Assembly (NCBI RefSeq): GCF_003337245.1
Contig: NZ_QPJE01000009.1
Location: 1-64,000 of the forward strand
Origin: Halanaerobium sp. MA284_MarDTE_T2
GTDB lineage: Bacteria > Bacillota > Halanaerobiia > Halanaerobiales > Halanaerobiaceae
Length of the DNA: 64,000 nt
Direction of reading: 5' to 3'
Both the position numbers and the translations under genes were made by a program. Below, piece after piece: positions 1-64,000 of the stretch. Position 1 is the first letter of the stretch, and each line of letters opens with the position of its first letter. A model generated the notes under the pieces. The model did not search any database and was not told where the DNA came from. It saw only the letters and a program-made list of their open reading frames with translations.

Positions 1-165
1 AATAATTTCTTTAACTACTTCATAAGCTCTTTTAGCTTTCCTTTTTGATTTCGTCATTACCACAAAATCATCAGCAAATCGCACCAGTTTATACCCTCTT
101 TCTGTCATTACTTTATCGAACTCATGCAGAAAGATATTTGCCAGCAGTGGCGATATTACGCCACC
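1..165 (-). pseudogene. Group II intron reverse transcriptase/maturase fragment
   Basis: The frame reads [12 protein letters not shown], then a stretch to [11 protein letters not shown], then a Lys/Arg-rich segment, and runs off the window edge. [10 protein letters not shown] is the conserved block before the catalytic site of intron-encoded reverse transcriptases, and FADDFV is a variant of the YADD active site. A TAG stop at 168-166 lies directly upstream and the expected N-terminal RT blocks are not found in the preceding 400 nt, so the protein is truncated at its 5' end. Either it is dead, or it was joined to this position by an internal deletion of the intron. Its 3' extent is not visible. 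Confidence 0.75.
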
Positions 166-832
166 CTATATTATCAGCCACGTTTTAGGTTATCACCAAT
201 CGCCCCCTCTGACATATTACTACTGAGGTTATGGTGTTTCTGACCTATCACCTTTGAGATTAGATTTCTCCCTCCGGCTACCAGCCTGACCCACTGCTTT
301 AAGCAGTGTTTAAACCATTAAAATCTGTCTACCACTCCTGTATTATCTTCAACTTCGACTGCGCTGGCTGTCCTTTGCTAAACTGGCTTTATCCTCCTGC
401 AGGTCACCCTGTTATCTAAGGACCAGTCATCATAGCTACTATTGACGCCATCTGAACTCTGTATCTACTTTATCTTGGTTTTCCCGTTCAGGTTATACCG
501 CGACTTACTAAAACTAGTTTTAGTTTTAGACAAATACAGAACTCCTCCGGTCAATTATTCCATCTTTCTGTCATTCCAACCCTAATCACATCTGCAAATC
601 CAGCCTAGATTGCATGGTTGTTATGCCGGCATTGAGCTTCTTCGATTTTTTGGCGAATCGCCATTTACAGATGCCACCTCTGGTTCACATAATGTTTTGG
701 ACTAACAGCACGTCTCAGACTCTTCAGATTCCACCTCACGGTGAACACCCTGTCACTGTTGACTTCTACATGATACATGCCACAACATAGATAGGACTTT
801 CACCTATTATCAGAATAATTTACGGAGCACAC
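1..832 (-). mobile_element. Group II intron, 5' portion (runs off the left edge), probably bacterial class C
   Basis: Read on the minus strand, a group II-type 5' boundary GTGTGCTCCG begins at 832 (consensus GUGYG). It is followed by GGTGAAAGTCC at 804-794 and GGTGGAATCTGAAG at 735-722, both resembling domain I segments of bacterial group II introns. A reverse transcriptase remnant lies at 165-1. The intron starts directly after the T-run of the terminator at 833-867 and is in the same orientation; insertion just behind intrinsic terminators is typical of class C introns. Only about 660 nt separate the 5' end from RT motif sequence that normally lies well inside the ORF, so an internal deletion is likely. 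Domains V/VI and the 3' end are outside the window. Confidence 0.7.
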
Positions 833-867
833 AAAAAACAAACCTGCCCGCAGTTTCCCCGGACAGG
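833..867 (-). terminator. Rho-independent terminator of the 876-1808 gene
   Basis: The arms are 843-850 and 860-867, read on the minus strand as CCTGTCCG and CGGGCAGG with one G-U pair. A T-rich tract (TTTGTTTTTT) follows. The stem lies about 10 nt past the TAG stop of the upstream gene. The group II intron begins at the next base, 832. Confidence 0.85.
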
Positions 868-875
868 TTTTTTGT

Positions 876-1808
876 CTAGTCATTATTTACGAGGAGGCCA
901 AATGCTTCCTGGCTGCCGTTGCTCTGTATATAAAATTCCGAACCAGCTGGAATTTTTTCTTCTTCACCTTCTACAAAATAACCGGCAACTACACCGGGAA
1001 GTCCAAAGAGTGCTGTTCCCAGCAGACTAGCTCCAATAGCAAGCTTTTGTGATTTATTCTCTTCCTGTGCCTCTTCATTTAATTCAACAGAAAGATAATT
1101 TCCATCCAGCTGCATAAGTTTTTTAAAACTTATTTTAATATCACCATCTTTACCCATTTTACCGGCGGATTTTATATCAGATACCTTCAGATATCCTTTC
1201 ATGCCAGATGGAATTACCAGGCTGTCTTCTATAGTAATATCATTAACTACTTCATAGGGAATAAGCTGACCTGTATAAGACTGACCAGAGTCTATACTTT
1301 CGAGCAGTTTTATTCTTATCAGCTGATCATCAGGAATAGTTACCTTTTTAACCGGTATTTCTTTACCACTTATACTCACCTTATATAAATTTTTTATTCT
1401 GTCCCAGAGTGGACCTTCACCTTTTGTACCGGTTATCATCATCTCCAGATTTTCCAGCCGCTCTACAATTGTACCTCTTCCCACTCTGCCGTTTAAAGAC
1501 CAGCCAACTGTATTGAGTAAAAAGAGGAGTGATGGCTCACCTTCTGAACTTATCATCACATCATTTATAATCTTTTCTGCTCTTTCTACAATAGAACCCG
1601 ACTGTTTTTCACTATAAACTGTCTGCTCAATATCTGCTATTCTCTTCACCATCGGTATATTCTGAGGACTACCATAGAGAAGTTTTTCTACTTCTCCAAT
1701 TTGTTCTAAAGGAATTATACCTGTGGCTGCAGTCGAGGAGACAGCAGTTACAAAACTTAATACAAAAATTAAAAATACAACAAAAAATGACTGTCTGAAA
1801 AAATTCAA
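876..1808 (-). CDS. Exported protein of unknown function (310 aa)
   Basis: Residues 1-28 form a signal peptide (short basic start, long hydrophobic stretch, AxA-like end), so it is exported. Residues about 30-140 are helical, with repeated acidic/basic segments around VERAEKI and VERLENL. The C-terminal half looks beta-rich and ends with a Gly/Ala/Leu-rich stretch (KLAIGASLLGTALFGLPG) that could be a membrane-associated or flexible segment. No named family is recognised. The start is TTG at 1808, preceded by AAGGTGAAG. It sits 18 nt behind the beta-barrel gene at 1827-2834 on the same strand, so they probably share a transcript, ending at the terminator at 833-867. An envelope role is inferred from the signal peptide and neighbour. 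Confidence 0.7.
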   Translation of the reverse strand: MNFFRQSFFVVFLIFVLSFVTAVSSTAATGIIPLEQIGEVEKLLYGSPQNIPMVKRIADIEQTVYSEKQSGSIVERAEKIINDVMISSEGEPSLLFLLNTVGWSLNGRVGRGTIVERLENLEMMITGTKGEGPLWDRIKNLYKVSISGKEIPVKKVTIPDDQLIRIKLLESIDSGQSYTGQLIPYEVVNDITIEDSLVIPSGMKGYLKVSDIKSAGKMGKDGDIKISFKKLMQLDGNYLSVELNEEAQEENKSQKLAIGASLLGTALFGLPGVVAGYFVEGEEEKIPAGSEFYIQSNGSQEAFGLLVNND

Positions 1809-1826
1809 ATAACTTCACCTTCCCTA

Positions 1827-2834
1827 TTAAAATTTAATTTCAAATGCTGCCTTAATATTGGATTCATTTTCTTCAGATTCATCTTCACTTTCTGTTACCT
1901 CATACCCAAGAGAAACTTTAGCCGCTTCATTTAAATTAACACCCAGACCAATATTCCAGGAGCTTTTTTGTGTATTTAGTGCAGATTCTATCTGAGCTGG
2001 ATCAAGCAGCTTATATGATGCACTAAAAGTTGCTAGATCCTTAAAATCAAGTTCAATACCTGTTATCTGCTGTTTTACATTATTGGCTGTATCCAGCTGA
2101 AAGTTAGCCCTTATCGCTCCCAGGTCATCTGTAAAACTTACACCAAATATGGTGGAACTGCCTAAATAGTCTTCAAATTCATTGTTGCGTATATAATCAG
2201 CAGAAACAGTTATTCTATCATTTGTCTGATAGGCAATACCCAGACTCTGCTTCCTGTTTAATTCTTCATTGTAAACCGCAGTTTTATTCCCCAGTGGTGG
2301 TTCACTCTCGGTTATACTTCTTTCTAAAGGCTCAAAAGCTGTCTGCTCTATATCAAGACTGCCTGATTCCGGCATTGTAATACCATTTACATCCCACCAT
2401 TCCCGACTGGCCAGAGAATATCCAGCTCTTATCAATGTATGGGAATTAACTGTATATTGAATATTAAGGTCTGTTTGAGTTTCAAGTTTATTATCATCAT
2501 CAATCTCTTCACTATAATCTGCATCCAGCATAAGGTTAGGAAGAAGATTTAGCCCTTCTTTCATAGTTCTGCTCATGTTTTCTCCTGTCAGATCAAACGG
2601 TTCAGTTTCAACTTCTATTTCATCCACATTTATATTACTGTCAAACATAGATGCAATACCAAGCAGCTCTTTTCTTCCTTTATCCGAAAAAATTTTATCT
2701 TCTTCATCAGGCAGGTCGAGAGTTTTTAAATTCTTTTCAGCAGCTTTATCAAGTTTTTCAATATTTTCAGCTAATACACAAGAAGAAAAGCTCAGCAGCA
2801 TTATAATCAGCATAAATATAACTGTTTTTTTCAT
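1827..2834 (-). CDS. Putative outer-membrane beta-barrel protein (335 aa)
   Basis: The N-terminus has a signal peptide ending near SCVLA; the Cys could be a lipobox but the context is weak. After an acidic helical segment (about residues 25-90), the rest has the alternating pattern of transmembrane beta strands, such as TDLNIQYTV, HTLIRAGYSL and WNIGLGVNL. The last residue is Phe (AAFEIKF), the usual C-terminal signature recognised by BamA. BamA is encoded at 16167-17873, so such proteins can be inserted in this organism. The ATG start follows GGAGGTGGGGAGAG. No specific porin or transporter family is recognised. It is co-oriented with the downstream exported protein. Confidence 0.7.
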   Translation of the reverse strand: MKKTVIFMLIIMLLSFSSCVLAENIEKLDKAAEKNLKTLDLPDEEDKIFSDKGRKELLGIASMFDSNINVDEIEVETEPFDLTGENMSRTMKEGLNLLPNLMLDADYSEEIDDDNKLETQTDLNIQYTVNSHTLIRAGYSLASREWWDVNGITMPESGSLDIEQTAFEPLERSITESEPPLGNKTAVYNEELNRKQSLGIAYQTNDRITVSADYIRNNEFEDYLGSSTIFGVSFTDDLGAIRANFQLDTANNVKQQITGIELDFKDLATFSASYKLLDPAQIESALNTQKSSWNIGLGVNLNEAAKVSLGYEVTESEDESEENESNIKAAFEIKF

Positions 2835-2946
2835 CTCTCCCCACCTCCATTTAATACATATTTGTACATATTAATTATAACAGAAAAGGACAAAATTATC
2901 CAGAGAATAGTACAAAAGAATAATTTTAAAGTAATATTTGATGTGT

Positions 2947-3029
2947 CCACAAAAAGGGTATTTGCGGAACATTAGGCATTTTTCGTTAATCAATCTTAAT
3001 GAGTAGAGACGCAAATAACCTTTTTGTGG
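2947..3029. repeat. 83-bp inverted repeat / hairpin element
   Basis: Twenty-base arms at 2947-2966 (CCACAAAAAGGGTATTTGCG) and 3010-3029 are complementary except at one position. The 43-nt interior contains a second short pairing (CATTA with TAATG). It lies between the outer-membrane protein genes and overlaps no gene. It could be a MITE-like element or a long RNA hairpin; there is no T-run of terminator quality in either direction. Confidence 0.7.
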
Positions 3030-3043
3030 GAGAATCATATTTA

Positions 3044-3102
3044 ATTACTTCAAAATTAGGCACTATTCATCTGTGAGGGCAGACAAGCCCATCGGGTTTT
3101 CT
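3044..3102 (-). repeat. Dispersed repeat, copy 1
   Basis: This 59-bp stretch matches 50711-50765 at roughly 80 percent with a 4-base gap. Shared blocks include GCACTATTCAT and GGTTTTCT. Read on the minus strand, its centre can form a small GGGC/GCCC hairpin. It overlaps the end of the coding-like fragment at 3069-3208, so it may be the end of a lost mobile element or gene. Confidence 0.6.
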
Positions 3103-3208
3103 TTTAATAAAATCTATAACTATACTGGCTTTAAGCCGGACACCATCTATTGATGCAGTTCTTTCGCCAAAATTATCACAGATTATATTGATATAATCAA
3201 CACCATCT
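3069..3208 (-). pseudogene. Possible gene remnant without start codon
   Basis: About 46 codons stay open on the minus strand from just after a TAA to the TGA near 3070. The frame reads DGVDYINIIC, then FGERTASIDGVRLKA, then IKRKPDGLVCPHR. The composition looks protein-like, but there is no start codon or ribosome binding site, and I do not recognise the family. An open stretch of this length can arise by chance in AT-rich DNA. Confidence 0.25.
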
Positions 3209-3245
3209 TAATGTGATATATTAAGTTTAAGTAATTTGATTTAAA

Positions 3246-3933
3246 TTAAAAGTTATAAACTAATCCCAGATTATAGGAAAAACCATTACTGTACACATTA
3301 CCTTCTTCTTCATCCATTAAAGCCCCAGTTTGCAGTAATCTCTTTTTCATAACCAACACCAAATCTGTAGCTTATTCCATCCAGGTCATATTTCTCATGA
3401 TTTGGAGTCGGATTATGATCATTTACAGGGTCAACGGCCAGTAAATTATTTACTAAAATATCACCTTCAAAATCCTTTGTTTTGCTGCCATTATATACCC
3501 CTATTCCTCCACCAATAGTCCAGTTCTCATTAAGTTTATAATCTGCCATACCAACTATTCCATGCAATTTAACATCTATTTCTCCACCATGTTTCTGTAG
3601 TTTTCTTGATGAAGGACTCTGCATTATCGCTTCTCCCTCTACTGTACCAAAAATATATTCATATCTAATCTCTGTCGTCCATTTTTCATTAATATTTTTT
3701 CTTCCACCTAAAAATAACATTGGAACTTTTTCTATGTTATCCATTTCTTCTGTATTGACACCCTTATTTAAAACTTTATTTAAATTATCAATAGATTCAT
3801 TCCAAACATCGAGGGTGGTATTTGTAATAGCCAATCCACCTGTCATTTCCCAGTCACTTTCTGCCTGTACTGTCACTGCAAAACTCCCAATAAACAACAT
3901 AACCATAATCAATAAAACAATTGAACACTTCAC
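3246..3933 (-). pseudogene. Outer-membrane beta-barrel protein with a 3' frameshift
   Basis: The gene starts at GTG (3933) behind AAAGGAGG and encodes a signal peptide plus a small beta-barrel (strands such as KWTTEIRYEYIFGT, WTIGGGIGVYNG, YRFGVGYEKEI). The uninterrupted frame stops at 3310 after 207 residues, ending oddly in WGFNG. If the GGGG run at 3326-3323 is read as GGG, the protein continues as ANWALMDEEEGNVYSNGFSY and ends NLGLVYNF at 3246. That is a proper final beta strand with the C-terminal Phe expected of outer-membrane proteins. So this is either a one-base insertion that destroys the barrel end, or a sequencing error. A phase-variable run is unlikely at only four bases. Confidence 0.7.
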
Positions 3934-3982
3934 TTAGAATTTCCTCCTTTAGTTTAATTTACCATTTTATTATTTTACACAC

Positions 3983-4010
3983 AAAAAACCCCGAGGGAAA
4001 TCCCCCGGGG
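3983..4010 (-). terminator. Rho-independent terminator of the envelope cluster
   Basis: Arms at 3989-3997 and 4002-4010 pair over nine positions (one G-U on the minus strand) around the loop AAAT, and are followed on the minus strand by TTTTTTG. It lies 10 nt past the stop of the YqgF-like gene and closes the long same-strand block that starts at mreB. Confidence 0.9.
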
Positions 4011-4018
4011 TTCTTATC

Positions 4019-4456
4019 TTATTTGTTATTGTAATCATTTTTCTTTTGCTTGTCAAGTTTTGCAAGATATTTTTCTGCAATTATCACCGCTGCATAGTCA
4101 TCTACGGGTGTTTTGGGCCGCCAAGAAACAAATTTGTGCAGCAGTTTCTCCAGCCTGGACTTGGGCTTTTCTTTAATATACCTTGCTTCTGCTTCTTCTG
4201 TGGTAGAACTTTCATCTATTATATGAATTTTTATATCTTTTTTTATATTGCTTATCTTTTTTTCTATTTTTTCTGCCTCTGTCCCATTTCCCAGCACTAT
4301 CTCATCTATTCGGTAGTGTTTAAAAATCGCCTTTAAATGCTGACTCAATCTGTCGGCTGGAATTATCAACTGCTCTTTTACACCTGTAGTACTGTCAACA
4401 ACAGCAACTCCAACCTTATCTTTACCGGGATCAACAGCTATAATCTGTTTATTCAT
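4019..4456 (-). CDS. YqgF/RuvX-like RNase H-fold nuclease (145 aa)
   Basis: The N-terminal IIAVDPGKDKVGVAVVD has the acidic DxG motif of the RuvC/YqgF RNase H fold. VLGNGT, DESSTTEEA and C-terminal PVDDYAAVIIAE match the remaining conserved blocks and likely metal-binding acids. Canonical RuvX (YqgF) processes pre-16S rRNA and reads LDxGxKRxGVA; this protein is a divergent paralogue, so the substrate is uncertain. It starts 1 nt after the DUF3084 gene, so the two are probably translationally coupled. It is the last gene of the outer-membrane cluster, ending at the terminator at 3983-4010. Confidence 0.7.
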   Translation of the reverse strand: MNKQIIAVDPGKDKVGVAVVDSTTGVKEQLIIPADRLSQHLKAIFKHYRIDEIVLGNGTEAEKIEKKISNIKKDIKIHIIDESSTTEEAEARYIKEKPKSRLEKLLHKFVSWRPKTPVDDYAAVIIAEKYLAKLDKQKKNDYNNK

Positions 4457-4457
4457 C

Positions 4458-5801
4458 TCAGTCGATCTCCTTAATATTAAAGTCCAAATTGTTTGTCAGC
4501 CTATCTACTCTCCAGATATCCTCTGCAGCTCTGATGCTGACTTCTACCCTACCAGACATTGACTTGATTTTATTTAATATTTCATAAAAGTAGCTGAAGT
4601 TTATACTGCCAACCTGTCCGGAATTATTTGGCAGAAGGCCCTGGTTTATAGCCTTGTTGTTAACCTTATCCAGCAGAGCTTCAAGTTCTGCTTCTATCTG
4701 GTCTGGTGACTGATCTGCATCAATCTCCCTGCTCACAATAAGCTCATTTTTTTCGAAGACTATAAAATCCTCATTAAGGAGAAAATTGGCATAAAGCCAA
4801 TCGTTTTTGGGAACATTGACTCTGGCTACCAGACTTACTATTACCCTGCTGCCTGGATCCATATTATATATAATTCTCGCTGCATTTAAAATATCCTCTG
4901 TCTGCAGTCTGAGAGCCATACCTGTCTCTTCATTTATCTCAATATCCTTCTGTTTTGCAACCTTATTTGCTTCCTGCAGATATTTATTCAGAGCAGAAAT
5001 TGTCTCCTGTTCACTGCGCCCACCTTCCATGACATCGGTATAGATAATATCACCTTTTTGATAGACCATCTCCTCACCCATATAGTAAATGACACCTGCC
5101 TGAAGCTGGCCTGCCAGTTCTTTTAGCTCTTCATAATTAGCTGTTAAATTATTTATCTGCTCCTGAAGATCAGCTACTTTTTCCTCCAGACCTTTCCGCT
5201 GTGTATCCAGCTCTGATACTCTTTTTTTGAGGTCATCTCTGTTTGCCTCCAGCTCTTTTATCTCAGCTGCTGCCGTTTGTAAATTGCTGTTGGCTTCTTT
5301 CAGCTCCTGCTGCAGATTTTCCAGTTTTGCCTGAAGCTCATTGCGCTGTTTTTCCAGTTGATTAAGTTCTTTTTCACTTGCCTTAATTTCCTTATCTTTC
5401 TGCTGTATTTCCTGATCTTTTTTTTCTATAAGGGCATTTTTCTTATTTATTTCCTGCTGTCTTTTTTCTATTTCACTTTTTAGAGAGCTGAGCTCACTAT
5501 CTCTTTCTGCAAGCTCTTTGTTTAGATATTCGAGCCTGTATAAAACATCATTAATATTAAATAATGCCTGTCTCAATTCTGAATAAACCGAAAGCAGTAT
5601 AGTTACAGATATAAGTGCGATTAAAATTCCGGTAACAATAGTAATAATTATAGATGAATAGCGCGGGCGGAGACCAAAAAGTGAAACGCGTTTTTTCCCC
5701 ATCTTCATACCTATTCTGTCGCCCAGATAGGCTATCAGTCCACTCAGAAAAGTAACAAGGACTAAAATTAATATACCATTCACCAGCCTCCACCTCCTCA
5801 T
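4458..5801 (-). CDS. DUF3084 membrane-anchored coiled-coil protein (447 aa)
   Basis: Two N-terminal membrane segments (about residues 5-25 and 48-70) flank the conserved motif YLGDRIGMKMGKKRVSLFG, which identifies the DUF3084 family. Residues about 80-220 are an uninterrupted coiled coil rich in Glu, Lys and Gln. A mixed alpha/beta domain follows (about 230-445). The function of the family is unknown. The ATG directly follows the TAA of the LPS permease gene, so it is part of the LPS export operon. A structural role in the envelope is an inference from location and topology. Confidence 0.8.
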   Translation of the reverse strand: MRRWRLVNGILILVLVTFLSGLIAYLGDRIGMKMGKKRVSLFGLRPRYSSIIITIVTGILIALISVTILLSVYSELRQALFNINDVLYRLEYLNKELAERDSELSSLKSEIEKRQQEINKKNALIEKKDQEIQQKDKEIKASEKELNQLEKQRNELQAKLENLQQELKEANSNLQTAAAEIKELEANRDDLKKRVSELDTQRKGLEEKVADLQEQINNLTANYEELKELAGQLQAGVIYYMGEEMVYQKGDIIYTDVMEGGRSEQETISALNKYLQEANKVAKQKDIEINEETGMALRLQTEDILNAARIIYNMDPGSRVIVSLVARVNVPKNDWLYANFLLNEDFIVFEKNELIVSREIDADQSPDQIEAELEALLDKVNNKAINQGLLPNNSGQVGSINFSYFYEILNKIKSMSGRVEVSIRAAEDIWRVDRLTNNLDFNIKEID

Positions 5802-6908
5802 TTAAGTTCTGGCTGTTCTGTAAATCATATAAGTGCCAAGTAGGAAAATTACAATATTCTGAAGCCAGGCCCCAAACCATGGTGGAATAGTTCCCTGACT
5901 TCCGAGAGCATCTCCCACTGTCATCAAACTGTAATAAATAAAAATAATGATAATACTTATTCCAAATCCTGTTGCAGAACCACCAGAACGCTGTGGCTGA
6001 ATTCCCAGTGGAGCTGCCAGCAGTGCAAATATAAAGCTGGCCATAGGAATGGCAAATCTCTGATGCCACTTCACTCTTTCTTCATAGGCTTCCTTTCCCT
6101 GCTGCTGCTGCAGATCAATATATTCCTTAAGTTCTCTAATATTCATATCATCTATTCTTTTACCTAATTTGGAAACTTCCACCGGTGTATGAATAGCCTC
6201 TTCCAGCCTATATTCTGTAAACATCAGAGCTGGAGATCTATTTTCTTTATCCAAAAAATATATTATACCATTTTTGAAGTTCCAGCCATTTTCCAGCCAG
6301 ACAGCACTATCGGCTTTGAGGACACTCTGCGGACTGCCATTATCAAAACTCTGTACAACAACATCGCTCATAGTTCCATTATCAGAATCAAATTTATGTG
6401 CATAAAGAATATAATCAGGTCTGCCGCTTTCATTATCAAGTGGAGTTAAAAAAAGATCATATTGTGTTTCCGGCCGTTTTTCTCCATGTTTGAATTCATA
6501 TATAATCTGTTCTACCCGGTAATTTGCACCTGGCACCACAAATTCTGTAATACCAATTGTAAAAGCACTTGTTACAAGTCCCATTATCAAAGCCGGCAGT
6601 ATAAGTGTAAAAATACTGATACCACCACTCCTCATAGCTGTTATTTCACTATCTCCAGAAAGACGGTTAAAAGCCATTATTGTACCAAGCAGGGCTGCCA
6701 TGGGGAAGGTAAGTACAATAATTTCCGGCAGACTCAAAAAAAATAACTGTATAAGAGTAAGTGTATCAACACCCCATTTTGTATGATATTCTGTTAAGTC
6801 AAAAATAAGATTGGTTCCCACAAAAATTCCTGTAAAAGCTGCCACACCAAAGAAAAAAGGTGCAATCAGTTCTTTATAGATGTATTTGTTAATTATTTTC
6901 AAGAACAT
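5802..6908 (-). CDS. LPS export permease, LptF/LptG family (about 368 aa)
   Basis: This is a YjgP/YjgQ-family permease: N-terminal membrane segments after MFLKIINKYIYKELIAPF, a periplasmic beta-jellyroll domain (about residues 100-270), then three C-terminal segments, the first in SFIFALLAAPLGIQPQRSG. With LptB it forms the inner-membrane motor that extracts LPS. The open frame extends to 7058, but that would overlap lptB by 140 nt. The ATG at 6908 has GAGGTG just upstream and starts 10 nt after the lptB stop, so I chose it. Only one such gene is present, where Proteobacteria have separate LptF and LptG, so it may act as a homodimer. Confidence 0.88.
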   Translation of the reverse strand: MFLKIINKYIYKELIAPFFFGVAAFTGIFVGTNLIFDLTEYHTKWGVDTLTLIQLFFLSLPEIIVLTFPMAALLGTIMAFNRLSGDSEITAMRSGGISIFTLILPALIMGLVTSAFTIGITEFVVPGANYRVEQIIYEFKHGEKRPETQYDLFLTPLDNESGRPDYILYAHKFDSDNGTMSDVVVQSFDNGSPQSVLKADSAVWLENGWNFKNGIIYFLDKENRSPALMFTEYRLEEAIHTPVEVSKLGKRIDDMNIRELKEYIDLQQQQGKEAYEERVKWHQRFAIPMASFIFALLAAPLGIQPQRSGGSATGFGISIIIIFIYYSLMTVGDALGSQGTIPPWFGAWLQNIVIFLLGTYMIYRTART

Positions 6909-6918
6909 GCACCTCACT

Positions 6919-7638
6919 CTATATAGTAAAATTATTACCCAGATAAAATTTTCTTGCCAGCTCACTTTCTGCAATTTCCTGCGAACTGCCGGAAAGGAGT
7001 ATTTTTCCCTGATACATAATATAGGAGCGGTCAGTGATAGAAAGTGTTTCCCGCACATTATGATCTGTAATCAGCACTCCCAGACCCCTTTCTTTGAGGT
7101 AGTTTATTATAGCCTGAATGTCATTAACAGCAATTGGATCTATCCCTGCAAAAGGTTCATCAAGAAGTATAAATGACGGTTCAGCTGCCAGAGCTCTGGC
7201 AATTTCTACCCTGCGCCGTTCTCCACCGGAAAGTTGAAATCCTTTTCTATTTTTTAAGTTTTTAATATGCAGCTCATCCAGCAGCTCATCTGTCATTTCT
7301 TCTATTAATTGTTCAGAAACATCCTGATATTCAAGAATGGCTTTTATATTATTTTCTACGGTCATTTTGCGGAAAATGGAGCTTTCCTGCGGCAGATAAC
7401 CTATACCAAGACGGGCTCTTTTGTATACCGGCAGATGAGAAATTTTTTTGTCATCAAAAAAAACTTCCCCTGCATCTGGCACAATCAGACCCAGAATCAT
7501 ATAAAAAGTTGTTGTCTTACCAGCACCATTTGGTCCCAACAATCCTACTATTTCTCCTCTTTTAAGGTCTATATTCACCTCATTAACCACTTTTTCTTTG
7601 TTGTATTCTTTAACCAGACCTTCTGCTTTAACTGCCAT
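6919..7638 (-). CDS. lptB: LPS export ABC transporter ATP-binding protein LptB (239 aa)
   Basis: A complete ABC ATPase: Walker A GPNGAGKTT near residue 35, the Q-loop in YLPQESSIFR, the signature LSGGERRRVEIARAL, Walker B ILLDEPFAGIDPIAV and the switch His in ITDHNVRETL. DEPFAGIDPIAV is characteristic of LptB rather than other ABC proteins. It powers extraction of LPS from the inner membrane and its movement along the LptC/LptA bridge. It overlaps the end of lptA by 11 nt and is followed by the LptF/G permease, so the ATPase and permease are co-expressed. Confidence 0.95.
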   Translation of the reverse strand: MAVKAEGLVKEYNKEKVVNEVNIDLKRGEIVGLLGPNGAGKTTTFYMILGLIVPDAGEVFFDDKKISHLPVYKRARLGIGYLPQESSIFRKMTVENNIKAILEYQDVSEQLIEEMTDELLDELHIKNLKNRKGFQLSGGERRRVEIARALAAEPSFILLDEPFAGIDPIAVNDIQAIINYLKERGLGVLITDHNVRETLSITDRSYIMYQGKILLSGSSQEIAESELARKFYLGNNFTI

Positions 7639-8257
7639 CTGATTTTTCCTCCTGAGGAAAGACCACTGTGGCCTGTCCTTCCATATTAACTTTTTCTTCT
7701 ACCAGGTCAACAGTCACTTTTTCTGCAGAAAATTTCTGGCCATTTCTGGTACCTTCTACATTACCTTCGAGTATAATTATTTCTCTATCCATATAATAAT
7801 CTATCTTTTCCGAATAGGCCTGCAGATTTTGATAATCCAGATAGGTGTTTTCCCTTACTTCTATCTTTTGTTCAGCTCTGTAGACATCTATTTTATCACC
7901 TTTTAGATGTGAATCAGGTCCCAAAATTTCCGGATTTTCTCTCAGATGAAATACTTCTTGTTCTATATTACCATAAAGCAGATCTGAATAAGCCTCATAA
8001 TCAAGATAAAAGAGTTCTACTTCATCTTCAAAATGAATATCACCTGTGGTCTGATCATAGCTCCCTCTGCCGACAGATCTAAGAGTGATATCATCATAAA
8101 TTAATTCCACATTACCAACTGCAGTAAAAGAATAGCCTTCACCAGTAGGTATAAAGTCCAGCTTATCTCCGCTGAGTTCTCTTTCTGCCGATACTGAAAA
8201 AACAGCAGCTGTCATTATTAAAAATGTAAATAAGATGATCAGGCATTTATTCTTCAT
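7628..8257 (-). CDS. lptA: LPS transport periplasmic protein LptA (OstA-like, 209 aa)
   Basis: A signal peptide (residues 1-24, ending VSAE) is followed by an OstA/LptA domain of repeated beta strands; typical strands are ITLRSVGRGSYDQTTGDIHF and IIILEGNVEGTRNGQKFSAE. LptA bridges the periplasm between LptC and the outer-membrane translocon. Length and position between lptC and lptB match Gram-negative lpt operons. It overlaps lptC by 11 nt and lptB by 11 nt, a sign of translational coupling. No LptD, the outer-membrane endpoint, is in this window. Confidence 0.87.
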   Translation of the reverse strand: MKNKCLIILFTFLIMTAAVFSVSAERELSGDKLDFIPTGEGYSFTAVGNVELIYDDITLRSVGRGSYDQTTGDIHFEDEVELFYLDYEAYSDLLYGNIEQEVFHLRENPEILGPDSHLKGDKIDVYRAEQKIEVRENTYLDYQNLQAYSEKIDYYMDREIIILEGNVEGTRNGQKFSAEKVTVDLVEEKVNMEGQATVVFPQEEKSDGS

Positions 8258-8825
8258 TTCTGCTCTCCTTAAAATTTATTACCGCTTTTTTCTCTTTACT
8301 GCGGAACAGTTCAAGATCTTCAATATTCAGATCAGACTTAAATCTGTGTCCCTTCCCTACAAAGTTTGGACCGTAGATTTCAACATCTTTTTTTCCTTTT
8401 AAAATATCTTCTTTAAGATCATATACTATTTCCATACAGTAAATAGTATACTTATTTCTATCAAAGTCCACCGGACCCTTAATATTTAAAATTTTATTAT
8501 CAGTATAATAAACTCCGCTTTCACCATCCATAATATAAAGGAGTTCCCCTGTATCATCATTATATACCTCAACATGAACAGGTTTCAGCTCCATAAGTTT
8601 TTTTTGACTGTAATTTTTTAGATCTTCTGTCTGCAGTTCAAGGCGGTGACTTTCATCACTGTCATATACTGTAAAAAAAACTTCTGCCAGCTGCTGCTGT
8701 GGTTTTTCCGCTTCCTTTTCTATTTCGGGCTGACTGCTCATAGGATCCTGCCTTAAGCTGAAATAAATACCAAAAACAGTAATTAAAATCAAAATTATGG
8801 CTAAAATAAATCTGCTGTTTTTCAA
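8247..8825 (-). CDS. lptC: LPS export protein LptC (192 aa)
   Basis: A single N-terminal membrane helix (about residues 5-23) is followed by a beta-strand periplasmic domain of the LptC/YrbK type. Recognisable blocks are LMELKPVHVEVYNDDTGELL and GVYYTDNKILNIKGPVDF. LptC accepts LPS from the LptB/permease complex and hands it to LptA. The start is TTG at 8825; no ATG is available at a sensible position. It lies 3 nt past the lpxB stop, linking lipid A synthesis to export. Sequence conservation of LptC is low in all bacteria, so the call rests on topology and context as well. Confidence 0.85.
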   Translation of the reverse strand: MKNSRFILAIILILITVFGIYFSLRQDPMSSQPEIEKEAEKPQQQLAEVFFTVYDSDESHRLELQTEDLKNYSQKKLMELKPVHVEVYNDDTGELLYIMDGESGVYYTDNKILNIKGPVDFDRNKYTIYCMEIVYDLKEDILKGKKDVEIYGPNFVGKGHRFKSDLNIEDLELFRSKEKKAVINFKESRNEE

Positions 8826-8828
8826 CTG

Positions 8829-9965
8829 TTATTTAAGGCCCCCTTTTTTGACAACCAGTTCAGCTGTCCGCTCAACAGCACCTCCACCACCGAGCTTCTT
8901 TCTTACTTTTTTAAGTCCATCACATATCTTATCTAATTTGTCGGGACTTTCTATAAACTCAGCAGCTTTACTGTAAATATTATTTACCGTAAAATCTTCC
9001 TGTACAAATTCTGGCAGCAGCTCATAGCCGGCAATAATGTTCGGCATGCCAATATGGTCAATTTTAAAAACTTTCTTTCCCAGCCAGTAAGAAGTTTTAC
9101 CAGTCTGATAGCAGATTATCATGGGAGTATTTAAAACAGCTGCTTCAACAGTTGCCGTTCCAGAAGCAGTTATAATAAAATCCGCCCCTTTCATGATCTG
9201 ATAGCTGTAGTCTTTTACAGTTTTAATATTGGAACCTGCTTCCATTTGATATTTCTCTATCATCTCTTCAGCAGCTCTATCAGCTGCTGCAATAACAAAA
9301 TTAACTCTATCATATGTTTTTTTTAGCTTTTCTGCTGATTTAATCATTTTACAAAGCAGTCTATCTATTTCCGATTTTCTACTTCCGGGAAGAATGCCAA
9401 TTAAAAACTCATCTTCTGCACAGCTGAGTTCAGCTCTGATCTCTTTTCTGCTTTCATCCACTTTAACCATATCTATCAGTGGATGGCCGACAAAAGTAAC
9501 TTCTGCCCCTGCTTTTTCGTAAACATCCCTCTCCATAGGAAAAACAGCAGCAATTTCGGTTCCATATGCTGCCATTTTATCTGCCCTTTTTTTGCGATAA
9601 ATCCAGGCAGTTGGTGGGAAATAATCAACAGCTGGTACACCAAATTTGCTGCAGGCTTTTGCCATTCTCATATTAAAAAATGAATAGTCAACCAGAAATA
9701 CTACATCCGGTTTTCTTTCTTTAATCAAATTTTTCATCGTTTTTAAATTTTTTAGATGGGTCTTTAAATTCTTTACTGCCTCCATATATCCAATTGTGCT
9801 TACTTCAGTAGGATCTATAATAATTTCTGCTCCAGCTTCTCTAAGTCGGGTAGATCCCATACCAAAAAATTCACTGTCCGGGACTATATCCGATATTTTT
9901 TTCACTACCTCTGCCGCATGCATATCTCCAGATACTTCACCGGCAGATACCATTACTCTCCCCAT
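8829..9965 (-). CDS. lpxB: Lipid-A-disaccharide synthase LpxB (378 aa)
   Basis: LpxB (GT19) joins UDP-2,3-diacylglucosamine and lipid X to give the tetra-acyl disaccharide of lipid A. The N-terminal SAGEVSGDMHAAEVV motif, FVGHPLIDMV and GILPGSRKSEI are diagnostic, and TASGTATVEAAVLNTPMIIC forms the UDP-sugar pocket region. Length matches the usual 370-390 aa. The ATG at 9965 overlaps the lpxI end by 13 nt; lpxI makes the lipid X substrate, so product and consumer are coupled. It acts at the inner face of the cytoplasmic membrane. Confidence 0.96.
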   Translation of the reverse strand: MGRVMVSAGEVSGDMHAAEVVKKISDIVPDSEFFGMGSTRLREAGAEIIIDPTEVSTIGYMEAVKNLKTHLKNLKTMKNLIKERKPDVVFLVDYSFFNMRMAKACSKFGVPAVDYFPPTAWIYRKKRADKMAAYGTEIAAVFPMERDVYEKAGAEVTFVGHPLIDMVKVDESRKEIRAELSCAEDEFLIGILPGSRKSEIDRLLCKMIKSAEKLKKTYDRVNFVIAAADRAAEEMIEKYQMEAGSNIKTVKDYSYQIMKGADFIITASGTATVEAAVLNTPMIICYQTGKTSYWLGKKVFKIDHIGMPNIIAGYELLPEFVQEDFTVNNIYSKAAEFIESPDKLDKICDGLKKVRKKLGGGGAVERTAELVVKKGGLK

Positions 9966-10795
9966 GGTATTATCAGTTCACCTTCTTCTGTAAAAGAAGC
10001 GGCCACTACTTTAAGACCACCTTTTTCTGCCCTTAGGCAAAATTCTTCTTTATCAAGCAGAAAGGTTTTTCCTGCTTCAATTATCAGTCCATCTGCCCCT
10101 GCTTCAAGCAGCAGATTGAGTGTTTTTAAACCAACAGTCGGTATATCAACTCTGATATCCTGCTGTGGTTTGCTTGCTTTTGCCATTACTATTCCTCTGC
10201 CGCCGAATTTAGCAGCTCTTTTGATGGCTTCATCTGTTCCTTCAATAGCTTCAACAGCCATAACTGCTTTATCTTTAACAAGAACAGTCTGGCCGATATC
10301 CAGCCTACCCAAATTATGGGCCATGTTTAATCCATATTCCATATCGGCAGCGACTCTAAAATCAGGCTTTTCTGAAGTAATAAGACCTGCTTCAGGCAGC
10401 ATATCTTCCAACAGATATGACTGTGGTAATACATCAATTCCTTCTTTTATGAATTCTTCAACAACTGCCCTCATTATTGTATCATCATTGTAATCTTCAA
10501 GTTCGGACAAAATAACCTTCATTCTGTCATCCAGACTGATACCGCTAAAAAGATGCGATTTCCTCACCTTACCAATCATTAGAACTTTTTTGATATTATT
10601 ATTATGAATGAGTCCGATCAGCTTATCAATATGGCCGATATTTATACTTACTGTTTCTAATGATAGGTCAGCAAAGGATACTGTCTCTTCTTCAGCAAGT
10701 GTAAATACAGCTATGTCCAGCCCTGCTTTAGTTGCTCTTTCTGCCCACACAGCAGGAAGTTCTCCCCAGCCTGCTATCAGTGCTATTTTTTCCAT
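9953..10795 (-). CDS. lpxI: UDP-2,3-diacylglucosamine pyrophosphatase LpxI (280 aa)
   Basis: LpxI hydrolyses UDP-2,3-diacylglucosamine to lipid X and UMP. This is a DUF1009/LpxI protein: N-terminal IALIAGWGELPAVWAERA and the C-terminal block DIRVDIPTVGLKTLNLLLEAG with the catalytic-domain Asp residues. Alphaproteobacteria and many deep-branching diderms use LpxI in place of LpxH. It lies between lpxA and lpxB, the pathway steps on either side, with 12 nt to lpxA. Length is typical (about 270-280 aa). Confidence 0.93.
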   Translation of the reverse strand: MEKIALIAGWGELPAVWAERATKAGLDIAVFTLAEEETVSFADLSLETVSINIGHIDKLIGLIHNNNIKKVLMIGKVRKSHLFSGISLDDRMKVILSELEDYNDDTIMRAVVEEFIKEGIDVLPQSYLLEDMLPEAGLITSEKPDFRVAADMEYGLNMAHNLGRLDIGQTVLVKDKAVMAVEAIEGTDEAIKRAAKFGGRGIVMAKASKPQQDIRVDIPTVGLKTLNLLLEAGADGLIIEAGKTFLLDKEEFCLRAEKGGLKVVAASFTEEGELIIPWGE

Positions 10796-10807
10796 ATTTT
10801 TATCATC

Positions 10808-11620
10808 CTAACGACAGATACCGCGCTGTACATTTCTCAAAAATCTCAAAAAATGTTCTATTTCTTCACTTGCATCAAGCTCCTGATCCATCTTTTTAAT
10901 TGCTTCATCTATATTTAGTTTTGATCTATACAAAATTTTGTAGGCTTTTTTGATTTCTCTCCTCAGTGCAGGTGTTACCCCATTTCTGCGCAGTCCTACT
11001 ACATTGATACCATTTACTCCAGCTGGATGACCATCTACAAGTACATATGGAGGCACATCTTTTACAACTTTGGAATGTGCACCTGTCATACTCATTTTTC
11101 CAATTCTCACAAACTGATGAACTCCTACCATACCAGAAATTACTACATTATCTTCTATGATAACATGTCCTGCCAGATTGGTGGCATTAGACATTATAAT
11201 ATGATTTCCTAACTGGCAGTCATGGGCAACATGACAGTAGGCCATAATTAAATTATCATTTCCAATTCTTGTCTCCCCACCACCTTCAGCAGTCCCCCGG
11301 TGAATGGTCACATTTTCTCTTATCACATTTTTATCACCAATAAAGAGATAGCTTTTTTCCCCATCAAATTTTAGATCCTGGGGTTCCAGTCCTATTGAAG
11401 CTCCATGAAAAATCTTGTTATCTTTTCCTAGCGTTGTCCATCCATCAATAACTACATGTGGTCCTATTACAGTGTTATCACCTATCTCTACATGTTCTCC
11501 AATAATAGAATATGGTCCTATCTCTACATTTTTTCCTAATTTTGCTCCTGGTGCAACTACCGCTGTTTCGTGAATATTTCCCAGCCTGAGTAGTTTTGCT
11601 TTTTGCCCTGCTTCAGCCAA
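10808..11620 (-). CDS. lpxA: UDP-GlcNAc acyltransferase LpxA (270 aa)
   Basis: LpxA catalyses the first lipid A step, O-acylation of UDP-GlcNAc from acyl-ACP. The first 190 residues are left-handed beta-helix hexapeptide repeats (ETAVVAPGAKLGKNVEIGP and following). The catalytic His lies in AYCHVAHDCQLG, and HQFVRIGKMSMTGAHSKV is the conserved substrate loop. A C-terminal helical domain completes it. The start is TTG at 11620 with AAGGAGG eight bases upstream. It sits between fabZ and lpxI, matching the classic fabZ-lpxA order of Gram-negative bacteria. Confidence 0.96.
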   Translation of the reverse strand: MAEAGQKAKLLRLGNIHETAVVAPGAKLGKNVEIGPYSIIGEHVEIGDNTVIGPHVVIDGWTTLGKDNKIFHGASIGLEPQDLKFDGEKSYLFIGDKNVIRENVTIHRGTAEGGGETRIGNDNLIMAYCHVAHDCQLGNHIIMSNATNLAGHVIIEDNVVISGMVGVHQFVRIGKMSMTGAHSKVVKDVPPYVLVDGHPAGVNGINVVGLRRNGVTPALRREIKKAYKILYRSKLNIDEAIKKMDQELDASEEIEHFLRFLRNVQRGICR

Positions 11621-11640
11621 TACTTTCGCCTCCTTTTCCT

Positions 11641-12090
11641 CTATTCTGCTTCAAAAGCAAACATTAGTTCCGCTTCTGCAGCCAGCCTGTCTTCAACATA
11701 TGCTTCAGTTCTTACTTTAGAAATTTTACTGCGAAGTCTCATTACATCAACTTTTATTACCAATCTATCACCAGGTACAACTGTTGTTCTAAATTTGGCC
11801 TTATCTATACCGGTCAAATAGGGATATGTCTCTTTCATATCTTCAAAACTGTAATAAATTAAAACACCAGCGACCTGTGCCATTGCCTCTACTATTAAAA
11901 CTCCAGGCATAATGGGATGGTCTGGATAATGACCCAGAAAAAATTCTTCATTAATTGTTACATTTTTTATACCTACAACGTGTTCTCCCTTCTGCAGTTC
12001 TTCTATCTTATCTACCAAAAGCAGTGGATAACGGTGAGGCAGAATAGAACGTATTTTATTAATATCAATAATTTCGTTTATATCACCCAA
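11641..12090 (-). CDS. fabZ: 3-hydroxyacyl-ACP dehydratase FabZ
   Basis: FabZ dehydrates 3-hydroxyacyl-ACP in fatty acid synthesis and competes with LpxA/LpxD for the same substrate pool, which explains its place among lpx genes. Motifs: ILPHRYPLLLVDKI, the catalytic His in FFLGHYPDHPIMPG, and the Glu in VEAMAQ. I place the start at the TTG at 12090, preceded by AGGAGG nine bases upstream; an earlier TTG at 12108 is possible. The AGGAGG lies inside the end of lpxC, and the reading frames overlap slightly. About 149 aa, normal for the family. Confidence 0.93.
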   Translation of the reverse strand: MGDINEIIDINKIRSILPHRYPLLLVDKIEELQKGEHVVGIKNVTINEEFFLGHYPDHPIMPGVLIVEAMAQVAGVLIYYSFEDMKETYPYLTGIDKAKFRTTVVPGDRLVIKVDVMRLRSKISKVRTEAYVEDRLAAEAELMFAFEAE

Positions 12091-12967
12091 TTTTTTTCTC
12101 CTCCTCAATCATTTTTTCTCTTATCAGTGCAGCCAATTCAACATGCAGGCTGTGACCTGATTTAACAGCAATTATATGCCCCTCTATTCGTCCATTCAAA
12201 GCCATATCTCCCACAATATCCAGAACCTTATGTCTGGCAAATTCATTTTTAAAACGCATCGGATTTATCGCTTTTTCATTACCAATCAAAACAGCATTAT
12301 CCAGGCTTCCACCAAGTGCAAGTCCATTTTTATGCAGTCTTTCTATCTCCCTTTCGAAACCAAATGTTCTGGCCCGGCTTAGATCATCTCTAAAATCATC
12401 TTTTTTACTATCATATTCAAAAAAGCTTGTCCCTACAGCAGGATGATCATAATCCAGCGTATATGATATTTTAAATCCATCATATGGTAAAATTGTAATA
12501 TAGGAACCACCATTTCTGGCAAACAAAGGTCTATCTATAGAAAATACAAACAAATTTTTTTTCTGTTCTTTTTTGCCTGCTGACTGCAGAAGATCGAAAA
12601 ATGGTGCTGCACTACCATCTGCAACAGGTATTTCAGGTCCATCAACTTCTATCATAAGGTTGTCCAGATCTGATGCCCAAATTGCTGCCATCAGATGTTC
12701 AACAGTACTGATTCTCACATCTGTCTTATCTTTTCTCCCCAGAGTTGTACATCTGCGTGAATCTACAACTGAAGAAGGTTTTACCTTCAAATATGGCTTC
12801 CCCTGCAGATCCATTCTCCTAAAAATAATACCGCTGTCTGCCGGAGCTTCTTTTATCTTAATATATGCGTCAGCACCTGAATGAAGTGCTATTCCTTTAT
12901 AATCTATTTCATTTTTTATCGTATGCTGTCTGTTTTTTTCTATAAACAAATGCTTCATCCCTTTCAA
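12083..12967 (-). CDS. lpxC: UDP-3-O-acyl-N-acetylglucosamine deacetylase LpxC
   Basis: LpxC is the zinc-dependent committed step of lipid A synthesis. Zinc ligands are visible: His in RISTVEHLMAA, and His plus Asp in ARHKVLDIVGDMAL. The catalytic His is in SGHSLHVELA. Length is about 294 aa, typical for the unfused enzyme, whereas some other phyla carry an LpxC-FabZ fusion; here fabZ is separate but overlapping. The TTG at 12967 has GAAAGG eight bases upstream; an ATG at 12958 is the alternative but has no well-spaced binding site. The gap of 64 nt to lpxD is the only sizeable break in this sub-operon. Confidence 0.95.
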   Translation of the reverse strand: MKGMKHLFIEKNRQHTIKNEIDYKGIALHSGADAYIKIKEAPADSGIIFRRMDLQGKPYLKVKPSSVVDSRRCTTLGRKDKTDVRISTVEHLMAAIWASDLDNLMIEVDGPEIPVADGSAAPFFDLLQSAGKKEQKKNLFVFSIDRPLFARNGGSYITILPYDGFKISYTLDYDHPAVGTSFFEYDSKKDDFRDDLSRARTFGFEREIERLHKNGLALGGSLDNAVLIGNEKAINPMRFKNEFARHKVLDIVGDMALNGRIEGHIIAVKSGHSLHVELAALIREKMIEEEKKIG

Positions 12968-13031
12968 AAAAGAAACCTTTCAATATTATATTATATATTT
13001 ATATCTTTTATAATTCAATAAAATATTTAAA

Positions 13032-14096
13032 TTAATTGTTTTTTTCCAGTTCAGCCAGCTTTTTTTCCAGATTTTTTACCCTTTCCTGTAGATTTGGCAG
13101 CCTGCGGAGTAAAGCTCTTTCTTTTAATTCCTGTCTGTGGTTCTGGGCTGGAGCTCCTGATATAAAATCTCCTTTTTTGGTATCTGAAGTAACCATGCTT
13201 CTGGCTGCTGCTGTTGTTTTTTCCGCCAGAGTGATATGTCCTACTACTCCAACCTGGCCGGCAAGTGTTGTTCTTTTTTTAATTACTGTACTACCAGAAA
13301 TTCCTACCTGAGCAACAATTAAGCATTCTGGCCCTATTTTTACATTATGGGCTATTTGGACCAGATTATCTATTTTAGTTCCTCTACCTACAATCGTTGA
13401 ACCACTGGTGCCTCTATCAATGGTAACATTTGCTCCTATCTCAACCTCAGATTCAATTACAACATTACCAAGCTGTGGGATTTTATGATGTCCCTCAGAA
13501 TCACTTGCATAGCCATAACCATCAGAGCCAATCACTGTAGAAGCCTCTATGGTAACATTATCTCCTATAATACTTCCTCTCTCAACAGTAACAGTGGGGT
13601 GAAGCAGACAATTTCTGCCGATCTCTACATTCTCAGCTATTACTGTTCCAGGAGCGATAACAGTACCCTCACCAATAACAGTATTTTCTCCAATAAAAAC
13701 ACCAGGATGAATCGACACATTTTTACCAATACAGGCTGTTTCTGCTATAACAGCTTTTCCGGATATTTTCCCATTTTTATAAGGTGTTTTAAAAAATAGT
13801 GAAGCAATTTTTGCATAAGCGGTGCGGGGATTTTCTGTCAAAAGAAGCGTTTTTTCTGTTTTAAATTCCATTTCATCCGGCACAATAATAAGATCTGCCG
13901 CTGAGTTTAATGCTTTTTTAAAAAACTTTTTGTTATCGGCAAATGTTATAGAGTTTTTCTCTGCTTCATCTATCCCTCTGGCAGAATTTACTCTAATATC
14001 CCTGTCTCCTATTATTCTACCGCCAACATAATCTGCTAATTCGGCTGCGGTATATTCTGAATTTTTTAACTCACTGCTGCTAACTTTCAACTTCAA
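13032..14096 (-). CDS. lpxD: UDP-3-O-acylglucosamine N-acyltransferase LpxD (354 aa)
   Basis: LpxD adds the N-linked acyl chain to UDP-3-O-acylglucosamine. The N-terminal uridine-binding domain (YTAAELADYVGGRIIG to about residue 100) precedes a long left-handed beta helix with hexapeptide repeats. The catalytic His is in NLVQIAHNVKIGPEC. A C-terminal helix (about 320-354) is typical. The start is TTG at 14096, overlapping the skp-like gene by 17 nt; a second TTG two codons later is possible. Placement after the Skp-like gene matches the bamA-skp-lpxD order of Proteobacteria. Confidence 0.96.
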   Translation of the reverse strand: MKLKVSSSELKNSEYTAAELADYVGGRIIGDRDIRVNSARGIDEAEKNSITFADNKKFFKKALNSAADLIIVPDEMEFKTEKTLLLTENPRTAYAKIASLFFKTPYKNGKISGKAVIAETACIGKNVSIHPGVFIGENTVIGEGTVIAPGTVIAENVEIGRNCLLHPTVTVERGSIIGDNVTIEASTVIGSDGYGYASDSEGHHKIPQLGNVVIESEVEIGANVTIDRGTSGSTIVGRGTKIDNLVQIAHNVKIGPECLIVAQVGISGSTVIKKRTTLAGQVGVVGHITLAEKTTAAARSMVTSDTKKGDFISGAPAQNHRQELKERALLRRLPNLQERVKNLEKKLAELEKNN

Positions 14097-14487
14097 CTTT
14101 CCCCCTTAAATTTTTATCAAGCTCCATAATAAGTTGATCTGTAATATCAATTCCACCACTGTGTATAAATCTTTTGTATAAAACCACATTATAATTTTCT
14201 TTTTCGGCAATAGTATTAACCTTTTCTTCTATGTTGCGGCTGATCTTATTTTCTATATCATTTTTAAGATCCATAAACTTTTTATATTTTTCTTCTGCAT
14301 CACCACTGGAGTTCTGCAGTTTTTTACCTTCAAAGCTGAGTTTATCCTGCAGTGAAGAAGCAAAACTACTTTCATTTAAAACTCTTTCTAAATCCACTAC
14401 TGCTATTTGTTCCGGTTTTTCCAGAAAAAATCCCAAAAATAAAGCAGTTAATGCTATAAAAATTGCCGCTGCTTTTCGAATGGACAT
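14080..14487 (-). CDS. OmpH/Skp-like periplasmic chaperone, short copy (135 aa)
   Basis: An N-terminal membrane or signal segment (about residues 4-20) is followed by IAVVDLERVLNESSFAS, the typical Skp/OmpH entry (VDxxxVxxxS), a charged helical region, and the closing block YNVVLYKRFIHSGGIDITDQ. Skp chaperones unfolded outer-membrane proteins on the way to BamA. It is the third of three consecutive Skp-like or coiled-coil genes (15531-16022, 14531-15424 and this one). It overlaps lpxD at its end. The missing Lys/Arg-rich tip region makes it shorter than typical Skp (about 160 aa). Confidence 0.8.
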   Translation of the reverse strand: MSIRKAAAIFIALTALFLGFFLEKPEQIAVVDLERVLNESSFASSLQDKLSFEGKKLQNSSGDAEEKYKKFMDLKNDIENKISRNIEEKVNTIAEKENYNVVLYKRFIHSGGIDITDQLIMELDKNLRGKVEVES

Positions 14488-14530
14488 TATAATTTCACTC
14501 CTGTCTGTAAAAAAATTTATCTATCAAAAT

Positions 14531-15424
14531 TTAGAAATATTTTTTTAAAGATTTTTCAGCCAGTTTATTTAAATACTCGGCTTTTTCTTCTGTTTTAAGA
14601 TTCATAGACCGCCTCTGTTCTGCAATAAAATTATTGAGCTCTTTCTGCAGTCTAGACTCATGTGCCGCAAGTAGGCGGCTGTGTTCTGCTTTAATATTTT
14701 TCTGAAATTCCAAAAAATCCTGATTATAATTGTTGATAAGGACATTGGCTCTCTTTTCTATCTCCTGATTATATTTCTGGTTTTTCTGCTCCAGAATCTC
14801 ATTCTGTTCTTCTCTTATTTTCTGAAGTTCACTTTTTAATCTCTCCACCTCATCCTGACCCTCAGCAACAACCTCAATTTTTATTCTCAAATTTAATATT
14901 TTATTATAGTTGTTTAAAAGAATCTGACTGTCACGACTTTTATATTTCTGTTTCAGCTCTGTCCTCAACTCCTCTAAATCTTCCATCAGTTTTTCTTCCA
15001 GCTCCTTTTCTTTCTCTGCTGTCTGTTCTTCATAATCTGCTGCAAGAAAATTTCTGTATTCATTCAGGCGGGCCTCATATTCTTCTCTTTTGCCTCTGAT
15101 TTTCTCTATATGATTTATTGTAATAACAGATAGAGCAGAGTCTATAGCCGCCTGCATCAGTTTAGAATTTCTCTTTTTAACTCTATCTTTCATCAAAATC
15201 TGAACTTCTTTTCCTTCTGCTTTTTTCTGCATAAGTTGAGCAAATTGATCATCAGAATTTAAAGTTTCAGGTGCTGATGGTTTACCAATCTCCAGTGTTT
15301 TTAGATATATTCTCTCCTCTTCAACAGCTGGGAAAACAAATATTATCAGGAAGGCAAAGATGAGTCCAATTATACTGGCCGTCAGAAATCTAACAGTAAT
15401 CATATGTTTTCCAAAATTTCTCAT
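14531..15424 (-). CDS. Membrane-anchored coiled-coil protein, possible Skp relative (about 297 aa)
   Basis: One N-terminal membrane helix (about residues 10-30, VRFLTASIIGLIFAFLIIF) is followed by a long, highly charged helical region rich in Glu, Lys, Gln and Arg that is almost certainly a coiled coil. No named family is recognised. Flanking Skp-like genes on both sides suggest a periplasmic chaperone or spacer role, an inference only. I prefer the ATG at 15424, eight bases behind GGAGG, over the GTG at 15439. It may be an expanded Skp duplicate, since the N-terminal anchor and orientation are the same as in its neighbours. Confidence 0.7.
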   Translation of the reverse strand: MRNFGKHMITVRFLTASIIGLIFAFLIIFVFPAVEEERIYLKTLEIGKPSAPETLNSDDQFAQLMQKKAEGKEVQILMKDRVKKRNSKLMQAAIDSALSVITINHIEKIRGKREEYEARLNEYRNFLAADYEEQTAEKEKELEEKLMEDLEELRTELKQKYKSRDSQILLNNYNKILNLRIKIEVVAEGQDEVERLKSELQKIREEQNEILEQKNQKYNQEIEKRANVLINNYNQDFLEFQKNIKAEHSRLLAAHESRLQKELNNFIAEQRRSMNLKTEEKAEYLNKLAEKSLKKYF

Positions 15425-15530
15425 CTCCACCACCTCCACCTATATTTTTGCTGGGTTTTTAACTTAAATCGGCAAAATTTAACTCATCTGACCAAACTAT
15501 CTGAAAAACAAAAAGATGGTTTTGTAGAGC

Positions 15531-16022
15531 TTAATTCTCTTCACTGCTTTCAGCTCTGTTTTCATCATTGTCTACAATATACTTTATTACTTCATCTGTC
15601 AGATCATAACCTCCATAAAGAACATTTCTCTTTTCCAGTACAAATTTGACCTCGTTTTGCTCAGCAACAGCTTTTATTGAGCTGTCTATTTCTTTAAGCA
15701 GATCTGACAGCAGCTTTGATTCTACATCTGTAAGCTGCTGCTGATATTCCCTCAGCATACTCTGCAGATTAGATCTTTCCACATCAGCTGACTTCTGCTC
15801 CATTTCCTGCTGCAGCTGAGAGGCTTTTTGATTGAGAAAACTCTCTGCTTCTTTTCTGAACGGGTGTGCATCAAATACAGCTTCCAGATCAACATATGCT
15901 ATTTCTCCCTTATATTTACTGTCCAAAAAGATATTTTTTACAGGTACTAAAGCAGAAAGACCAGCTGCAATAAGCAGAATAACAGCAAATACTATTATCC
16001 ATACATTTTTTCCCCATTTCAT
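15531..16022 (-). CDS. OmpH/Skp-like periplasmic chaperone (163 aa)
   Basis: A membrane or signal segment at residues 6-26 precedes GEIAYVDLEAVFDAHPFRKE, the Skp/OmpH start, a Gln/Glu-rich helical hairpin, and the closing VKFVLEKRNVLYGGYDLTDE. The family carries unfolded beta-barrel proteins across the periplasm. The uncleaved-looking N-terminal segment suggests membrane anchoring. It is the first gene after bamA (144-nt gap), as in Proteobacteria where skp follows bamA. The ATG at 16022 has AGGAGG at a good distance. Confidence 0.87.
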   Translation of the reverse strand: MKWGKNVWIIVFAVILLIAAGLSALVPVKNIFLDSKYKGEIAYVDLEAVFDAHPFRKEAESFLNQKASQLQQEMEQKSADVERSNLQSMLREYQQQLTDVESKLLSDLLKEIDSSIKAVAEQNEVKFVLEKRNVLYGGYDLTDEVIKYIVDNDENRAESSEEN

Positions 16023-16166
16023 ATTTCAAAATACCTCCTGTGATTACTGAATTATCGACTATTTAATTTATTTGTACATTTAATCTGTTCACCTATTTTT
16101 AAAAAATAAATACTGCTGTTATAGCTTTAGATCGTTCTCGGTCTTAATTAATTCAGACTGCAGATT

Positions 16167-17873
16167 CTAAAATGTATTTCCTATACTGAAATGAGGCATT
16201 CCATCTCCATCTTCATCCCAGCCGTAATCAAGCCGCAGCTGTCCAATAGGTGTATTCATCCTCAGACCAACACCTTGACCATAAAACATGTCTCCCAGAT
16301 CAATATTATCTCTGTCATCCCAGGCGTTTCCTGCATCTGCAAATATTACACCACTGAAGTTATCACTGACCGGAAATCTGTACTCTAAATTAAAGAGCAG
16401 CATATTATCCCCTGTAAATGATTTGTTTTCATAACCGCGGAGTGATTCCGACCCACCAAGTTTATATTTTTCGGAATAAGGTATTTCTCCAGAATCAGCA
16501 TAACCCAAACCTGCCTTCATTCTCAGTGCCCAGGCCTGTCTACCTTTAAAACCGGGGAAAAATCTCCTCATCTCCAGATTGTATTTTGTGAAATCATAAT
16601 CTCCACCGAGAAAATTACCGGCATATTCTGTAGACAGCATATCAATACCACCATGTCTTGGATTGAACGGATGATCTGTTGTATCACGATTAAAGGCCAG
16701 TCTAATTGAGCTAATAGAACCGGATTCATTTACCCTATTGACAAGCGGATCTTCTTCTTCCCAGACCGTTTCTGTATCTTCCAGTCGGTATCTAATAGAA
16801 GTTCTCCATTCTTCGGTAATGGGATAGCCAAAGGTAATACTACCACCTTTATTATTTTCTTCATAATTATTACCATCAATATCTTCACTTTCAATATTTT
16901 CATCATAGACACTAAAGCCAAAAGATAATTTGGTGTTCATTAGCCATGGTTCATAAAAGTTCAAAGAATAAGTTGTGTTATCACCAAACTGCCACCTCAG
17001 TCCTATATTCTGTCCATTTCCAAAAAGATTTTTCTCACTGACATTTACAAAACCAAGCATGCCATCTTTTGAGCTGTATCCGCCACCAAAGTTGAGGCGA
17101 CCTGTTTTACCTTCCGAAACTTTTATAATAAGATTTACCGTATTTTTATCTCTGTCAACGCTCTCCAGTTCTGGATTAATTTTATCAAAATATCCCAGCC
17201 TGTATAGCTTTTGGTATCCCTTCTGTATAACTTTAATATTTACAATATCACCTGATTCAACAGGCATTTCTCTTAAGATTACTCTATCATCTGTCTTTGT
17301 ATTTCCTTCAATTTTTATTTCATTTATATAGCCGGGATTCATTTTAATACTTAAAATCCCCTCTTTGGATATGCTTACATCTGTATAGCGGAACAGTATA
17401 TATCCATTATCCTGTGCTTTCTCCTGAATCTTTTTTAGATTTTCATTCATTTTCTTAACATTAAGTACTGTCCCCATTTTTAGGTCCAGCATTTTTTTTA
17501 ATTTTTCCTCTGAATAAACATCCGCATATCCACTGAAGTTAATTTCCTTTAAAATCGGATTTTCTACAACTTCGAATATAACATGCAGTCCATTCTGATA
17601 GTTTTCAAATGTAATATTCACATCAGAAAAATAGCCCATATCATAAACTGCTCTCATATCTTTACGCAGTTGATCCTGATCAAGTGTATCTCCCACTTCT
17701 GTCACAACATTTGATAAAATTTCGAATTCACTTATATTTTCATTACCTTCAACACTAATTTTCTTTATTTCATCAAAAGGTGACTGTGCAGCCACAGATG
17801 GTGTTATAGCTACCATTAGAGCCAGCACAAGTGCTGCCATCATAGATATCTTAAAATAATGGTTATGCCTCAT
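16167..17873 (-). CDS. bamA: Outer-membrane protein assembly factor BamA (Omp85 family, 568 aa)
   Basis: BamA folds and inserts beta-barrel proteins into the outer membrane. After a signal peptide (residues 1-29) come POTRA repeats (first ISVEGNENISEFEILSNV, later ones ending near residue 265; three by length), then a 16-strand barrel. The barrel carries LGGSESLRGYENKSF, a form of the conserved loop-6 RGY motif, and the protein ends in Phe (HFSIGNTF). Proteobacterial BamA has five POTRA domains and about 800 aa; three is usual in diderm Firmicutes. No BamB-E genes are nearby. It lies 27 nt downstream of tamB. Confidence 0.93.
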   Translation of the reverse strand: MRHNHYFKISMMAALVLALMVAITPSVAAQSPFDEIKKISVEGNENISEFEILSNVVTEVGDTLDQDQLRKDMRAVYDMGYFSDVNITFENYQNGLHVIFEVVENPILKEINFSGYADVYSEEKLKKMLDLKMGTVLNVKKMNENLKKIQEKAQDNGYILFRYTDVSISKEGILSIKMNPGYINEIKIEGNTKTDDRVILREMPVESGDIVNIKVIQKGYQKLYRLGYFDKINPELESVDRDKNTVNLIIKVSEGKTGRLNFGGGYSSKDGMLGFVNVSEKNLFGNGQNIGLRWQFGDNTTYSLNFYEPWLMNTKLSFGFSVYDENIESEDIDGNNYEENNKGGSITFGYPITEEWRTSIRYRLEDTETVWEEEDPLVNRVNESGSISSIRLAFNRDTTDHPFNPRHGGIDMLSTEYAGNFLGGDYDFTKYNLEMRRFFPGFKGRQAWALRMKAGLGYADSGEIPYSEKYKLGGSESLRGYENKSFTGDNMLLFNLEYRFPVSDNFSGVIFADAGNAWDDRDNIDLGDMFYGQGVGLRMNTPIGQLRLDYGWDEDGDGMPHFSIGNTF

Positions 17874-17900
17874 AATTTGCCTCCTAAATATAATTGGATT

Positions 17901-20900
17901 CTAAAATTCAAAACCTGTTTCTATACTTATTCTGTATTCGTCATCACCAAGCCAGCTCCCTTTAAGCTTTGTTTTCTCTGTAAGCAGATACTGAAAAGAC
18001 CACTCCCGCTCACGTTCATCTTCGGTAAAAATAGAAGCATATTCTAAATAAAATTTATCTGATAAGTTTTTTCCTAAATAAACTGCAAACTCTCTCTCCA
18101 GGCCGTACTGATAGGTATTAATTTCCAATCGGTCCAGAGAAAGTGCAGATTCCATATCTGTTTCCAGCCTATCCACCACATCTGTCTGAAAGGCTGAATT
18201 TACAATACGTATTAATTCCTGCCTGATTACTGACTGCACTTCTATTTCTTCTCCAGTAATAGCAGAACCAAGTGCTCCCCTGCTTGTCAGGAGATTCAAA
18301 ATCTCCTGCTGACTCAGTTCAGGACTGGAACTGAAGGTGGTCCGCATATTATCTACAGGTCCATCTAAATTAACTGTAATTTCTGTCCTACCGGCAAAGG
18401 TTCGGGCCAGGATCTGCAGAGAAGGAATATCATCTTCAGCAAATGGAGTAAATGTTAAAGTCCCACTCTGAAGTTCAAATCTATTGCCATAATAATTGAA
18501 GACTCCTCTTTCTGCAGTAAGTCTGCCTTCCATCCTCAGATCACCATCAGCCAGAAAAAGTCTCAAACTCCCACCAGCCACTGTAACATCAATATTAGGG
18601 TTTTTAACTCTGACATTTTTTCCAGGTGTTATATTTAAATCAAGTCTTATCTCAAAATTGTTTTCCCCACTTGAACCACTGTTGTGCGGCCACTTAAACG
18701 GAATACCAACTATAAAATCATAGGTTTTTAGATCACCGGAAACAAGTGGATTAAGCAGAGGTCCTGTCATTGAAATATCAGCATCAAAATTCCCTTTAAG
18801 TGAGCCTACATCAAAGTACAGCTCTTTTCCATTAAGATTTAGATTCCAGGCTTCATTTCCTCCGGTAAACGGCTTTATAAATCCACTGATTTTGAAATTC
18901 CCATCTCCAAATCTGCCGTTTAATGCGGAAATATCAATTTTATCACCCTTAAATTCTATATTTCCGGAATAGTTTTTAATCGGATCTGAAATATTAAGAT
19001 CCAACTTCTGTCCATTAACATTAAGCTTACCTGACATTTTTGGTGCCAGTGGATCGCCACTGATTTTAACTTTTCCATCTATTAAACCATCAGTACTGTA
19101 TTTTTGAGAAAAAAGAGACATAATAAGAGCAAGAGGAAATTTTTCTACCTCTAAAGCAGTATTTAGATTATTATCTTTTGGCATATATGTACTATCGACA
19201 TACATATTTCCACCCTGTTTGATTGAAATATTTTCTCTGGCCGAAACTCTGGAAAAATTCTCAAGAACAATCTCTCCCTCAACTTTTTCTATAGCTGTAT
19301 CATTTATTTTTAACTGATCTAAATTATGCTCCAACCTTAAAAGTGGATAATCGATACTGCCGTTTATCTGTCCTTCAAAATCGGCCCTACCTTCTGCAGA
19401 AATTTTTACTGCAGATCTTTTGTCAGTATAATTGAGCCATATATTATGGCCCTTTATATAAATTTCCAGATTATTATCGATATTTCCATTGAGAGAAAAT
19501 TTACTTTTTGGAGAATCGGAAAAATTTCCGTCTAAATTTACTGCTGCCTCTGGTTCTAAAACTGTTCCTGTTATATCTACCTCTCCATTAAACAGTATTT
19601 CATCCCTAAATGGATCTATTAAAGAAAAACTGCTTAAAATACTGTTAACTGATGCTGAATCAACCATTAATTTAAGCTTTAACTCAGGCAGATCCAGCAG
19701 CTTGCTGATCTTTCCTTCTAAATTATAGTTCCCTTCAGCAGCTTTAAAAGAAAATTGGTCAAAATAAAGGCTGTTTTTAAAATATCTAAAATTACTATTC
19801 TCTATGTTTAAGTCCAGGCCATAATACTCCATTTCTTTTGAGTTTAGAGAAAATTTTACGGCCGGACTGCTTATCTGACCACTTATATTTCCATCAGCTG
19901 TGATAACTCCAGAAAATCCTTCTATATTTAAATAATCTGCAGGTACAATATTATCAATATTGAAGTTTATATCAAGACCACTGTTCAAATTATAGTTTCC
20001 AGATGCAGTCAAACTGATATTACCATCTGACACCTTCAGGTTATTGAGATTAAACTTTTCATTTTTCCTAATAACTGCTGCCTGAAGTGTTTTTAGCTCA
20101 AATTCGCGCTCAGCTGTCTTTAAAATTGTATTTTCAGAATTAATACTGAAAACTACTTTAGGATCTCTAATATTACCTGACAGATTGAGTTCAGCCTTAA
20201 GTTCTCCCGAAAAAGGGAGATCCAGCTTTAAAAAATCAGAAAGACTGCTGTAAAATAAATTTTCTGTTTTAAGTGTAATAGCAGCCTGATTGGCTGATTC
20301 GGAAAGAGGTTTATCAATATACCCTCTGCCGGTTATTTTTGCATCATCAACTCTCATTTCAAATTCTTCTATGTTTAATCTATGCTCATTATATTTAGTG
20401 CGCAGATTTATCTCTTCAATTCTATAATTTTGATACTCCAAAAAAGGCATTCTGGCCTGCAGACTTATTTCTGGATTTTTAAATTTACCACTAATTCCAC
20501 CATTAACATATGATAACCTGCTGTCAAATGGTAAAACACCAAGTGAACTGAGTTCCAGCAGAGAGACATCTATTTGAGTTCCTGCATAGCGGATGGCAAA
20601 GATTTTATTGGCAAAATCTATACTTCCTATTATATCCAGTTTGCCAAGGGATGAATCAACTGCTGCTTTTCCTAAATAAATTGTGCTGTCTTTATACCAA
20701 AATGATGTGCTCAGTTTTACACTGTCATTTAAATTTTTCAGATTAAAATCCAGATTGACTTCTCCAGCAGCCGATAAATCGTTTTTACCATTATATATTC
20801 CGCCGACATTTATATCAAAATTCAATTTTTCTCCAGAAATCTGTTTTTTATAATTATCGGGAATATAATTTTGTAATCCCTCAGGTATATCAGAAAGCAC

Positions 20901-22250
20901 TATATTATCTGCTTTAGAAGAAACAAGATATTTGCCTGAGTTAAGGGAATAATTTCCCTGCAGTGATATCTGAGCTGAAGCTGAAATCTGTGCTGAAAAA
21001 TTATCTACATAAATAACTTTTTCTTCCATCCTTATGCTGGCTGCAGCCTTTTCTATATTTTTATCAAGAATATTAAATTTTTCTGCTTTCAAATCAGCTG
21101 TTATAGAAGTTAACTTTTCTCGATTACCTTCCAGTAAAGCTGATATATCGAAATTGCCTTTCTTTATATATTTATTGGATATATCCTCTGGAGAAATATC
21201 CTCTGCCTCCAGTTTTAACCTGTACCCACTCTCTTCCATATAGTCAAAAGCAGCAGTAAAAATACTGCCATTAACACTTACTTCTGTGCTGGCCATAGAA
21301 GACTTAAGCTGCGGGCCACTGAAAGCCAGCTTTGATTCCGGTATTTCTATATCCAGCTTCTGCTGCTCTAGTACAGCCTTCGGGCTGCTGTTTTCTATAT
21401 CTGCCGACATAGAAGCACTGTTTAAATTTACTTCAACAGCATATTCTTCTACTGTTAGATTTTTCATCTCAAGAAAAGTATTTATATCAGCAGTTCCATT
21501 TAAAGATCGGAGATCTACCCTATAATCTGCATAAGAAAGCTGTTCTGCATTAATATAATCCTCCAAAAAATGCAGGGGTAAATTTCTACTTTCTGCTGCT
21601 AGAATTAATTTTCCATTTCTGTAATCTAAAGAAGCCTTCAGTTCATCCAGCTGCAGATCTTTTATCTTATTTTTCTGTCCTAAATTTAAATAATTTATTT
21701 CTGCCGTTCCGTTAAAATTAAGCTCAAACTCGGTTGTTTGAACAGCAGAAAGTGATAGACTAAAATTATTAAGCTTAAACTGATAATCTTCCAGTTTGGA
21801 ATTTAATTTCCCATCACTTATATTAACTACAAGTCCACTAAAAAATTCAGGTAGAACCATCTCCATATCCCTAATCTCTTGATCCTTCTGAATTTCTTTA
21901 TCAAAAAACAGATTATTAATTTCTACTGCTGGACTTTTGAGTTTAATTAAATCTAGCTCAAGCCAGTTTTTATCACCTGCAAAAAAATTGAAGTGATAGA
22001 TAAGATTTACTTCTTCAATATCAATATTATTATGAAAGTCATCAGTAAAACTCACTTCAGTTAGATTTATCTTTGTTAAGGGCCAAAAAGAAATTTCTGC
22101 AACGGAAATCTCTCCTCCTATAATTTCCTCCAGAAAGTTTATTATATCTTCTTTTAAAAATTGAGGCACTCCTACTGCAATATTCAAAAAATAAACTGCT
22201 ATAATAAAAACAGTAAGGACACCCAGCAGAAATTTCAACCGCTTATCCAT
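17901..22250 (-). CDS. tamB: TamB-family envelope protein (1449 aa)
   Basis: One N-terminal membrane anchor (about residues 7-28) is followed by more than 1,200 residues of repetitive beta strands of the AsmA/TamB type, and a C-terminal DUF490 domain ending LGDDEYRISIETGFEF. Recent work on the family supports a role as a hydrophobic groove carrying phospholipids between membranes, earlier linked to autotransporter assembly with TamA. No TamA is present; BamA, 27 nt downstream, may be the partner, as proposed for other bacteria lacking TamA. Length is close to the E. coli protein (about 1,260 aa), slightly longer. Confidence 0.9.
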   Translation of the reverse strand: MDKRLKFLLGVLTVFIIAVYFLNIAVGVPQFLKEDIINFLEEIIGGEISVAEISFWPLTKINLTEVSFTDDFHNNIDIEEVNLIYHFNFFAGDKNWLELDLIKLKSPAVEINNLFFDKEIQKDQEIRDMEMVLPEFFSGLVVNISDGKLNSKLEDYQFKLNNFSLSLSAVQTTEFELNFNGTAEINYLNLGQKNKIKDLQLDELKASLDYRNGKLILAAESRNLPLHFLEDYINAEQLSYADYRVDLRSLNGTADINTFLEMKNLTVEEYAVEVNLNSASMSADIENSSPKAVLEQQKLDIEIPESKLAFSGPQLKSSMASTEVSVNGSIFTAAFDYMEESGYRLKLEAEDISPEDISNKYIKKGNFDISALLEGNREKLTSITADLKAEKFNILDKNIEKAAASIRMEEKVIYVDNFSAQISASAQISLQGNYSLNSGKYLVSSKADNIVLSDIPEGLQNYIPDNYKKQISGEKLNFDINVGGIYNGKNDLSAAGEVNLDFNLKNLNDSVKLSTSFWYKDSTIYLGKAAVDSSLGKLDIIGSIDFANKIFAIRYAGTQIDVSLLELSSLGVLPFDSRLSYVNGGISGKFKNPEISLQARMPFLEYQNYRIEEINLRTKYNEHRLNIEEFEMRVDDAKITGRGYIDKPLSESANQAAITLKTENLFYSSLSDFLKLDLPFSGELKAELNLSGNIRDPKVVFSINSENTILKTAEREFELKTLQAAVIRKNEKFNLNNLKVSDGNISLTASGNYNLNSGLDINFNIDNIVPADYLNIEGFSGVITADGNISGQISSPAVKFSLNSKEMEYYGLDLNIENSNFRYFKNSLYFDQFSFKAAEGNYNLEGKISKLLDLPELKLKLMVDSASVNSILSSFSLIDPFRDEILFNGEVDITGTVLEPEAAVNLDGNFSDSPKSKFSLNGNIDNNLEIYIKGHNIWLNYTDKRSAVKISAEGRADFEGQINGSIDYPLLRLEHNLDQLKINDTAIEKVEGEIVLENFSRVSARENISIKQGGNMYVDSTYMPKDNNLNTALEVEKFPLALIMSLFSQKYSTDGLIDGKVKISGDPLAPKMSGKLNVNGQKLDLNISDPIKNYSGNIEFKGDKIDISALNGRFGDGNFKISGFIKPFTGGNEAWNLNLNGKELYFDVGSLKGNFDADISMTGPLLNPLVSGDLKTYDFIVGIPFKWPHNSGSSGENNFEIRLDLNITPGKNVRVKNPNIDVTVAGGSLRLFLADGDLRMEGRLTAERGVFNYYGNRFELQSGTLTFTPFAEDDIPSLQILARTFAGRTEITVNLDGPVDNMRTTFSSSPELSQQEILNLLTSRGALGSAITGEEIEVQSVIRQELIRIVNSAFQTDVVDRLETDMESALSLDRLEINTYQYGLEREFAVYLGKNLSDKFYLEYASIFTEDEREREWSFQYLLTEKTKLKGSWLGDDEYRISIETGFEF

Positions 22251-22285
22251 ATAAAAACCTCCACCGCAAAAATAAAATGGCTGCA

Positions 22286-22306
22286 GCCCGGGCGATATAC
22301 CCGGGC
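22286..22306 (-). other. GC-rich intergenic hairpin
   Basis: GCCCGGG (22286-22292) and CCCGGGC (22300-22306) pair perfectly around a 7-nt loop between the S55-like gene and tamB. The minus-strand T-rich stretch begins about 10 nt further on (CCATTTTATTTTTG), so it is a weak terminator candidate. It may instead be an attenuator or RNA-stability hairpin adjusting tamB expression. Confidence 0.5.
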
Positions 22307-22338
22307 ATTTTAACTATTCATTAGAAAGATTAATATTT

Positions 22339-24207
22339 TTAGGGTTCATCTTTTGCGGATATTTCACCTTCAGAACTTTCTGCTGTATCTTTTTCTTTTA
22401 TCTCTATTTCAAGATTCAGGCTCCCCTCAAGCACATGATCTGTACTAAAAATCTCCTTTATCTCCTCTTTAGATGAACTCCTGCCTTTTTCTTCCTTTTC
22501 AGCCTTTTCTTTCTGCATATTATCTTCTCTTTTTTCATCCTGAACCGTTTTTTCTGCTCCCTCACATTCTGGAGAAGGATAACTGCTTTCTGTATACTCA
22601 GATCCATTGTAGGCGGGATAAACCTGAACTATTAAATCATTGTTGTCCGGCTTTTTCATATACTCCTTAAGCATAGATTCAAAACTTTTATGGCCGGCAA
22701 CTTCTGCTTCATTTAAAGGAGCAGACTGTGTTTGTGTTTCGGCATCTTCGGGCCGGGCAGTCTCTCCAGTGTAGCCTCCATCAATAAATAAAGTTGCCAC
22801 CCCTTTTTCAACATCGTCCGGCAGTTTGATTGAAACATTTCTGGTAAATACATCGCTTCTATAGGGATGTAGAGTTACTTTCACTTCCACTTCATCACCA
22901 GGATAGATTTCGTCATTCAGCACTTTTGCTTCCTGAATCAGTGCCACACTATCAGTTTTTTGAAAATCTAATTCAAGCCTTATATCTATTAAATTTATAT
23001 CTTTAAAAGGGTTTCTAGCAATCAAATTAAGCAGCTGATAAAAGTCATAAAGTGCCATACTCCCTATATCCTTCTGACTGTAGTACATATTTGTTGAGAT
23101 TATCTGCAGATCAGGTAACCCTTTGCCCATTATCTTCAGCCTGGAGCGGGCGGTTCCTGGACCAATTCTGTCCAGCGAAGAATCCACAGCCTGAAGGGCT
23201 GCACTGTTTGCAAGTGAGGTCAGCAGAAATTCGTCATTAACTATCTGCAGAGAAATCTCCTCTTTAAGCTCATTATTTTCTGATATAGAGATGTGTAGAG
23301 GTATAATATGCGGATATTGACCCAGCCTTCCTGCTATACCTGCACCTCTATCCTGTGTAATTGAACCAATCAACCTTGAATATGGTGAACCCAGCTTAAA
23401 TGGCTGTTCTTCACTGGGAACTATTCCATTAATATACGCCCTGCTGAGCAGATAATCGACCTCACCCCTGTTTGTAAATGGATGACCAAATGCTATCACT
23501 TTATTTTGATCAATATATGACAGAGTGCCAATTGAAGCCACATTGATATCACCTCTAACAAGCTGTACAGCGATAGCTTCGCCAGCTTCCGGTCGAACTG
23601 TACTTTTATCCGATTCTTTAATCCCATTATTGGGTAATACTTTAAGATTGAGATGGGATAGATCATCTTTTAGCATTTCCAGTGCTCTTCCATTAAGCCC
23701 ACTTACCATCAATGGTGAGCTACTGGCAGCCAGATTTTTGGCTAAATTTAACCTGCTGTTTTTAAGATCCGTTCTGTTATCCAGATCAGAGTTTATCTCC
23801 TCTTCTAAATCAATCTTTTCCAGCAGATCCAGCATATCTTCTACTGGAGTAACAAGACCATAGCGGTGGTCACTAAATGACCAGCCATAGGCTATGGCTC
23901 CGACCATCCTGTCATCAATATAAACAGGACTTCCACTCATACCTGCAGCAATTCCACCTATCTTCTCTATTTTATCTCCATATGTTTTGACAAGTATCAG
24001 GTCACCACTGATACCTCTGTTTTTCAAAACATCAATAATTTCAACTGGAAATTTTTCTACCTCAGTCCCAGAAAAAACTGTTTTTCCATATCCCTGCATA
24101 CCGGCTTTAACCTCATTTAAAGGCATAATTTCTTCGGCTGCAGATACTGTTATTGAACAAATGAGCAGTATTATAATAATAAAAAATAAAATCCTTTTTT
24201 TATTCAA
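22339..24207 (-). CDS. SpoIVB-type S55 domain exported protein (about 622 aa)
   Basis: A signal peptide after the start (LNKKRILFFIIIILLICS and on) precedes MPLNEVKAGMQGYGKTVFSG and GGIAAGMSGSPVYIDDRMVG, the core of the SpoIVB (S55) serine protease fold with the GMSGSP nucleophile motif. SpoIVB itself has PDZ plus S55 and acts in sporulation; here S55 is N-terminal and followed by a long unassigned region and a charged tail (about residues 490-622), as in S55-domain proteins of non-sporulating diderms. The open frame reaches 24267 inside mreB; TTG at 24207 with GGAGAGG eight bases before fits better. Protease activity is unproven. Confidence 0.75.
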   Translation of the reverse strand: MNKKRILFFIIIILLICSITVSAAEEIMPLNEVKAGMQGYGKTVFSGTEVEKFPVEIIDVLKNRGISGDLILVKTYGDKIEKIGGIAAGMSGSPVYIDDRMVGAIAYGWSFSDHRYGLVTPVEDMLDLLEKIDLEEEINSDLDNRTDLKNSRLNLAKNLAASSSPLMVSGLNGRALEMLKDDLSHLNLKVLPNNGIKESDKSTVRPEAGEAIAVQLVRGDINVASIGTLSYIDQNKVIAFGHPFTNRGEVDYLLSRAYINGIVPSEEQPFKLGSPYSRLIGSITQDRGAGIAGRLGQYPHIIPLHISISENNELKEEISLQIVNDEFLLTSLANSAALQAVDSSLDRIGPGTARSRLKIMGKGLPDLQIISTNMYYSQKDIGSMALYDFYQLLNLIARNPFKDINLIDIRLELDFQKTDSVALIQEAKVLNDEIYPGDEVEVKVTLHPYRSDVFTRNVSIKLPDDVEKGVATLFIDGGYTGETARPEDAETQTQSAPLNEAEVAGHKSFESMLKEYMKKPDNNDLIVQVYPAYNGSEYTESSYPSPECEGAEKTVQDEKREDNMQKEKAEKEEKGRSSSKEEIKEIFSTDHVLEGSLNLEIEIKEKDTAESSEGEISAKDEP

Positions 24208-24229
24208 AATATCAATCCTCTCCTTTATT

Positions 24230-25264
24230 TTAGGAGGAGATGCTGTGATCCGCGGTTCCAAGTACATCTGCCAGCCTATCTATCTCACTCAACGCCTGTC
24301 CTGTTCCTTCTGCAACACAAATAAGTGGTTCATCTGTCACAAAAACAGATACTTCTGTCACTGCACTTATATATCTATCCAGACCTTTAAGCAGAGACCC
24401 TCCACCTGTTAAAATAATACCCCTTTCAACGATATCTGCAGAAAGCTCTGGCGGGGTTTTTTCCAGAACCCTTCGGGCTGCATGACTTATATTTTCAAGC
24501 AGTTCTTTTAAAGCCTGATAGATTTCATTGGAAGAAATTTCTACATGTCTGGGCAGTCCTGTCATAAGATCTCTTCCTTTAACTTCATATATTCCATCAA
24601 AATCTGGAAGTGCACAGCCAATATTAATCTTTATCTCTTCAGCAGTAGACTCACCAATAATCAAATTATAATGTTCTCTTACATATCTTACAATAGCCTC
24701 ATCGAACTTATCACCACCAACTCTAATTGATTCTCCTGCCACTATTCCACCAAGAGAAAGCACAGCGATTTCTGTTGTACCTCCACCAATATCTATTACC
24801 ATATTCCCCTCTGCTTTTTCTATTTCCAGTCCAGCTCCAATTGCTGCTGCCACAGGTTCTTCTATTAAAAAAGCTTTTCTTGCTCCAACCTGAACTGCCG
24901 CTTCCAGAACTGCTCTACTTTCCACACCTGTTACACCAACAGGTATACATACCATAATTAGAGGTTTGATAAATTTGTTTTTTACACCAATTTTTTTGAG
25001 AAAACTTTTCAGCATCAGCTCTGCAACTTCAAAATTCGCAATCACCCCATCTTTTAAGGGACGAACAACCTCAATATTACCGGGAGTTCTCCCCAGCATT
25101 TTTCTTGCCTCATCTCCCACTGCAATTACTGTACGGTCATTTGTATCAAGAGCCACATATGATGACTCCTGCAGCAGAATCCCTTTGCCGTGTTCATAGA
25201 TAATAACTGTAGCTGTACCGAGATCAATTGCAATTTTTTTGCTGAATTTGTTTAGGAATTTCAA
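24230..25264 (-). CDS. mreB: Rod-shape protein MreB/Mbl (344 aa)
   Basis: An actin-fold ATPase that organises lateral peptidoglycan synthesis. Phosphate-binding loops are IAIDLGTATVII and VIDIGGGTTEIAVLSLGG; the adenosine loop is ILTGGGSLLKGL. Length fits MreB (330-350 aa). The start is TTG at 25264 with GAGGAG upstream. Position near murA and behind the atp operon suggests correspondence to Bacillus mbl. There is no mreC or mreD next to it. It is the first gene of the long same-strand envelope block, 22 nt before the S55 gene. Confidence 0.9.
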   Translation of the reverse strand: MKFLNKFSKKIAIDLGTATVIIYEHGKGILLQESSYVALDTNDRTVIAVGDEARKMLGRTPGNIEVVRPLKDGVIANFEVAELMLKSFLKKIGVKNKFIKPLIMVCIPVGVTGVESRAVLEAAVQVGARKAFLIEEPVAAAIGAGLEIEKAEGNMVIDIGGGTTEIAVLSLGGIVAGESIRVGGDKFDEAIVRYVREHYNLIIGESTAEEIKINIGCALPDFDGIYEVKGRDLMTGLPRHVEISSNEIYQALKELLENISHAARRVLEKTPPELSADIVERGIILTGGGSLLKGLDRYISAVTEVSVFVTDEPLICVAEGTGQALSEIDRLADVLGTADHSISS

Positions 25265-25347
25265 TATAAATACTCCTCTCGCACATTTCCTTTATTTTCC
25301 GATCATTTTATGTTTCAGACATTAATAAAATTCCAACAACCATGTAT

Positions 25348-25376
25348 ATTATATTTACAAAAAAAGTCACCAATAA
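25348..25376 (-). promoter_or_regulatory. Candidate sigma-A promoter for mreB and the envelope cluster
   Basis: On the minus strand TTATTG (25376-25371), a 17-nt spacer and TATAAT (25353-25348). The -10 is perfect but the -35 is weak. It lies about 85 nt upstream of the mreB start, in the first intergenic gap above the block. Confidence 0.35.
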
Positions 25377-25432
25377 ATATTTCATTTCTTTAACATATTA
25401 TTTCTATAAATGATCGGCAAATCCTGCTGCAG

Positions 25433-26719
25433 TTACTCTTTTGCTTCTCCAGACTTTATAACAGCATATTTTGTTGCAAGTGGTCCAATAACTTCTGTTA
25501 TTGCTGCTGTAAGAAGAAGTGTATTAAAAATCAGCAAACCGACTTCCGGGGCTGCCGAAAACTGCCTCTGTACAGTATATGCAAGGGCAATAGCAACACC
25601 ACTCTGTGGAAAAAGACCAAAACCTATATATTTCTGAACTGATTCTGGTGCACCGGAAATCCTGGCCGCCAGAGTTGATCCCCCCACCTTACCGATCATA
25701 CGCGCTGTTAAGTAAGTAAAAGCTATGAGCAGAAAACTAAGGGAACCCATATTGGAAAAACGTATTTCTGTACCGGCCAGCATAAAAAACATTGCATATA
25801 AAGGTATTGTTATTGTATCAAGATATTCGGAAATCTGCAGATTTTTCTTGGCAAAATTTCTGACTGCAAAACCAACCGCCATATTTGCTATAAGTGGTGA
25901 AATATCAAAAAATAGAGATACAGCAGAAGTCCCGATTATTAATGCCACCACAGTCATTACTTTTTTGGTTTTTTCTTCAAATAATGTCAGCAGATACTGA
26001 GCAGTATATCCGGCTGCAAGCCCAAGAGCTATTGAAGCAAATATTTCAAACAGAGGCAGTAGTAAAATTTTCTGAAGCTCAATTTTGCCCCCGCCCTGAA
26101 AGCGCAGATATGCAGCAGGGCTGATTAAACTAAATATTATCAGAGCTGCAGCATCATCTATCCCAACTACAGCCATAATGGTTGAAGTTAAAGGTCCTTC
26201 AGCATTATATTCTTTTAATACCATAACTGTTGCTGCCGGAGCAGTTGCAGATGCAATTGATCCAAAAAGCAGGGCCATGTAAAGTGGCTTTCCTATTATG
26301 TAAACTGCTCCAGTTACCATAACAAAAGCACCCACTGCTTCAAAACAAACAATATAAAAAATACTTTTCCCCAGCCTTTTAAATGTCTTTATGGACAGTT
26401 CACTTCCAATTGTGAAGGCTATAAATGCTAGAGCAATTTCTGTCACATAATCCAGATTGCTGATAACAAATGTATACCAGCTGCTGATATCTTCAGTGAT
26501 AAATGGCAGCATTTTTATTAAATCCGGACTGAGAAGAATACCCAAAAATACATATCCAACAACTATTGGTACTCCATATTTTTTTGCAAGAATCACAACA
26601 GACAGTCCGAGTATCAGGAAAATTCCAATTAGGTAAATCGATTTGCTGCCAACATTATTAAATACAATCCAGCTTTCCATCTGTTCTAAACTAAGCGAAA
26701 TTTGACCAGCTGTATCCAT
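25433..26719 (-). CDS. Cation:proton antiporter, CPA2/Kef-NhaA-like family (428 aa)
   Basis: About 12 hydrophobic segments with the CPA core: GYVFLGILLSPDLI early, IAFTIGSELSI in the middle, and the discontinuous-helix region GIDDAAALIIFSL with paired Asp residues expected of electrogenic Na+/H+ exchange. No C-terminal TrkA-N domain is present. It probably exports Na+ or K+ in exchange for protons, useful to a halophile; ion specificity cannot be read from sequence. It ends a three-gene group with a CBS protein (25 nt upstream) and a PfkB kinase. Confidence 0.83.
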   Translation of the reverse strand: MDTAGQISLSLEQMESWIVFNNVGSKSIYLIGIFLILGLSVVILAKKYGVPIVVGYVFLGILLSPDLIKMLPFITEDISSWYTFVISNLDYVTEIALAFIAFTIGSELSIKTFKRLGKSIFYIVCFEAVGAFVMVTGAVYIIGKPLYMALLFGSIASATAPAATVMVLKEYNAEGPLTSTIMAVVGIDDAAALIIFSLISPAAYLRFQGGGKIELQKILLLPLFEIFASIALGLAAGYTAQYLLTLFEEKTKKVMTVVALIIGTSAVSLFFDISPLIANMAVGFAVRNFAKKNLQISEYLDTITIPLYAMFFMLAGTEIRFSNMGSLSFLLIAFTYLTARMIGKVGGSTLAARISGAPESVQKYIGFGLFPQSGVAIALAYTVQRQFSAAPEVGLLIFNTLLLTAAITEVIGPLATKYAVIKSGEAKE

Positions 26720-26744
26720 GTTTCCACCTCATTTTTTACTAAAA

Positions 26745-27200
26745 TTAATTTTTCTTTGCCTCGTCCAGTAAAAAATGAAGAAGGTCTGCCCTGGATATAT
26801 ATCCCCGCAGATATCCTCCATTATTTACTACAAACAAAAGAGATTCTTTATTGTTAAGCATAATGTCTGCAATTTTATTCATATCTTCATTTTCATTAAC
26901 CACATCAGTGGCTTTCGACATATACTTTTCCACTCTCTCATCTCTTATATCATCAAGGTTTTCTACTGCCTGATTTACTTCATAAAAAATTCTGTGGCTT
27001 TCTATAAATCCAAACTGTTCTGGAATAATATTCTTTAATATGTTGTTGCTGTAAATTGTCCCAATAAATTTATTCTGATCATTTACCACAGGTAAAACCG
27101 ACAGTTCAGATTTATACATATTTCTTATAGCGTCTTCAACCAGATCATCTGAACTTACTGAATTCATACTTCTCATCATATAATCTCTTACAATCTTCAT
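26745..27200 (-). CDS. CBS-domain pair protein (151 aa)
   Basis: Two CBS domains fill the protein: residues about 1-65 (YMMRSMNSVSSDDLVEDAIR ... LSVLPVVNDQNKFIGTIYS) and about 88-150 (MSKATDVVNENEDMNKIADI ... LLFVVNNGGYLRGYISRADL). Such Bateman modules usually bind adenine nucleotides and regulate a partner. There is no catalytic domain. It is 3 nt from the kinase upstream and 25 nt from the antiporter downstream, so regulation of the antiporter or kinase by energy state is a reasonable but unproven inference. Confidence 0.83.
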   Translation of the reverse strand: MKIVRDYMMRSMNSVSSDDLVEDAIRNMYKSELSVLPVVNDQNKFIGTIYSNNILKNIIPEQFGFIESHRIFYEVNQAVENLDDIRDERVEKYMSKATDVVNENEDMNKIADIMLNNKESLLFVVNNGGYLRGYISRADLLHFLLDEAKKN

Positions 27201-27203
27201 CTA

Positions 27204-28154
27204 TCAAACCTCCAGCTCTTCTATATGAAGTCTTTTTAGACAGCATTTAAAATCTTCTCCATTATTTAGAACAACTTTTTTGTTTTCAGCAATCCAGAGT
27301 GCAGCTGCACCACCATGTCTGTTTGCCTCTAGAAAATCAAAGCCATTTTGATATACATAATCCAAAAAGGCAGCATTATATGCATCACCTGCACCAAGCC
27401 AGTTTATTATACAGTAATCATCCGGTGTAAGTTTATATACTCTGCCATCTGCATCAAAAAGCAGTCTGTCACAGTGAAATGGTATCATCACATATTCTGC
27501 ACCTCTATCCTGCATTTCCAATCCGGCTTTAATATAATCTTTTTTACTCTTGATTTCCTTATCAAGGATTGACTTGTGATGTTTAAAATATGGTGTGACA
27601 AATTCTGGTTCAGCCGAAAGGGCGAGCTTTAAGGCTTCTCCACTTGCCTGCAGATAAACTTTTTTGTCCATATTGTGGGCTATATCTATCAAAATTTTGT
27701 AGATATCAAAACCAACCCCTTCCGGAATTGATCCTGCTATTACAATTATCTCACTTTCTACAATTCCTCTTTTGTAACGTTTAATAAGATCTTCTACATC
27801 AATTTTATCCACTTTATATGTATAATCATTGTACTGTGTATAGGAAAAGGGGTTTTTACTAATGATTTTTACATTATTTCTTATTTCTTTATCAGTATAG
27901 ATATAATTTGTAATTACCTTATATTTCTGAACCATCTTCTCGAAAAAAGATCCCTGTTTACCACCTACAAAACCAATGTTCTGAACATCCGGATAGGTAA
28001 ATTTCTTTAAATTAATAGCTGTTAGGAGGCCTTTTCCTCCCGGATAAACCCTCAAATACTCTTCATTGTAGATAAACTGATTTTTTGTAATTTCGTTACT
28101 ATCTACAAAATATTCTCTATCAATCGAAGGATTTAAAGTAACTGTTGTAATCAT
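27204..28154 (-). CDS. PfkB-family sugar kinase, 1-phosphofructokinase/tagatose-6-P kinase type (316 aa)
   Basis: The N-terminal TVTLNPSIDREYFVD is the signature of the FruK/LacC branch of PfkB kinases. VYPGGKGLLTAINL is the substrate-binding GGKG block and INWLGAGDAYNAAFLDY holds the anion hole and catalytic Asp. It should phosphorylate a phosphorylated ketohexose using ATP, but the motif is less canonical than in FruK (GGKGxNVA expected), so the substrate is uncertain. No PTS genes are adjacent. ATG start behind GAGGAGG; first gene of the CBS/antiporter group. Confidence 0.78.
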   Translation of the reverse strand: MITTVTLNPSIDREYFVDSNEITKNQFIYNEEYLRVYPGGKGLLTAINLKKFTYPDVQNIGFVGGKQGSFFEKMVQKYKVITNYIYTDKEIRNNVKIISKNPFSYTQYNDYTYKVDKIDVEDLIKRYKRGIVESEIIVIAGSIPEGVGFDIYKILIDIAHNMDKKVYLQASGEALKLALSAEPEFVTPYFKHHKSILDKEIKSKKDYIKAGLEMQDRGAEYVMIPFHCDRLLFDADGRVYKLTPDDYCIINWLGAGDAYNAAFLDYVYQNGFDFLEANRHGGAAALWIAENKKVVLNNGEDFKCCLKRLHIEELEV

Positions 28155-28224
28155 TAATATTCCCTCCTCATTAAATTAGCGTTACGTCAAATCAAATAGT
28201 TTTTTATGAGCCCAATTAAATCAC

Positions 28225-28248
28225 AAAACCGCTGAAATTATTCAGCGG
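28225..28248 (-). terminator. Rho-independent terminator after murA
   Basis: CCGCTGAA (28229-28236) pairs with TTCAGCGG (28241-28248), followed on the minus strand by TTTTG. It begins 9 nt past the murA stop codon. The T-tract is short, so some read-through to the kinase operon is possible. Confidence 0.75.
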
Positions 28249-28256
28249 GCAGGAGA

Positions 28257-29507
28257 CTAATCTGTTACTTTTTTTATTTCAGCACCAACTGAACAGAGTT
28301 TTTTTTCTATATTCTCATAACCCCGTTCAATATGGTGAATATCTCTCACCTCAGTTGTACCTTCTGCAGCCAAACCAGCCAGAATAAGAGCTGCACCTGC
28401 TCTGAGATCTGTAGCTGTTACTTCAGCACCTGTGAGGGGGCTAGGTTTTAAAAGTGCGCTGTGTCCATCAATCTTTATATCTGCTCCCATGCGTATTAAT
28501 TCATCAACATGCATAAATCTATTTTCCCAGACAGTTTCTATTATCATACTTGTATTATCTGCCTGTGTAAGCAGTGCCATCATTTGCGACTGCATATCAG
28601 TTGGAAAACCCGGATAGGGGAGTGTCTTTATATCTACAGCCTTTAAATGGCCCGTTCCTTTAACTCTAACACCTGATATATCTTCCTTAAGCTCAATCCC
28701 CATTTCATGCATTTTTGCTATCAATGGTTTTACATGTTCTGTTAAAACATTACGGACATAAATATCACCACCTGTAATTGCACCTGCAATCATATATGTA
28801 CCCGCCTCTATCCTGTCAGGTATAATCCTGTGTTCAGCTCCATGCAATTCATCCACACCATTTATTTTTATAACATCTGTTCCAACACCTTTTATCTCTG
28901 CCCCCATTACTGTTAAAAAGTTTGCTAAATCAACAATTTCCGGCTCTCTTGCGGCATTTTCTATTACAGTATTTCCTTCTGCCATAGTTGCAGCAAGTAA
29001 AATATTAATTGTTGCTCCCACACTGGGATAATCTAAATAAATCTGACTACCTTTAAGTTTATCTGCTTTTACCTCTACAACTCCATGCTCCATACGAACT
29101 TCAGCTCCCATTGCTCTAAATCCTTTTAAATGCAGATCAATCGGTCGGTTGCCAATATTGCAGCCTCCGGGAAGTGTTGTTCTGGCATGTCCATATTTGC
29201 TAAGCATTACCCCCAGTATATAATATGAAGCCCTCAATTTTCGAGCCAGTTCATGATCAGCTTCACATTTATTTACAGATGTTGGATCAATAATAATTGT
29301 TTTCTGCTTTACCTCAATATCTGCACCCATCTGCTCAATAATTGCACACAGATTTTTTACATCTCTGAGCTGTGGTATATCCTGAAGAACACTCTCTGAA
29401 TCAGCTAGAAGTGCTGCAGCAATAATTGGCAGTGCTGCATTTTTTGCTCCACTTACTTTTATTTCTCCTCTAATAGATCTCTGTCCATTTATTATAAATT
29501 TCCCCAC
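28257..29507 (-). CDS. murA: UDP-N-acetylglucosamine 1-carboxyvinyltransferase MurA (416 aa)
   Basis: MurA transfers enolpyruvate from PEP to UDP-GlcNAc, the first committed step of peptidoglycan synthesis. The active-site Cys is present in TTLPGGCNIGNRPIDLH, so the enzyme should be of the fosfomycin-sensitive type. VSGAKNAALPIIAAALLA and PYPGFPTDMQSQMMAL are further conserved blocks. Length is typical (about 420 aa). The start is GTG at 29507 with GGAG nine bases upstream. Position downstream of the atp operon matches Bacillus murAA. Confidence 0.96.
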   Translation of the reverse strand: MGKFIINGQRSIRGEIKVSGAKNAALPIIAAALLADSESVLQDIPQLRDVKNLCAIIEQMGADIEVKQKTIIIDPTSVNKCEADHELARKLRASYYILGVMLSKYGHARTTLPGGCNIGNRPIDLHLKGFRAMGAEVRMEHGVVEVKADKLKGSQIYLDYPSVGATINILLAATMAEGNTVIENAAREPEIVDLANFLTVMGAEIKGVGTDVIKINGVDELHGAEHRIIPDRIEAGTYMIAGAITGGDIYVRNVLTEHVKPLIAKMHEMGIELKEDISGVRVKGTGHLKAVDIKTLPYPGFPTDMQSQMMALLTQADNTSMIIETVWENRFMHVDELIRMGADIKIDGHSALLKPSPLTGAEVTATDLRAGAALILAGLAAEGTTEVRDIHHIERGYENIEKKLCSVGAEIKKVTD

Positions 29508-29547
29508 CTCTAAAAGCTCCTTTCTAGATTTTGCCTTTAAAGGCCGT

Positions 29548-29577
29548 ATAATATCCTTATGCTAAATTAAATAACAA
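29548..29577 (-). promoter_or_regulatory. Candidate sigma-A promoter for murA
   Basis: TTGTTA (29577-29572), an 18-nt spacer and TATTAT (29553-29548) on the minus strand, about 40 nt upstream of the murA GTG. Both hexamers are near consensus. Confidence 0.45.
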
Positions 29578-29610
29578 GAATTTCTCATTTGAAAATCAAA
29601 AATTCCCATA

Positions 29611-30171
29611 TTATTTACGGCAGCCTATACAGCCTGTACCGGACAGCCTGTCCAGTATTCCAGCTTTACGGTAATTTATTTTTTCTTCCGGTGCTTTTTT
29701 CATTAATTCCTGCCAGCAGCTTTTGCACAAAACAGCTCCAGCATTCTTTATAATATTATCAGATAAACCCCGTTTTTGCAACTTTTCTTCTCTGTCAATT
29801 ATCTTTCCTTTTTTTGTATTTACTGTATTTTTCCCTGCTACTGCAAGTGCGACTTCTCCTCTGAATTCTGGAGAACTTTTTCTAATAAATCTTACATCAT
29901 TTTTTTGTGCCATTTCTATATATTTTTTGCTTTTATTTTTGGGAATATCTCCCCTTATTATTAATTTTTCTGCCTCAGGTAGTGAAAGTACTTCGTTTAT
30001 TTCCGGATATACTGCTTTATCCATTACCTGATTATAATTGAGATAAGCTATAATTCTTTCTTCAAATTCACCTAAATATCTGTTTTTTTCTCCCTTTTTT
30101 ATTTCTTTAGGACCAAAAGCACCATCTCTAACAGTCTGCTCCAATTTATTGTTATTATTACTTTTATTCAT
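29611..30171 (-). CDS. DUF1694/YueI-like protein with Cys-rich tail (186 aa)
   Basis: The core YLGEFEERIIAYLNYNQVMD and following, KLIIRGDIPKNKSKKYIEMA and VRFIRKSSPEFRGEVALAVA match the DUF1694 family (Bacillus YueI), a small cytosolic protein of unknown function. Bacillus YueI is about 130 aa; this one has an added C-terminal segment with two CxxC pairs (CKSC and CIGC), likely a zinc-binding knuckle. It follows the atp terminator and has its own candidate promoter, so it is probably monocistronic or co-transcribed with murA. Confidence 0.75.
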   Translation of the reverse strand: MNKSNNNNKLEQTVRDGAFGPKEIKKGEKNRYLGEFEERIIAYLNYNQVMDKAVYPEINEVLSLPEAEKLIIRGDIPKNKSKKYIEMAQKNDVRFIRKSSPEFRGEVALAVAGKNTVNTKKGKIIDREEKLQKRGLSDNIIKNAGAVLCKSCWQELMKKAPEEKINYRKAGILDRLSGTGCIGCRK

Positions 30172-30192
30172 TAAAACTTACCTCCTGATATC

Positions 30193-30220
30193 ATTTTATC
30201 ACTTCTACAGCTTTATGCAA
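30193..30220 (-). promoter_or_regulatory. Candidate promoter for the YueI-like gene
   Basis: TTGCAT (30220-30215), a 16-nt spacer and TAAAAT (30198-30193) on the minus strand, directly below the atp terminator and about 20 nt above the gene. Confidence 0.4.
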
Positions 30221-30231
30221 AATCAACTTAT

Positions 30232-30257
30232 AAAAAAAGAGAGCTTCTCAGCTCTCT
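30232..30257 (-). terminator. Rho-independent terminator of the atp operon
   Basis: AGAGAGC (30238-30244) and GCTCTCT (30251-30257) pair perfectly around a 6-nt loop, with seven T on the minus strand right after. It lies about 35 nt past the atpC stop. Confidence 0.93.
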
Positions 30258-30291
30258 AAAGAATAATATATTTTTTTATTTTGCTTTATCT

Positions 30292-30729
30292 CTACCTGCC
30301 ATAGCTGCCGAGAGAGTGCCCTTTATGCTGGGCTGCTTTTAATCTTGCAATAGCTCTCTCATAGGCAGCTTCTGCTCTAACAAAATCAATACTATCTTTT
30401 TCAGACTCCATTCTTTCTTTTGCCCGTTTTTTTGCTGCTTCTGCTCTTTCTACATCTATTTCTTCCGGCATCTCTGCAGTTCTAACTACAAGATTTATTC
30501 TATCAGGCTGAACTTCCATAAAACCTTCACTTATAGCTATTTCTGTATCTTCTCCATCTTTACGAATCTTTACAATACCTATCTTCATTGCTGTAACAAG
30601 TGGAGCATGTCTGGGTAAAATACCAATAAGTCCATCTATAGCTGGTCCTTCAAGCATATCAATTTTGTCACTGTAAACAAGTTTTTGTGGGGTTACTATA
30701 TCAAGCTGAATTTTTGGATCAGCAGCCAT
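30292..30729 (-). CDS. atpC: ATP synthase epsilon subunit (145 aa)
   Basis: The epsilon subunit sits at the foot of the rotor stalk and can inhibit ATP hydrolysis. The N-terminal beta sandwich ([40 protein letters not shown]) is followed by the two-helix C-terminal domain with [12 protein letters not shown]. Length is somewhat longer than the usual 130-140 aa owing to a short basic tail. It begins 3 nt after atpD, the last gene of the operon. Confidence 0.95.
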
Positions 30730-30732
30730 GGA

Positions 30733-32169
<1,437 letters not shown>

Positions 32170-33057
32170 TTATTTTAAAGCTTCCGCACCGCCAACTATT
32201 TCGGTGATTTCTTTTGTTATTTCTGCCTGACGTGCTCTATTATACTTCAGAGTCAGATTATCTATCATTTCATTTGCATTTTCAGTTGCAGAATCCATAG
32301 CGGTCATCCTGGCGCCAAATTCACTGGCTTTTGATTCCAGAAGGGCCGAATAAATTACATTTATTAAATACTGTGGCAGGATATTGTCAAAAACTTCAGC
32401 AGGTGAAGGTTCAAATATATAATCAACATAATTTTTCTCCCCTTCAGCTGCTGCATTGTCCTCTACTTTTGGAGCCTCATCAGCAAATTTTTTTACCGGC
32501 AGAAGCTGCAGTGAGTTCACTTTCTGACTTATTGCAGAATTAAAATGTGTATAGATAATACTCACCTTATCTACATCACCTTCTCTAAAATGATGTATAA
32601 TTTCGTCAGCTAGCTTATTTGCAAAATCATAACCAGGATAATCATCAAGCTGTACATATTCGGACATGATGTCAGCACTGCGTCGGCTAAAGTAATCTCT
32701 TATCACACGTCCCAGCAGCATTAAAGAAGCTTCTTTTTGTTTTTTCATTAATTCCTCTGTTTTTGCTATAACTTTACTGTTATATGCACCACAGAGTCCT
32801 CGGTCACCAGAAACAGCAATTATGAGATGCCTGTCACCCTCTCTTTCTGCAAGCAGAGGATGATTTAGACCTTCACTGGTTCTTGAAAAAACACCTGTTA
32901 AAACTTCAACAGTTTTATTGAAAAAAGGTCTGGCATCTTCTGCTCTATCCTGAGCATTTCTTAATTTGGCTGCCGCAACCATCTTCATGGCCCTGGTTAT
33001 TTTCTGAGTGTTTTTTACACTACCTATTCTACGCTGTATATCGCGCATATTCTGCAT
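32170..33057 (-). CDS. atpG: ATP synthase gamma subunit (295 aa)
   Basis: The central rotor shaft. The N-terminal helix MRDIQRRIGSVKNTQKITRAMKMVAAAKLR and C-terminal helix MDSATENANEMIDNLTLKYN, which together form the coiled-coil shaft, are both intact, as is SGDRGLCGAYN. An extra acidic stretch near residues 200-215 (EAPKVEDNAAAEGEKN) resembles variable loops in other Firmicutes. It starts 2 nt after the atpA stop, so translation is coupled. Confidence 0.96.
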   Translation of the reverse strand: MQNMRDIQRRIGSVKNTQKITRAMKMVAAAKLRNAQDRAEDARPFFNKTVEVLTGVFSRTSEGLNHPLLAEREGDRHLIIAVSGDRGLCGAYNSKVIAKTEELMKKQKEASLMLLGRVIRDYFSRRSADIMSEYVQLDDYPGYDFANKLADEIIHHFREGDVDKVSIIYTHFNSAISQKVNSLQLLPVKKFADEAPKVEDNAAAEGEKNYVDYIFEPSPAEVFDNILPQYLINVIYSALLESKASEFGARMTAMDSATENANEMIDNLTLKYNRARQAEITKEITEIVGGAEALK

Positions 33058-33059
33058 TA

Positions 33060-34679
33060 TTAAATCACCTCAGCTTCCTCTGCTTCGGTTTTTTCTTCTT
33101 TTTCTGCTTCATCTGATTTGCTGTCTTTGTCCAGATCTTCGGAATCTGTATCAACAATTTTATTCTCCCTTACCTGAAACATATTTTTAAATTCTTTTAT
33201 TGCTGAATTTAATTTTTCTTTTAATTCATCAGATAATTTCTCTGTTTCTTTAATTTCTTTTCCAATCTCTGGATAATTGCTGTCCAAAAAGGACAGGAAC
33301 TCTTTTTCAAATCTGCCCAGATTATCAACCGGAAGATCATCAAGATGACCATTTACAACAGAATATATAATAATTACCTGTTCTTCTACCGGCATTGGAG
33401 AATACTGATCCTGTTTAAGTATTTCCACTATTCTTTCTCCACGTGCCAGCTTCTGCTGTGTTGTTTTGTCCAGATCTGAGCCAAACTGTGAAAAAGCCTC
33501 CAGCTCTCGATACTGAGAAAGGTCCAGCCTCAGAGTTCCGGCAACATCTTTCATGGCCTTAATCTGTGCATTACCACCAACACGAGATACCGAAATACCT
33601 ACATTAACAGCAGGTCTTACACCTGAGAAGAAAAGTTCACTTTCCAGATATATCTGACCATCTGTAATAGAAATTACATTTGTAGGAATATATGCCGAAA
33701 CATCACCTGCCTGTGTCTCAATTATTGGAAGTGCTGTCAGAGACCCACCTCCATTTTCTTCATTAAGCTTTGCAGCTCTTTCAAGAAGACGGGAATGAAG
33801 ATAAAATACATCACCAGGATATGCTTCACGTCCAGGCGGCCTCCTCAAAAGAAGTGACATGGCTCTGTAAGCAACAGCATGTTTGGAAAGATCATCATAT
33901 ATGACAAGAACATCTCTATCCTGCTCATACATAAAATATTCTCCCATTGCACAGCCGGCATATGGAGCAATATATCTGATCGGAGCTGGTTCACTGGCAG
34001 TAGCAGAAACTACTATAGTGTAATCCATTGCTCCTTCTTCTTTTAATCTTTCAGTTAGCTGTGCTACTGTAGAGTTCTTCTGACCAATAGCAACATATAT
34101 ACATATTACATCATTATCTTTCTGATTTATAATTGTATCTATACCGATCGCTGTTTTTCCAGTCTGTCGGTCACCAATAATTAATTCGCGCTGACCTCTG
34201 CCGATTGGTGTCATTGAATCAATAGCTTTTAATCCAGTCTGTAGAGGTACTTCCACCGGCTGTCTTTCAACAACACCGGGTGCCTCTGATTCAACAGGTC
34301 TGTATTTATCACTTTCAATTGATCCTTTACCATCAAGCGGCTGTCCAAGTGGATTCACTACTCTTCCCAATAGGCTTTCTCCAACTGGAACCTCTACAAC
34401 ACGTCCGGTTCTCTTTACATCATCACCTTCTTCAACTTTCTTTTCATCCCCTAGAAGAACAACACCAATATTATCTTCTTCAAGGTTAAGTGCCATACCA
34501 AAGACACCATTTGGAAATTCGAGAAGTTCTCCAGACATGGCATCATCAAGTCCATATACATGTGCAATACCATCCCCAACATCGAGAACAGTACCAACAC
34601 CTACAGACTCTATTTTTTTTCCATAATTTTCTATCTCTTTTTTTATGATAGAACTAATTTCTTCAGGTCTCAATTTCAA
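33060..34679 (-). CDS. atpA: ATP synthase alpha subunit (539 aa)
   Basis: The non-catalytic F1 subunit: [20 protein letters not shown] is the P-loop, [17 protein letters not shown]-type motif and [10 protein letters not shown] contain the conserved Arg finger region. Compared with the usual 500-505 aa it has a C-terminal acidic tail of about 35 residues ([20 protein letters not shown] and on), an unusual extension. The start is TTG at 34679 behind AGGGGTGAA. It begins 1 nt after atpH. Confidence 0.97.
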
Positions 34680-34680
34680 A

Positions 34681-35241
34681 TTAATTCACCCCTAACTTAC
34701 TTACTGGTATCATTTTAAGATTTTCATGTAGCTTGTCCAGGTGATACCTGATACTGCCATCAATTATGTAATCTTCAATCTTCATTACCAGGCCACCAAT
34801 AATATCAGGATTCACCCTGCTGTTAATTATAATTGTATAATCTAACATTTCGTCCAGTTTCGCCTTCAATTTTTCCCGGCTTTTCTGGCTCATTTCTACA
34901 GCAGTACTTACTTCAACATGCAGGATTTTTTCTTCTTTATCAACAAGTTTATTAAATTCTTTATAAATACTTTCAAAACTGTATTCCCTGCGTTTATCAA
35001 TTAAAATAAATATAAAGTTAAGTACTTCTGCCTCTATTTGATCTTTAAATATTTTTTCTATTATAGTTTTTTTATCTTCAGGTAAAATTCTTTTATGAAA
35101 CAAAACTTCTTTTAAATCTTCATTTTTCTCCACAGTTTCCCAGAAAGAATTTAGATTTTCACGAAATTTTGTTAATTTATCTTTTTCTTTCCCCAGAGAA
35201 AAAAATGCTCTGCTGTATTTAGATGCTATTTCATTTTTCAT
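34681..35241 (-). CDS. atpH: ATP synthase delta subunit (186 aa)
   Basis: Stator subunit joining F1 alpha to the b stalk. [18 protein letters not shown] at the N-terminus and the C-terminal block [24 protein letters not shown] are the family signatures. Length is typical (about 180 aa). The ATG overlaps the end of atpF by 4 nt (ATGA type), and it ends 1 nt before atpA. Confidence 0.94.
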
Positions 35242-35750
35242 TTAATTTCACCCAGCTTATCACTATCTAATTCATCTATAAATTGATTTATCATCACTTC
35301 GTGTTTTTCTTCATCCAGCTGCTCCTGGATCAGCTGGCCGGCAGCAAGAACTGTAAACGAAGCAATTTTATTCCTCATTTCAGCCATAGTTTCTTTGCGC
35401 ATCTGTTCTATTTCTTCCATCTTTTTCTCTTTTACTTTTTCTGCTTTCTCTTCTGCTTCTTTTATAATGTTTTTGGCTCGTTTATTAGCCCTGGTTTCTG
35501 CATTATCAATAATTTTCTGAGCTTCACTTCTAGCATCTTTCAATTTTTGCTCATACTGGGCCTTAAGATCTGCAGCTTCAGATTTCATTTTTTCTGCTTC
35601 ATCTAAATCACCATTAATCTGTGCAGCTCGACTGTCCAGCATATCTTTAATGGGTGTATAAAGAAATCTTCTTAATAAAAAAAGTAATATAAAGAAGTTT
35701 AATACTTCCCAAAACATGGTAGCATTAATATTAACCAAGAGTACATTCAC
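35238..35750 (-). CDS. atpF: ATP synthase b subunit (about 170 aa)
   Basis: The peripheral stalk: one N-terminal membrane segment (MFWEVLNFFILLFLLRRFLY) followed by a long charged helix rich in Lys, Glu and Ala. The start is uncertain: GTG at 35750 overlaps its own ribosome binding site, while a TTG four codons in or the ATG at codon 12 also fit; the membrane segment is complete in all cases. It overlaps atpH by 4 nt. A 160-nt gap separates it from the c gene upstream. Confidence 0.93.
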   Translation of the reverse strand: MNVLLVNINATMFWEVLNFFILLFLLRRFLYTPIKDMLDSRAAQINGDLDEAEKMKSEAADLKAQYEQKLKDARSEAQKIIDNAETRANKRAKNIIKEAEEKAEKVKEKKMEEIEQMRKETMAEMRNKIASFTVLAAGQLIQEQLDEEKHEVMINQFIDELDSDKLGEIK

Positions 35751-35910
35751 CTCCTGAACCTAAGTTCATATATTATAAAACCTAAACATCTAGGTAATTA
35801 TATTCTCATCCCACCTATTCGGTGGGAAATTTGGTTCTGATCTTAATTATTCTGTGCTTTAAAATAATACCAGAAAGTCAGGAGAAAAATCTCCCGACTT
35901 AAACACAGAC

Positions 35911-36183
<273 letters not shown>

Positions 36184-36205
36184 TCAATATTAAAAAACAA
36201 AAATA

Positions 36206-36613
36206 TTATTTATACTCATCAATTTTACTTTGAAAAGTATCCTTAAATAAATCAATGACAGACCACAAAACAACAGTAAATTTCATCATAAATAATCCCA
36301 CAGCTGCAGCCAGAAAATTAATTCTAGTATTTCTTGCAGATGTAAAAAGAACTATAAAATACAGGGCATATTCAATAAAATATCTGTTTCTGATAAATTT
36401 TTCTGCTTTTTCCATGTTCATATCAAGTGCCCTGCGGATATTATTATATTTAATTCTCAAAAGAAGTGTGCTGATAATGAGTCCAAATATAAATCCAAGA
36501 AAAACATCAAATGATCCTGCAATAAGTGATGAAATAATAGGAAACAGTGAAATTAAGTAGGTCTTTTTGATAATTTCTTTCTGCATTTTAACCGGATCCT
36601 GGATTTCTTTCAT
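36206..36613 (-). CDS. atpI: ATP synthase subunit I-like membrane protein (about 135 aa)
   Basis: Four hydrophobic segments (KTYLISLFPIISSLIAGSFD; LGFIFGLIISTLLL; YALYFIVLFTS; LAAAVGLFMMKFTVVLW) fit the AtpI-like family, which helps assemble the c ring or bind Mg2+. The ATG at 36613 has AAGGGGAG eight bases upstream, better than the TTG at 36619. Its place between two c genes is unusual, since atpI normally precedes atpB. A role in assembling a ring from two c types is a plausible inference. Confidence 0.78.
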   Translation of the reverse strand: MKEIQDPVKMQKEIIKKTYLISLFPIISSLIAGSFDVFLGFIFGLIISTLLLRIKYNNIRRALDMNMEKAEKFIRNRYFIEYALYFIVLFTSARNTRINFLAAAVGLFMMKFTVVLWSVIDLFKDTFQSKIDEYK

Positions 36614-36627
36614 CAGCAAAACTCCCC

Positions 36628-36915
<288 letters not shown>

Positions 36916-37575
36916 TTAAGATTTAGCAACAGAAATATAAGCAATTGCTACCATACCAAAAATAAGTGCCTGTATCATACCAACAAAAAAATCAAACCAG
37001 GCATGTAGTGGAACAGGTACAAGTGCCGGTGCTGCTTGATAAATCAATGTCATTATTATTCCCCCACCAACAATATTCCCAAAAAGACGGAATGAGTGAG
37101 AAATAGGTTTTGCAAGTTCACCAATAACATTGATAGGAAGTAGAAAAATAACAGGCTCGGCAAAACTTTTTATATATCCCCACACTCCATGCTCTCTCAT
37201 TCCTTCTAATTGAACCACTATAAAAACCACTAAGGCAAGACCTAATGTTGTATTCAAATCACCTGTTGGACTCGTAACCCCTGGTACCAGACCAATTAAA
37301 TTACTGAAACCAACATAAATAAATATTGTGGCTATAAAAGGTAAAAACCTCCATCCTTCATTTGGAAGCATAGGTTCAATCTGATCGTAGATGAGTTCAA
37401 TTATCATCTCGGCAACATTTTGTTTTCCTTCCGGCCTCATTTTTAAATTTGAAGTTAAATATTTTGCCAGTATCAAAATTAAAATTACCGATACCCAACC
37501 AACTATCAAAGTATCTGTAACAGGCAGATATTCCTTATTGAAAAGGTAAAATTTTATCTGTGGTCCTGGATTCAA
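36916..37575 (-). CDS. atpB: ATP synthase a subunit (219 aa)
   Basis: The ion-channel stator subunit. The essential Arg is Arg163 in GELAKPISHSFRLFGNIVGG, facing the rotor. Five to six membrane segments are visible, the last ending FGMVAIAYISVAKS. Length is normal for Firmicutes. The start is TTG at 37575 with AAAGGAGG eight bases upstream. It follows the AtpZ-like gene and precedes the altered c gene. Confidence 0.96.
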   Translation of the reverse strand: MNPGPQIKFYLFNKEYLPVTDTLIVGWVSVILILILAKYLTSNLKMRPEGKQNVAEMIIELIYDQIEPMLPNEGWRFLPFIATIFIYVGFSNLIGLVPGVTSPTGDLNTTLGLALVVFIVVQLEGMREHGVWGYIKSFAEPVIFLLPINVIGELAKPISHSFRLFGNIVGGGIIMTLIYQAAPALVPVPLHAWFDFFVGMIQALIFGMVAIAYISVAKS

Positions 37576-37641
37576 AATCAGCGCCTCCTTTCAAATTAAT
37601 TAACTAAAAATTAAAAAATTTAATGTTGTAATGCTGAATAT

Positions 37642-37860
37642 TCAATCTAATGTATTTAAAATCAGTTTATAAACTGCATAAAACCCGGCAATAACTCCTG
37701 TAATCAGCCCTGCTAATTTAAATAAAAGTTCAAATCCAATTAGATAATCGATAAAATATCCAATACCAAAACCAATTCCGGCTGAAACAACAATCATCAA
37801 TCCAACCTGTGTCAAAAGAGACATTGCTTTAATTATACGACGCCAGTCTTCCTGTTTCAT
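37642..37860 (-). CDS. AtpZ/AtpI-family small membrane protein (72 aa)
   Basis: Two membrane helices (about residues 15-36 and 42-66) with Gly-rich GIGFGIGYFIDYLIG between them fit the AtpZ family. These proteins precede atpB in many Firmicutes operons; with AtpI they have been linked to Mg2+ or Ca2+ uptake for the synthase. It is the first gene of the atp operon, directly below the candidate promoter at 37882-37910. Confidence 0.78.
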   Translation of the reverse strand: MKQEDWRRIIKAMSLLTQVGLMIVVSAGIGFGIGYFIDYLIGFELLFKLAGLITGVIAGFYAVYKLILNTLD

Positions 37861-37881
37861 AATTATCTAACCTTTTTTAAT

Positions 37882-37910
37882 ATTGTATTACATAAAAAAA
37901 CAACTTGCAA
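37882..37910 (-). promoter_or_regulatory. Sigma-A promoter of the atp operon
   Basis: On the minus strand TTGCAA (37910-37905), exactly 17 nt of spacer, then TACAAT (37887-37882). It stands about 20 nt above the first atp gene in an otherwise AT-rich 231-nt gap (37861-38091), so the transcript leader would be short. Nothing else of note was seen in the gap. Confidence 0.6.
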
Positions 37911-38091
37911 ACAATATTTGTGAAAAAATTAACTATTTTTTTTCTCTTATTTGAAATTAACTACCTTTATGTTTTACTAATTAACTCTAAGATACTAAAA
38001 CAGTTTTAATCTATTTTAAAGTTGAAAAATGGAAAAACTCCTTTTTATTGTATTACCGTTATTAAAAATTATCTGTTAAACGATAACATTT

Positions 38092-39135
38092 TTAACAGCT
38101 GTCTTCTAATGATTTCCCATCTACGGGCATTTCCACAGAAAAAATTCCCAACCTGCGGGCACCATATATAACTGCAGCAATAACTGCAGCAATAATAATT
38201 AAAGCATTCTCAAAATTGGATCCATTGACTATTAGTGCAACTATACCAAGAATTATACTAATTAAGTAAACAGACAGCACAGCCTGTTTTTGATTAAGTC
38301 CTATGGCAAGCAGCCTGTGATGTATATGTCCGTGGTCTGCTTCTCCAATCGGTTTTTTGTTAAAAAGACGCCTAATGATAGCAAAAGCTGTATCAAATAT
38401 AGGTACACCTAAAGCTAAAACTGGAACAAAAACGGTAACTGCTGCTGCACTTTTTAAGGCACCGGTGATTGATATTGCAGCAATAATATATCCGGTAAAC
38501 ATGGCTCCTGTATCACCCATAAAAATACGAGCCGGATTAAAGTTATATTTCAAAAAACCAAGACAGCTTCCGGCCATTATTACAGCCAGCATAGAAGCTG
38601 TAAGCTGATTTTCCTGCAGTCCAACAGCAAAAAGTGTAAAAACAGCAATTACAGATACACCTGCCGCCAGACCATCCAGTCCATCTATAAGATTGATAGT
38701 ATTTGTTATGCTGACAATCCAGAAAATTGTAAAAGGTGCTGAATAAATCCCCAGAAAAAGCAGCCCTCCAAAGGGATTTGTAATAAACTCTATTTCCACA
38801 CCATAAAAAAGAAGAATAGATGCAGCTGCAATCTGGCCTGTAAACTTAACCAGAGCAGATAGTTCATATTTATCATCTATTAACCCCAAAATAAGTATTA
38901 AAGTTCCACCAATAATTATACCTTCAATAGTCCTGTTTAAAGGCATAAATAGTAGCAGAGTAATAATAAAAGAAAGATAAATTGCAATTCCACCTGCAGT
39001 CGGAACCGCTCTTCTGTTTATTTTTCTCTGCCCGGGTTTGTCTATAAATCCTGCCACAGGGGCAAACTTTATAACAAGTGGTGTAAAAATAAAGGACAGT
39101 ATTAAGCTGATGAGAAGTGCAGAAAAATAAAACAA
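38092..39135 (-). CDS. Undecaprenyl-phosphate GlcNAc-1-phosphate transferase, WecA/TagO family (347 aa)
   Basis: A polytopic MraY-like transferase that loads the lipid carrier for surface polysaccharide. Motifs: FIDKPGQRKINRRAVPTAGG, the Asp-rich GLIDDKYELS, NTINLIDGLDGLAAG, and FMGDTGAMFTGYIIA, and the basic HGHIHHRLLAIG loop. GRKxNR-type and HIHHRL motifs indicate the WecA/TagO branch rather than MraY. In this diderm it probably begins O-antigen or enterobacterial-common-antigen-like polymer synthesis. TTG start at 39135 behind GGAGG. It follows upp and the palindrome at 39201-39236. Confidence 0.9.
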   Translation of the reverse strand: MFYFSALLISLILSFIFTPLVIKFAPVAGFIDKPGQRKINRRAVPTAGGIAIYLSFIITLLLFMPLNRTIEGIIIGGTLILILGLIDDKYELSALVKFTGQIAAASILLFYGVEIEFITNPFGGLLFLGIYSAPFTIFWIVSITNTINLIDGLDGLAAGVSVIAVFTLFAVGLQENQLTASMLAVIMAGSCLGFLKYNFNPARIFMGDTGAMFTGYIIAAISITGALKSAAAVTVFVPVLALGVPIFDTAFAIIRRLFNKKPIGEADHGHIHHRLLAIGLNQKQAVLSVYLISIILGIVALIVNGSNFENALIIIAAVIAAVIYGARRLGIFSVEMPVDGKSLEDSC

Positions 39136-39159
39136 ATCACTCTACCTCCAGTTTTTCAG

Positions 39160-39252
39160 TTGGTACCGTAGTTGGTACCGGGTACATATCGCCTTAGTTG
39201 GTACCGGGTACGAAAAGGCCTTTTCGTACCCGGTACAAGTGGCACAAGTGGC
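39160..39252. repeat. KpnI-like repeat cluster with a 36-bp perfect palindrome
   Basis: TTGGTACCG occurs three times (39160, 39172, 39198). The last copy opens a 36-bp perfect palindrome at 39201-39236 with arms GTACCGGGTACGAAAAGG and no loop. ACAAGTGGC is then directly repeated at 39235 and 39244. The cluster starts 8 nt past the upp stop. The core GTACCGGGTAC recurs at 59991-60001, also just past a stop codon (aroC). No T-run follows, so it is not a standard terminator. Confidence 0.85.
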
Positions 39253-39257
39253 AGCAG

Positions 39258-39938
<681 letters not shown>

Positions 39939-39978
39939 TTAATTCAATTTAAACTCTCTCATTATAAATTATTCTCTT

Positions 39979-40476
39979 TTACTGCTTCTTTTCCTTCTCA
40001 GAGTTATCAAATTTATCTATCATTTTTAATAATTTTTTTAATTCAACTTCTATTTCTTTTCTTGTTTCTCTATAAAAATCAACCGAACGTCCAAAAGGAT
40101 CACTGATATCTTTTTCAGTTTCTGAGCCTGTATATTCTTTTAATGTAAAGGTATTATCCGCACAGGTAGGATAGTTTAGTATCAGAACTCGGCTGTGTTT
40201 GCGGGTCATCGTTAGGATCAAATTCTGCCTGTCCAGATCAATATCTTTAATATTTTTTGAGCGGTGGTCTGATGTATCTATTGAAATCTCATCCATAACA
40301 GTTTTTGCCTTTTCATTGATTTTGCTTCCGTTAACTGCAGATACACCGGCAGACTGTATATTCCACTTATCTTCCAAACCCCTATCTTTTATAAATTCTC
40401 TGAAAATATATTCTGCTATCGGGCTGCGGCAGGTATTCCCTGTACACACAAAAAGAATATTTTTAATGATCTTCAC
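39979..40476 (-). CDS. Low-molecular-weight protein phosphatase, YwlE-like (165 aa)
   Basis: The P-loop FVCTGNTCRSPIAEYIFRE and the general-acid Asp in ISDPFGRSVDFY identify an LMW-PTP fold enzyme. The Thr in CTGNTCRS is the residue that marks the Bacillus arginine phosphatase YwlE, and the position next to sua5 (ywlC) is also that of ywlE, so a phosphoarginine phosphatase is likely. GTG start at 40476, overlapping the sua5 stop by 4 nt. Confidence 0.85.
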   Translation of the reverse strand: MKIIKNILFVCTGNTCRSPIAEYIFREFIKDRGLEDKWNIQSAGVSAVNGSKINEKAKTVMDEISIDTSDHRSKNIKDIDLDRQNLILTMTRKHSRVLILNYPTCADNTFTLKEYTGSETEKDISDPFGRSVDFYRETRKEIEVELKKLLKMIDKFDNSEKEKKQ

Positions 40477-41546
40477 CTCCCTGGAATAAGATCATCATCT
40501 AAAGCAGCTTTTTTAATTCTGTTCATAACTGCTTCTCCAATACCTCTACTGCTGACCTTTTCTACATATATTTCTTCGATATTTTTATCTTCATCCAAAC
40601 AGCGCAGAAGTGAAAATAATTTTTGGGCAAGCATTTCAGGATTTTTGCGTGAAAAAACTTTTAATATTTTCCATCTTTTTTGAAGTGCGGATGGTATTTT
40701 TGTTTCTTCAGCTGTTATGACAGCTGCTCTAATATTTTTAGATCTTTTTACCATCACCGAAAAACTTTCCTCATTGAATAAAAACACAGGTTTAGCAGGT
40801 GAATAATGCCTGTATTTCATACCAGGTGAAAGAACCTTCTGCTCTTCTTTTATTGCCACATCCATTCTCTCAATCTCAACATCTAAAAATTTACTAAGAT
40901 CTTCTCTGGTGATTCCACCCGGACGCAGTATAACTGGTTTCTCTCCACGAATGTCCAGCACAGTAGATTCTAAACCAACACGGCAGGGTCCACCATCAAT
41001 AATAACTGGAATTTTCCCGTTCAAATCATTATAGACATGTTCAGCCTCTGTGGGGCTTGGATAACCGGAAGTATTTGCACTTGGAGCAGCAATCGGCAGA
41101 GAAGCTGCTTTTATTAGAGCCAGCGCAATTTTGTTATCAGGCATTCTTACCGCAACAGTATCAAGACCAGCAGTTGTTCTATCAGGTAAAGTGCTGCTTT
41201 TCTGAAAAATCAGGGTAAGTGGGCCAGGCCAGTATTTATTGATAAGCTTTCGCGAAACTTCTGACAGTTCACCTTTAATAATCTGTTTTAGCTGTTTTAA
41301 ATCTGCCACATGAACAATCAGCGGATTATCCTGTGGTCTGCCTTTAGCTGCAAAAATTTTCTTTACTGCATTAGAATTAAGTGCATCTGCACCAAGACCA
41401 TAAACTGTTTCAGTTGGAAATGCTGCTAATTCTCCCCTTTTGATATATTCGGCAGCTTTTTGAATTACTTTACTTTCTGCAGCTAGTTCAATGCTGGTTT
41501 TTTGCATTATTGTGTTTTCGATTTTTAATATTTTAGTATTATACAT
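40473..41546 (-). CDS. L-threonylcarbamoyladenylate synthase Sua5/YwlC (357 aa)
   Basis: Makes threonylcarbamoyl-AMP for the t6A37 tRNA modification. The YrdC-type domain has GELAAFPTETVYGLGADAL and PLIVHVADLKQL; APSANTSGYPSPTEAEHV and IDGGPCRVGLESTVLDI follow. A C-terminal Sua5 domain is present (about residues 225-357), so it is the long Sua5 form. Start ATG at 41546 with GGAG upstream. A 155-nt AT-rich gap separates it from prmC. Confidence 0.93.
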   Translation of the reverse strand: MYNTKILKIENTIMQKTSIELAAESKVIQKAAEYIKRGELAAFPTETVYGLGADALNSNAVKKIFAAKGRPQDNPLIVHVADLKQLKQIIKGELSEVSRKLINKYWPGPLTLIFQKSSTLPDRTTAGLDTVAVRMPDNKIALALIKAASLPIAAPSANTSGYPSPTEAEHVYNDLNGKIPVIIDGGPCRVGLESTVLDIRGEKPVILRPGGITREDLSKFLDVEIERMDVAIKEEQKVLSPGMKYRHYSPAKPVFLFNEESFSVMVKRSKNIRAAVITAEETKIPSALQKRWKILKVFSRKNPEMLAQKLFSLLRCLDEDKNIEEIYVEKVSSRGIGEAVMNRIKKAALDDDLIPGR

Positions 41547-41701
41547 CTTTATATCTCCATTTTTGCTTGAAATCAGCTTTTAATATTAAAATCTCGTTTG
41601 AAATATCATCTTAAATTATTATATTCACTTATTCTTTAGACTTTTATTTGCCTAATAACTTTTTAACTGTTTTTAAGATATTTCAGCTGTCTTTAAACTT
41701 T

Positions 41702-42559
41702 TTATCCTACAAATCTGGCACTAATTATCCTTTCTCTACCGGAATAATCTTTATACATTTTTTCTTCTTCCCATCTTTCTCCAAAAAATGACAGAACATC
41801 TTCAGCCTGTCCATCACCAATTTCGAAAAATATATGTCCATCTTTTTTTAATACTTTTTCAGCCTGTGGAATTATTTTTTTATAATAATCCAGGCCTTCT
41901 TTACCACCAGCAAGTGCAGATGTGGGCTCTTTTTTCACTTCTGGCGGTAGACTGGCCATATCTTCATCTTTTATATATGGAGGATTGGATACAATTATAT
42001 CAACATTATTGATATCTCTCTTTATAAATTGTTCCAGAAGACTGCCCCTTACAATACTGACTCTTTCTTCAAGAGAGTGTTCAGCCAAATTTTTTCTGGC
42101 TACTTCTACAGATTTTTGGGATATATCTACCCCTACTGTACAAGCATCTTTCACATATTTTGCCAGACTGATGGCAACAGCTCCACTCCCGGTTCCAATA
42201 TCGACAATATTTGCACTTTTTAATTTATTTTCTTTACAAAAATCAATAACTTTTTCTACCAGAAGTTCAGTTTCCGGCCTGGGAATCAGCACACCAGGTT
42301 CAACATAAAATTTCATAGACATAAATTCTTTTTTTCCCGTTATATAAGCTACCGGTATTCTTTTTGCCCGCTGTTTAACTCTTTCTCTATATTCTTTCAG
42401 TTCTTGAGAGCTAAGGGGGTAATCAAAATTTACATAAAGTTTTATCCGCTCCATATCCAGGAGATCTGCCAGAAGAACTTCGGCATCGAGTCTTGGTGAA
42501 TCAAGTCCAACTTTATTGAAAAAATTATCAGTTTTAGAAAGTAATTCTTTAATATTCAC
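41702..42559 (-). CDS. prmC: Peptide chain release factor N5-glutamine methyltransferase PrmC (285 aa)
   Basis: Methylates the GGQ glutamine of release factors. The catalytic motif NPPYI is in DIIVSNPPYIKDEDMASLP and the SAM-binding block is VDIGTGSGAVAISLAKY. An N-terminal helical domain (residues 1-90) recognises the release factor. It starts 2 nt after prfA, its substrate, the usual pairing. Confidence 0.96.
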   Translation of the reverse strand: MNIKELLSKTDNFFNKVGLDSPRLDAEVLLADLLDMERIKLYVNFDYPLSSQELKEYRERVKQRAKRIPVAYITGKKEFMSMKFYVEPGVLIPRPETELLVEKVIDFCKENKLKSANIVDIGTGSGAVAISLAKYVKDACTVGVDISQKSVEVARKNLAEHSLEERVSIVRGSLLEQFIKRDINNVDIIVSNPPYIKDEDMASLPPEVKKEPTSALAGGKEGLDYYKKIIPQAEKVLKKDGHIFFEIGDGQAEDVLSFFGERWEEEKMYKDYSGRERIISARFVG

Positions 42560-42561
42560 GA

Positions 42562-43635
42562 TTAAATCTTCTCCAGACGTTTAAGATTATCCTCCTCAAT
42601 AAGTGGATCAATAACCTGTGAAAGTTCCCCATCAAGAATTTTATCTAGCTGATGAACAGTTAGATTAATCCTGTGGTCACTAACCCTTCCCTGAGGAAAG
42701 TTATAGGTGCGTATTTTTTCACTTCTGTCTCCCGAACCTACCTGAGACTTTCTTGCCTCATCTCGTTTTGCCTGTTTTTCCCGTTCCATTTTTTCCTGCA
42801 GTCTGGCCCGCAGTATGCGCATAGCCTTTGCTTTATTTTTGTGCTGAGATTTTTCGTCCTGACAGGAGACAGTTAAACCTGTAGGTTCGTGAGTAATTCT
42901 AACAGCTGAATCTGTGGTGTTTACACTCTGCCCACCAGGTCCGCTTGATCTGTAAACATCTATTCTGAGATCATTTGGATCTATATCTACATCAACTTCT
43001 TCCGCTTCTGGAAGTACAGCTACAGTTGCTGTCGATGTATGAATCCTGCCGCTTGATTCTGTTGATGGAACCCTCTGAACTCTGTGAACTCCACTTTCAT
43101 ATTTAAGCTTTTTATATATATCTTCACCTTCAATGGTAAAAATTATTTCTTTATAGCCTCCAATTCCGGAAGCATTTGCACTCATAACTTCTACCTTCCA
43201 GCCCTGTGATTCAGCATATTTGGAATACATTCTGTAAAGGTCTGCTGCAAACAGTGCTGCCTCATCTCCACCTGCTCCGGCTCTAATCTCAACTATAACA
43301 TTTTTTTCATCATTTGGATCATCGGGAAGCAGCATTATAGGCAGCTCTTCTTCCAGCTTTTCTTTTACCGGCTGCAGTTCATCTATTTCCATCTCTGCCA
43401 GTTCTTTTATTTCTTCATCATCTGCCAATTCGAGCATTTCTTCTGCTTCTTCAAGTCCATTCAGAGCTTTTTTGTATTCTCTATATTTTTCAACTATTTG
43501 CTTCATTTTCGCATGCTTTTTCAGCAGTTTCTGATATTTATTACTATCACTAATCACTTTCGGATCACTTAGCTTTTTATTTAAATCCTTATATTTATTT
43601 TCCAGCTCATCGAGCTTTCTCTGTAAATCAAACAT
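42562..43635 (-). CDS. prfA: Peptide chain release factor 1 (about 357 aa)
   Basis: Reads UAA and UAG stops. [19 protein letters not shown] contains the GGQ motif and [20 protein letters not shown] is the RF1-type block near the codon-recognition region. The open frame starts at 43644, but AGGAGG is spaced properly only for the ATG at 43635 (MFDLQRKL). The binding site lies inside the end of tdk. Confidence 0.95.
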
Positions 43636-43640
43636 TATAT

Positions 43641-44219
43641 TCATCTCCTCCTGACTTCATGACAGCTGCGGCAGCGTGCTTCATAAACTTCTTCTGCGCC
43701 AACAAAAATTACCGGGTCATCATATGAAGCCGGTCTGCCATCTATCAGCCGCTGAGTTCTACTGGCAGGTTCTCCACATTTAATACAGATAGCGTGAAGT
43801 TTATCTACATATTCTGCCCTGGCCAGCAGTTCAGGCATAGGCCCAAATGGTTCACCTCTAAAATCTCTGTCCAAACCAGCAATTATCACTCTCATTCCCA
43901 TATCAGCCATTTTTTCACATATTTCAATGAGATCTTTATGAAAAAACTGGGCTTCGTCTACAGCAACAGCATCTGAAGAACTGTCTATCTTTTTAAAAAT
44001 TTCTTCAGGATGATCTACTGGAACTGCCTGAATACTGTGCCCACTGTGTGAAACAACATTTTTTCTGCTATATCTGTCATCCAAAGCAGGCTTAAAAACC
44101 TTTACCTGCTGTTGGGCTATTTTAATTCGTTTGATCCTTCTTATTAATTCTTCGCTTTTTCCACAGTACATTGGACCAGTGATCACTTCAATCCAGCCGC
44201 TGTTAGTAATTTTGTACAT
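43641..44219 (-). CDS. tdk: Thymidine kinase (192 aa)
   Basis: Type II thymidine kinase: P-loop [17 protein letters not shown], Walker B-like AVDEAQFFH, the lasso-region [20 protein letters not shown] with one Zn Cys pair and CRSCHEV with the other. Length typical. Order rpmE-tdk-prfA matches Bacillus. The stop overlaps the extended prfA frame by 4 nt. Confidence 0.95.
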
Positions 44220-44323
44220 CTTCTCATCCTCTCTGCAGTATTATTTAATTATGACAATTTATCTAAAAAAAAAGCAGAGCATCTAAGCCCTGCAGCAGAA
44301 AGTAAAATGATTTCCAATTGGAT

Positions 44324-44539
44324 TTATTCAGAATCTTCTTCTGAAATTCCATATTTTTTATTGAATCTTTCGACACGACCACCTTTTTTGGCTTTACGCT
44401 GTTTACCTGTATAGAATGGATGACAGCTGGAACATACTTCAACCCGAATATCTTCTTTGGTAGATTTTGTATGATAAACCTCGCCGCAGGCACAGGTTAC
44501 TGTTGTTTCCTTAACTTCCGGGTGGATTCCTTCACGCAT
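44324..44539 (-). CDS. rpmE: Ribosomal protein L31, zinc-binding form (71 aa)
   Basis: [20 protein letters not shown] carries the first Cys pair (CxC) and [16 protein letters not shown] the second (CxxC), so this is the Zn-containing form rather than the Zn-free paralogue made under zinc limitation. ATG at 44539 behind AGAGAGGTG. Another open frame at 44263-44493 overlaps it and is not coding. Confidence 0.95.
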
Positions 44540-44696
44540 CTATATCACCTCTCTTATATGCTAATTTTATAAAATACCAGCAAAAAAGTCTCTATTTACT
44601 GTTGGCTTTACAGCCTATTCTTAAACTAAAACATATTATAACACAGCTAAACTGGCTATGCAAGCAGATTAAAAAAGTAGTTTAGTAGAATTTATT

Positions 44697-44725
44697 TTTA
44701 ACTTACCACAGTATTATGGTATAAT
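44697..44725 (+). promoter_or_regulatory. Promoter of the lactate permease gene
   Basis: TTTAAC (44697-44702), 17 nt, then a perfect TATAAT (44720-44725). The -35 is weak. The expected start would leave a leader of about 60 nt before the strong AGGAGG at 44779-44784. The rest of the 253-nt divergent gap (44540-44792) shows no clear operator. Confidence 0.5.
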
Positions 44726-44792
44726 GTTTTAGGTGTATATTGGCTGTACTTATTTAAAAAAGTAGTAGAGAATTTAATAGGAGGAATAAACA

Positions 44793-46343
44793 ATGAAATT
44801 TAATTTTTTTATGTGGTTAACCGCAGCATTACCTATCATAGTTTTACTTTTTTTAATGTCCTATCTTAAACTTAATTCGAGAAAGTCAGCACTAATAAGT
44901 CTTGTACTCACAGTAATATTTTCCGTATTTATATTTAAGTTGAGCTTTAAACAGCTGCTTATTGCAGCAGGTAAAGGTACTTCTTTAAGCCTTTATGTAA
45001 TATTAATTATAATTGGAGCTGTTTTTCTCTTCAATATAGTTGATATTTCTGGTGGTTTTGAAACAATTAAGAAGTTTATGAAAAATCTCGGCGGCAACAG
45101 ATCTCTCCAATTTTTAGGTTTAAGCTGGGCATTTTCCGGTTTTATTCAGGGTGTAACAGGATTTGGAGTGCCAATTGCCATTGTCGGTGCCCTACTGATT
45201 GGAATTGGATTTAATCCTTTAACAGCAATTACTGCTGTTCTTGTCGGCCATTCCTGGTCCATAAGTTTTGGTTCTATGGGATCTTCTTTCTTTGCTCTCC
45301 AGCTTGTTACAGGTCTCGAAGCTGTTAAACTTGGTGTAATCCTTGCTTCATTTTTCTTTATACCTGTTTTTACAACAGGATTGGCTGTAGCTCATATTTA
45401 CGGTGGTATAAAAGAAGTTAAGAAAAATTTTAAATATATTCTGCCGATGAGTTTACTAATGTCTGCTGCTCAGCTGGGTGCGGCTGCCGGAAATTTTGCG
45501 CATGTTGGATCACTGCTGGCCGGCCTTATTGGAAGTACATATTTTTTATTCATATTATTTAAAAACTCCAAAATGTCTTTTGAAGATTTTATATCATTTA
45601 AAAATGGCGGTATGTCACTAATTACCGCACTATTTCCCTACATTGTTCTCATAGGATCGGTTCTTATTTTCCAACTGCCGTTTATTAAAAATATTCTGCC
45701 TGATATAAGTTTTGCTCTTTCATTTCCTGCTTTTACAACAGGACTGGGCTATGAAGTTGCAGAAGAAATCAATTATTCGGGAATCCATCTTTTTTCACAT
45801 CCGATTTTCTTTTTGCTTCTGGCATCAATTAGTGGTGGGATAATGTATTTTGCAAAAAATCAATTTAAAGTAGAATATATATCAAGTGTTTTTAGCCGCA
45901 GCTTCCAGAAGGCAAAATCATCTGTTTTGACCGTATTCCTGCTTATGGTTCTTGCACTGATTATGAATGATTCTGGCATGATATTTACTTTTGCACGCGG
46001 TATGGCGAAAGTGAGTGGACCACTATTCCCACTGTTTTCTCCTTTAATTGGAATATTGGGAGCATTTTTAACCGGAAGTAATACAAGTTCCAATGTACTG
46101 TTTGGTGCTTTTCAGATAAATACTGCTGATTTACTTGGCTTTTCTCAAAACATTATTGCATCAACACAATCAGTAGGTGGATCACTGGGATCAGCGATTG
46201 CCCCGGCAAAGATACTGCTGGGAACTTCCGTGGTAGGTATACACGGGAAAGAAGGAGAGATAATAAAGCGCTGCCTGGGTTATACACTTATAAGCGGCAC
46301 AATAGTAGGTTTTACAGCTCTTATTGTTGAGCTTATAATTTAA
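44793..46343 (+). CDS. L-lactate permease, LctP/LldP family (516 aa)
   Basis: A hydrophobic transporter with about 13 membrane segments. QGVTGFGVPIAIVGALLIG, TAVLVGHSWSISFGSMGSSF and TGSNTSSNVLFGAFQ are signatures of the LctP family (lactate:H+ or lactate:Na+ symport). It is the only plus-strand gene in the window, divergent from rpmE and convergent with rho, and has its own promoter and terminator. For a fermenter it may export or take up lactate; direction is not encoded in the sequence. No lactate dehydrogenase genes are adjacent. Confidence 0.9.
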   Translation: MKFNFFMWLTAALPIIVLLFLMSYLKLNSRKSALISLVLTVIFSVFIFKLSFKQLLIAAGKGTSLSLYVILIIIGAVFLFNIVDISGGFETIKKFMKNLGGNRSLQFLGLSWAFSGFIQGVTGFGVPIAIVGALLIGIGFNPLTAITAVLVGHSWSISFGSMGSSFFALQLVTGLEAVKLGVILASFFFIPVFTTGLAVAHIYGGIKEVKKNFKYILPMSLLMSAAQLGAAAGNFAHVGSLLAGLIGSTYFLFILFKNSKMSFEDFISFKNGGMSLITALFPYIVLIGSVLIFQLPFIKNILPDISFALSFPAFTTGLGYEVAEEINYSGIHLFSHPIFFLLLASISGGIMYFAKNQFKVEYISSVFSRSFQKAKSSVLTVFLLMVLALIMNDSGMIFTFARGMAKVSGPLFPLFSPLIGILGAFLTGSNTSSNVLFGAFQINTADLLGFSQNIIASTQSVGGSLGSAIAPAKILLGTSVVGIHGKEGEIIKRCLGYTLISGTIVGFTALIVELII

Positions 46344-46397
46344 ACTATTTAAATATCAATTATTGAATTCCATATATTAAAAATATTCCAACTTAAA

Positions 46398-46439
46398 ACA
46401 GGTCATATCTTTCGCTGAACAGATATGACCTGTTTTTTT
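46398..46439 (+). terminator. Terminator shared by lactate permease and rho
   Basis: ACAGGTCATATCT (46398-46410) and AGATATGACCTGT (46421-46433) pair over 13 bases, followed on the plus strand by TTTTTTT. The minus-strand T-run is only four bases, so it is weaker for rho, whose stop codon (46438-46440) lies at its edge. It separates the two convergent genes. Confidence 0.93.
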
Positions 46440-47709
46440 AATTTTTCAATATTTTCTGCAGCGCCTGCAGAAGCTCTTTATTATTTTCTGTATTGTTCAT
46501 CTGTTTTAAAATCGTTTCCATAATGTCATATTCATTCATATTACTTATATACTGCCTCAGCTTCCAGATCACTTCCAGCTCTTCTTTACTCATCAGCATT
46601 TCTTCTTTCCTGGTTCCCGAACGATTAATATCAACAGCAGGGAAAATTCTCTTTTCTGCCAGACGCCTGCTCAGGTGAAGCTCCATATTACCTGTGCCTT
46701 TAAATTCTTCATAAATAACATCATCCATTCTGCTCCCTGTATCAATCAGTGCGGTAGCTATAATTGTAAGGCTCCCACCTTCTTCTATATTTCTTCCACC
46801 ACCAAAAAACTTTTTTGGAAAATGCATTGCCGTAGGATCAAGACCGCCAGAAAGGGTTCTGCCGCTCGGAGGAATGGTAACATTTGCTGCTCTAGCCAGT
46901 CTTGTAATACTATCCAGGAGTATTACAACATCATATTTATGTTCAACAAGTCTTTTTGCTTTTTCTAAAACAAGCTCTGCCACCTGTATATGCTCTTCCG
47001 GCGGCTCATCAAAAGTTGAACTAATAACTTCTGCGTCTACTGAACGGCGCATATCTGTAACTTCTTCCGGCCTTTCATCAATCAGCAGAATCATCATTTT
47101 TGTTTCCGGATAGTTGTGGCGTATACTGTTGGCAATTTTTTTTAGAAGAACTGTTTTCCCAGCTTTCGGTGGTGAAACAACAAGACCTCTCTGGCCTTTC
47201 CCGATAGGCGAAATTAGGTCTATAAGTCTTGACGATTTTTCATTTTTATGATATTCAAGTTTAAATCTTTCTTCAGGATAGAGCGGAGTAAGATCTTCAA
47301 AATAGGCTCTATCTCTGGCCTTTTCTGGATCCTGATAGTTGACAGCTTCAATTCTAAGCATTGCAAAATATTTTTCGTTATCTTTAGGTTCCCTCACCTG
47401 CCCTGATACAACATCACCGGTTCTCAAATCAAAACGGCGAATTTGTGAAGCTGATATATAAATATCATCACTGGACGGAATGTATTTTGATGGACGGAGA
47501 AATCCATACCCTTCATTTGCTATTATCTCAAGCACACCTTCGGCAAAGATATGCCCTCCTTTTTCTGTTCCTTTCTTTAAAATAGCAAATATGAGATCTT
47601 TTTTACGCATCTGTGAATAACCAGAAACATCCATATCTTTTGCTATCTTGTGTAGTTCGGTAATTGTTTTTTTCTCAAGTTCACTAATATTTAACACATT
47701 TAAGACCAC
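46438..47709 (-). CDS. rho: Transcription termination factor Rho (423 aa)
   Basis: Hexameric RNA helicase. N-terminal Rho-N helical domain ([16 protein letters not shown]), cold-shock-like RNA-binding domain ([18 protein letters not shown]), then ATPase with Walker [16 protein letters not shown], Walker [16 protein letters not shown] and the R-loop region. The [21 protein letters not shown]-loop block is intact. GTG start at 47709. Its position near fba and rpmE matches Bacillus. Confidence 0.97.
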
Positions 47710-47761
47710 CTTTCCTTTATTAAAAAGTTAAAATAAACTGCATAACTGATATAAATTAATA

Positions 47762-48775
47762 TTATACTGAAAGTCCAAGCTGAAAAAGAAGATAAACTCC
47801 GATAAAATAAATAATGCTGACAAATATTGAATCCCAGCCCAGAAAAAATAGCGAGCGGCGTGAGCGGTAAAACAAACCAATTAGTATTATTGCTGACATA
47901 GAAATTCCAACCATAGCTGTAATGATATGCACTATCTTAGCATCTGCCAGCAGTATTCCGTCTCGATAAAATAAATCTGCAAAAAAAATTACGGTCATAT
48001 TGAAAATATTGCTCCCAAAAACATTTCCCACTGCCATATTATATGCATTAAGTTTAATTGCCGAAATTGAAGCAACCAGTTCCGGCAGAGAAGTAGCTGC
48101 TGCAACAAGGATGGAACCGATAAAACTCTGATCAATACCTGTCATATCAGCAATTAAATTTGCTGTTACTGTAAGCCTTATTCCGCTGAGCACAATAATT
48201 AGTGCACATATACCAAATCCAATCAATGCTCTATTTAAAGTAAAATCTGAATGGAGATCTTCTCTTACTTCATCTTCTTTATCAAGCGGATTTTTCTTCT
48301 CATATCTGTATATTAATCTCATCCCAAAAATGTAAACTGACAGCAAAATTATACTGTCAATTCCAACTCCAAATATGCTTAAATCCAGGTTCATAAAATG
48401 AGAAACAATTAAACTAAAAACTACAATTACAGAAAGAAGAATACCAAACAGGCCCGAAAGAATGTGGCTGTAGTTTACCCTCAATAAAAGAGGTCCAGGG
48501 CCCTGAAGAAGGTCGGAAAAAGCGAGGATCATGAGATTAAAAGTATTGCTTCCAAAAGCATTCCCAACAGCTATATCTGGCGCACCAACAACTGCAGAGG
48601 TAATACTTGTGACCATCTCAGGTAGTGAGGTGGCCATTGCAATCAAAACACCTCCAATAAATGCCTGACCAAGCCCTGTCTTATCTGCAATTATATCACC
48701 ATATCGAGATAAATATGTTCCGGATATTATTATGAGTAATGCCATTAAACAAAATTCCAGCCATATCTGTGTCAA
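47762..48775 (-). CDS. CaCA-family Na+/Ca2+ exchanger-like protein, YrbG type (337 aa)
   Basis: Two inverted alpha repeats are visible: GVLIAMATSLPEMVTSITSA with GNAFGSNTFNL, and SILVAAATSLPELVASISAI with GNVFGSNIFNM. About ten membrane segments. The E and T residues in ATSLPE are the ion ligands of the family. Likely exchanges Na+ for Ca2+ or another cation. TTG start at 48775 behind AAAGGAGC. It follows the fba terminator. Confidence 0.9.
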   Translation of the reverse strand: MTQIWLEFCLMALLIIISGTYLSRYGDIIADKTGLGQAFIGGVLIAMATSLPEMVTSITSAVVGAPDIAVGNAFGSNTFNLMILAFSDLLQGPGPLLLRVNYSHILSGLFGILLSVIVVFSLIVSHFMNLDLSIFGVGIDSIILLSVYIFGMRLIYRYEKKNPLDKEDEVREDLHSDFTLNRALIGFGICALIIVLSGIRLTVTANLIADMTGIDQSFIGSILVAAATSLPELVASISAIKLNAYNMAVGNVFGSNIFNMTVIFFADLFYRDGILLADAKIVHIITAMVGISMSAIILIGLFYRSRRSLFFLGWDSIFVSIIYFIGVYLLFQLGLSV

Positions 48776-48805
48776 TTTTTGCTCCTTTCGTACAATTTCA
48801 CAAAC

Positions 48806-48837
48806 AAAAAGAGAGGAATTCCTAAATTAAGGAATCC
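48806..48837 (-). terminator. Rho-independent terminator after fba
   Basis: GGAATTCCT (48815-48823) pairs with AGGAATCC (48830-48837), with one bulged base; the minus strand continues CTCTCTTTTTG. About 25 nt past the fba stop. Confidence 0.7.
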
Positions 48838-48862
48838 CCCACTTATAGATTAAAATTATAAA

Positions 48863-49732
<870 letters not shown>

Positions 49733-49736
49733 TCAA

Positions 49737-50393
49737 TCAAATATTTATCCAGGGATCTCTCGAATTATGAGGTTTCCCCTTTAAAGAATGCAGATGCACT
49801 CTTCCCTCTTTTTTTAGCTCTGTTAAATCATCTCTTGTCTTAACAGAAATGTCAATATATGCCTCACAATTATTACATCTCAGTTCAAGTCGATCATTAA
49901 ATAATTCTATATTAATATCATGACTGCCACATTCACAATTTAATCTCCCCTCTGCAGCAATATCATGCAGATAATCTAATACTTCCAGCATCAATTCTGG
50001 ATTAACAAAATCTTCAAAACCAAGTTCATCAGCCATCATATTAAGCTCTTCCTTCTGCCGCTGAAGTTCTGATTTTATCATTTCTGTTGATCCAAAATAT
50101 CCAAGGTTTAATCCAGTCTCCTTACACAGCAGAGGAGTAACTCGATCTGAATGCCAGAATTTTTTTGGTGAAACTATTTTTTTATGTATACTACTGCAGA
50201 GCAGACAAAAATAGTCTATCTGAATATATCCTTTTTTTGTTCTCTTTATAGACACTTTTTTTGCTCCACAGCTGCTGCATTTTAACTGGTGGACTGTACC
50301 ACCTGACAGCTGAAATATATTAATTTCGTCTGTACTCAGGCGCCCACAGGCAGAACAGCTTACAGCAATTGTGGTGGACAGTTCTAGTAACAT
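49737..50393 (-). CDS. Cys-rich zinc-ribbon protein of unknown function (218 aa)
   Basis: Four Cys pairs are visible: CSAC (residue 13) and CSSC (39), CLLC (63), then CECG and CNNC near residues 155-175, suggesting two or more zinc knuckles. The middle (about 90-150) is helical. I do not recognise a named family. It directly precedes fba, probably in the same transcript. Translation may depend on a short upstream frame at 50396-50425: the strongest ribosome binding site in the area is 37 nt above this ATG, while the ATG itself has only a weak GCCGGG nearby. Confidence 0.65.
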   Translation of the reverse strand: MLLELSTTIAVSCSACGRLSTDEINIFQLSGGTVHQLKCSSCGAKKVSIKRTKKGYIQIDYFCLLCSSIHKKIVSPKKFWHSDRVTPLLCKETGLNLGYFGSTEMIKSELQRQKEELNMMADELGFEDFVNPELMLEVLDYLHDIAAEGRLNCECGSHDINIELFNDRLELRCNNCEAYIDISVKTRDDLTELKKEGRVHLHSLKGKPHNSRDPWINI

Positions 50394-50395
50394 TT

Positions 50396-50425
50396 TTAAT
50401 CCCGGCCTGCAATATTTACGACCAG
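50396..50425 (-). other. Possible leader mini-ORF upstream of the Cys-rich gene
   Basis: AAGGAGGTGA at 50439-50430 is a perfect 10-base match to the 16S anti-Shine-Dalgarno. At ribosome-binding distance a CTG begins a 9-codon frame (LVVNIAGRD) whose TAA ends 2 nt before the ATG of the Cys-rich gene. The layout resembles a translationally coupled leader peptide. A start codon of CTG is rare, so it is tentative. Confidence 0.3.
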
Positions 50426-50634
50426 GTATTCACCTCCTTAATCTAACTATTCTTCATTACATAAAAAAATCCTTTTTTCATTTATATTTTGTATACTAAA
50501 AGCGATAAATTTAAAAATAAAATATCAATTAACTGATATATGTTTAGAATTATTCAATCAAAAAAATAATCTATTTTATATCAAAATTATTTCCTGTTTT
50601 CTGCTGAAGTTATATAATTTCCCACTAAATTAAA

Positions 50635-50663
50635 ATAATCTCCCACTGCAAATGAGAGATTAT
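50635..50663 (-). terminator. Possible terminator of the pyrG-crotonase-HAD operon
   Basis: ATAATCTC (50635-50642) pairs with GAGATTAT (50656-50663); the minus strand continues TTTAATTTAG. The T-tract is interrupted. It lies in the 384-nt gap 50394-50777, which also holds a dispersed repeat copy and otherwise only AT-rich sequence. Confidence 0.45.
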
Positions 50664-50710
50664 CCCTATTAACCGTCTGCATTTTAAAATTTATATATAA
50701 GTTTAAAAAT

Positions 50711-50765
50711 ATTACTTCATAATTAAGCACTATTCATCCGTAAGGGCAAGCCCGTAAGGTTTTCT
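50711..50765 (-). repeat. Dispersed repeat, copy 2
   Basis: Homologous to 3044-3102. The centre holds GGGCAAGCCC, a perfect small hairpin. This copy lies just downstream of the HAD phosphatase gene, its end about 13 nt from the stop codon. Confidence 0.6.
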
Positions 50766-50777
50766 AGTGATTAACTT

Positions 50778-51500
50778 CTATAACTCCTTTTTAAGCATCT
50801 CTAAAAATTCCTTTAGTGAACCCCGCCAGTCTGGATTCCCGGTAGAACTCCCCCTATCGATAATATAATCTTCTATTATATATGTAGTAATACCGACCTC
50901 TGCTGCAGCCATATCTTCCTGTATGTCATTGCCAATCATTACAGTTTTATCTGCTTTTTCTCCAATTTTATTAAGTAAATCCACAAAATATTTAGGATTT
51001 GGCTTGGCAGATTCCATATTTTCATAACTGCTAATAAAATCAAAATCCCCTTCTCTTAGCCCCGCCCATCTGAGCCTTTCCACAACTGCTTCACGAGGGA
51101 AAATTGGATTTGTTGCCAGCACAAGTCTTTTATTTCTGCTTTTGAGATAATTTATTATTTGAGGTGGTGTGCTGTCATCTATATCAAGCTGTTTTTTTAA
51201 TTCTGGAAAAATATTTTTATAAAAATTATTAAATTGGGAAATTATTTTATCTCTGTTGCCAGTTTTGATCTTCTCAAAAAAATTTTTCATAAAAACTTCC
51301 TGATTGCTCTTTTCCCCACTGTTCTTGATCATTTTCTCAGTAGAACTCATAAGAATTTTGATAAATTCATCTCGAGAAGAAGTTATATTTGAAAATTCCT
51401 CTGCCAGTGCATTAAAATAAAGTTTTAAAAATTTATCAAGTTCAATTGTTAAAAGAGTACCATCAAGGTCAAAAAGAAAGGTTCTTTTTTCTGCCAGCAA
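50778..51500 (-). CDS. HAD-superfamily hydrolase (240 aa)
   Basis: Motif I FDLDGTLLTIELDKFL, motif II VLATNPIF, the conserved Lys in ESAKPNPKYF and motif IV VMIGNDIQEDMAAA mark a HAD phosphatase with a helical cap (about residues 20-110). The substrate cannot be assigned; phosphoglycolate phosphatase-like enzymes are closest in layout. TTG start at 51500 with AGGAGG seven bases before. It follows the crotonase gene by 15 nt. Confidence 0.83.
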   Translation of the reverse strand: MLAEKRTFLFDLDGTLLTIELDKFLKLYFNALAEEFSNITSSRDEFIKILMSSTEKMIKNSGEKSNQEVFMKNFFEKIKTGNRDKIISQFNNFYKNIFPELKKQLDIDDSTPPQIINYLKSRNKRLVLATNPIFPREAVVERLRWAGLREGDFDFISSYENMESAKPNPKYFVDLLNKIGEKADKTVMIGNDIQEDMAAAEVGITTYIIEDYIIDRGSSTGNPDWRGSLKEFLEMLKKEL

Positions 51501-51515
51501 ATTTTCTCCTCCTTG

Positions 51516-52292
51516 CTAATTGTCGTCATCTTTAATTATATCTTTAATCTTTTTCATTCGATCTCTGTGTTCCTGTGTATCAAAACAGATGCTGAATGCT
51601 TTAGTCTCATAGCTGCTGCCGGCTTTTGGCCCATCTATGTAAGAATGATTGATAGCTTTTTTTATCATTGATACTGCACGGGCAGAGCGCTCAGTAATTT
51701 CTATAGCCATCTCTCTGGCAGATGGAATTAATGTTCTTGGAGTAACTACCTTATTAATTAAACCCAGTTCATAAGCAAGGGTCGCATCAACAATATTTCC
51801 GGTAAAGAGCATTTCTTTAGCCTCGGCAACTCCAATCAGACGGGGAAGACGCTGAGTACTCCCAAATCCAGGTATAACTCCCAGCTTCACTTCTGGCTGC
51901 CCAAAGCGTGCCCTTGTGGTCGCAATACGTAAATCACAGGCAAGTGTAATCTCCATTCCCCCACCTAAAGCATAACCATCAACTGCAGCAATTACAACCT
52001 GATTGCTGTATTCAATTAAATCACATATTTTATGCCCTTTTAAAGAAAGTTCTTCTGCCTGTCTGCTGTTAAGTGTTTCCAGATAATCTATATCTCCTCC
52101 AACAGAAAAAGCTCTATGCCCACTTCCAGTCATAACAACAGCTTCAACCTTTTTGTTAGCAAATACCTCTTCCAAAGTATCATACAGCTCATCAAGCAGC
52201 TGCTCATTATATGCATTAAGAACTTCAGGTCGATCAAGTACAATAGTTGCCAGAGGTTCATCATATTCACATTTAACGAACTCCCTATCCAT
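51516..52292 (-). CDS. Enoyl-CoA hydratase/isomerase (crotonase) family protein (258 aa)
   Basis: The crotonase fold: oxyanion hole AFSVGGDIDYL and DGYALGGGMEITLACDLRIA, with the two catalytic Glu positions in GGGMEI and FGQPEVKLGVIPG both present. It should hydrate an enoyl-CoA, as in butyrate-type fermentation or fatty acid breakdown, but no other acyl-CoA genes are near, so its pathway is unknown. It sits between pyrG and a HAD phosphatase. Confidence 0.88.
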   Translation of the reverse strand: MDREFVKCEYDEPLATIVLDRPEVLNAYNEQLLDELYDTLEEVFANKKVEAVVMTGSGHRAFSVGGDIDYLETLNSRQAEELSLKGHKICDLIEYSNQVVIAAVDGYALGGGMEITLACDLRIATTRARFGQPEVKLGVIPGFGSTQRLPRLIGVAEAKEMLFTGNIVDATLAYELGLINKVVTPRTLIPSAREMAIEITERSARAVSMIKKAINHSYIDGPKAGSSYETKAFSICFDTQEHRDRMKKIKDIIKDDDN

Positions 52293-52394
52293 ACTGCTCC
52301 TCCTTTTTGCCTATTCTAAGGCAAATATATTTGTTATATAAAAACAAATTCATTATAAATATTATTCAGATCCCTTAAAAATCCTTGGAAAAAA

Positions 52395-54026
<1,632 letters not shown>

Positions 54027-54060
54027 TTATTATTATAAATTTTTCTATTTCTAAATAAAA

Positions 54061-55728
54061 TTACATCTGATCGGGTGCTGTAATTCCCAGCAAACTTAGC
54101 ACATTGCGCAAAACCTGACGGGCTGATTTAACCAGATAAATTCTAGCTTTACTCAGCTCTTCATCTTCTGTTAAAACCCTGCAGTTATTATAGAATCCAT
54201 GGAACGCAGTTGCCAGGTCATAGGCATAACCTGTAATATGATGTGGCTGTCTTGCTTCTGCGCTTAGCTTAATTTCTTCTGGATAAGAGGCCAGTGTCTT
54301 CATCAGATCTATTTCTGTCTGATCTGTCAGAAGTGATAAATCTGCTTTATCTTCACTGAACTCTGCTGGAATATTTTCCAAAATACTGTGAATTCTAGCA
54401 TGTGCATATTGTACATAATAAACCGGATTATTTGTAGATTCTTCTTTTGCCAGTTCAAGATCAAAATCAAGGTGGCTGTCCGTACTTCTCATTATATAAT
54501 AATAGCGTGCTGCATCTGTACCCACTTCTTTATTTACCTCACGCATGGTTACAAAGCTGCCTGCCCTTTTTGACATAGGCATTTTTTTACCTCTGCGCAG
54601 AAGTGTTACCATCTGTACTATTATTACTTCCAGTGTATCTCTATCATATCCAAAAGCTTCTATAACTGCCTTCATTCTGGGAATATAACCGTGGTGATCT
54701 GCTCCCCAGATATTGATCAGTTTATCAAAACCCCGCTCCAGTTTATCAAGATGATATGCTATATCAGCTGCAAGATAGGTTGGAGAATTATCTGATTTAA
54801 TAATTACTCTATCTTTGTCATCACCAAAAGCAGTTGATTTAAACCAGAGTGCCCCTTCTTTTTCATAAATAAATCCTTTGTCTCTCAGCATTTCTACAGC
54901 ACTTTTTATTTTACCATCATGAAGGTCTCTTTCACTAAACCAGGTATCAAATTCTATTCCAAACTCTTTTAAATCCCTTTTTATATTTTTGAGCATTTTT
55001 TTATATGCAAATTCACGGCAGATTTCTATTGCTTTATTTTCATCTTTTGCTAAAAGGCTGTCACCATATTCTTCATATAACTCTTCTGCAATTTCTTTTA
55101 CATATTCACCGGCATAAACATTTTCGGGCATTTCTATCTCTTCACCGAGTATTTCTCTGTACCTCAAAAGAGTAGATTTCCCAATTATATCCATTTGATT
55201 TCCCGCATCATTTATATAATATTCTTTCTCCACCTTAAAACCGGCTGTTTTGAGTATAGATGCCAGCACATCACCCACAACTGCACCCCTGCTGTGGCCA
55301 ACATGAAGAGGTCCGGTCGGATTGGCACTTACAAACTCTATCTGCACCTTTTTTCCTTTACCATAATCTACTTTACCATAATCCTTTCCGAGCTTCTGAA
55401 TCAGCTCAAGATTATCATAAAGCCATCTGCTGCTCATTTTGAAATTAATAAAGCCAGGGCCAGCAATAGAGACATCTTCCACCTCTGGTGCAGAAAGATT
55501 GTTAACAATAATTTCAGCCAGCTGGCGGGGATTCATACCAATTTCCCCTGCTGCTGCCAGTGCTATATTTGTTGCATAATCACCATGTTCTTTTTCTCTT
55601 GGAACCTCAACATTTACCTCAGGTATCTCTTCCAACTCTATTTCCCCATTTTTCACTGCTTTTTCTATACTTTCTTTAATGTGATTTATTAATCTATCCT
55701 CAACTTTTGCCTGTAAATTTTTAACCAA
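54061..55728 (-). CDS. argS: Arginyl-tRNA synthetase (about 555 aa)
   Basis: Class I synthetase: HIGH-type motif SANPTGPLHVGHSRGAVVGD, KMSKS-type KKMPMSKRAGSFV, the Arg-tRNA-specific N-terminal Add1 domain (LINHIKESIEKAVKNGEIEL) and the C-terminal anticodon-binding domain with YAHARIHSIL. The frame extends to 55806 but GGGGAGG at proper spacing favours the TTG at 55728 (LVKNLQAKVEDRL). DUF1934 upstream matches Bacillus ywiB-argS. Confidence 0.95.
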   Translation of the reverse strand: MVKNLQAKVEDRLINHIKESIEKAVKNGEIELEEIPEVNVEVPREKEHGDYATNIALAAAGEIGMNPRQLAEIIVNNLSAPEVEDVSIAGPGFINFKMSSRWLYDNLELIQKLGKDYGKVDYGKGKKVQIEFVSANPTGPLHVGHSRGAVVGDVLASILKTAGFKVEKEYYINDAGNQMDIIGKSTLLRYREILGEEIEMPENVYAGEYVKEIAEELYEEYGDSLLAKDENKAIEICREFAYKKMLKNIKRDLKEFGIEFDTWFSERDLHDGKIKSAVEMLRDKGFIYEKEGALWFKSTAFGDDKDRVIIKSDNSPTYLAADIAYHLDKLERGFDKLINIWGADHHGYIPRMKAVIEAFGYDRDTLEVIIVQMVTLLRRGKKMPMSKRAGSFVTMREVNKEVGTDAARYYYIMRSTDSHLDFDLELAKEESTNNPVYYVQYAHARIHSILENIPAEFSEDKADLSLLTDQTEIDLMKTLASYPEEIKLSAEARQPHHITGYAYDLATAFHGFYNNCRVLTEDEELSKARIYLVKSARQVLRNVLSLLGITAPDQM

Positions 55729-55903
55729 AACAAAAAACCTCCCCCATAATTTATAAATATTGATACTGCATCTTTTCCAGCAGCTAATTTTAATTATATT
55801 AAACATTTTACTCAGAATGAATATCGAATAAGTTTTATAAAATTAATCACACAGCTTACAAATTTTCTAGATAATGATCAGAACCTCATAAAACAACAGG
55901 TTT

Positions 55904-56335
55904 CTAATTATCGGTTCTGTACCTGATAGATAATTTATTTTCTGAAGTTAATTCTCTATTAAAATAAAGGCAGTAATCTACATTTATCTCTCCCGAATTC
56001 ATATCTGCCTGTAGTGATATTTTCTCTGTATCTACAGAAATATCAAATTTTTGTTCGACCCTGCCATAATATCCATCTGTAATCTCTCCTTCAATAAATT
56101 TCTGTTTCAATGGGGCAGGATCATCCCTCATTAAAAGAAGCTGTTCAGCTTTAAGATCAATCCTTAATTTTGCTTCAGCCCCATCAACTCCTGGAGAATT
56201 ATCATTATATATAAGATAATATTTATCATTTTTTAAAAAAAGTCTTCCTGTCACTACCTGTTCAATTTTATCTTTTTCGCCATTGTGAATAAACTCCTGC
56301 CTGCCCGTTATTTTAATTATAACTTCTTCTTCCAT
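55904..56335 (-). CDS. DUF1934 protein, YwiB-like (about 143 aa)
   Basis: A small lipocalin-like beta-barrel family of unknown function that accompanies argS in Firmicutes. Conserved blocks include VIIKITGRQEFIHNGEKDKI and KYYLIYNDNSPGVDGAEAKL. The frame opens at 56368, but a terminator hairpin lies at 56367-56395; ATG at 56335 behind GGAGTGG avoids it. First gene of the argS-pyrG transcript. Confidence 0.82.
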   Translation of the reverse strand: MEEEVIIKITGRQEFIHNGEKDKIEQVVTGRLFLKNDKYYLIYNDNSPGVDGAEAKLRIDLKAEQLLLMRDDPAPLKQKFIEGEITDGYYGRVEQKFDISVDTEKISLQADMNSGEINVDYCLYFNRELTSENKLSIRYRTDN

Positions 56336-56366
56336 ATTTCCACTCCATATTTTATCTAATAATTTC

Positions 56367-56395
56367 AAAAAGCCACAGCAAAATAAACTGTGGCT
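56367..56395 (-). terminator. Terminator after the small flavodoxin-like gene
   Basis: AGCCACAG (56371-56378) and CTGTGGCT (56388-56395) pair perfectly around a 9-nt loop; the minus strand continues TTTTTG. It separates the 56407-56814 gene from the DUF1934-argS group. Confidence 0.87.
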
Positions 56396-56406
56396 GCTTA
56401 AGCCGT

Positions 56407-56814
56407 TTATAGTTTAAGATCTCTTCCAAACTTTACTGCAGTTTTATAATCTTTAGCTTCAAAAAAAATTTTTACTGCACAACCTTCTTTTTCCAGCAGA
56501 GGCATTACATTTTTAAGGGCTTTGCCAGCAGCAAAAAATCTGGGGGCTGCAAAAGCTGCTGCTTCCTGGCCCGGTGTTAGTTTAAATTGTGAAAAAAATT
56601 TAGCCAGTGAACTGTCTATTTTACCCCTAAAAATTTCTTTTGTAGGACTTTCAGCAGCTGCTATATTAAAAGGAGCAAATGAGATACCTGTCCTATTATA
56701 GGCAGTATTGACCATGACAACCTGAAATTCTGCCTCCTCTACACCTTTTTTTAATCCCTCTGCCATTTTTTTGATATTATCATCTGGTGTATAAATTATT
56801 AATAAGCGCCGCAA
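56407..56814 (-). CDS. Small protein of unknown function, flavodoxin-like N-terminus (about 135 aa)
   Basis: RRLLIIYTPDDNIKKMAEGLKKG resembles the first strand and helix of flavodoxin-like folds, though the FMN phosphate loop is not clear. The C-terminal half (FAAPRFFAAGKALKNVMPLL and VKIFFEAKDYKTAVKFGRDL) is a mixed alpha/beta region. I do not recognise a family. TTG at 56814 has GGAGGG six bases upstream and is preferred to ATG at 56838, which overlaps the binding site. It has its own terminator and is probably monocistronic. Confidence 0.6.
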   Translation of the reverse strand: MRRLLIIYTPDDNIKKMAEGLKKGVEEAEFQVVMVNTAYNRTGISFAPFNIAAAESPTKEIFRGKIDSSLAKFFSQFKLTPGQEAAAFAAPRFFAAGKALKNVMPLLEKEGCAVKIFFEAKDYKTAVKFGRDLKL

Positions 56815-56883
56815 GAAAATCCCTCCTCTTTTCATCAACCCTTATTTTATCATAAATATTTTATTTTTTACAGGTTTAATCAT

Positions 56884-56915
56884 AAAAAAACGGTAAAGAG
56901 AGTGCACTCTTTACC
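56884..56915 (-). terminator. Terminator below the thioredoxin 3' region
   Basis: GGTAAAGAG (56892-56900) and CTCTTTACC (56907-56915) pair perfectly; the minus strand continues GTTTTTTT. It lies 370 nt past the thioredoxin stop, so the transcript would include the 209-nt structured region. Confidence 0.88.
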
Positions 56916-57020
56916 ATTAATTAAATGTTAAACCATACATTAATATCCTACTTATAGTTTATCATTTTTAAGCTGTAAACTTAAAAGCAATTTAGGAGTT
57001 TCCCCAAAATTTATTTTCAA

Positions 57021-57229
57021 GCTGCAAAAAGGGGGCTTTAGTCATCAACGAAATTTTTAGATTTATCTAAAACTCAATTCGGGTGTGAAATAGGACACAC
57101 TAATCAATGAGTCCTCCTGACTCATGATTAGCTCACTCCATCCTGCAGTTCAACCCTATTTCTTCCTTCATTTCGTTAAGATTCATTGACTAAAAATTTC
57201 AATATTCCTGTATCTCCCCTTTTTGCAGC
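57021..57229 (-). ncRNA. Structured 209-nt region: nested inverted repeat, candidate small RNA or MITE
   Basis: Four nested pairings fold it into one long interrupted hairpin: 57021-57034 with 57216-57229 (GCTGCAAAAAGGGG), 57050-57060 with 57190-57200, 57087-57094 with 57155-57162, and 57100-57113 with 57119-57131 (one unpaired base) around a 5-nt loop. An alternative pairing of AACGAAA (57047) with TTTCGTT (57171) exists. It is non-coding, lies between thioredoxin and a terminator, and is a candidate regulatory RNA or degenerate transposon end pair; strand is assigned from context. Confidence 0.5.
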
Positions 57230-57285
57230 AGTATATAAAAAATGGGGAAAGTCCAGAAAAGCAATTGTATCTAAAAATTTAAGAT

Positions 57286-57606
57286 TTATTTTAAGCCAAT
57301 TTTACTGACAAGTTTACCTTTTGGCATATATCCAACAAGCTTGTCTTTAACTTTTCCATCTTCAAAAATCATCATGGTTGGAATACTCATAATTCCATAT
57401 CTGGCTGCAGTTGACTGATTTTCGTCGACATTAAGCTTACATACTTTAATATCTTCACTATATTCTTTTGCAATTTCTTCTACAACAGGAGCCACCATTC
57501 TACATGGTCCACACCATTCTGCCCAGAAATCAACCAATACTGGTTTATCTGATTTTAATACCTCTCTGCTGAAATTTCCATCTGTTACTTTTTTTGGTTT
57601 GCTCAT
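57286..57606 (-). CDS. trxA: Thioredoxin (106 aa)
   Basis: Disulfide reductase: active site [14 protein letters not shown] near residue 30, cis-Pro in [12 protein letters not shown], and [13 protein letters not shown] at the end. Full-length classical thioredoxin. It follows the two-domain disulfide oxidoreductase by 42 nt and may share its promoter; a thioredoxin reductase is not in the window. Confidence 0.95.
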
Positions 57607-57648
57607 TTTAAAAATTTCCTCCTTGATAATTATATTGTGTCACTATAC

Positions 57649-58314
57649 TTATACAGCAGCTTCCTGCTCAAGTATTTTTTTAATTTTTTTAAGTATTGTT
57701 TTTGCTGGTACTGCTCCAACCTGTTCTGCCGCACCGAAATTAATAACTGTTTTTGGAACTCCTGATACATTATATTTTGAAGAAAATTCCTGGAATTCTA
57801 TAGCTTCCACCATTTCTCCTCTAATGTTGGGATTCAGCAGTGCCATCTGATGTGCCACCCTTACAGCACGAGGACAATAAGGACAGGTAGGTGTGATAAA
57901 TACCTGAATAAGAACATTCTGATCTATTTCTTTAATCTGCTCTTTTATATCTGCAGAAAGATCGATCCTATCTCTATTTGAAGTATCCAAGATATCTTCA
58001 ATTAGTGTTGTAAATTCATATCCTGAAGGAATACCGTAAAAATGTACTCCAGTATCATTACCATCTGCATCATACAAAATAGTTGCCGGAGCACGATCTA
58101 TATTCATTTCTGCTGCCTTTTCACTATCAAGCATATATTTTTCCACTGTCACTCTGCTGTCCAGCTCTGTTATTTCTGTTAAAATCTGTTCTGTATCTTC
58201 ACAGTACTGACAGTCTTCTTCTTTGCTGAAAAAATATAATTTAACTTCATCTTTCAGATTTTCCTGAAAAAGTTCTTTAATTTTATTTTTTTCTTCCTGA
58301 TCAATTTTAGCCAT
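57649..58314 (-). CDS. Glutaredoxin-like protein disulfide oxidoreductase, two thioredoxin folds (221 aa)
   Basis: Two tandem thioredoxin-fold units: the first has EEDCQYCEDTEQIL (CxxC), the second ITPTCPYCPRAVRVAHQMAL (CxxC) with cis-Pro SGVPKTVINF. This is the PDO family known from archaea, Thermotoga and anaerobic Firmicutes. It probably reduces or isomerises protein disulfides in the cytoplasm with the neighbouring thioredoxin. ATG at 58314; a TATAAT-like -10 lies at 58376-58381. Confidence 0.9.
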   Translation of the reverse strand: MAKIDQEEKNKIKELFQENLKDEVKLYFFSKEEDCQYCEDTEQILTEITELDSRVTVEKYMLDSEKAAEMNIDRAPATILYDADGNDTGVHFYGIPSGYEFTTLIEDILDTSNRDRIDLSADIKEQIKEIDQNVLIQVFITPTCPYCPRAVRVAHQMALLNPNIRGEMVEAIEFQEFSSKYNVSGVPKTVINFGAAEQVGAVPAKTILKKIKKILEQEAAV

Positions 58315-58440
58315 TAAATATCACTCCCTAGTTTTATTCATAAAAAATACCGGATTAACTTTATTTGCAATATCCATTATATACGATATAGTATTTTTTA
58401 AAGTTAAGTAATTAACATTTTCTCAAATTATTATAAAACT

Positions 58441-58476
58441 AAAAAAATATAAGACACCGGAAAAAGCACCGATGTC
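58441..58476 (-). terminator. Rho-independent terminator after the M18 aminopeptidase
   Basis: GACACCGG (58453-58460) and CCGATGTC (58469-58476), with one G-U on the minus strand, followed by TTATATTTTTTT. About 35 nt past the aminopeptidase stop. Confidence 0.8.
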
Positions 58477-58510
58477 ATATATTGAGTAAGTTACAATCAT
58501 AAAAATAATA

Positions 58511-59902
58511 CTATTTTTCTAAAAATACACTGTAGCCTAGATAGGTATGATAAACATCTGCCTTACTGACAACTTCATAAGGTGAGTGCATTGACATAAC
58601 AGCAGGACCACAGTCTACAACATCCATGTTGTAGTTTGCCAAAAACTGGGCTATGGTTCCACCACCACCTTCATCTACTTTACCAAGCTCTGCTATCTGC
58701 CAGTAAACTCCAGCCCCATTAAACAGGCTTCTTACTTCTCCCATAAACTCTGCACCTGCCTCAGATGCACCTGATTTTCCTCTAGATCCTGTATATTTAG
58801 AAATAACAACTCCTTTTCCTAAATATGCAGAATTATGTTCTGCATATACTTCTGCAAAATCAGGATCATAGGCTGCATTTACATCTGCAGATAAAACCTT
58901 AGAATTCTGGAGCACTCTTCTCAGCAGAAGTTCACTATAATTATCATAGTAAAGGTTAACCATTTCTGCTACCTGATCTTCAAAAAAGTGTGACTGCATA
59001 CCAGTACTGCCCATACTGCCAACTTCTTCTCTATCCATCAGCAAAACTACAGCAGTATATTTAGGATCATTAATGTCAAGAACTGCCTCAAGAGCTGTAT
59101 AACTGCAGACACGGTCATCATGTCCATAACCTGCCAAAAGACCTCTATCAAATCCAGCATCTCTGGTTTTAAATGCCGGAACAATCTGCAGATCTGCACT
59201 TACAAAATCTTCACCTGTAATATCATATTCTTTTTCCAGATAATCAAGTAAAGCAGTTTTTACCTTTTCTTTTGTATCTTCATCATTAACTGGAATACTG
59301 CCGATAACCACATTTAGTTTTTCTCCTGTTATTCCTTCACTCATCTTTTTTTCCATCTGTTTTTTGCCTAAATGTGGCAGTACATCACTGATAAAAAATA
59401 TAGGGTCATCTTCTTTTTCCCCAATCTTTAATTCTATCTCTGAACCATCTTCCTTTACTACAACTCCATGCAGTGCAAGCGGCATTGTAACCCACTGATA
59501 TTTCTTTACACCACCATAATAATGAGTTTTAAACATGGCTAGTTCGCCATCTTCATAAAGAGGATTTGGTTTTAGATCAAGACGTGGTGAATCAATATGT
59601 GAGCCAACAATTTTTAAACCTTCCTGCAGATCTTTTTGCCCTATCACTGCAGCCATTAAAGCCCTTGAACGATTAACCATGTAGACTTTATCTCCTGTTT
59701 TTAGTTCTTTATATTCGTCTATATTTTTAAATCCAGCTTTCCTTAGCTTCTCAATAGAAGCACCGGCAAACTCTCTTTCTGTTTTGTTTTCTGTCAGAAA
59801 ATCAGCATATCCTCTGTTAAAGGCAAATACCTCTTCTCTTTCGTCTTCTCCCATCTCAAGCCAGGCATTTTTTGCTTCATAACCTTTCCTTTCTTTACTC
59901 AT
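58511..59902 (-). CDS. M18-family metalloaminopeptidase (463 aa)
   Basis: A cytosolic dodecameric zinc aminopeptidase. Metal ligands: GSHIDSPRLDLKPNPL (His, Asp), LMDREEVGSMGSTG (Glu) and MSMHSPYEVVSKADVYHTY (His); a mid-protein GYGHDDRVCSYTALEA supplies the bridging Asp. Removes N-terminal acidic or neutral residues depending on subtype; specificity is not visible. ATG at 59902; promoter candidate at 59942-59970. Confidence 0.92.
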   Translation of the reverse strand: MSKERKGYEAKNAWLEMGEDEREEVFAFNRGYADFLTENKTEREFAGASIEKLRKAGFKNIDEYKELKTGDKVYMVNRSRALMAAVIGQKDLQEGLKIVGSHIDSPRLDLKPNPLYEDGELAMFKTHYYGGVKKYQWVTMPLALHGVVVKEDGSEIELKIGEKEDDPIFFISDVLPHLGKKQMEKKMSEGITGEKLNVVIGSIPVNDEDTKEKVKTALLDYLEKEYDITGEDFVSADLQIVPAFKTRDAGFDRGLLAGYGHDDRVCSYTALEAVLDINDPKYTAVVLLMDREEVGSMGSTGMQSHFFEDQVAEMVNLYYDNYSELLLRRVLQNSKVLSADVNAAYDPDFAEVYAEHNSAYLGKGVVISKYTGSRGKSGASEAGAEFMGEVRSLFNGAGVYWQIAELGKVDEGGGGTIAQFLANYNMDVVDCGPAVMSMHSPYEVVSKADVYHTYLGYSVFLEK

Positions 59903-59941
59903 CTATCTTCCCCCTCTTATTCTTTATTAATATCTTTCTTT

Positions 59942-59970
59942 ATTATATCAGGATAAAACATAGATTTTAA
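59942..59970 (-). promoter_or_regulatory. Promoter of the M18 aminopeptidase gene
   Basis: TTAAAA (59970-59965), 17 nt, TATAAT (59947-59942) on the minus strand, about 40 nt above the gene. Confidence 0.5.
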
Positions 59971-59990
59971 GTTATTTCACTACATTTTTT

Positions 59991-60001
59991 GTACCGGGTA
60001 C
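59991..60001. repeat. GTACCGGGTAC motif, second site
   Basis: The 11-base core of the cluster at 39160-39252 recurs here, extended to TGTACCGGGTACA, 12 nt past the aroC stop codon. As at upp it sits immediately downstream of a gene. No other copy was found by eye. Confidence 0.7.
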
Positions 60002-60013
60002 AAATGAAAAGAT

Positions 60014-61228
60014 TCACAGATGGTCTACATAAGTGTTATAATTCCTTTTGATCTCTTCCATGCTGTCTCCGCCAAATTTTTTGCACAGACTTTCTGCAAT
60101 TACAGCTGCAGATACTGCTTCTCCCACTATACTTGCTGAAGGTACAGCACATACATCTGACCTCTCTTTTGCAGCCTGCCTTTCTTCTTTTGTAATTAAA
60201 TCAGCAGTATGCAGTGGTTTAGCGAGAGTGGGAATCGGTTTCATCGCCAGCCGGAGAACAATTTCCTCCCCATTGCTGATTCCCCCTTCTACTCCACCTG
60301 CATTATTTGTTTTTCTGTAAAATCCTTTTTCTTTATCATAATAAATTTCATCATGAACTTTTGAACCTGGTCTGGCTGCTGCAGCAAATCCAGTTCCTAT
60401 TTCTACACCTTTAATTGCCTGTATACTCATAAGTGCTCCAGCAAGTTTAGAATCCAGTTTGTAATCCCAGTGAACATGGCTTCCAATTCCAACTGGCATG
60501 TTTCTTATAATTATTTCAAATATCCCTCCAACAGAATCTCCCTCTGACCGCCAGGAATTTATCAGTTCTATCATTGCTTCTGTTTTATTCTCACTGCCAC
60601 AGCGGAGAGGAGATTTTTCGACTTTTTTAAAATATTTTTTTATTTTTTCTGAGATCAAATTATTATCTTCAGATGATTCCATTTTAAATTTTTCTTTCTT
60701 TTTAATTTCCGCCCAGCTGTCAGATTTTATACTACCTATCTGAACAACATGACTGTAAATTTCAATATTCATTTCTTTCAAAAATTGTTTAGCAACAGCT
60801 CCAACTGCTGTTCTGGCTGCTGTTTCCCGGGCACTTGCTCTTTCCAGAATATTACGTAAATCTCTAAAATTATATTTTAAAGCTCCAGGAAGATCTGCAT
60901 GCCCAGGACGCGGATTTGTCAACTTTTCTGCATCCTCATTGCTTCCATCAGGTGACATTACTTTCTGCCAATTTTTCCAGTCCTTATTTTCTATCCTCAT
61001 GGTCAGCGGTGTTCCCAGTGTTAAACCTGATCTGAGCCCTGATGTTATATTAACCTTATCGCTCTCTATTTCCATTCGGCCGCCGCGACCATATCCCTGC
61101 TGACGGCGAAATAATTCATTATTTATTTTTTCGATATCTATTTTTAATCCTGCAGGAAGACTTTTTATAACTGCAGTAACTTCGGGTCCATGTGATTCAC
61201 CTGCTGTAATGTATTTAAACAATCTCAA
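60014..61228 (-). CDS. aroC: Chorismate synthase (404 aa)
   Basis: Makes chorismate from EPSP with reduced [37 protein letters not shown], the [19 protein letters not shown] block and [20 protein letters not shown]-type motif are conserved. Length is slightly long because of an inserted charged stretch about residues 170-200. TTG start at 61228, overlapping the tyrA stop by 4 nt (TTGA). Last gene of the aromatic operon. Confidence 0.96.
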
Positions 61229-62103
61229 TCCTTCCCTTCTCTGCTGACAAAAATTTTATTTTCAGCACCCTGTTTTAAAATCTCAAAAACTCCGTTTTTA
61301 TCATTTTTACTAAGCTTTTCTTTTATATTTTCAAGATTTTTAATATATTTTCCCAGCACATCTTCTAAATTATCTCTATTTGTCCAGAAAATATCCTGCC
61401 AGAGTTCAGGACTTCCACCAGCAATTCTTGTCATATCATAAAAACCACTTCCGGCCAGTCTGTATAATTTTTCTTTTTCTCTCTCACTGCAGGCTGTATT
61501 AAGAAGAACAGCAGAAACAAGGTGGGGAAGATGACTTAATACAGCAGCACATCTATCATGTTCTTCAGCATCTATAATATAGACTCTGCAGCCAATTTTT
61601 TTTAACACATTTTTAATTTTTTCTACTATCTTCCTGTCTGTATCTGCAGCTGGAGTTAATATAAACGGTGCTTCTACAAAAAGTTCTGGATCAGCAAATT
61701 TTACACCTGATTTTTCCGAGCCGGCCATTGGATGTCCACCAATAAAAAATCTATTTTCCTGTCCTGAAAATTTATTTTCAGCTTTTTTTAAAATCTCTTT
61801 TTTGGTGCTGCCTGTATCAATTATTATTTGCCTGGTCTCTTTAGAATAAGGTAATTTATCCAGAATACCAAGTATATTAAAAATTGGAGCAGCCAGTATA
61901 ATCAAATCAGAATTATTAAGATTGCTACCTATTTCAGTATATCCTTCATCTATAATGTTCATTTTTTTTGCCCTGAGCAGATTTTCTTCATCTATATCTA
62001 TCCCAATAATTTTCTCTGAAATAGATTTTTTTCTAAAAGCTGCAGCAAGTGACCCTCCAATCAGTCCAACACCTAAAACTGCTGTTTCTCTGAATTCCTT
62101 CAA
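61225..62103 (-). CDS. tyrA: Prephenate dehydrogenase (292 aa)
   Basis: Oxidises prephenate to 4-hydroxyphenylpyruvate for tyrosine. N-terminal Rossmann fold [39 protein letters not shown] is the prephenate-binding motif; no fused chorismate mutase or ACT domain. TTG start at 62103, overlapping the aroF stop as TTGA. Coupled to aroC downstream in the same way. Confidence 0.93.
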
Positions 62104-63146
62104 TGTTTTTTCATCCTTTCTCTCTTTTTAAATCTTTTTAGAGATTGATGAATAACAGCTACTTCCTCCATTAAAAGTTGAAAATTCTCCGGTTTTAGGG
62201 ACTGTGGACCATCTGAAAGTGCTTTTTCTGGTTCAGGATGAACTTCTACCATCAGCCCATCTGCTCCTCCAGCTACTGCTGCCCTGGCCATTGAAGTAAC
62301 CAGCTGCCATCTTCCTGTACCGTGGCTTGGATCAACAATAATTGGAAGATGACTCTGCTGTTTGACAAGAGGAATAGAACTTAAATCCAGGGTATTTCTG
62401 GTTTCTTCACCAAAACTTCTAATACCTCTTTCACAGAGTATCACCTGCTGATTACCCTCAGACATAATGTATTCTGCTGCTAGAAGCCACTCTTTAATTG
62501 TGGCTGACATTCCCCGTTTCAACATTACTGCTTTATCAAGTTTTCCTACTGCTTTGAGAAGGGGGTAGTTCTGCATATTTCTGGCACCTATCTGAATGAT
62601 ATCCGTATATTCTCTGAGGAGATCAATATGTTCTAAATCCATTAATTCTGTCACTATCTTTAGACCTGTTTTTTCTCTGGCTTCTGCCAGGTATTTAAGA
62701 CCAACCTCTCCCAATCCCTGAAAAGAATATGGTGATGTTCTCGGCTTAAATGCTCCACCCCGCAGTATACTTGCACCACCTTTTTTTACTATCTGCGCTG
62801 TTTTAATTATCTGTTCTCTGCTTTCTACTGAACATGGGCCTGCCATTACAGTTAATTCTTCTCCACCAATTTTTACTCCATCACCAAGATCAATCACTGT
62901 TTTTTTGGGCTTAAAATCCCAGCCAACAAGTTTATATGGATCCAGAATAAGTATTACTTTTTCTACACAGTCAAAAGTAAGGAGCTTATCTCGCAGATCC
63001 TCTCTATTATCTCTGTCACCAACAAGTCCTATAATTGTCTTTTCTACCCCTTTGGAAACATGAATATCATAATCTGCATCTCTTATAACCTTTTTAACTT
63101 TTTCAAAGCATTTTTTTGATTCCCCTGATTTTAAAACTGCAATCAT
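62100..63146 (-). CDS. aroF: DAHP synthase with N-terminal regulatory domain (348 aa)
   Basis: Condenses PEP and erythrose 4-phosphate, the first shikimate step. The N-terminal 70 residues are a ferredoxin-like domain, as in the Thermotoga-type enzyme regulated by tyrosine or phenylalanine. The barrel has [33 protein letters not shown], the metal-binding [11 protein letters not shown] and [18 protein letters not shown] at 63146. It begins 121 nt after hisC. Confidence 0.95.
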
Positions 63147-63267
63147 TTAGAACCCCCCTTTTAGATTATCGCTAGTTATACTTCTCATTTTCTAATGTCA
63201 GCTTATATTTCATTATTTTGATATTTTTAACATTTATTATTAATATTTCTAATATTATTCCTGGCTT

Positions 63268-64000
63268 TTAGACAACTTCTTTCAGCTTTTCTATCAGTAT
63301 TTTATTTTCCTCATGACAGCCAATTGTTACTCTGATCCAGCTTTCCATTCCCAGTCCACTTCCTGAGCGAACTATTACTCCTCTTTTCATCAGTTCTTTA
63401 AATACTGCATCAGAATCTTTTTCTGCATTTATCATCATAAAATTAGTTTCTGTTTCTATATAATCAAGCCCCATTTTTTCCAGTTCACTGTAAAGATATT
63501 TTTTTTCCTTTTTATTCATATCTCTGCATCTTCCCACATGTTCCTGTGCCTCCAGAGCTGTCAGAGCTGCTTTTTGAGAAAGCAGATTTACATTAAAGGG
63601 GCTGCGCAGACGATTTAGATAATCAACTATTTCTGGACTGCCAAAACCATAACCTACTCTCATCCCGGCCATTCCATAAATTTTAGAAAATGTCCTTAAT
63701 ATAAAAAGGTTGGGATATTTATCCAGCAGATCAGTGCCATCAAAATAATCATCGGACTCCACATATTCATAATATGCCTGATCAACTATCAGCAATACAT
63801 TTTCGGGCAGCTCATCCAGCAGTTTTTTTATTTCTGAGCTCGGCACAACTGTCCCGGTTGGATTATTAGGATTGCAGAGAAAAAAGACTTTTGTCCTTAC
63901 GCCCACCTTGTTTTTCATTGCTTCTAAATCATGTTTATAATCCTCTGTCAGCGGTACTTTGACACTGATTCCATCTCTTGCTCTAACTGAAAGTTCATAT
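63268..64000 (-). CDS. Histidinol-phosphate/aromatic aminotransferase, 5' end cut by window edge
   Basis: A fold-type I PLP enzyme of the HisC family. The frame extends past the window: upstream of the internal ATG at 63918 it reads VRARDGISVKVPLTEDYKHD, which matches HisC. FFLCNPNNPTGTVVPSSEI, VDQAYYEYV and the PLP Lys in RTFSKIYGMAGMRVGYG are present, and the final IRVTIGCHEENKILIEKL holds the substrate Arg. Next to aroF-tyrA-aroC it probably transaminates aromatic keto acids, with histidinol phosphate as an alternative. Confidence 0.9.
   Translation of the reverse strand, partial: YELSVRARDGISVKVPLTEDYKHDLEAMKNKVGVRTKVFFLCNPNNPTGTVVPSSEIKKLLDELPENVLLIVDQAYYEYVESDDYFDGTDLLDKYPNLFILRTFSKIYGMAGMRVGYGFGSPEIVDYLNRLRSPFNVNLLSQKAALTALEAQEHVGRCRDMNKKEKKYLYSELEKMGLDYIETETNFMMINAEKDSDAVFKELMKRGVIVRSGSGLGMESWIRVTIGCHEENKILIEKLKEVV

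What the first reader, a model, noticed from the sequence alone, without database searches (positions are those of the whole stretch)
57021..57229. 209-nt nested hairpin between thioredoxin and its terminator
Four collinear pairings with internal bubbles form a long rod reminiscent of 6S RNA or of a MITE. An alternative pairing of AACGAAA with TTTCGTT suggests a possible switch.
Basis: seen in the sequence. Interest (0 to 1): 0.55.

Follow-up and report, generated by a model that had tools for sequence, protein, structure and literature searches.

The report
Jumping DNA carrying a structured RNA
The hairpin beside the thioredoxin gene is one of 48 near-identical copies of a small jumping DNA element that tends to land just upstream of promoters and carries a conserved folded RNA resembling a little-studied motif thought to bind the regulator CsrA.

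Summary
The hairpin is real, but its unit is larger than reported: a 264-bp miniature transposable element at 56993-57256 (minus strand) with a 10-bp target duplication. The genome holds 48 near-identical copies; 44 of 48 have exact duplications of 8+ bp (0.35% of mismatched flank pairs). Its ends match an IS4-like insertion sequence, intact in relatives and broken here. Copies and IS land just upstream of promoters: 28 of 48 copies have TTGACA-N16-18-TATAAT within 2 mismatches beside one end (0.4% of random places, per flank). Cores with other ends in four genomes show this in 2 of 40. The interior is a three-way junction with two hairpins, mostly GGA-looped, with strong covariation, in 16 of 59 genomes of the class and 23 of 398 of the phylum. 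It is homologous to Rfam TwoAYGGAY, an orphan motif predicted to bind CsrA (PMC4333381): my model finds 6 of 6 TwoAYGGAY loci tested and one copy passes both models. The window copy does not reach Rfam's threshold. '6S RNA' is not supported, the 'switch' is not conserved, and the MITE idea is right. Transcription and CsrA binding are untested.

The parts
56993..57256 (-). whole mobile element, 264 bp
   Evidence: limits from 48 copies and the flanking duplication
56983..56992 (.). target-site duplication, first copy (AAAAGCAATT on +)
   Evidence: 44 of 48 copies have 8 or more exact bases, cross-paired flanks 0.35%
57257..57266 (.). target-site duplication, second copy (AAAAGCAATT on +)
57240..57256 (-). 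5' end on the minus strand, CTGGACTTTCCCCATTT, as in the IS4-like element
56993..57009 (-). 3' end on the minus strand, AAAATTTGGGG-type end AATTTTGGGGAAACTCCTA (outer part)
   Evidence: pattern search; IS ends
57073..57169 (-). conserved three-way-junction core matched by covariance model R1
   Evidence: 94.7 bits; structure
57135..57149 (-). hairpin 1, loop AGGAT (stem with one G.G mismatch in this copy)
57101..57130 (-). hairpin 2 with its helix, loop AGGAG
   Evidence: pattern
57022..57072 (-). 3' arm of the rod
   Evidence: fold; arm pairing test over 59 loci
57170..57228 (-). 5' arm of the rod
   Evidence: fold; arm pairing test
56951..56979 (-). promoter-like site beside the insertion: TTTACA (56979-56974), 17 nt, TATAAG (56956-56951)
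   Evidence: 2 mismatches of 12. By consensus only; the stricter scan does not list it
57286..57606 (-). upstream gene, thioredoxin-like, 106 aa
56889..56918 (-). terminator-like stem-loop downstream

Best explanation
This is a non-autonomous transposable element (MITE) with a structured RNA as passenger. Its two ends are recognised in trans by an IS4-like DDE transposase, which inserts it with an 8-10 bp stagger, often just upstream of the -35 box of a promoter and in either orientation, so that genes and the promoter core are spared. Its interior, read on the thioredoxin strand, folds into a long rod topped by a three-way junction with two hairpins that show GGA in their loops. That core is homologous to Rfam's TwoAYGGAY RNA and occurs in other lineages between different ends. 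The most likely role of the RNA, when carried in neighbouring transcripts, is to bind the dimeric regulator CsrA through its two loops, either sequestering CsrA or bringing the host transcript under it. Shown by computation: many copies with target duplications, ends shared with an IS, promoter-side insertion, a covarying fold, homology to TwoAYGGAY. Inferred: which transposase moves it, transcription, CsrA binding (about 0.4) and any effect on the cell. The confidence given is for element, partner IS and RNA core, not for CsrA.
For: 48 copies, 40 of them scored at 97-100% identity. Exact duplications of 8 or more bases in 44 of 48 against 0.35% of cross-paired flanks. Same ends on a 1.5-kb element, broken in the own genome and with single frames of 420-422 aa in the three relatives' copies whose frames I listed. 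Promoter with at most 2 mismatches in 12 beside 28 of 48 copies, against 0.4% of 9600 random places per flank, and beside 12 of 14 IS copies (wider offset range, no separate control for that range). Core: structure-blind alignment of 8 homologues already shows 8 of 25 pairs changed on both sides; 60 distinct sequences give 93.4% paired cells and covariation score 0.710 against 0.196 shuffled and at most 0.120 slid. Arms outside the model pair with their own partner at -41.4 kcal/mol on average, with other loci's partners at -16.7 (59 loci). TwoAYGGAY: 44.1 bits over its cut-off of 43 exactly on one of my hits; 6 of 6 RF01731 loci found by R2; one G039 copy passes both models. CsrA binding of TwoAYGGAY was predicted by motif matching (PMC4333381, passages). 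The own genome has csrA.
Against: The window copy and the own genome have no RF01731 match. Hairpin 1 has CGA instead of GGA in 17 of 60 sequences and both loops have GGA in only 38 of 60. Three bearers lack a csrA match (G014, G193, G361), and csrA is common anyway: 31 of 34 bearers against 20 of 26 non-bearers of the class, 21 of 23 bearers against 285 of 398 overall. No intact partner transposase was found in the own assembly. 4 of 48 copies lack an 8-bp duplication, and 15 of 48 have no promoter within 3 mismatches at the expected distance. The large alignment is fitted to the model; by the arm test 26 of 59 loci do not beat the 1% shuffled level. No transcript data.
Confidence: 0.8

Rival explanations
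1. A plain MITE: the fold is a by-product of long inverted repeats and the RNA has no function.
For: Long palindromes are usual in MITEs (established knowledge). Derivatives lacking the core exist with target duplications (L070-L073), so the core seems dispensable for movement. No transcript evidence.
Against: Covariation with conserved loops across genomes of 32-72% GC matches, including a structure-blind alignment; more G.U than A.C on one strand, 32 to 14; homology to a published RNA motif.
Confidence: 0.25
2. The core is a folded single-stranded DNA or RNA recognition structure that the mobility machinery itself needs.
For: The family is multi-copy with duplications in several genomes, and single-stranded DNA could fold the same way.
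Against: The same core sits between different ends with duplications of different length (8-10, 6-7 and 8 bp), and core-less derivatives with the same ends and duplications exist, two of them with the same internal junction.
Confidence: 0.1
3. A transcription insulator: the rod ends in A-run/T-run arms (GCAAAAAGGGG...CCCCTTTTTGC) and could terminate transcription from both sides ahead of the promoter it sits beside.
For: Sequence of the arms and position just upstream of promoters.
Against: The terminator scan does not list it (its stem and loop limits may exclude such a rod), and GC-rich homologues lack the T-run (read).
Confidence: 0.2
4. A 6S RNA or a riboregulatory switch.
For: Rod shape with bubbles; alternative pairing present in this copy.
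Against: No 6S match; 92 of 182 alternative cells pair over 26 sequences; 48 dispersed copies.
Confidence: 0.02

Closest known systems
TwoAYGGAY RNA (Rfam RF01731, clan CL00106)
   Same: Two GGA hairpins on a common stem with outer helices; tandem GAs in a stem (noted for TwoAYGGAY in PMC4333381; read by eye here). Cross-detection of the same loci by both models.
   Different: Loops here are mostly one base shorter and hairpin 1 is often CGA; the own genome has no RF01731 match. Dispersed mobile copies are not mentioned in the passages I saw.
bcr1-bcr18 repeats of the Bacillus cereus group
   Same: Intergenic MITE-like repeats, some with conserved RNA structure and found in transcripts (PMC3446304, passages).
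   Different: No sequence comparison was made here. The bcr1 element is described as specific to the B. cereus group (title of a cited paper); this core spans 17 genomes outside its class.
IS4-like insertion sequences (DDE_Tnp_1)
   Same: Ends shared with the element; DDE_Tnp_1 over cut-off in 3 of 3 proteins.
   Different: The 3 proteins stay below all NCBIfam IS4, IS701 and IS1634 cut-offs, so the exact IS family is open; insertion beside promoters was not found described in the searches.
CsrB/RsmZ-type CsrA-sequestering RNAs
   Same: GGA in hairpin loops closed by C-G; TwoAYGGAY is in the same Rfam clan.
   Different: Two conserved loops instead of many (recalled for CsrB), and many dispersed copies instead of one dedicated gene; binding not shown.

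Membership tests
MITE | Short non-coding element in many near-identical copies | tested here: met
   264 bp, 48 copies
MITE | Target-site duplications | tested here: met
   44 of 48 with 8 or more exact bases, control 0.35%
MITE | Ends shared with an autonomous element | tested here: met
   autonomous copies in relatives only, broken copy in the own genome
TwoAYGGAY (RF01731) | Rfam gathering score for the window copy | tested here: not met
   no match in window or own genome
TwoAYGGAY (RF01731) | Rfam gathering score for other copies of the family | tested here: met
   over the cut-off in 3 of 36 genomes, one a G039 copy that R2 scores at 84.7 bits
TwoAYGGAY (RF01731) | Two hairpins with AYGGAY loops | tested here: inconclusive
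   GGA in hairpin 2 in 57 of 60, in hairpin 1 in 41 of 60, in both in 38 of 60; loops mostly five bases long. The window copy has AGGAT and AGGAG
CsrA-binding RNA | Binding to CsrA | not testable with these tools
   only csrA presence: 31 of 34 bearers, 20 of 26 non-bearers
6S RNA | Match to the Rfam 6S model | tested here: not met
IS4-family transposase (partner) | DDE_Tnp_1 domain over the Pfam cut-off | tested here: met
   35.7-36.9 bits against 23, 3 of 3 proteins
IS4-family transposase (partner) | NCBIfam IS4 equivalog cut-off | tested here: not met
   best 52.1 bits against 160

The most novel reading that the evidence does not exclude
A CsrA-binding RNA has become a mobile cassette: it spreads through Bacillota between the ends of unrelated DNA transposons, and in this genome a promoter-seeking IS4-like transposase has seeded about 50 copies beside promoters, turning CsrA control into a dispersed, selfish or domesticated network.
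Probability: 0.3. Interest if true: 0.85.

Novelty: new variant of a known kind. Interest (0 to 1): 0.66.

Why it matters
It would give an orphan RNA motif a biology: relatives of TwoAYGGAY are the core of dispersed mobile repeats in several lineages, which would explain a scattered, multi-copy distribution. It makes the standing prediction of CsrA-sequestering RNAs outside Gammaproteobacteria (PMC4333381, passages) directly testable in a genome with about 50 copies. It also points to a bacterial transposase that places its elements just upstream of -35 boxes while sparing genes, a possible counterpart of safe-haven targeting in yeast retrotransposons (recalled, not searched).

Tried and rejected
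6S and other known RNA families: Rfam at gathering score and at relaxed E-values gave nothing convincing for the element; the relaxed list holds CsrB at 10.4 bits, E = 1, in hindsight the clan of TwoAYGGAY. On homologues, (20 loci) gave only a group II intron and (19 loci) a cobalamin riboswitch and the TwoAYGGAY match.

Alternative-pairing switch: 92 of 182 cells pair over 26 sequences.

Viral or plasmid vehicle: no match of the element in phages or plasmids, and none of the degenerate hairpin pattern in viral contigs. The same exact pattern in genome contigs gave 13 stretches, 11 in Candidatus Frackibacter sp. WG13 and 2 in one Halanaerobiales MAG; it is narrow and misses most of the family that the covariance models find.

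Regular array in G039 (15 strong matches and one weaker on one strand, mostly about 2 kb apart): the element lies among repeated Rhs-like reading frames, so I read it as block duplication and not as a cassette system. The Rhs label is from reading the ORFs; no family search was run.

Promoter targeting as a property of the RNA core: not supported, 0 of 16 (G039), 1 of 9 (G038), 1 of 9 (G147) and 0 of 6 (G109). Copies dropped because their ends were not recognised: 4 of 20, 1 of 10, 1 of 10, 3 of 9.

csrA co-occurrence: the excess is too small to carry weight and was not tested statistically.

Literature: passages only of PMC3446304, PMC2267715, PMC2864571, PMC4333381, PMC11701678, PMC11661157. 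Searches for Halanaerobium MITEs, structured RNAs with mobile elements, promoter-aimed IS, CsrA with repeats, and MITEs with RNA models were seen as listings only; no title or abstract start described this combination. The library lacks most subscription journals.

Full report
Observation. The rod exists on both strands and is far more stable than shuffled sequence. Thioredoxin reads on the minus strand, so that strand is taken as sense. A DNA search of the own genome scored 40 copies at 97-100% identity; the apical hairpin pattern gave 48 places, 46 exact and 2 with one mismatch, and none for the reversed control. I fetched all 48 with flanks.

Limits and insertion. The 48 copies mostly begin CTGG- or ATAG-ACTTTCCCC and end GGGGAAACTCCT, with a few variants. 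Exact duplications of 8 or more bases flank 44 of 48; left and right flanks of different copies give 0.35% under the same search. In the window this is AAAAGCAATT on both sides of 56993-57256. Shorter relatives with the same ends exist: about 190 bp (L072), about 112 bp with the same internal junction at two places with different flanks (L070, L073), about 50 bp (L071). Four contigs begin inside a copy (L075-L078). So the core seems not to be required for movement, unless the shared junction arose twice.

Partner transposase. Searching DDE_Tnp_1 in three genomes gave 7 matches in the own one. One of these lies in a 1.5-kb element with the same outer ends, a 10-bp duplication TTATATTTAG read by eye, and frames of only 106, 82 and 159 aa. 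A remnant lies beside another copy (C7:103011). The 159-aa piece matched 14 of 101 genomes. Several of these carry elements of about 1.5 kb with GAGTTTCCCC/GACTTTCCCC ends; the three frames I listed are 420-422 aa. They pass Pfam DDE_Tnp_1 but no NCBIfam cut-off. The own assembly therefore shows a recent burst without an intact cognate transposase, though contigs broken inside repeats could hide one.

Target choice. Reading outward from the ends, 17 of 48 copies have a perfect TTGACA within 6-24 nt on one side, all 17 starting 11-14 nt out; 0.4% of 1920 random flank places do. With a -10 box at 16-18 nt, 28 of 48 copies have at most 2 mismatches in 12 and 33 of 48 at most 3, against 0.4% and 2.8% of 9600 random places per flank, so about twice that for either flank. 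Of 14 IS copies 12 show it, with a wider offset range of 10-20 and no control run for that range. Core copies with other ends do not, even at 4-24 nt: 2 of 40. So the IS4-like machinery, not the RNA, goes with promoters. By a simple ORF heuristic none of the 48 lies inside a gene: 33 sit between co-directional genes, 10 between divergent, 3 between convergent, 2 undetermined. The window copy has TTTACA-N17-TATAAG beside it, which the stricter scan does not list, and a terminator-like stem follows at 56918-56889, so this promoter is a consensus match only.

The core is a conserved fold. Blast against 100 related genomes found matches in 6, in five of them the core at 69-79% identity and in the sixth a 27-bp piece. 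A structure-blind alignment of eight cores gives a three-way junction with 8 of 25 pairs changed on both sides and kept. Model R1 matched 16 of 59 genomes of the class, one of them weakly. On its alignment, 33 distinct sequences give 94.2% paired cells. R2, from 27 sequences, matched 23 of 398 genomes drawn from the phylum, 17 of them outside the class, several weakly, with 10 places scored per genome, and 12 of 20 chosen class genomes at E up to 0.01. On 60 distinct sequences, 93.4% of cells pair and 24 of 25 pairs show two-sided changes; 0 of 500 shuffles reach any of the five measures, and slid structures reach at most 0.120 against 0.710. That alignment is fitted to the model, so I checked outside it: the 62-nt arms beyond the model pair with their own partner at -41.4 kcal/mol on average against -16.7 with other loci's; 33 of 59 beat the 1% shuffled level, 14 of 17 outside the class, while some, such as L220 and L222, do not pair well. 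GGA stands in the loop of hairpin 2 in 57 of 60 sequences and of hairpin 1 in 41 of 60, with CGA in 17. A tandem G.A loop in the rod is read by eye. G.U outnumbers A.C 32 to 14 on this strand.

Identity. Rfam gives TwoAYGGAY at 44.1 bits (cut-off 43) over one of my distant hits. RF01731 matched 6 of 36 genomes at E up to 1, 3 of them over the cut-off, not the own genome. R2 finds all 6 loci fetched from that search, five at E below 1e-5 and one at 0.0016; two of the six had already been R2 hits. In G039 a copy that otherwise resembles its neighbours scores 51.7 with Rfam and 84.7 bits with R2; its second loop is one base longer (AAGGAC), which may be why Rfam sees it. TwoAYGGAY was listed in 2010 as probably an RNA (PMC2864571, table passage) and later predicted by motif matching to bind CsrA, with tandem GAs noted (PMC4333381, passages).

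Mobility elsewhere. G147, G109, G038 and G039 carry sets of near copies with their own ends: GATT-type ends with 6-7 bp duplications in G038, G039 and G147 (own against cross-paired flank identity 0.65-0.85 against 0.48-0.60) and GGCTCTTTT ends with about 8 bp in G109 (0.77 against 0.39, 6 copies). The GATT signal is modest because the sites are AT-rich. G285 has 20 RF01731 matches; 19 aligned copies are a dispersed repeat, 6 of them with an exchanged left part. The core thus sits between at least three kinds of ends.

Function. The GGA loops, the literature prediction and csrA in the own genome favour CsrA binding. Against it stand the CGA loops, three bearers without a csrA match, and the high background of csrA. 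I give CsrA binding about 0.4. Transcription is not shown.

Verdict.

Noticed in passing
window 556-745, minus strand: Rfam group II intron fragment (RF02001, 36.8 bits, cut-off 32).
   Followed up: no
L014 1719-1816 (G000 C2:125071-125168) and the flank of L048: A second, diverged subfamily of the same core next to copies of the element (70.3 bits), beginning ACAAAAAGGGTATTTGCG.
   Followed up: partly
L175-L177 (G039 C1:1940000-1985000): Some 15 element copies on one strand, mostly about 2 kb apart, among repeated Rhs-like frames.
   Followed up: partly
L079, L081-L083 and flanks of L010, L012, L022: Old, diverged right ends and roughly 50-bp mini-elements with the same ends, so the family has been in this genome for long.
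   Followed up: partly
L244-L249 (G285): Six TwoAYGGAY repeats with an exchanged left half, as if two element types had recombined.
   Followed up: no
G029 (21 matches): A same-order genome with many weak matches to R2, possibly a further subfamily; L159 and L174 are 59-60% GC.
   Followed up: no
L029 / L133 (G000 C7:102735-103169): An element copy inserted right beside the end of an IS remnant with the same kind of end.
   Followed up: partly
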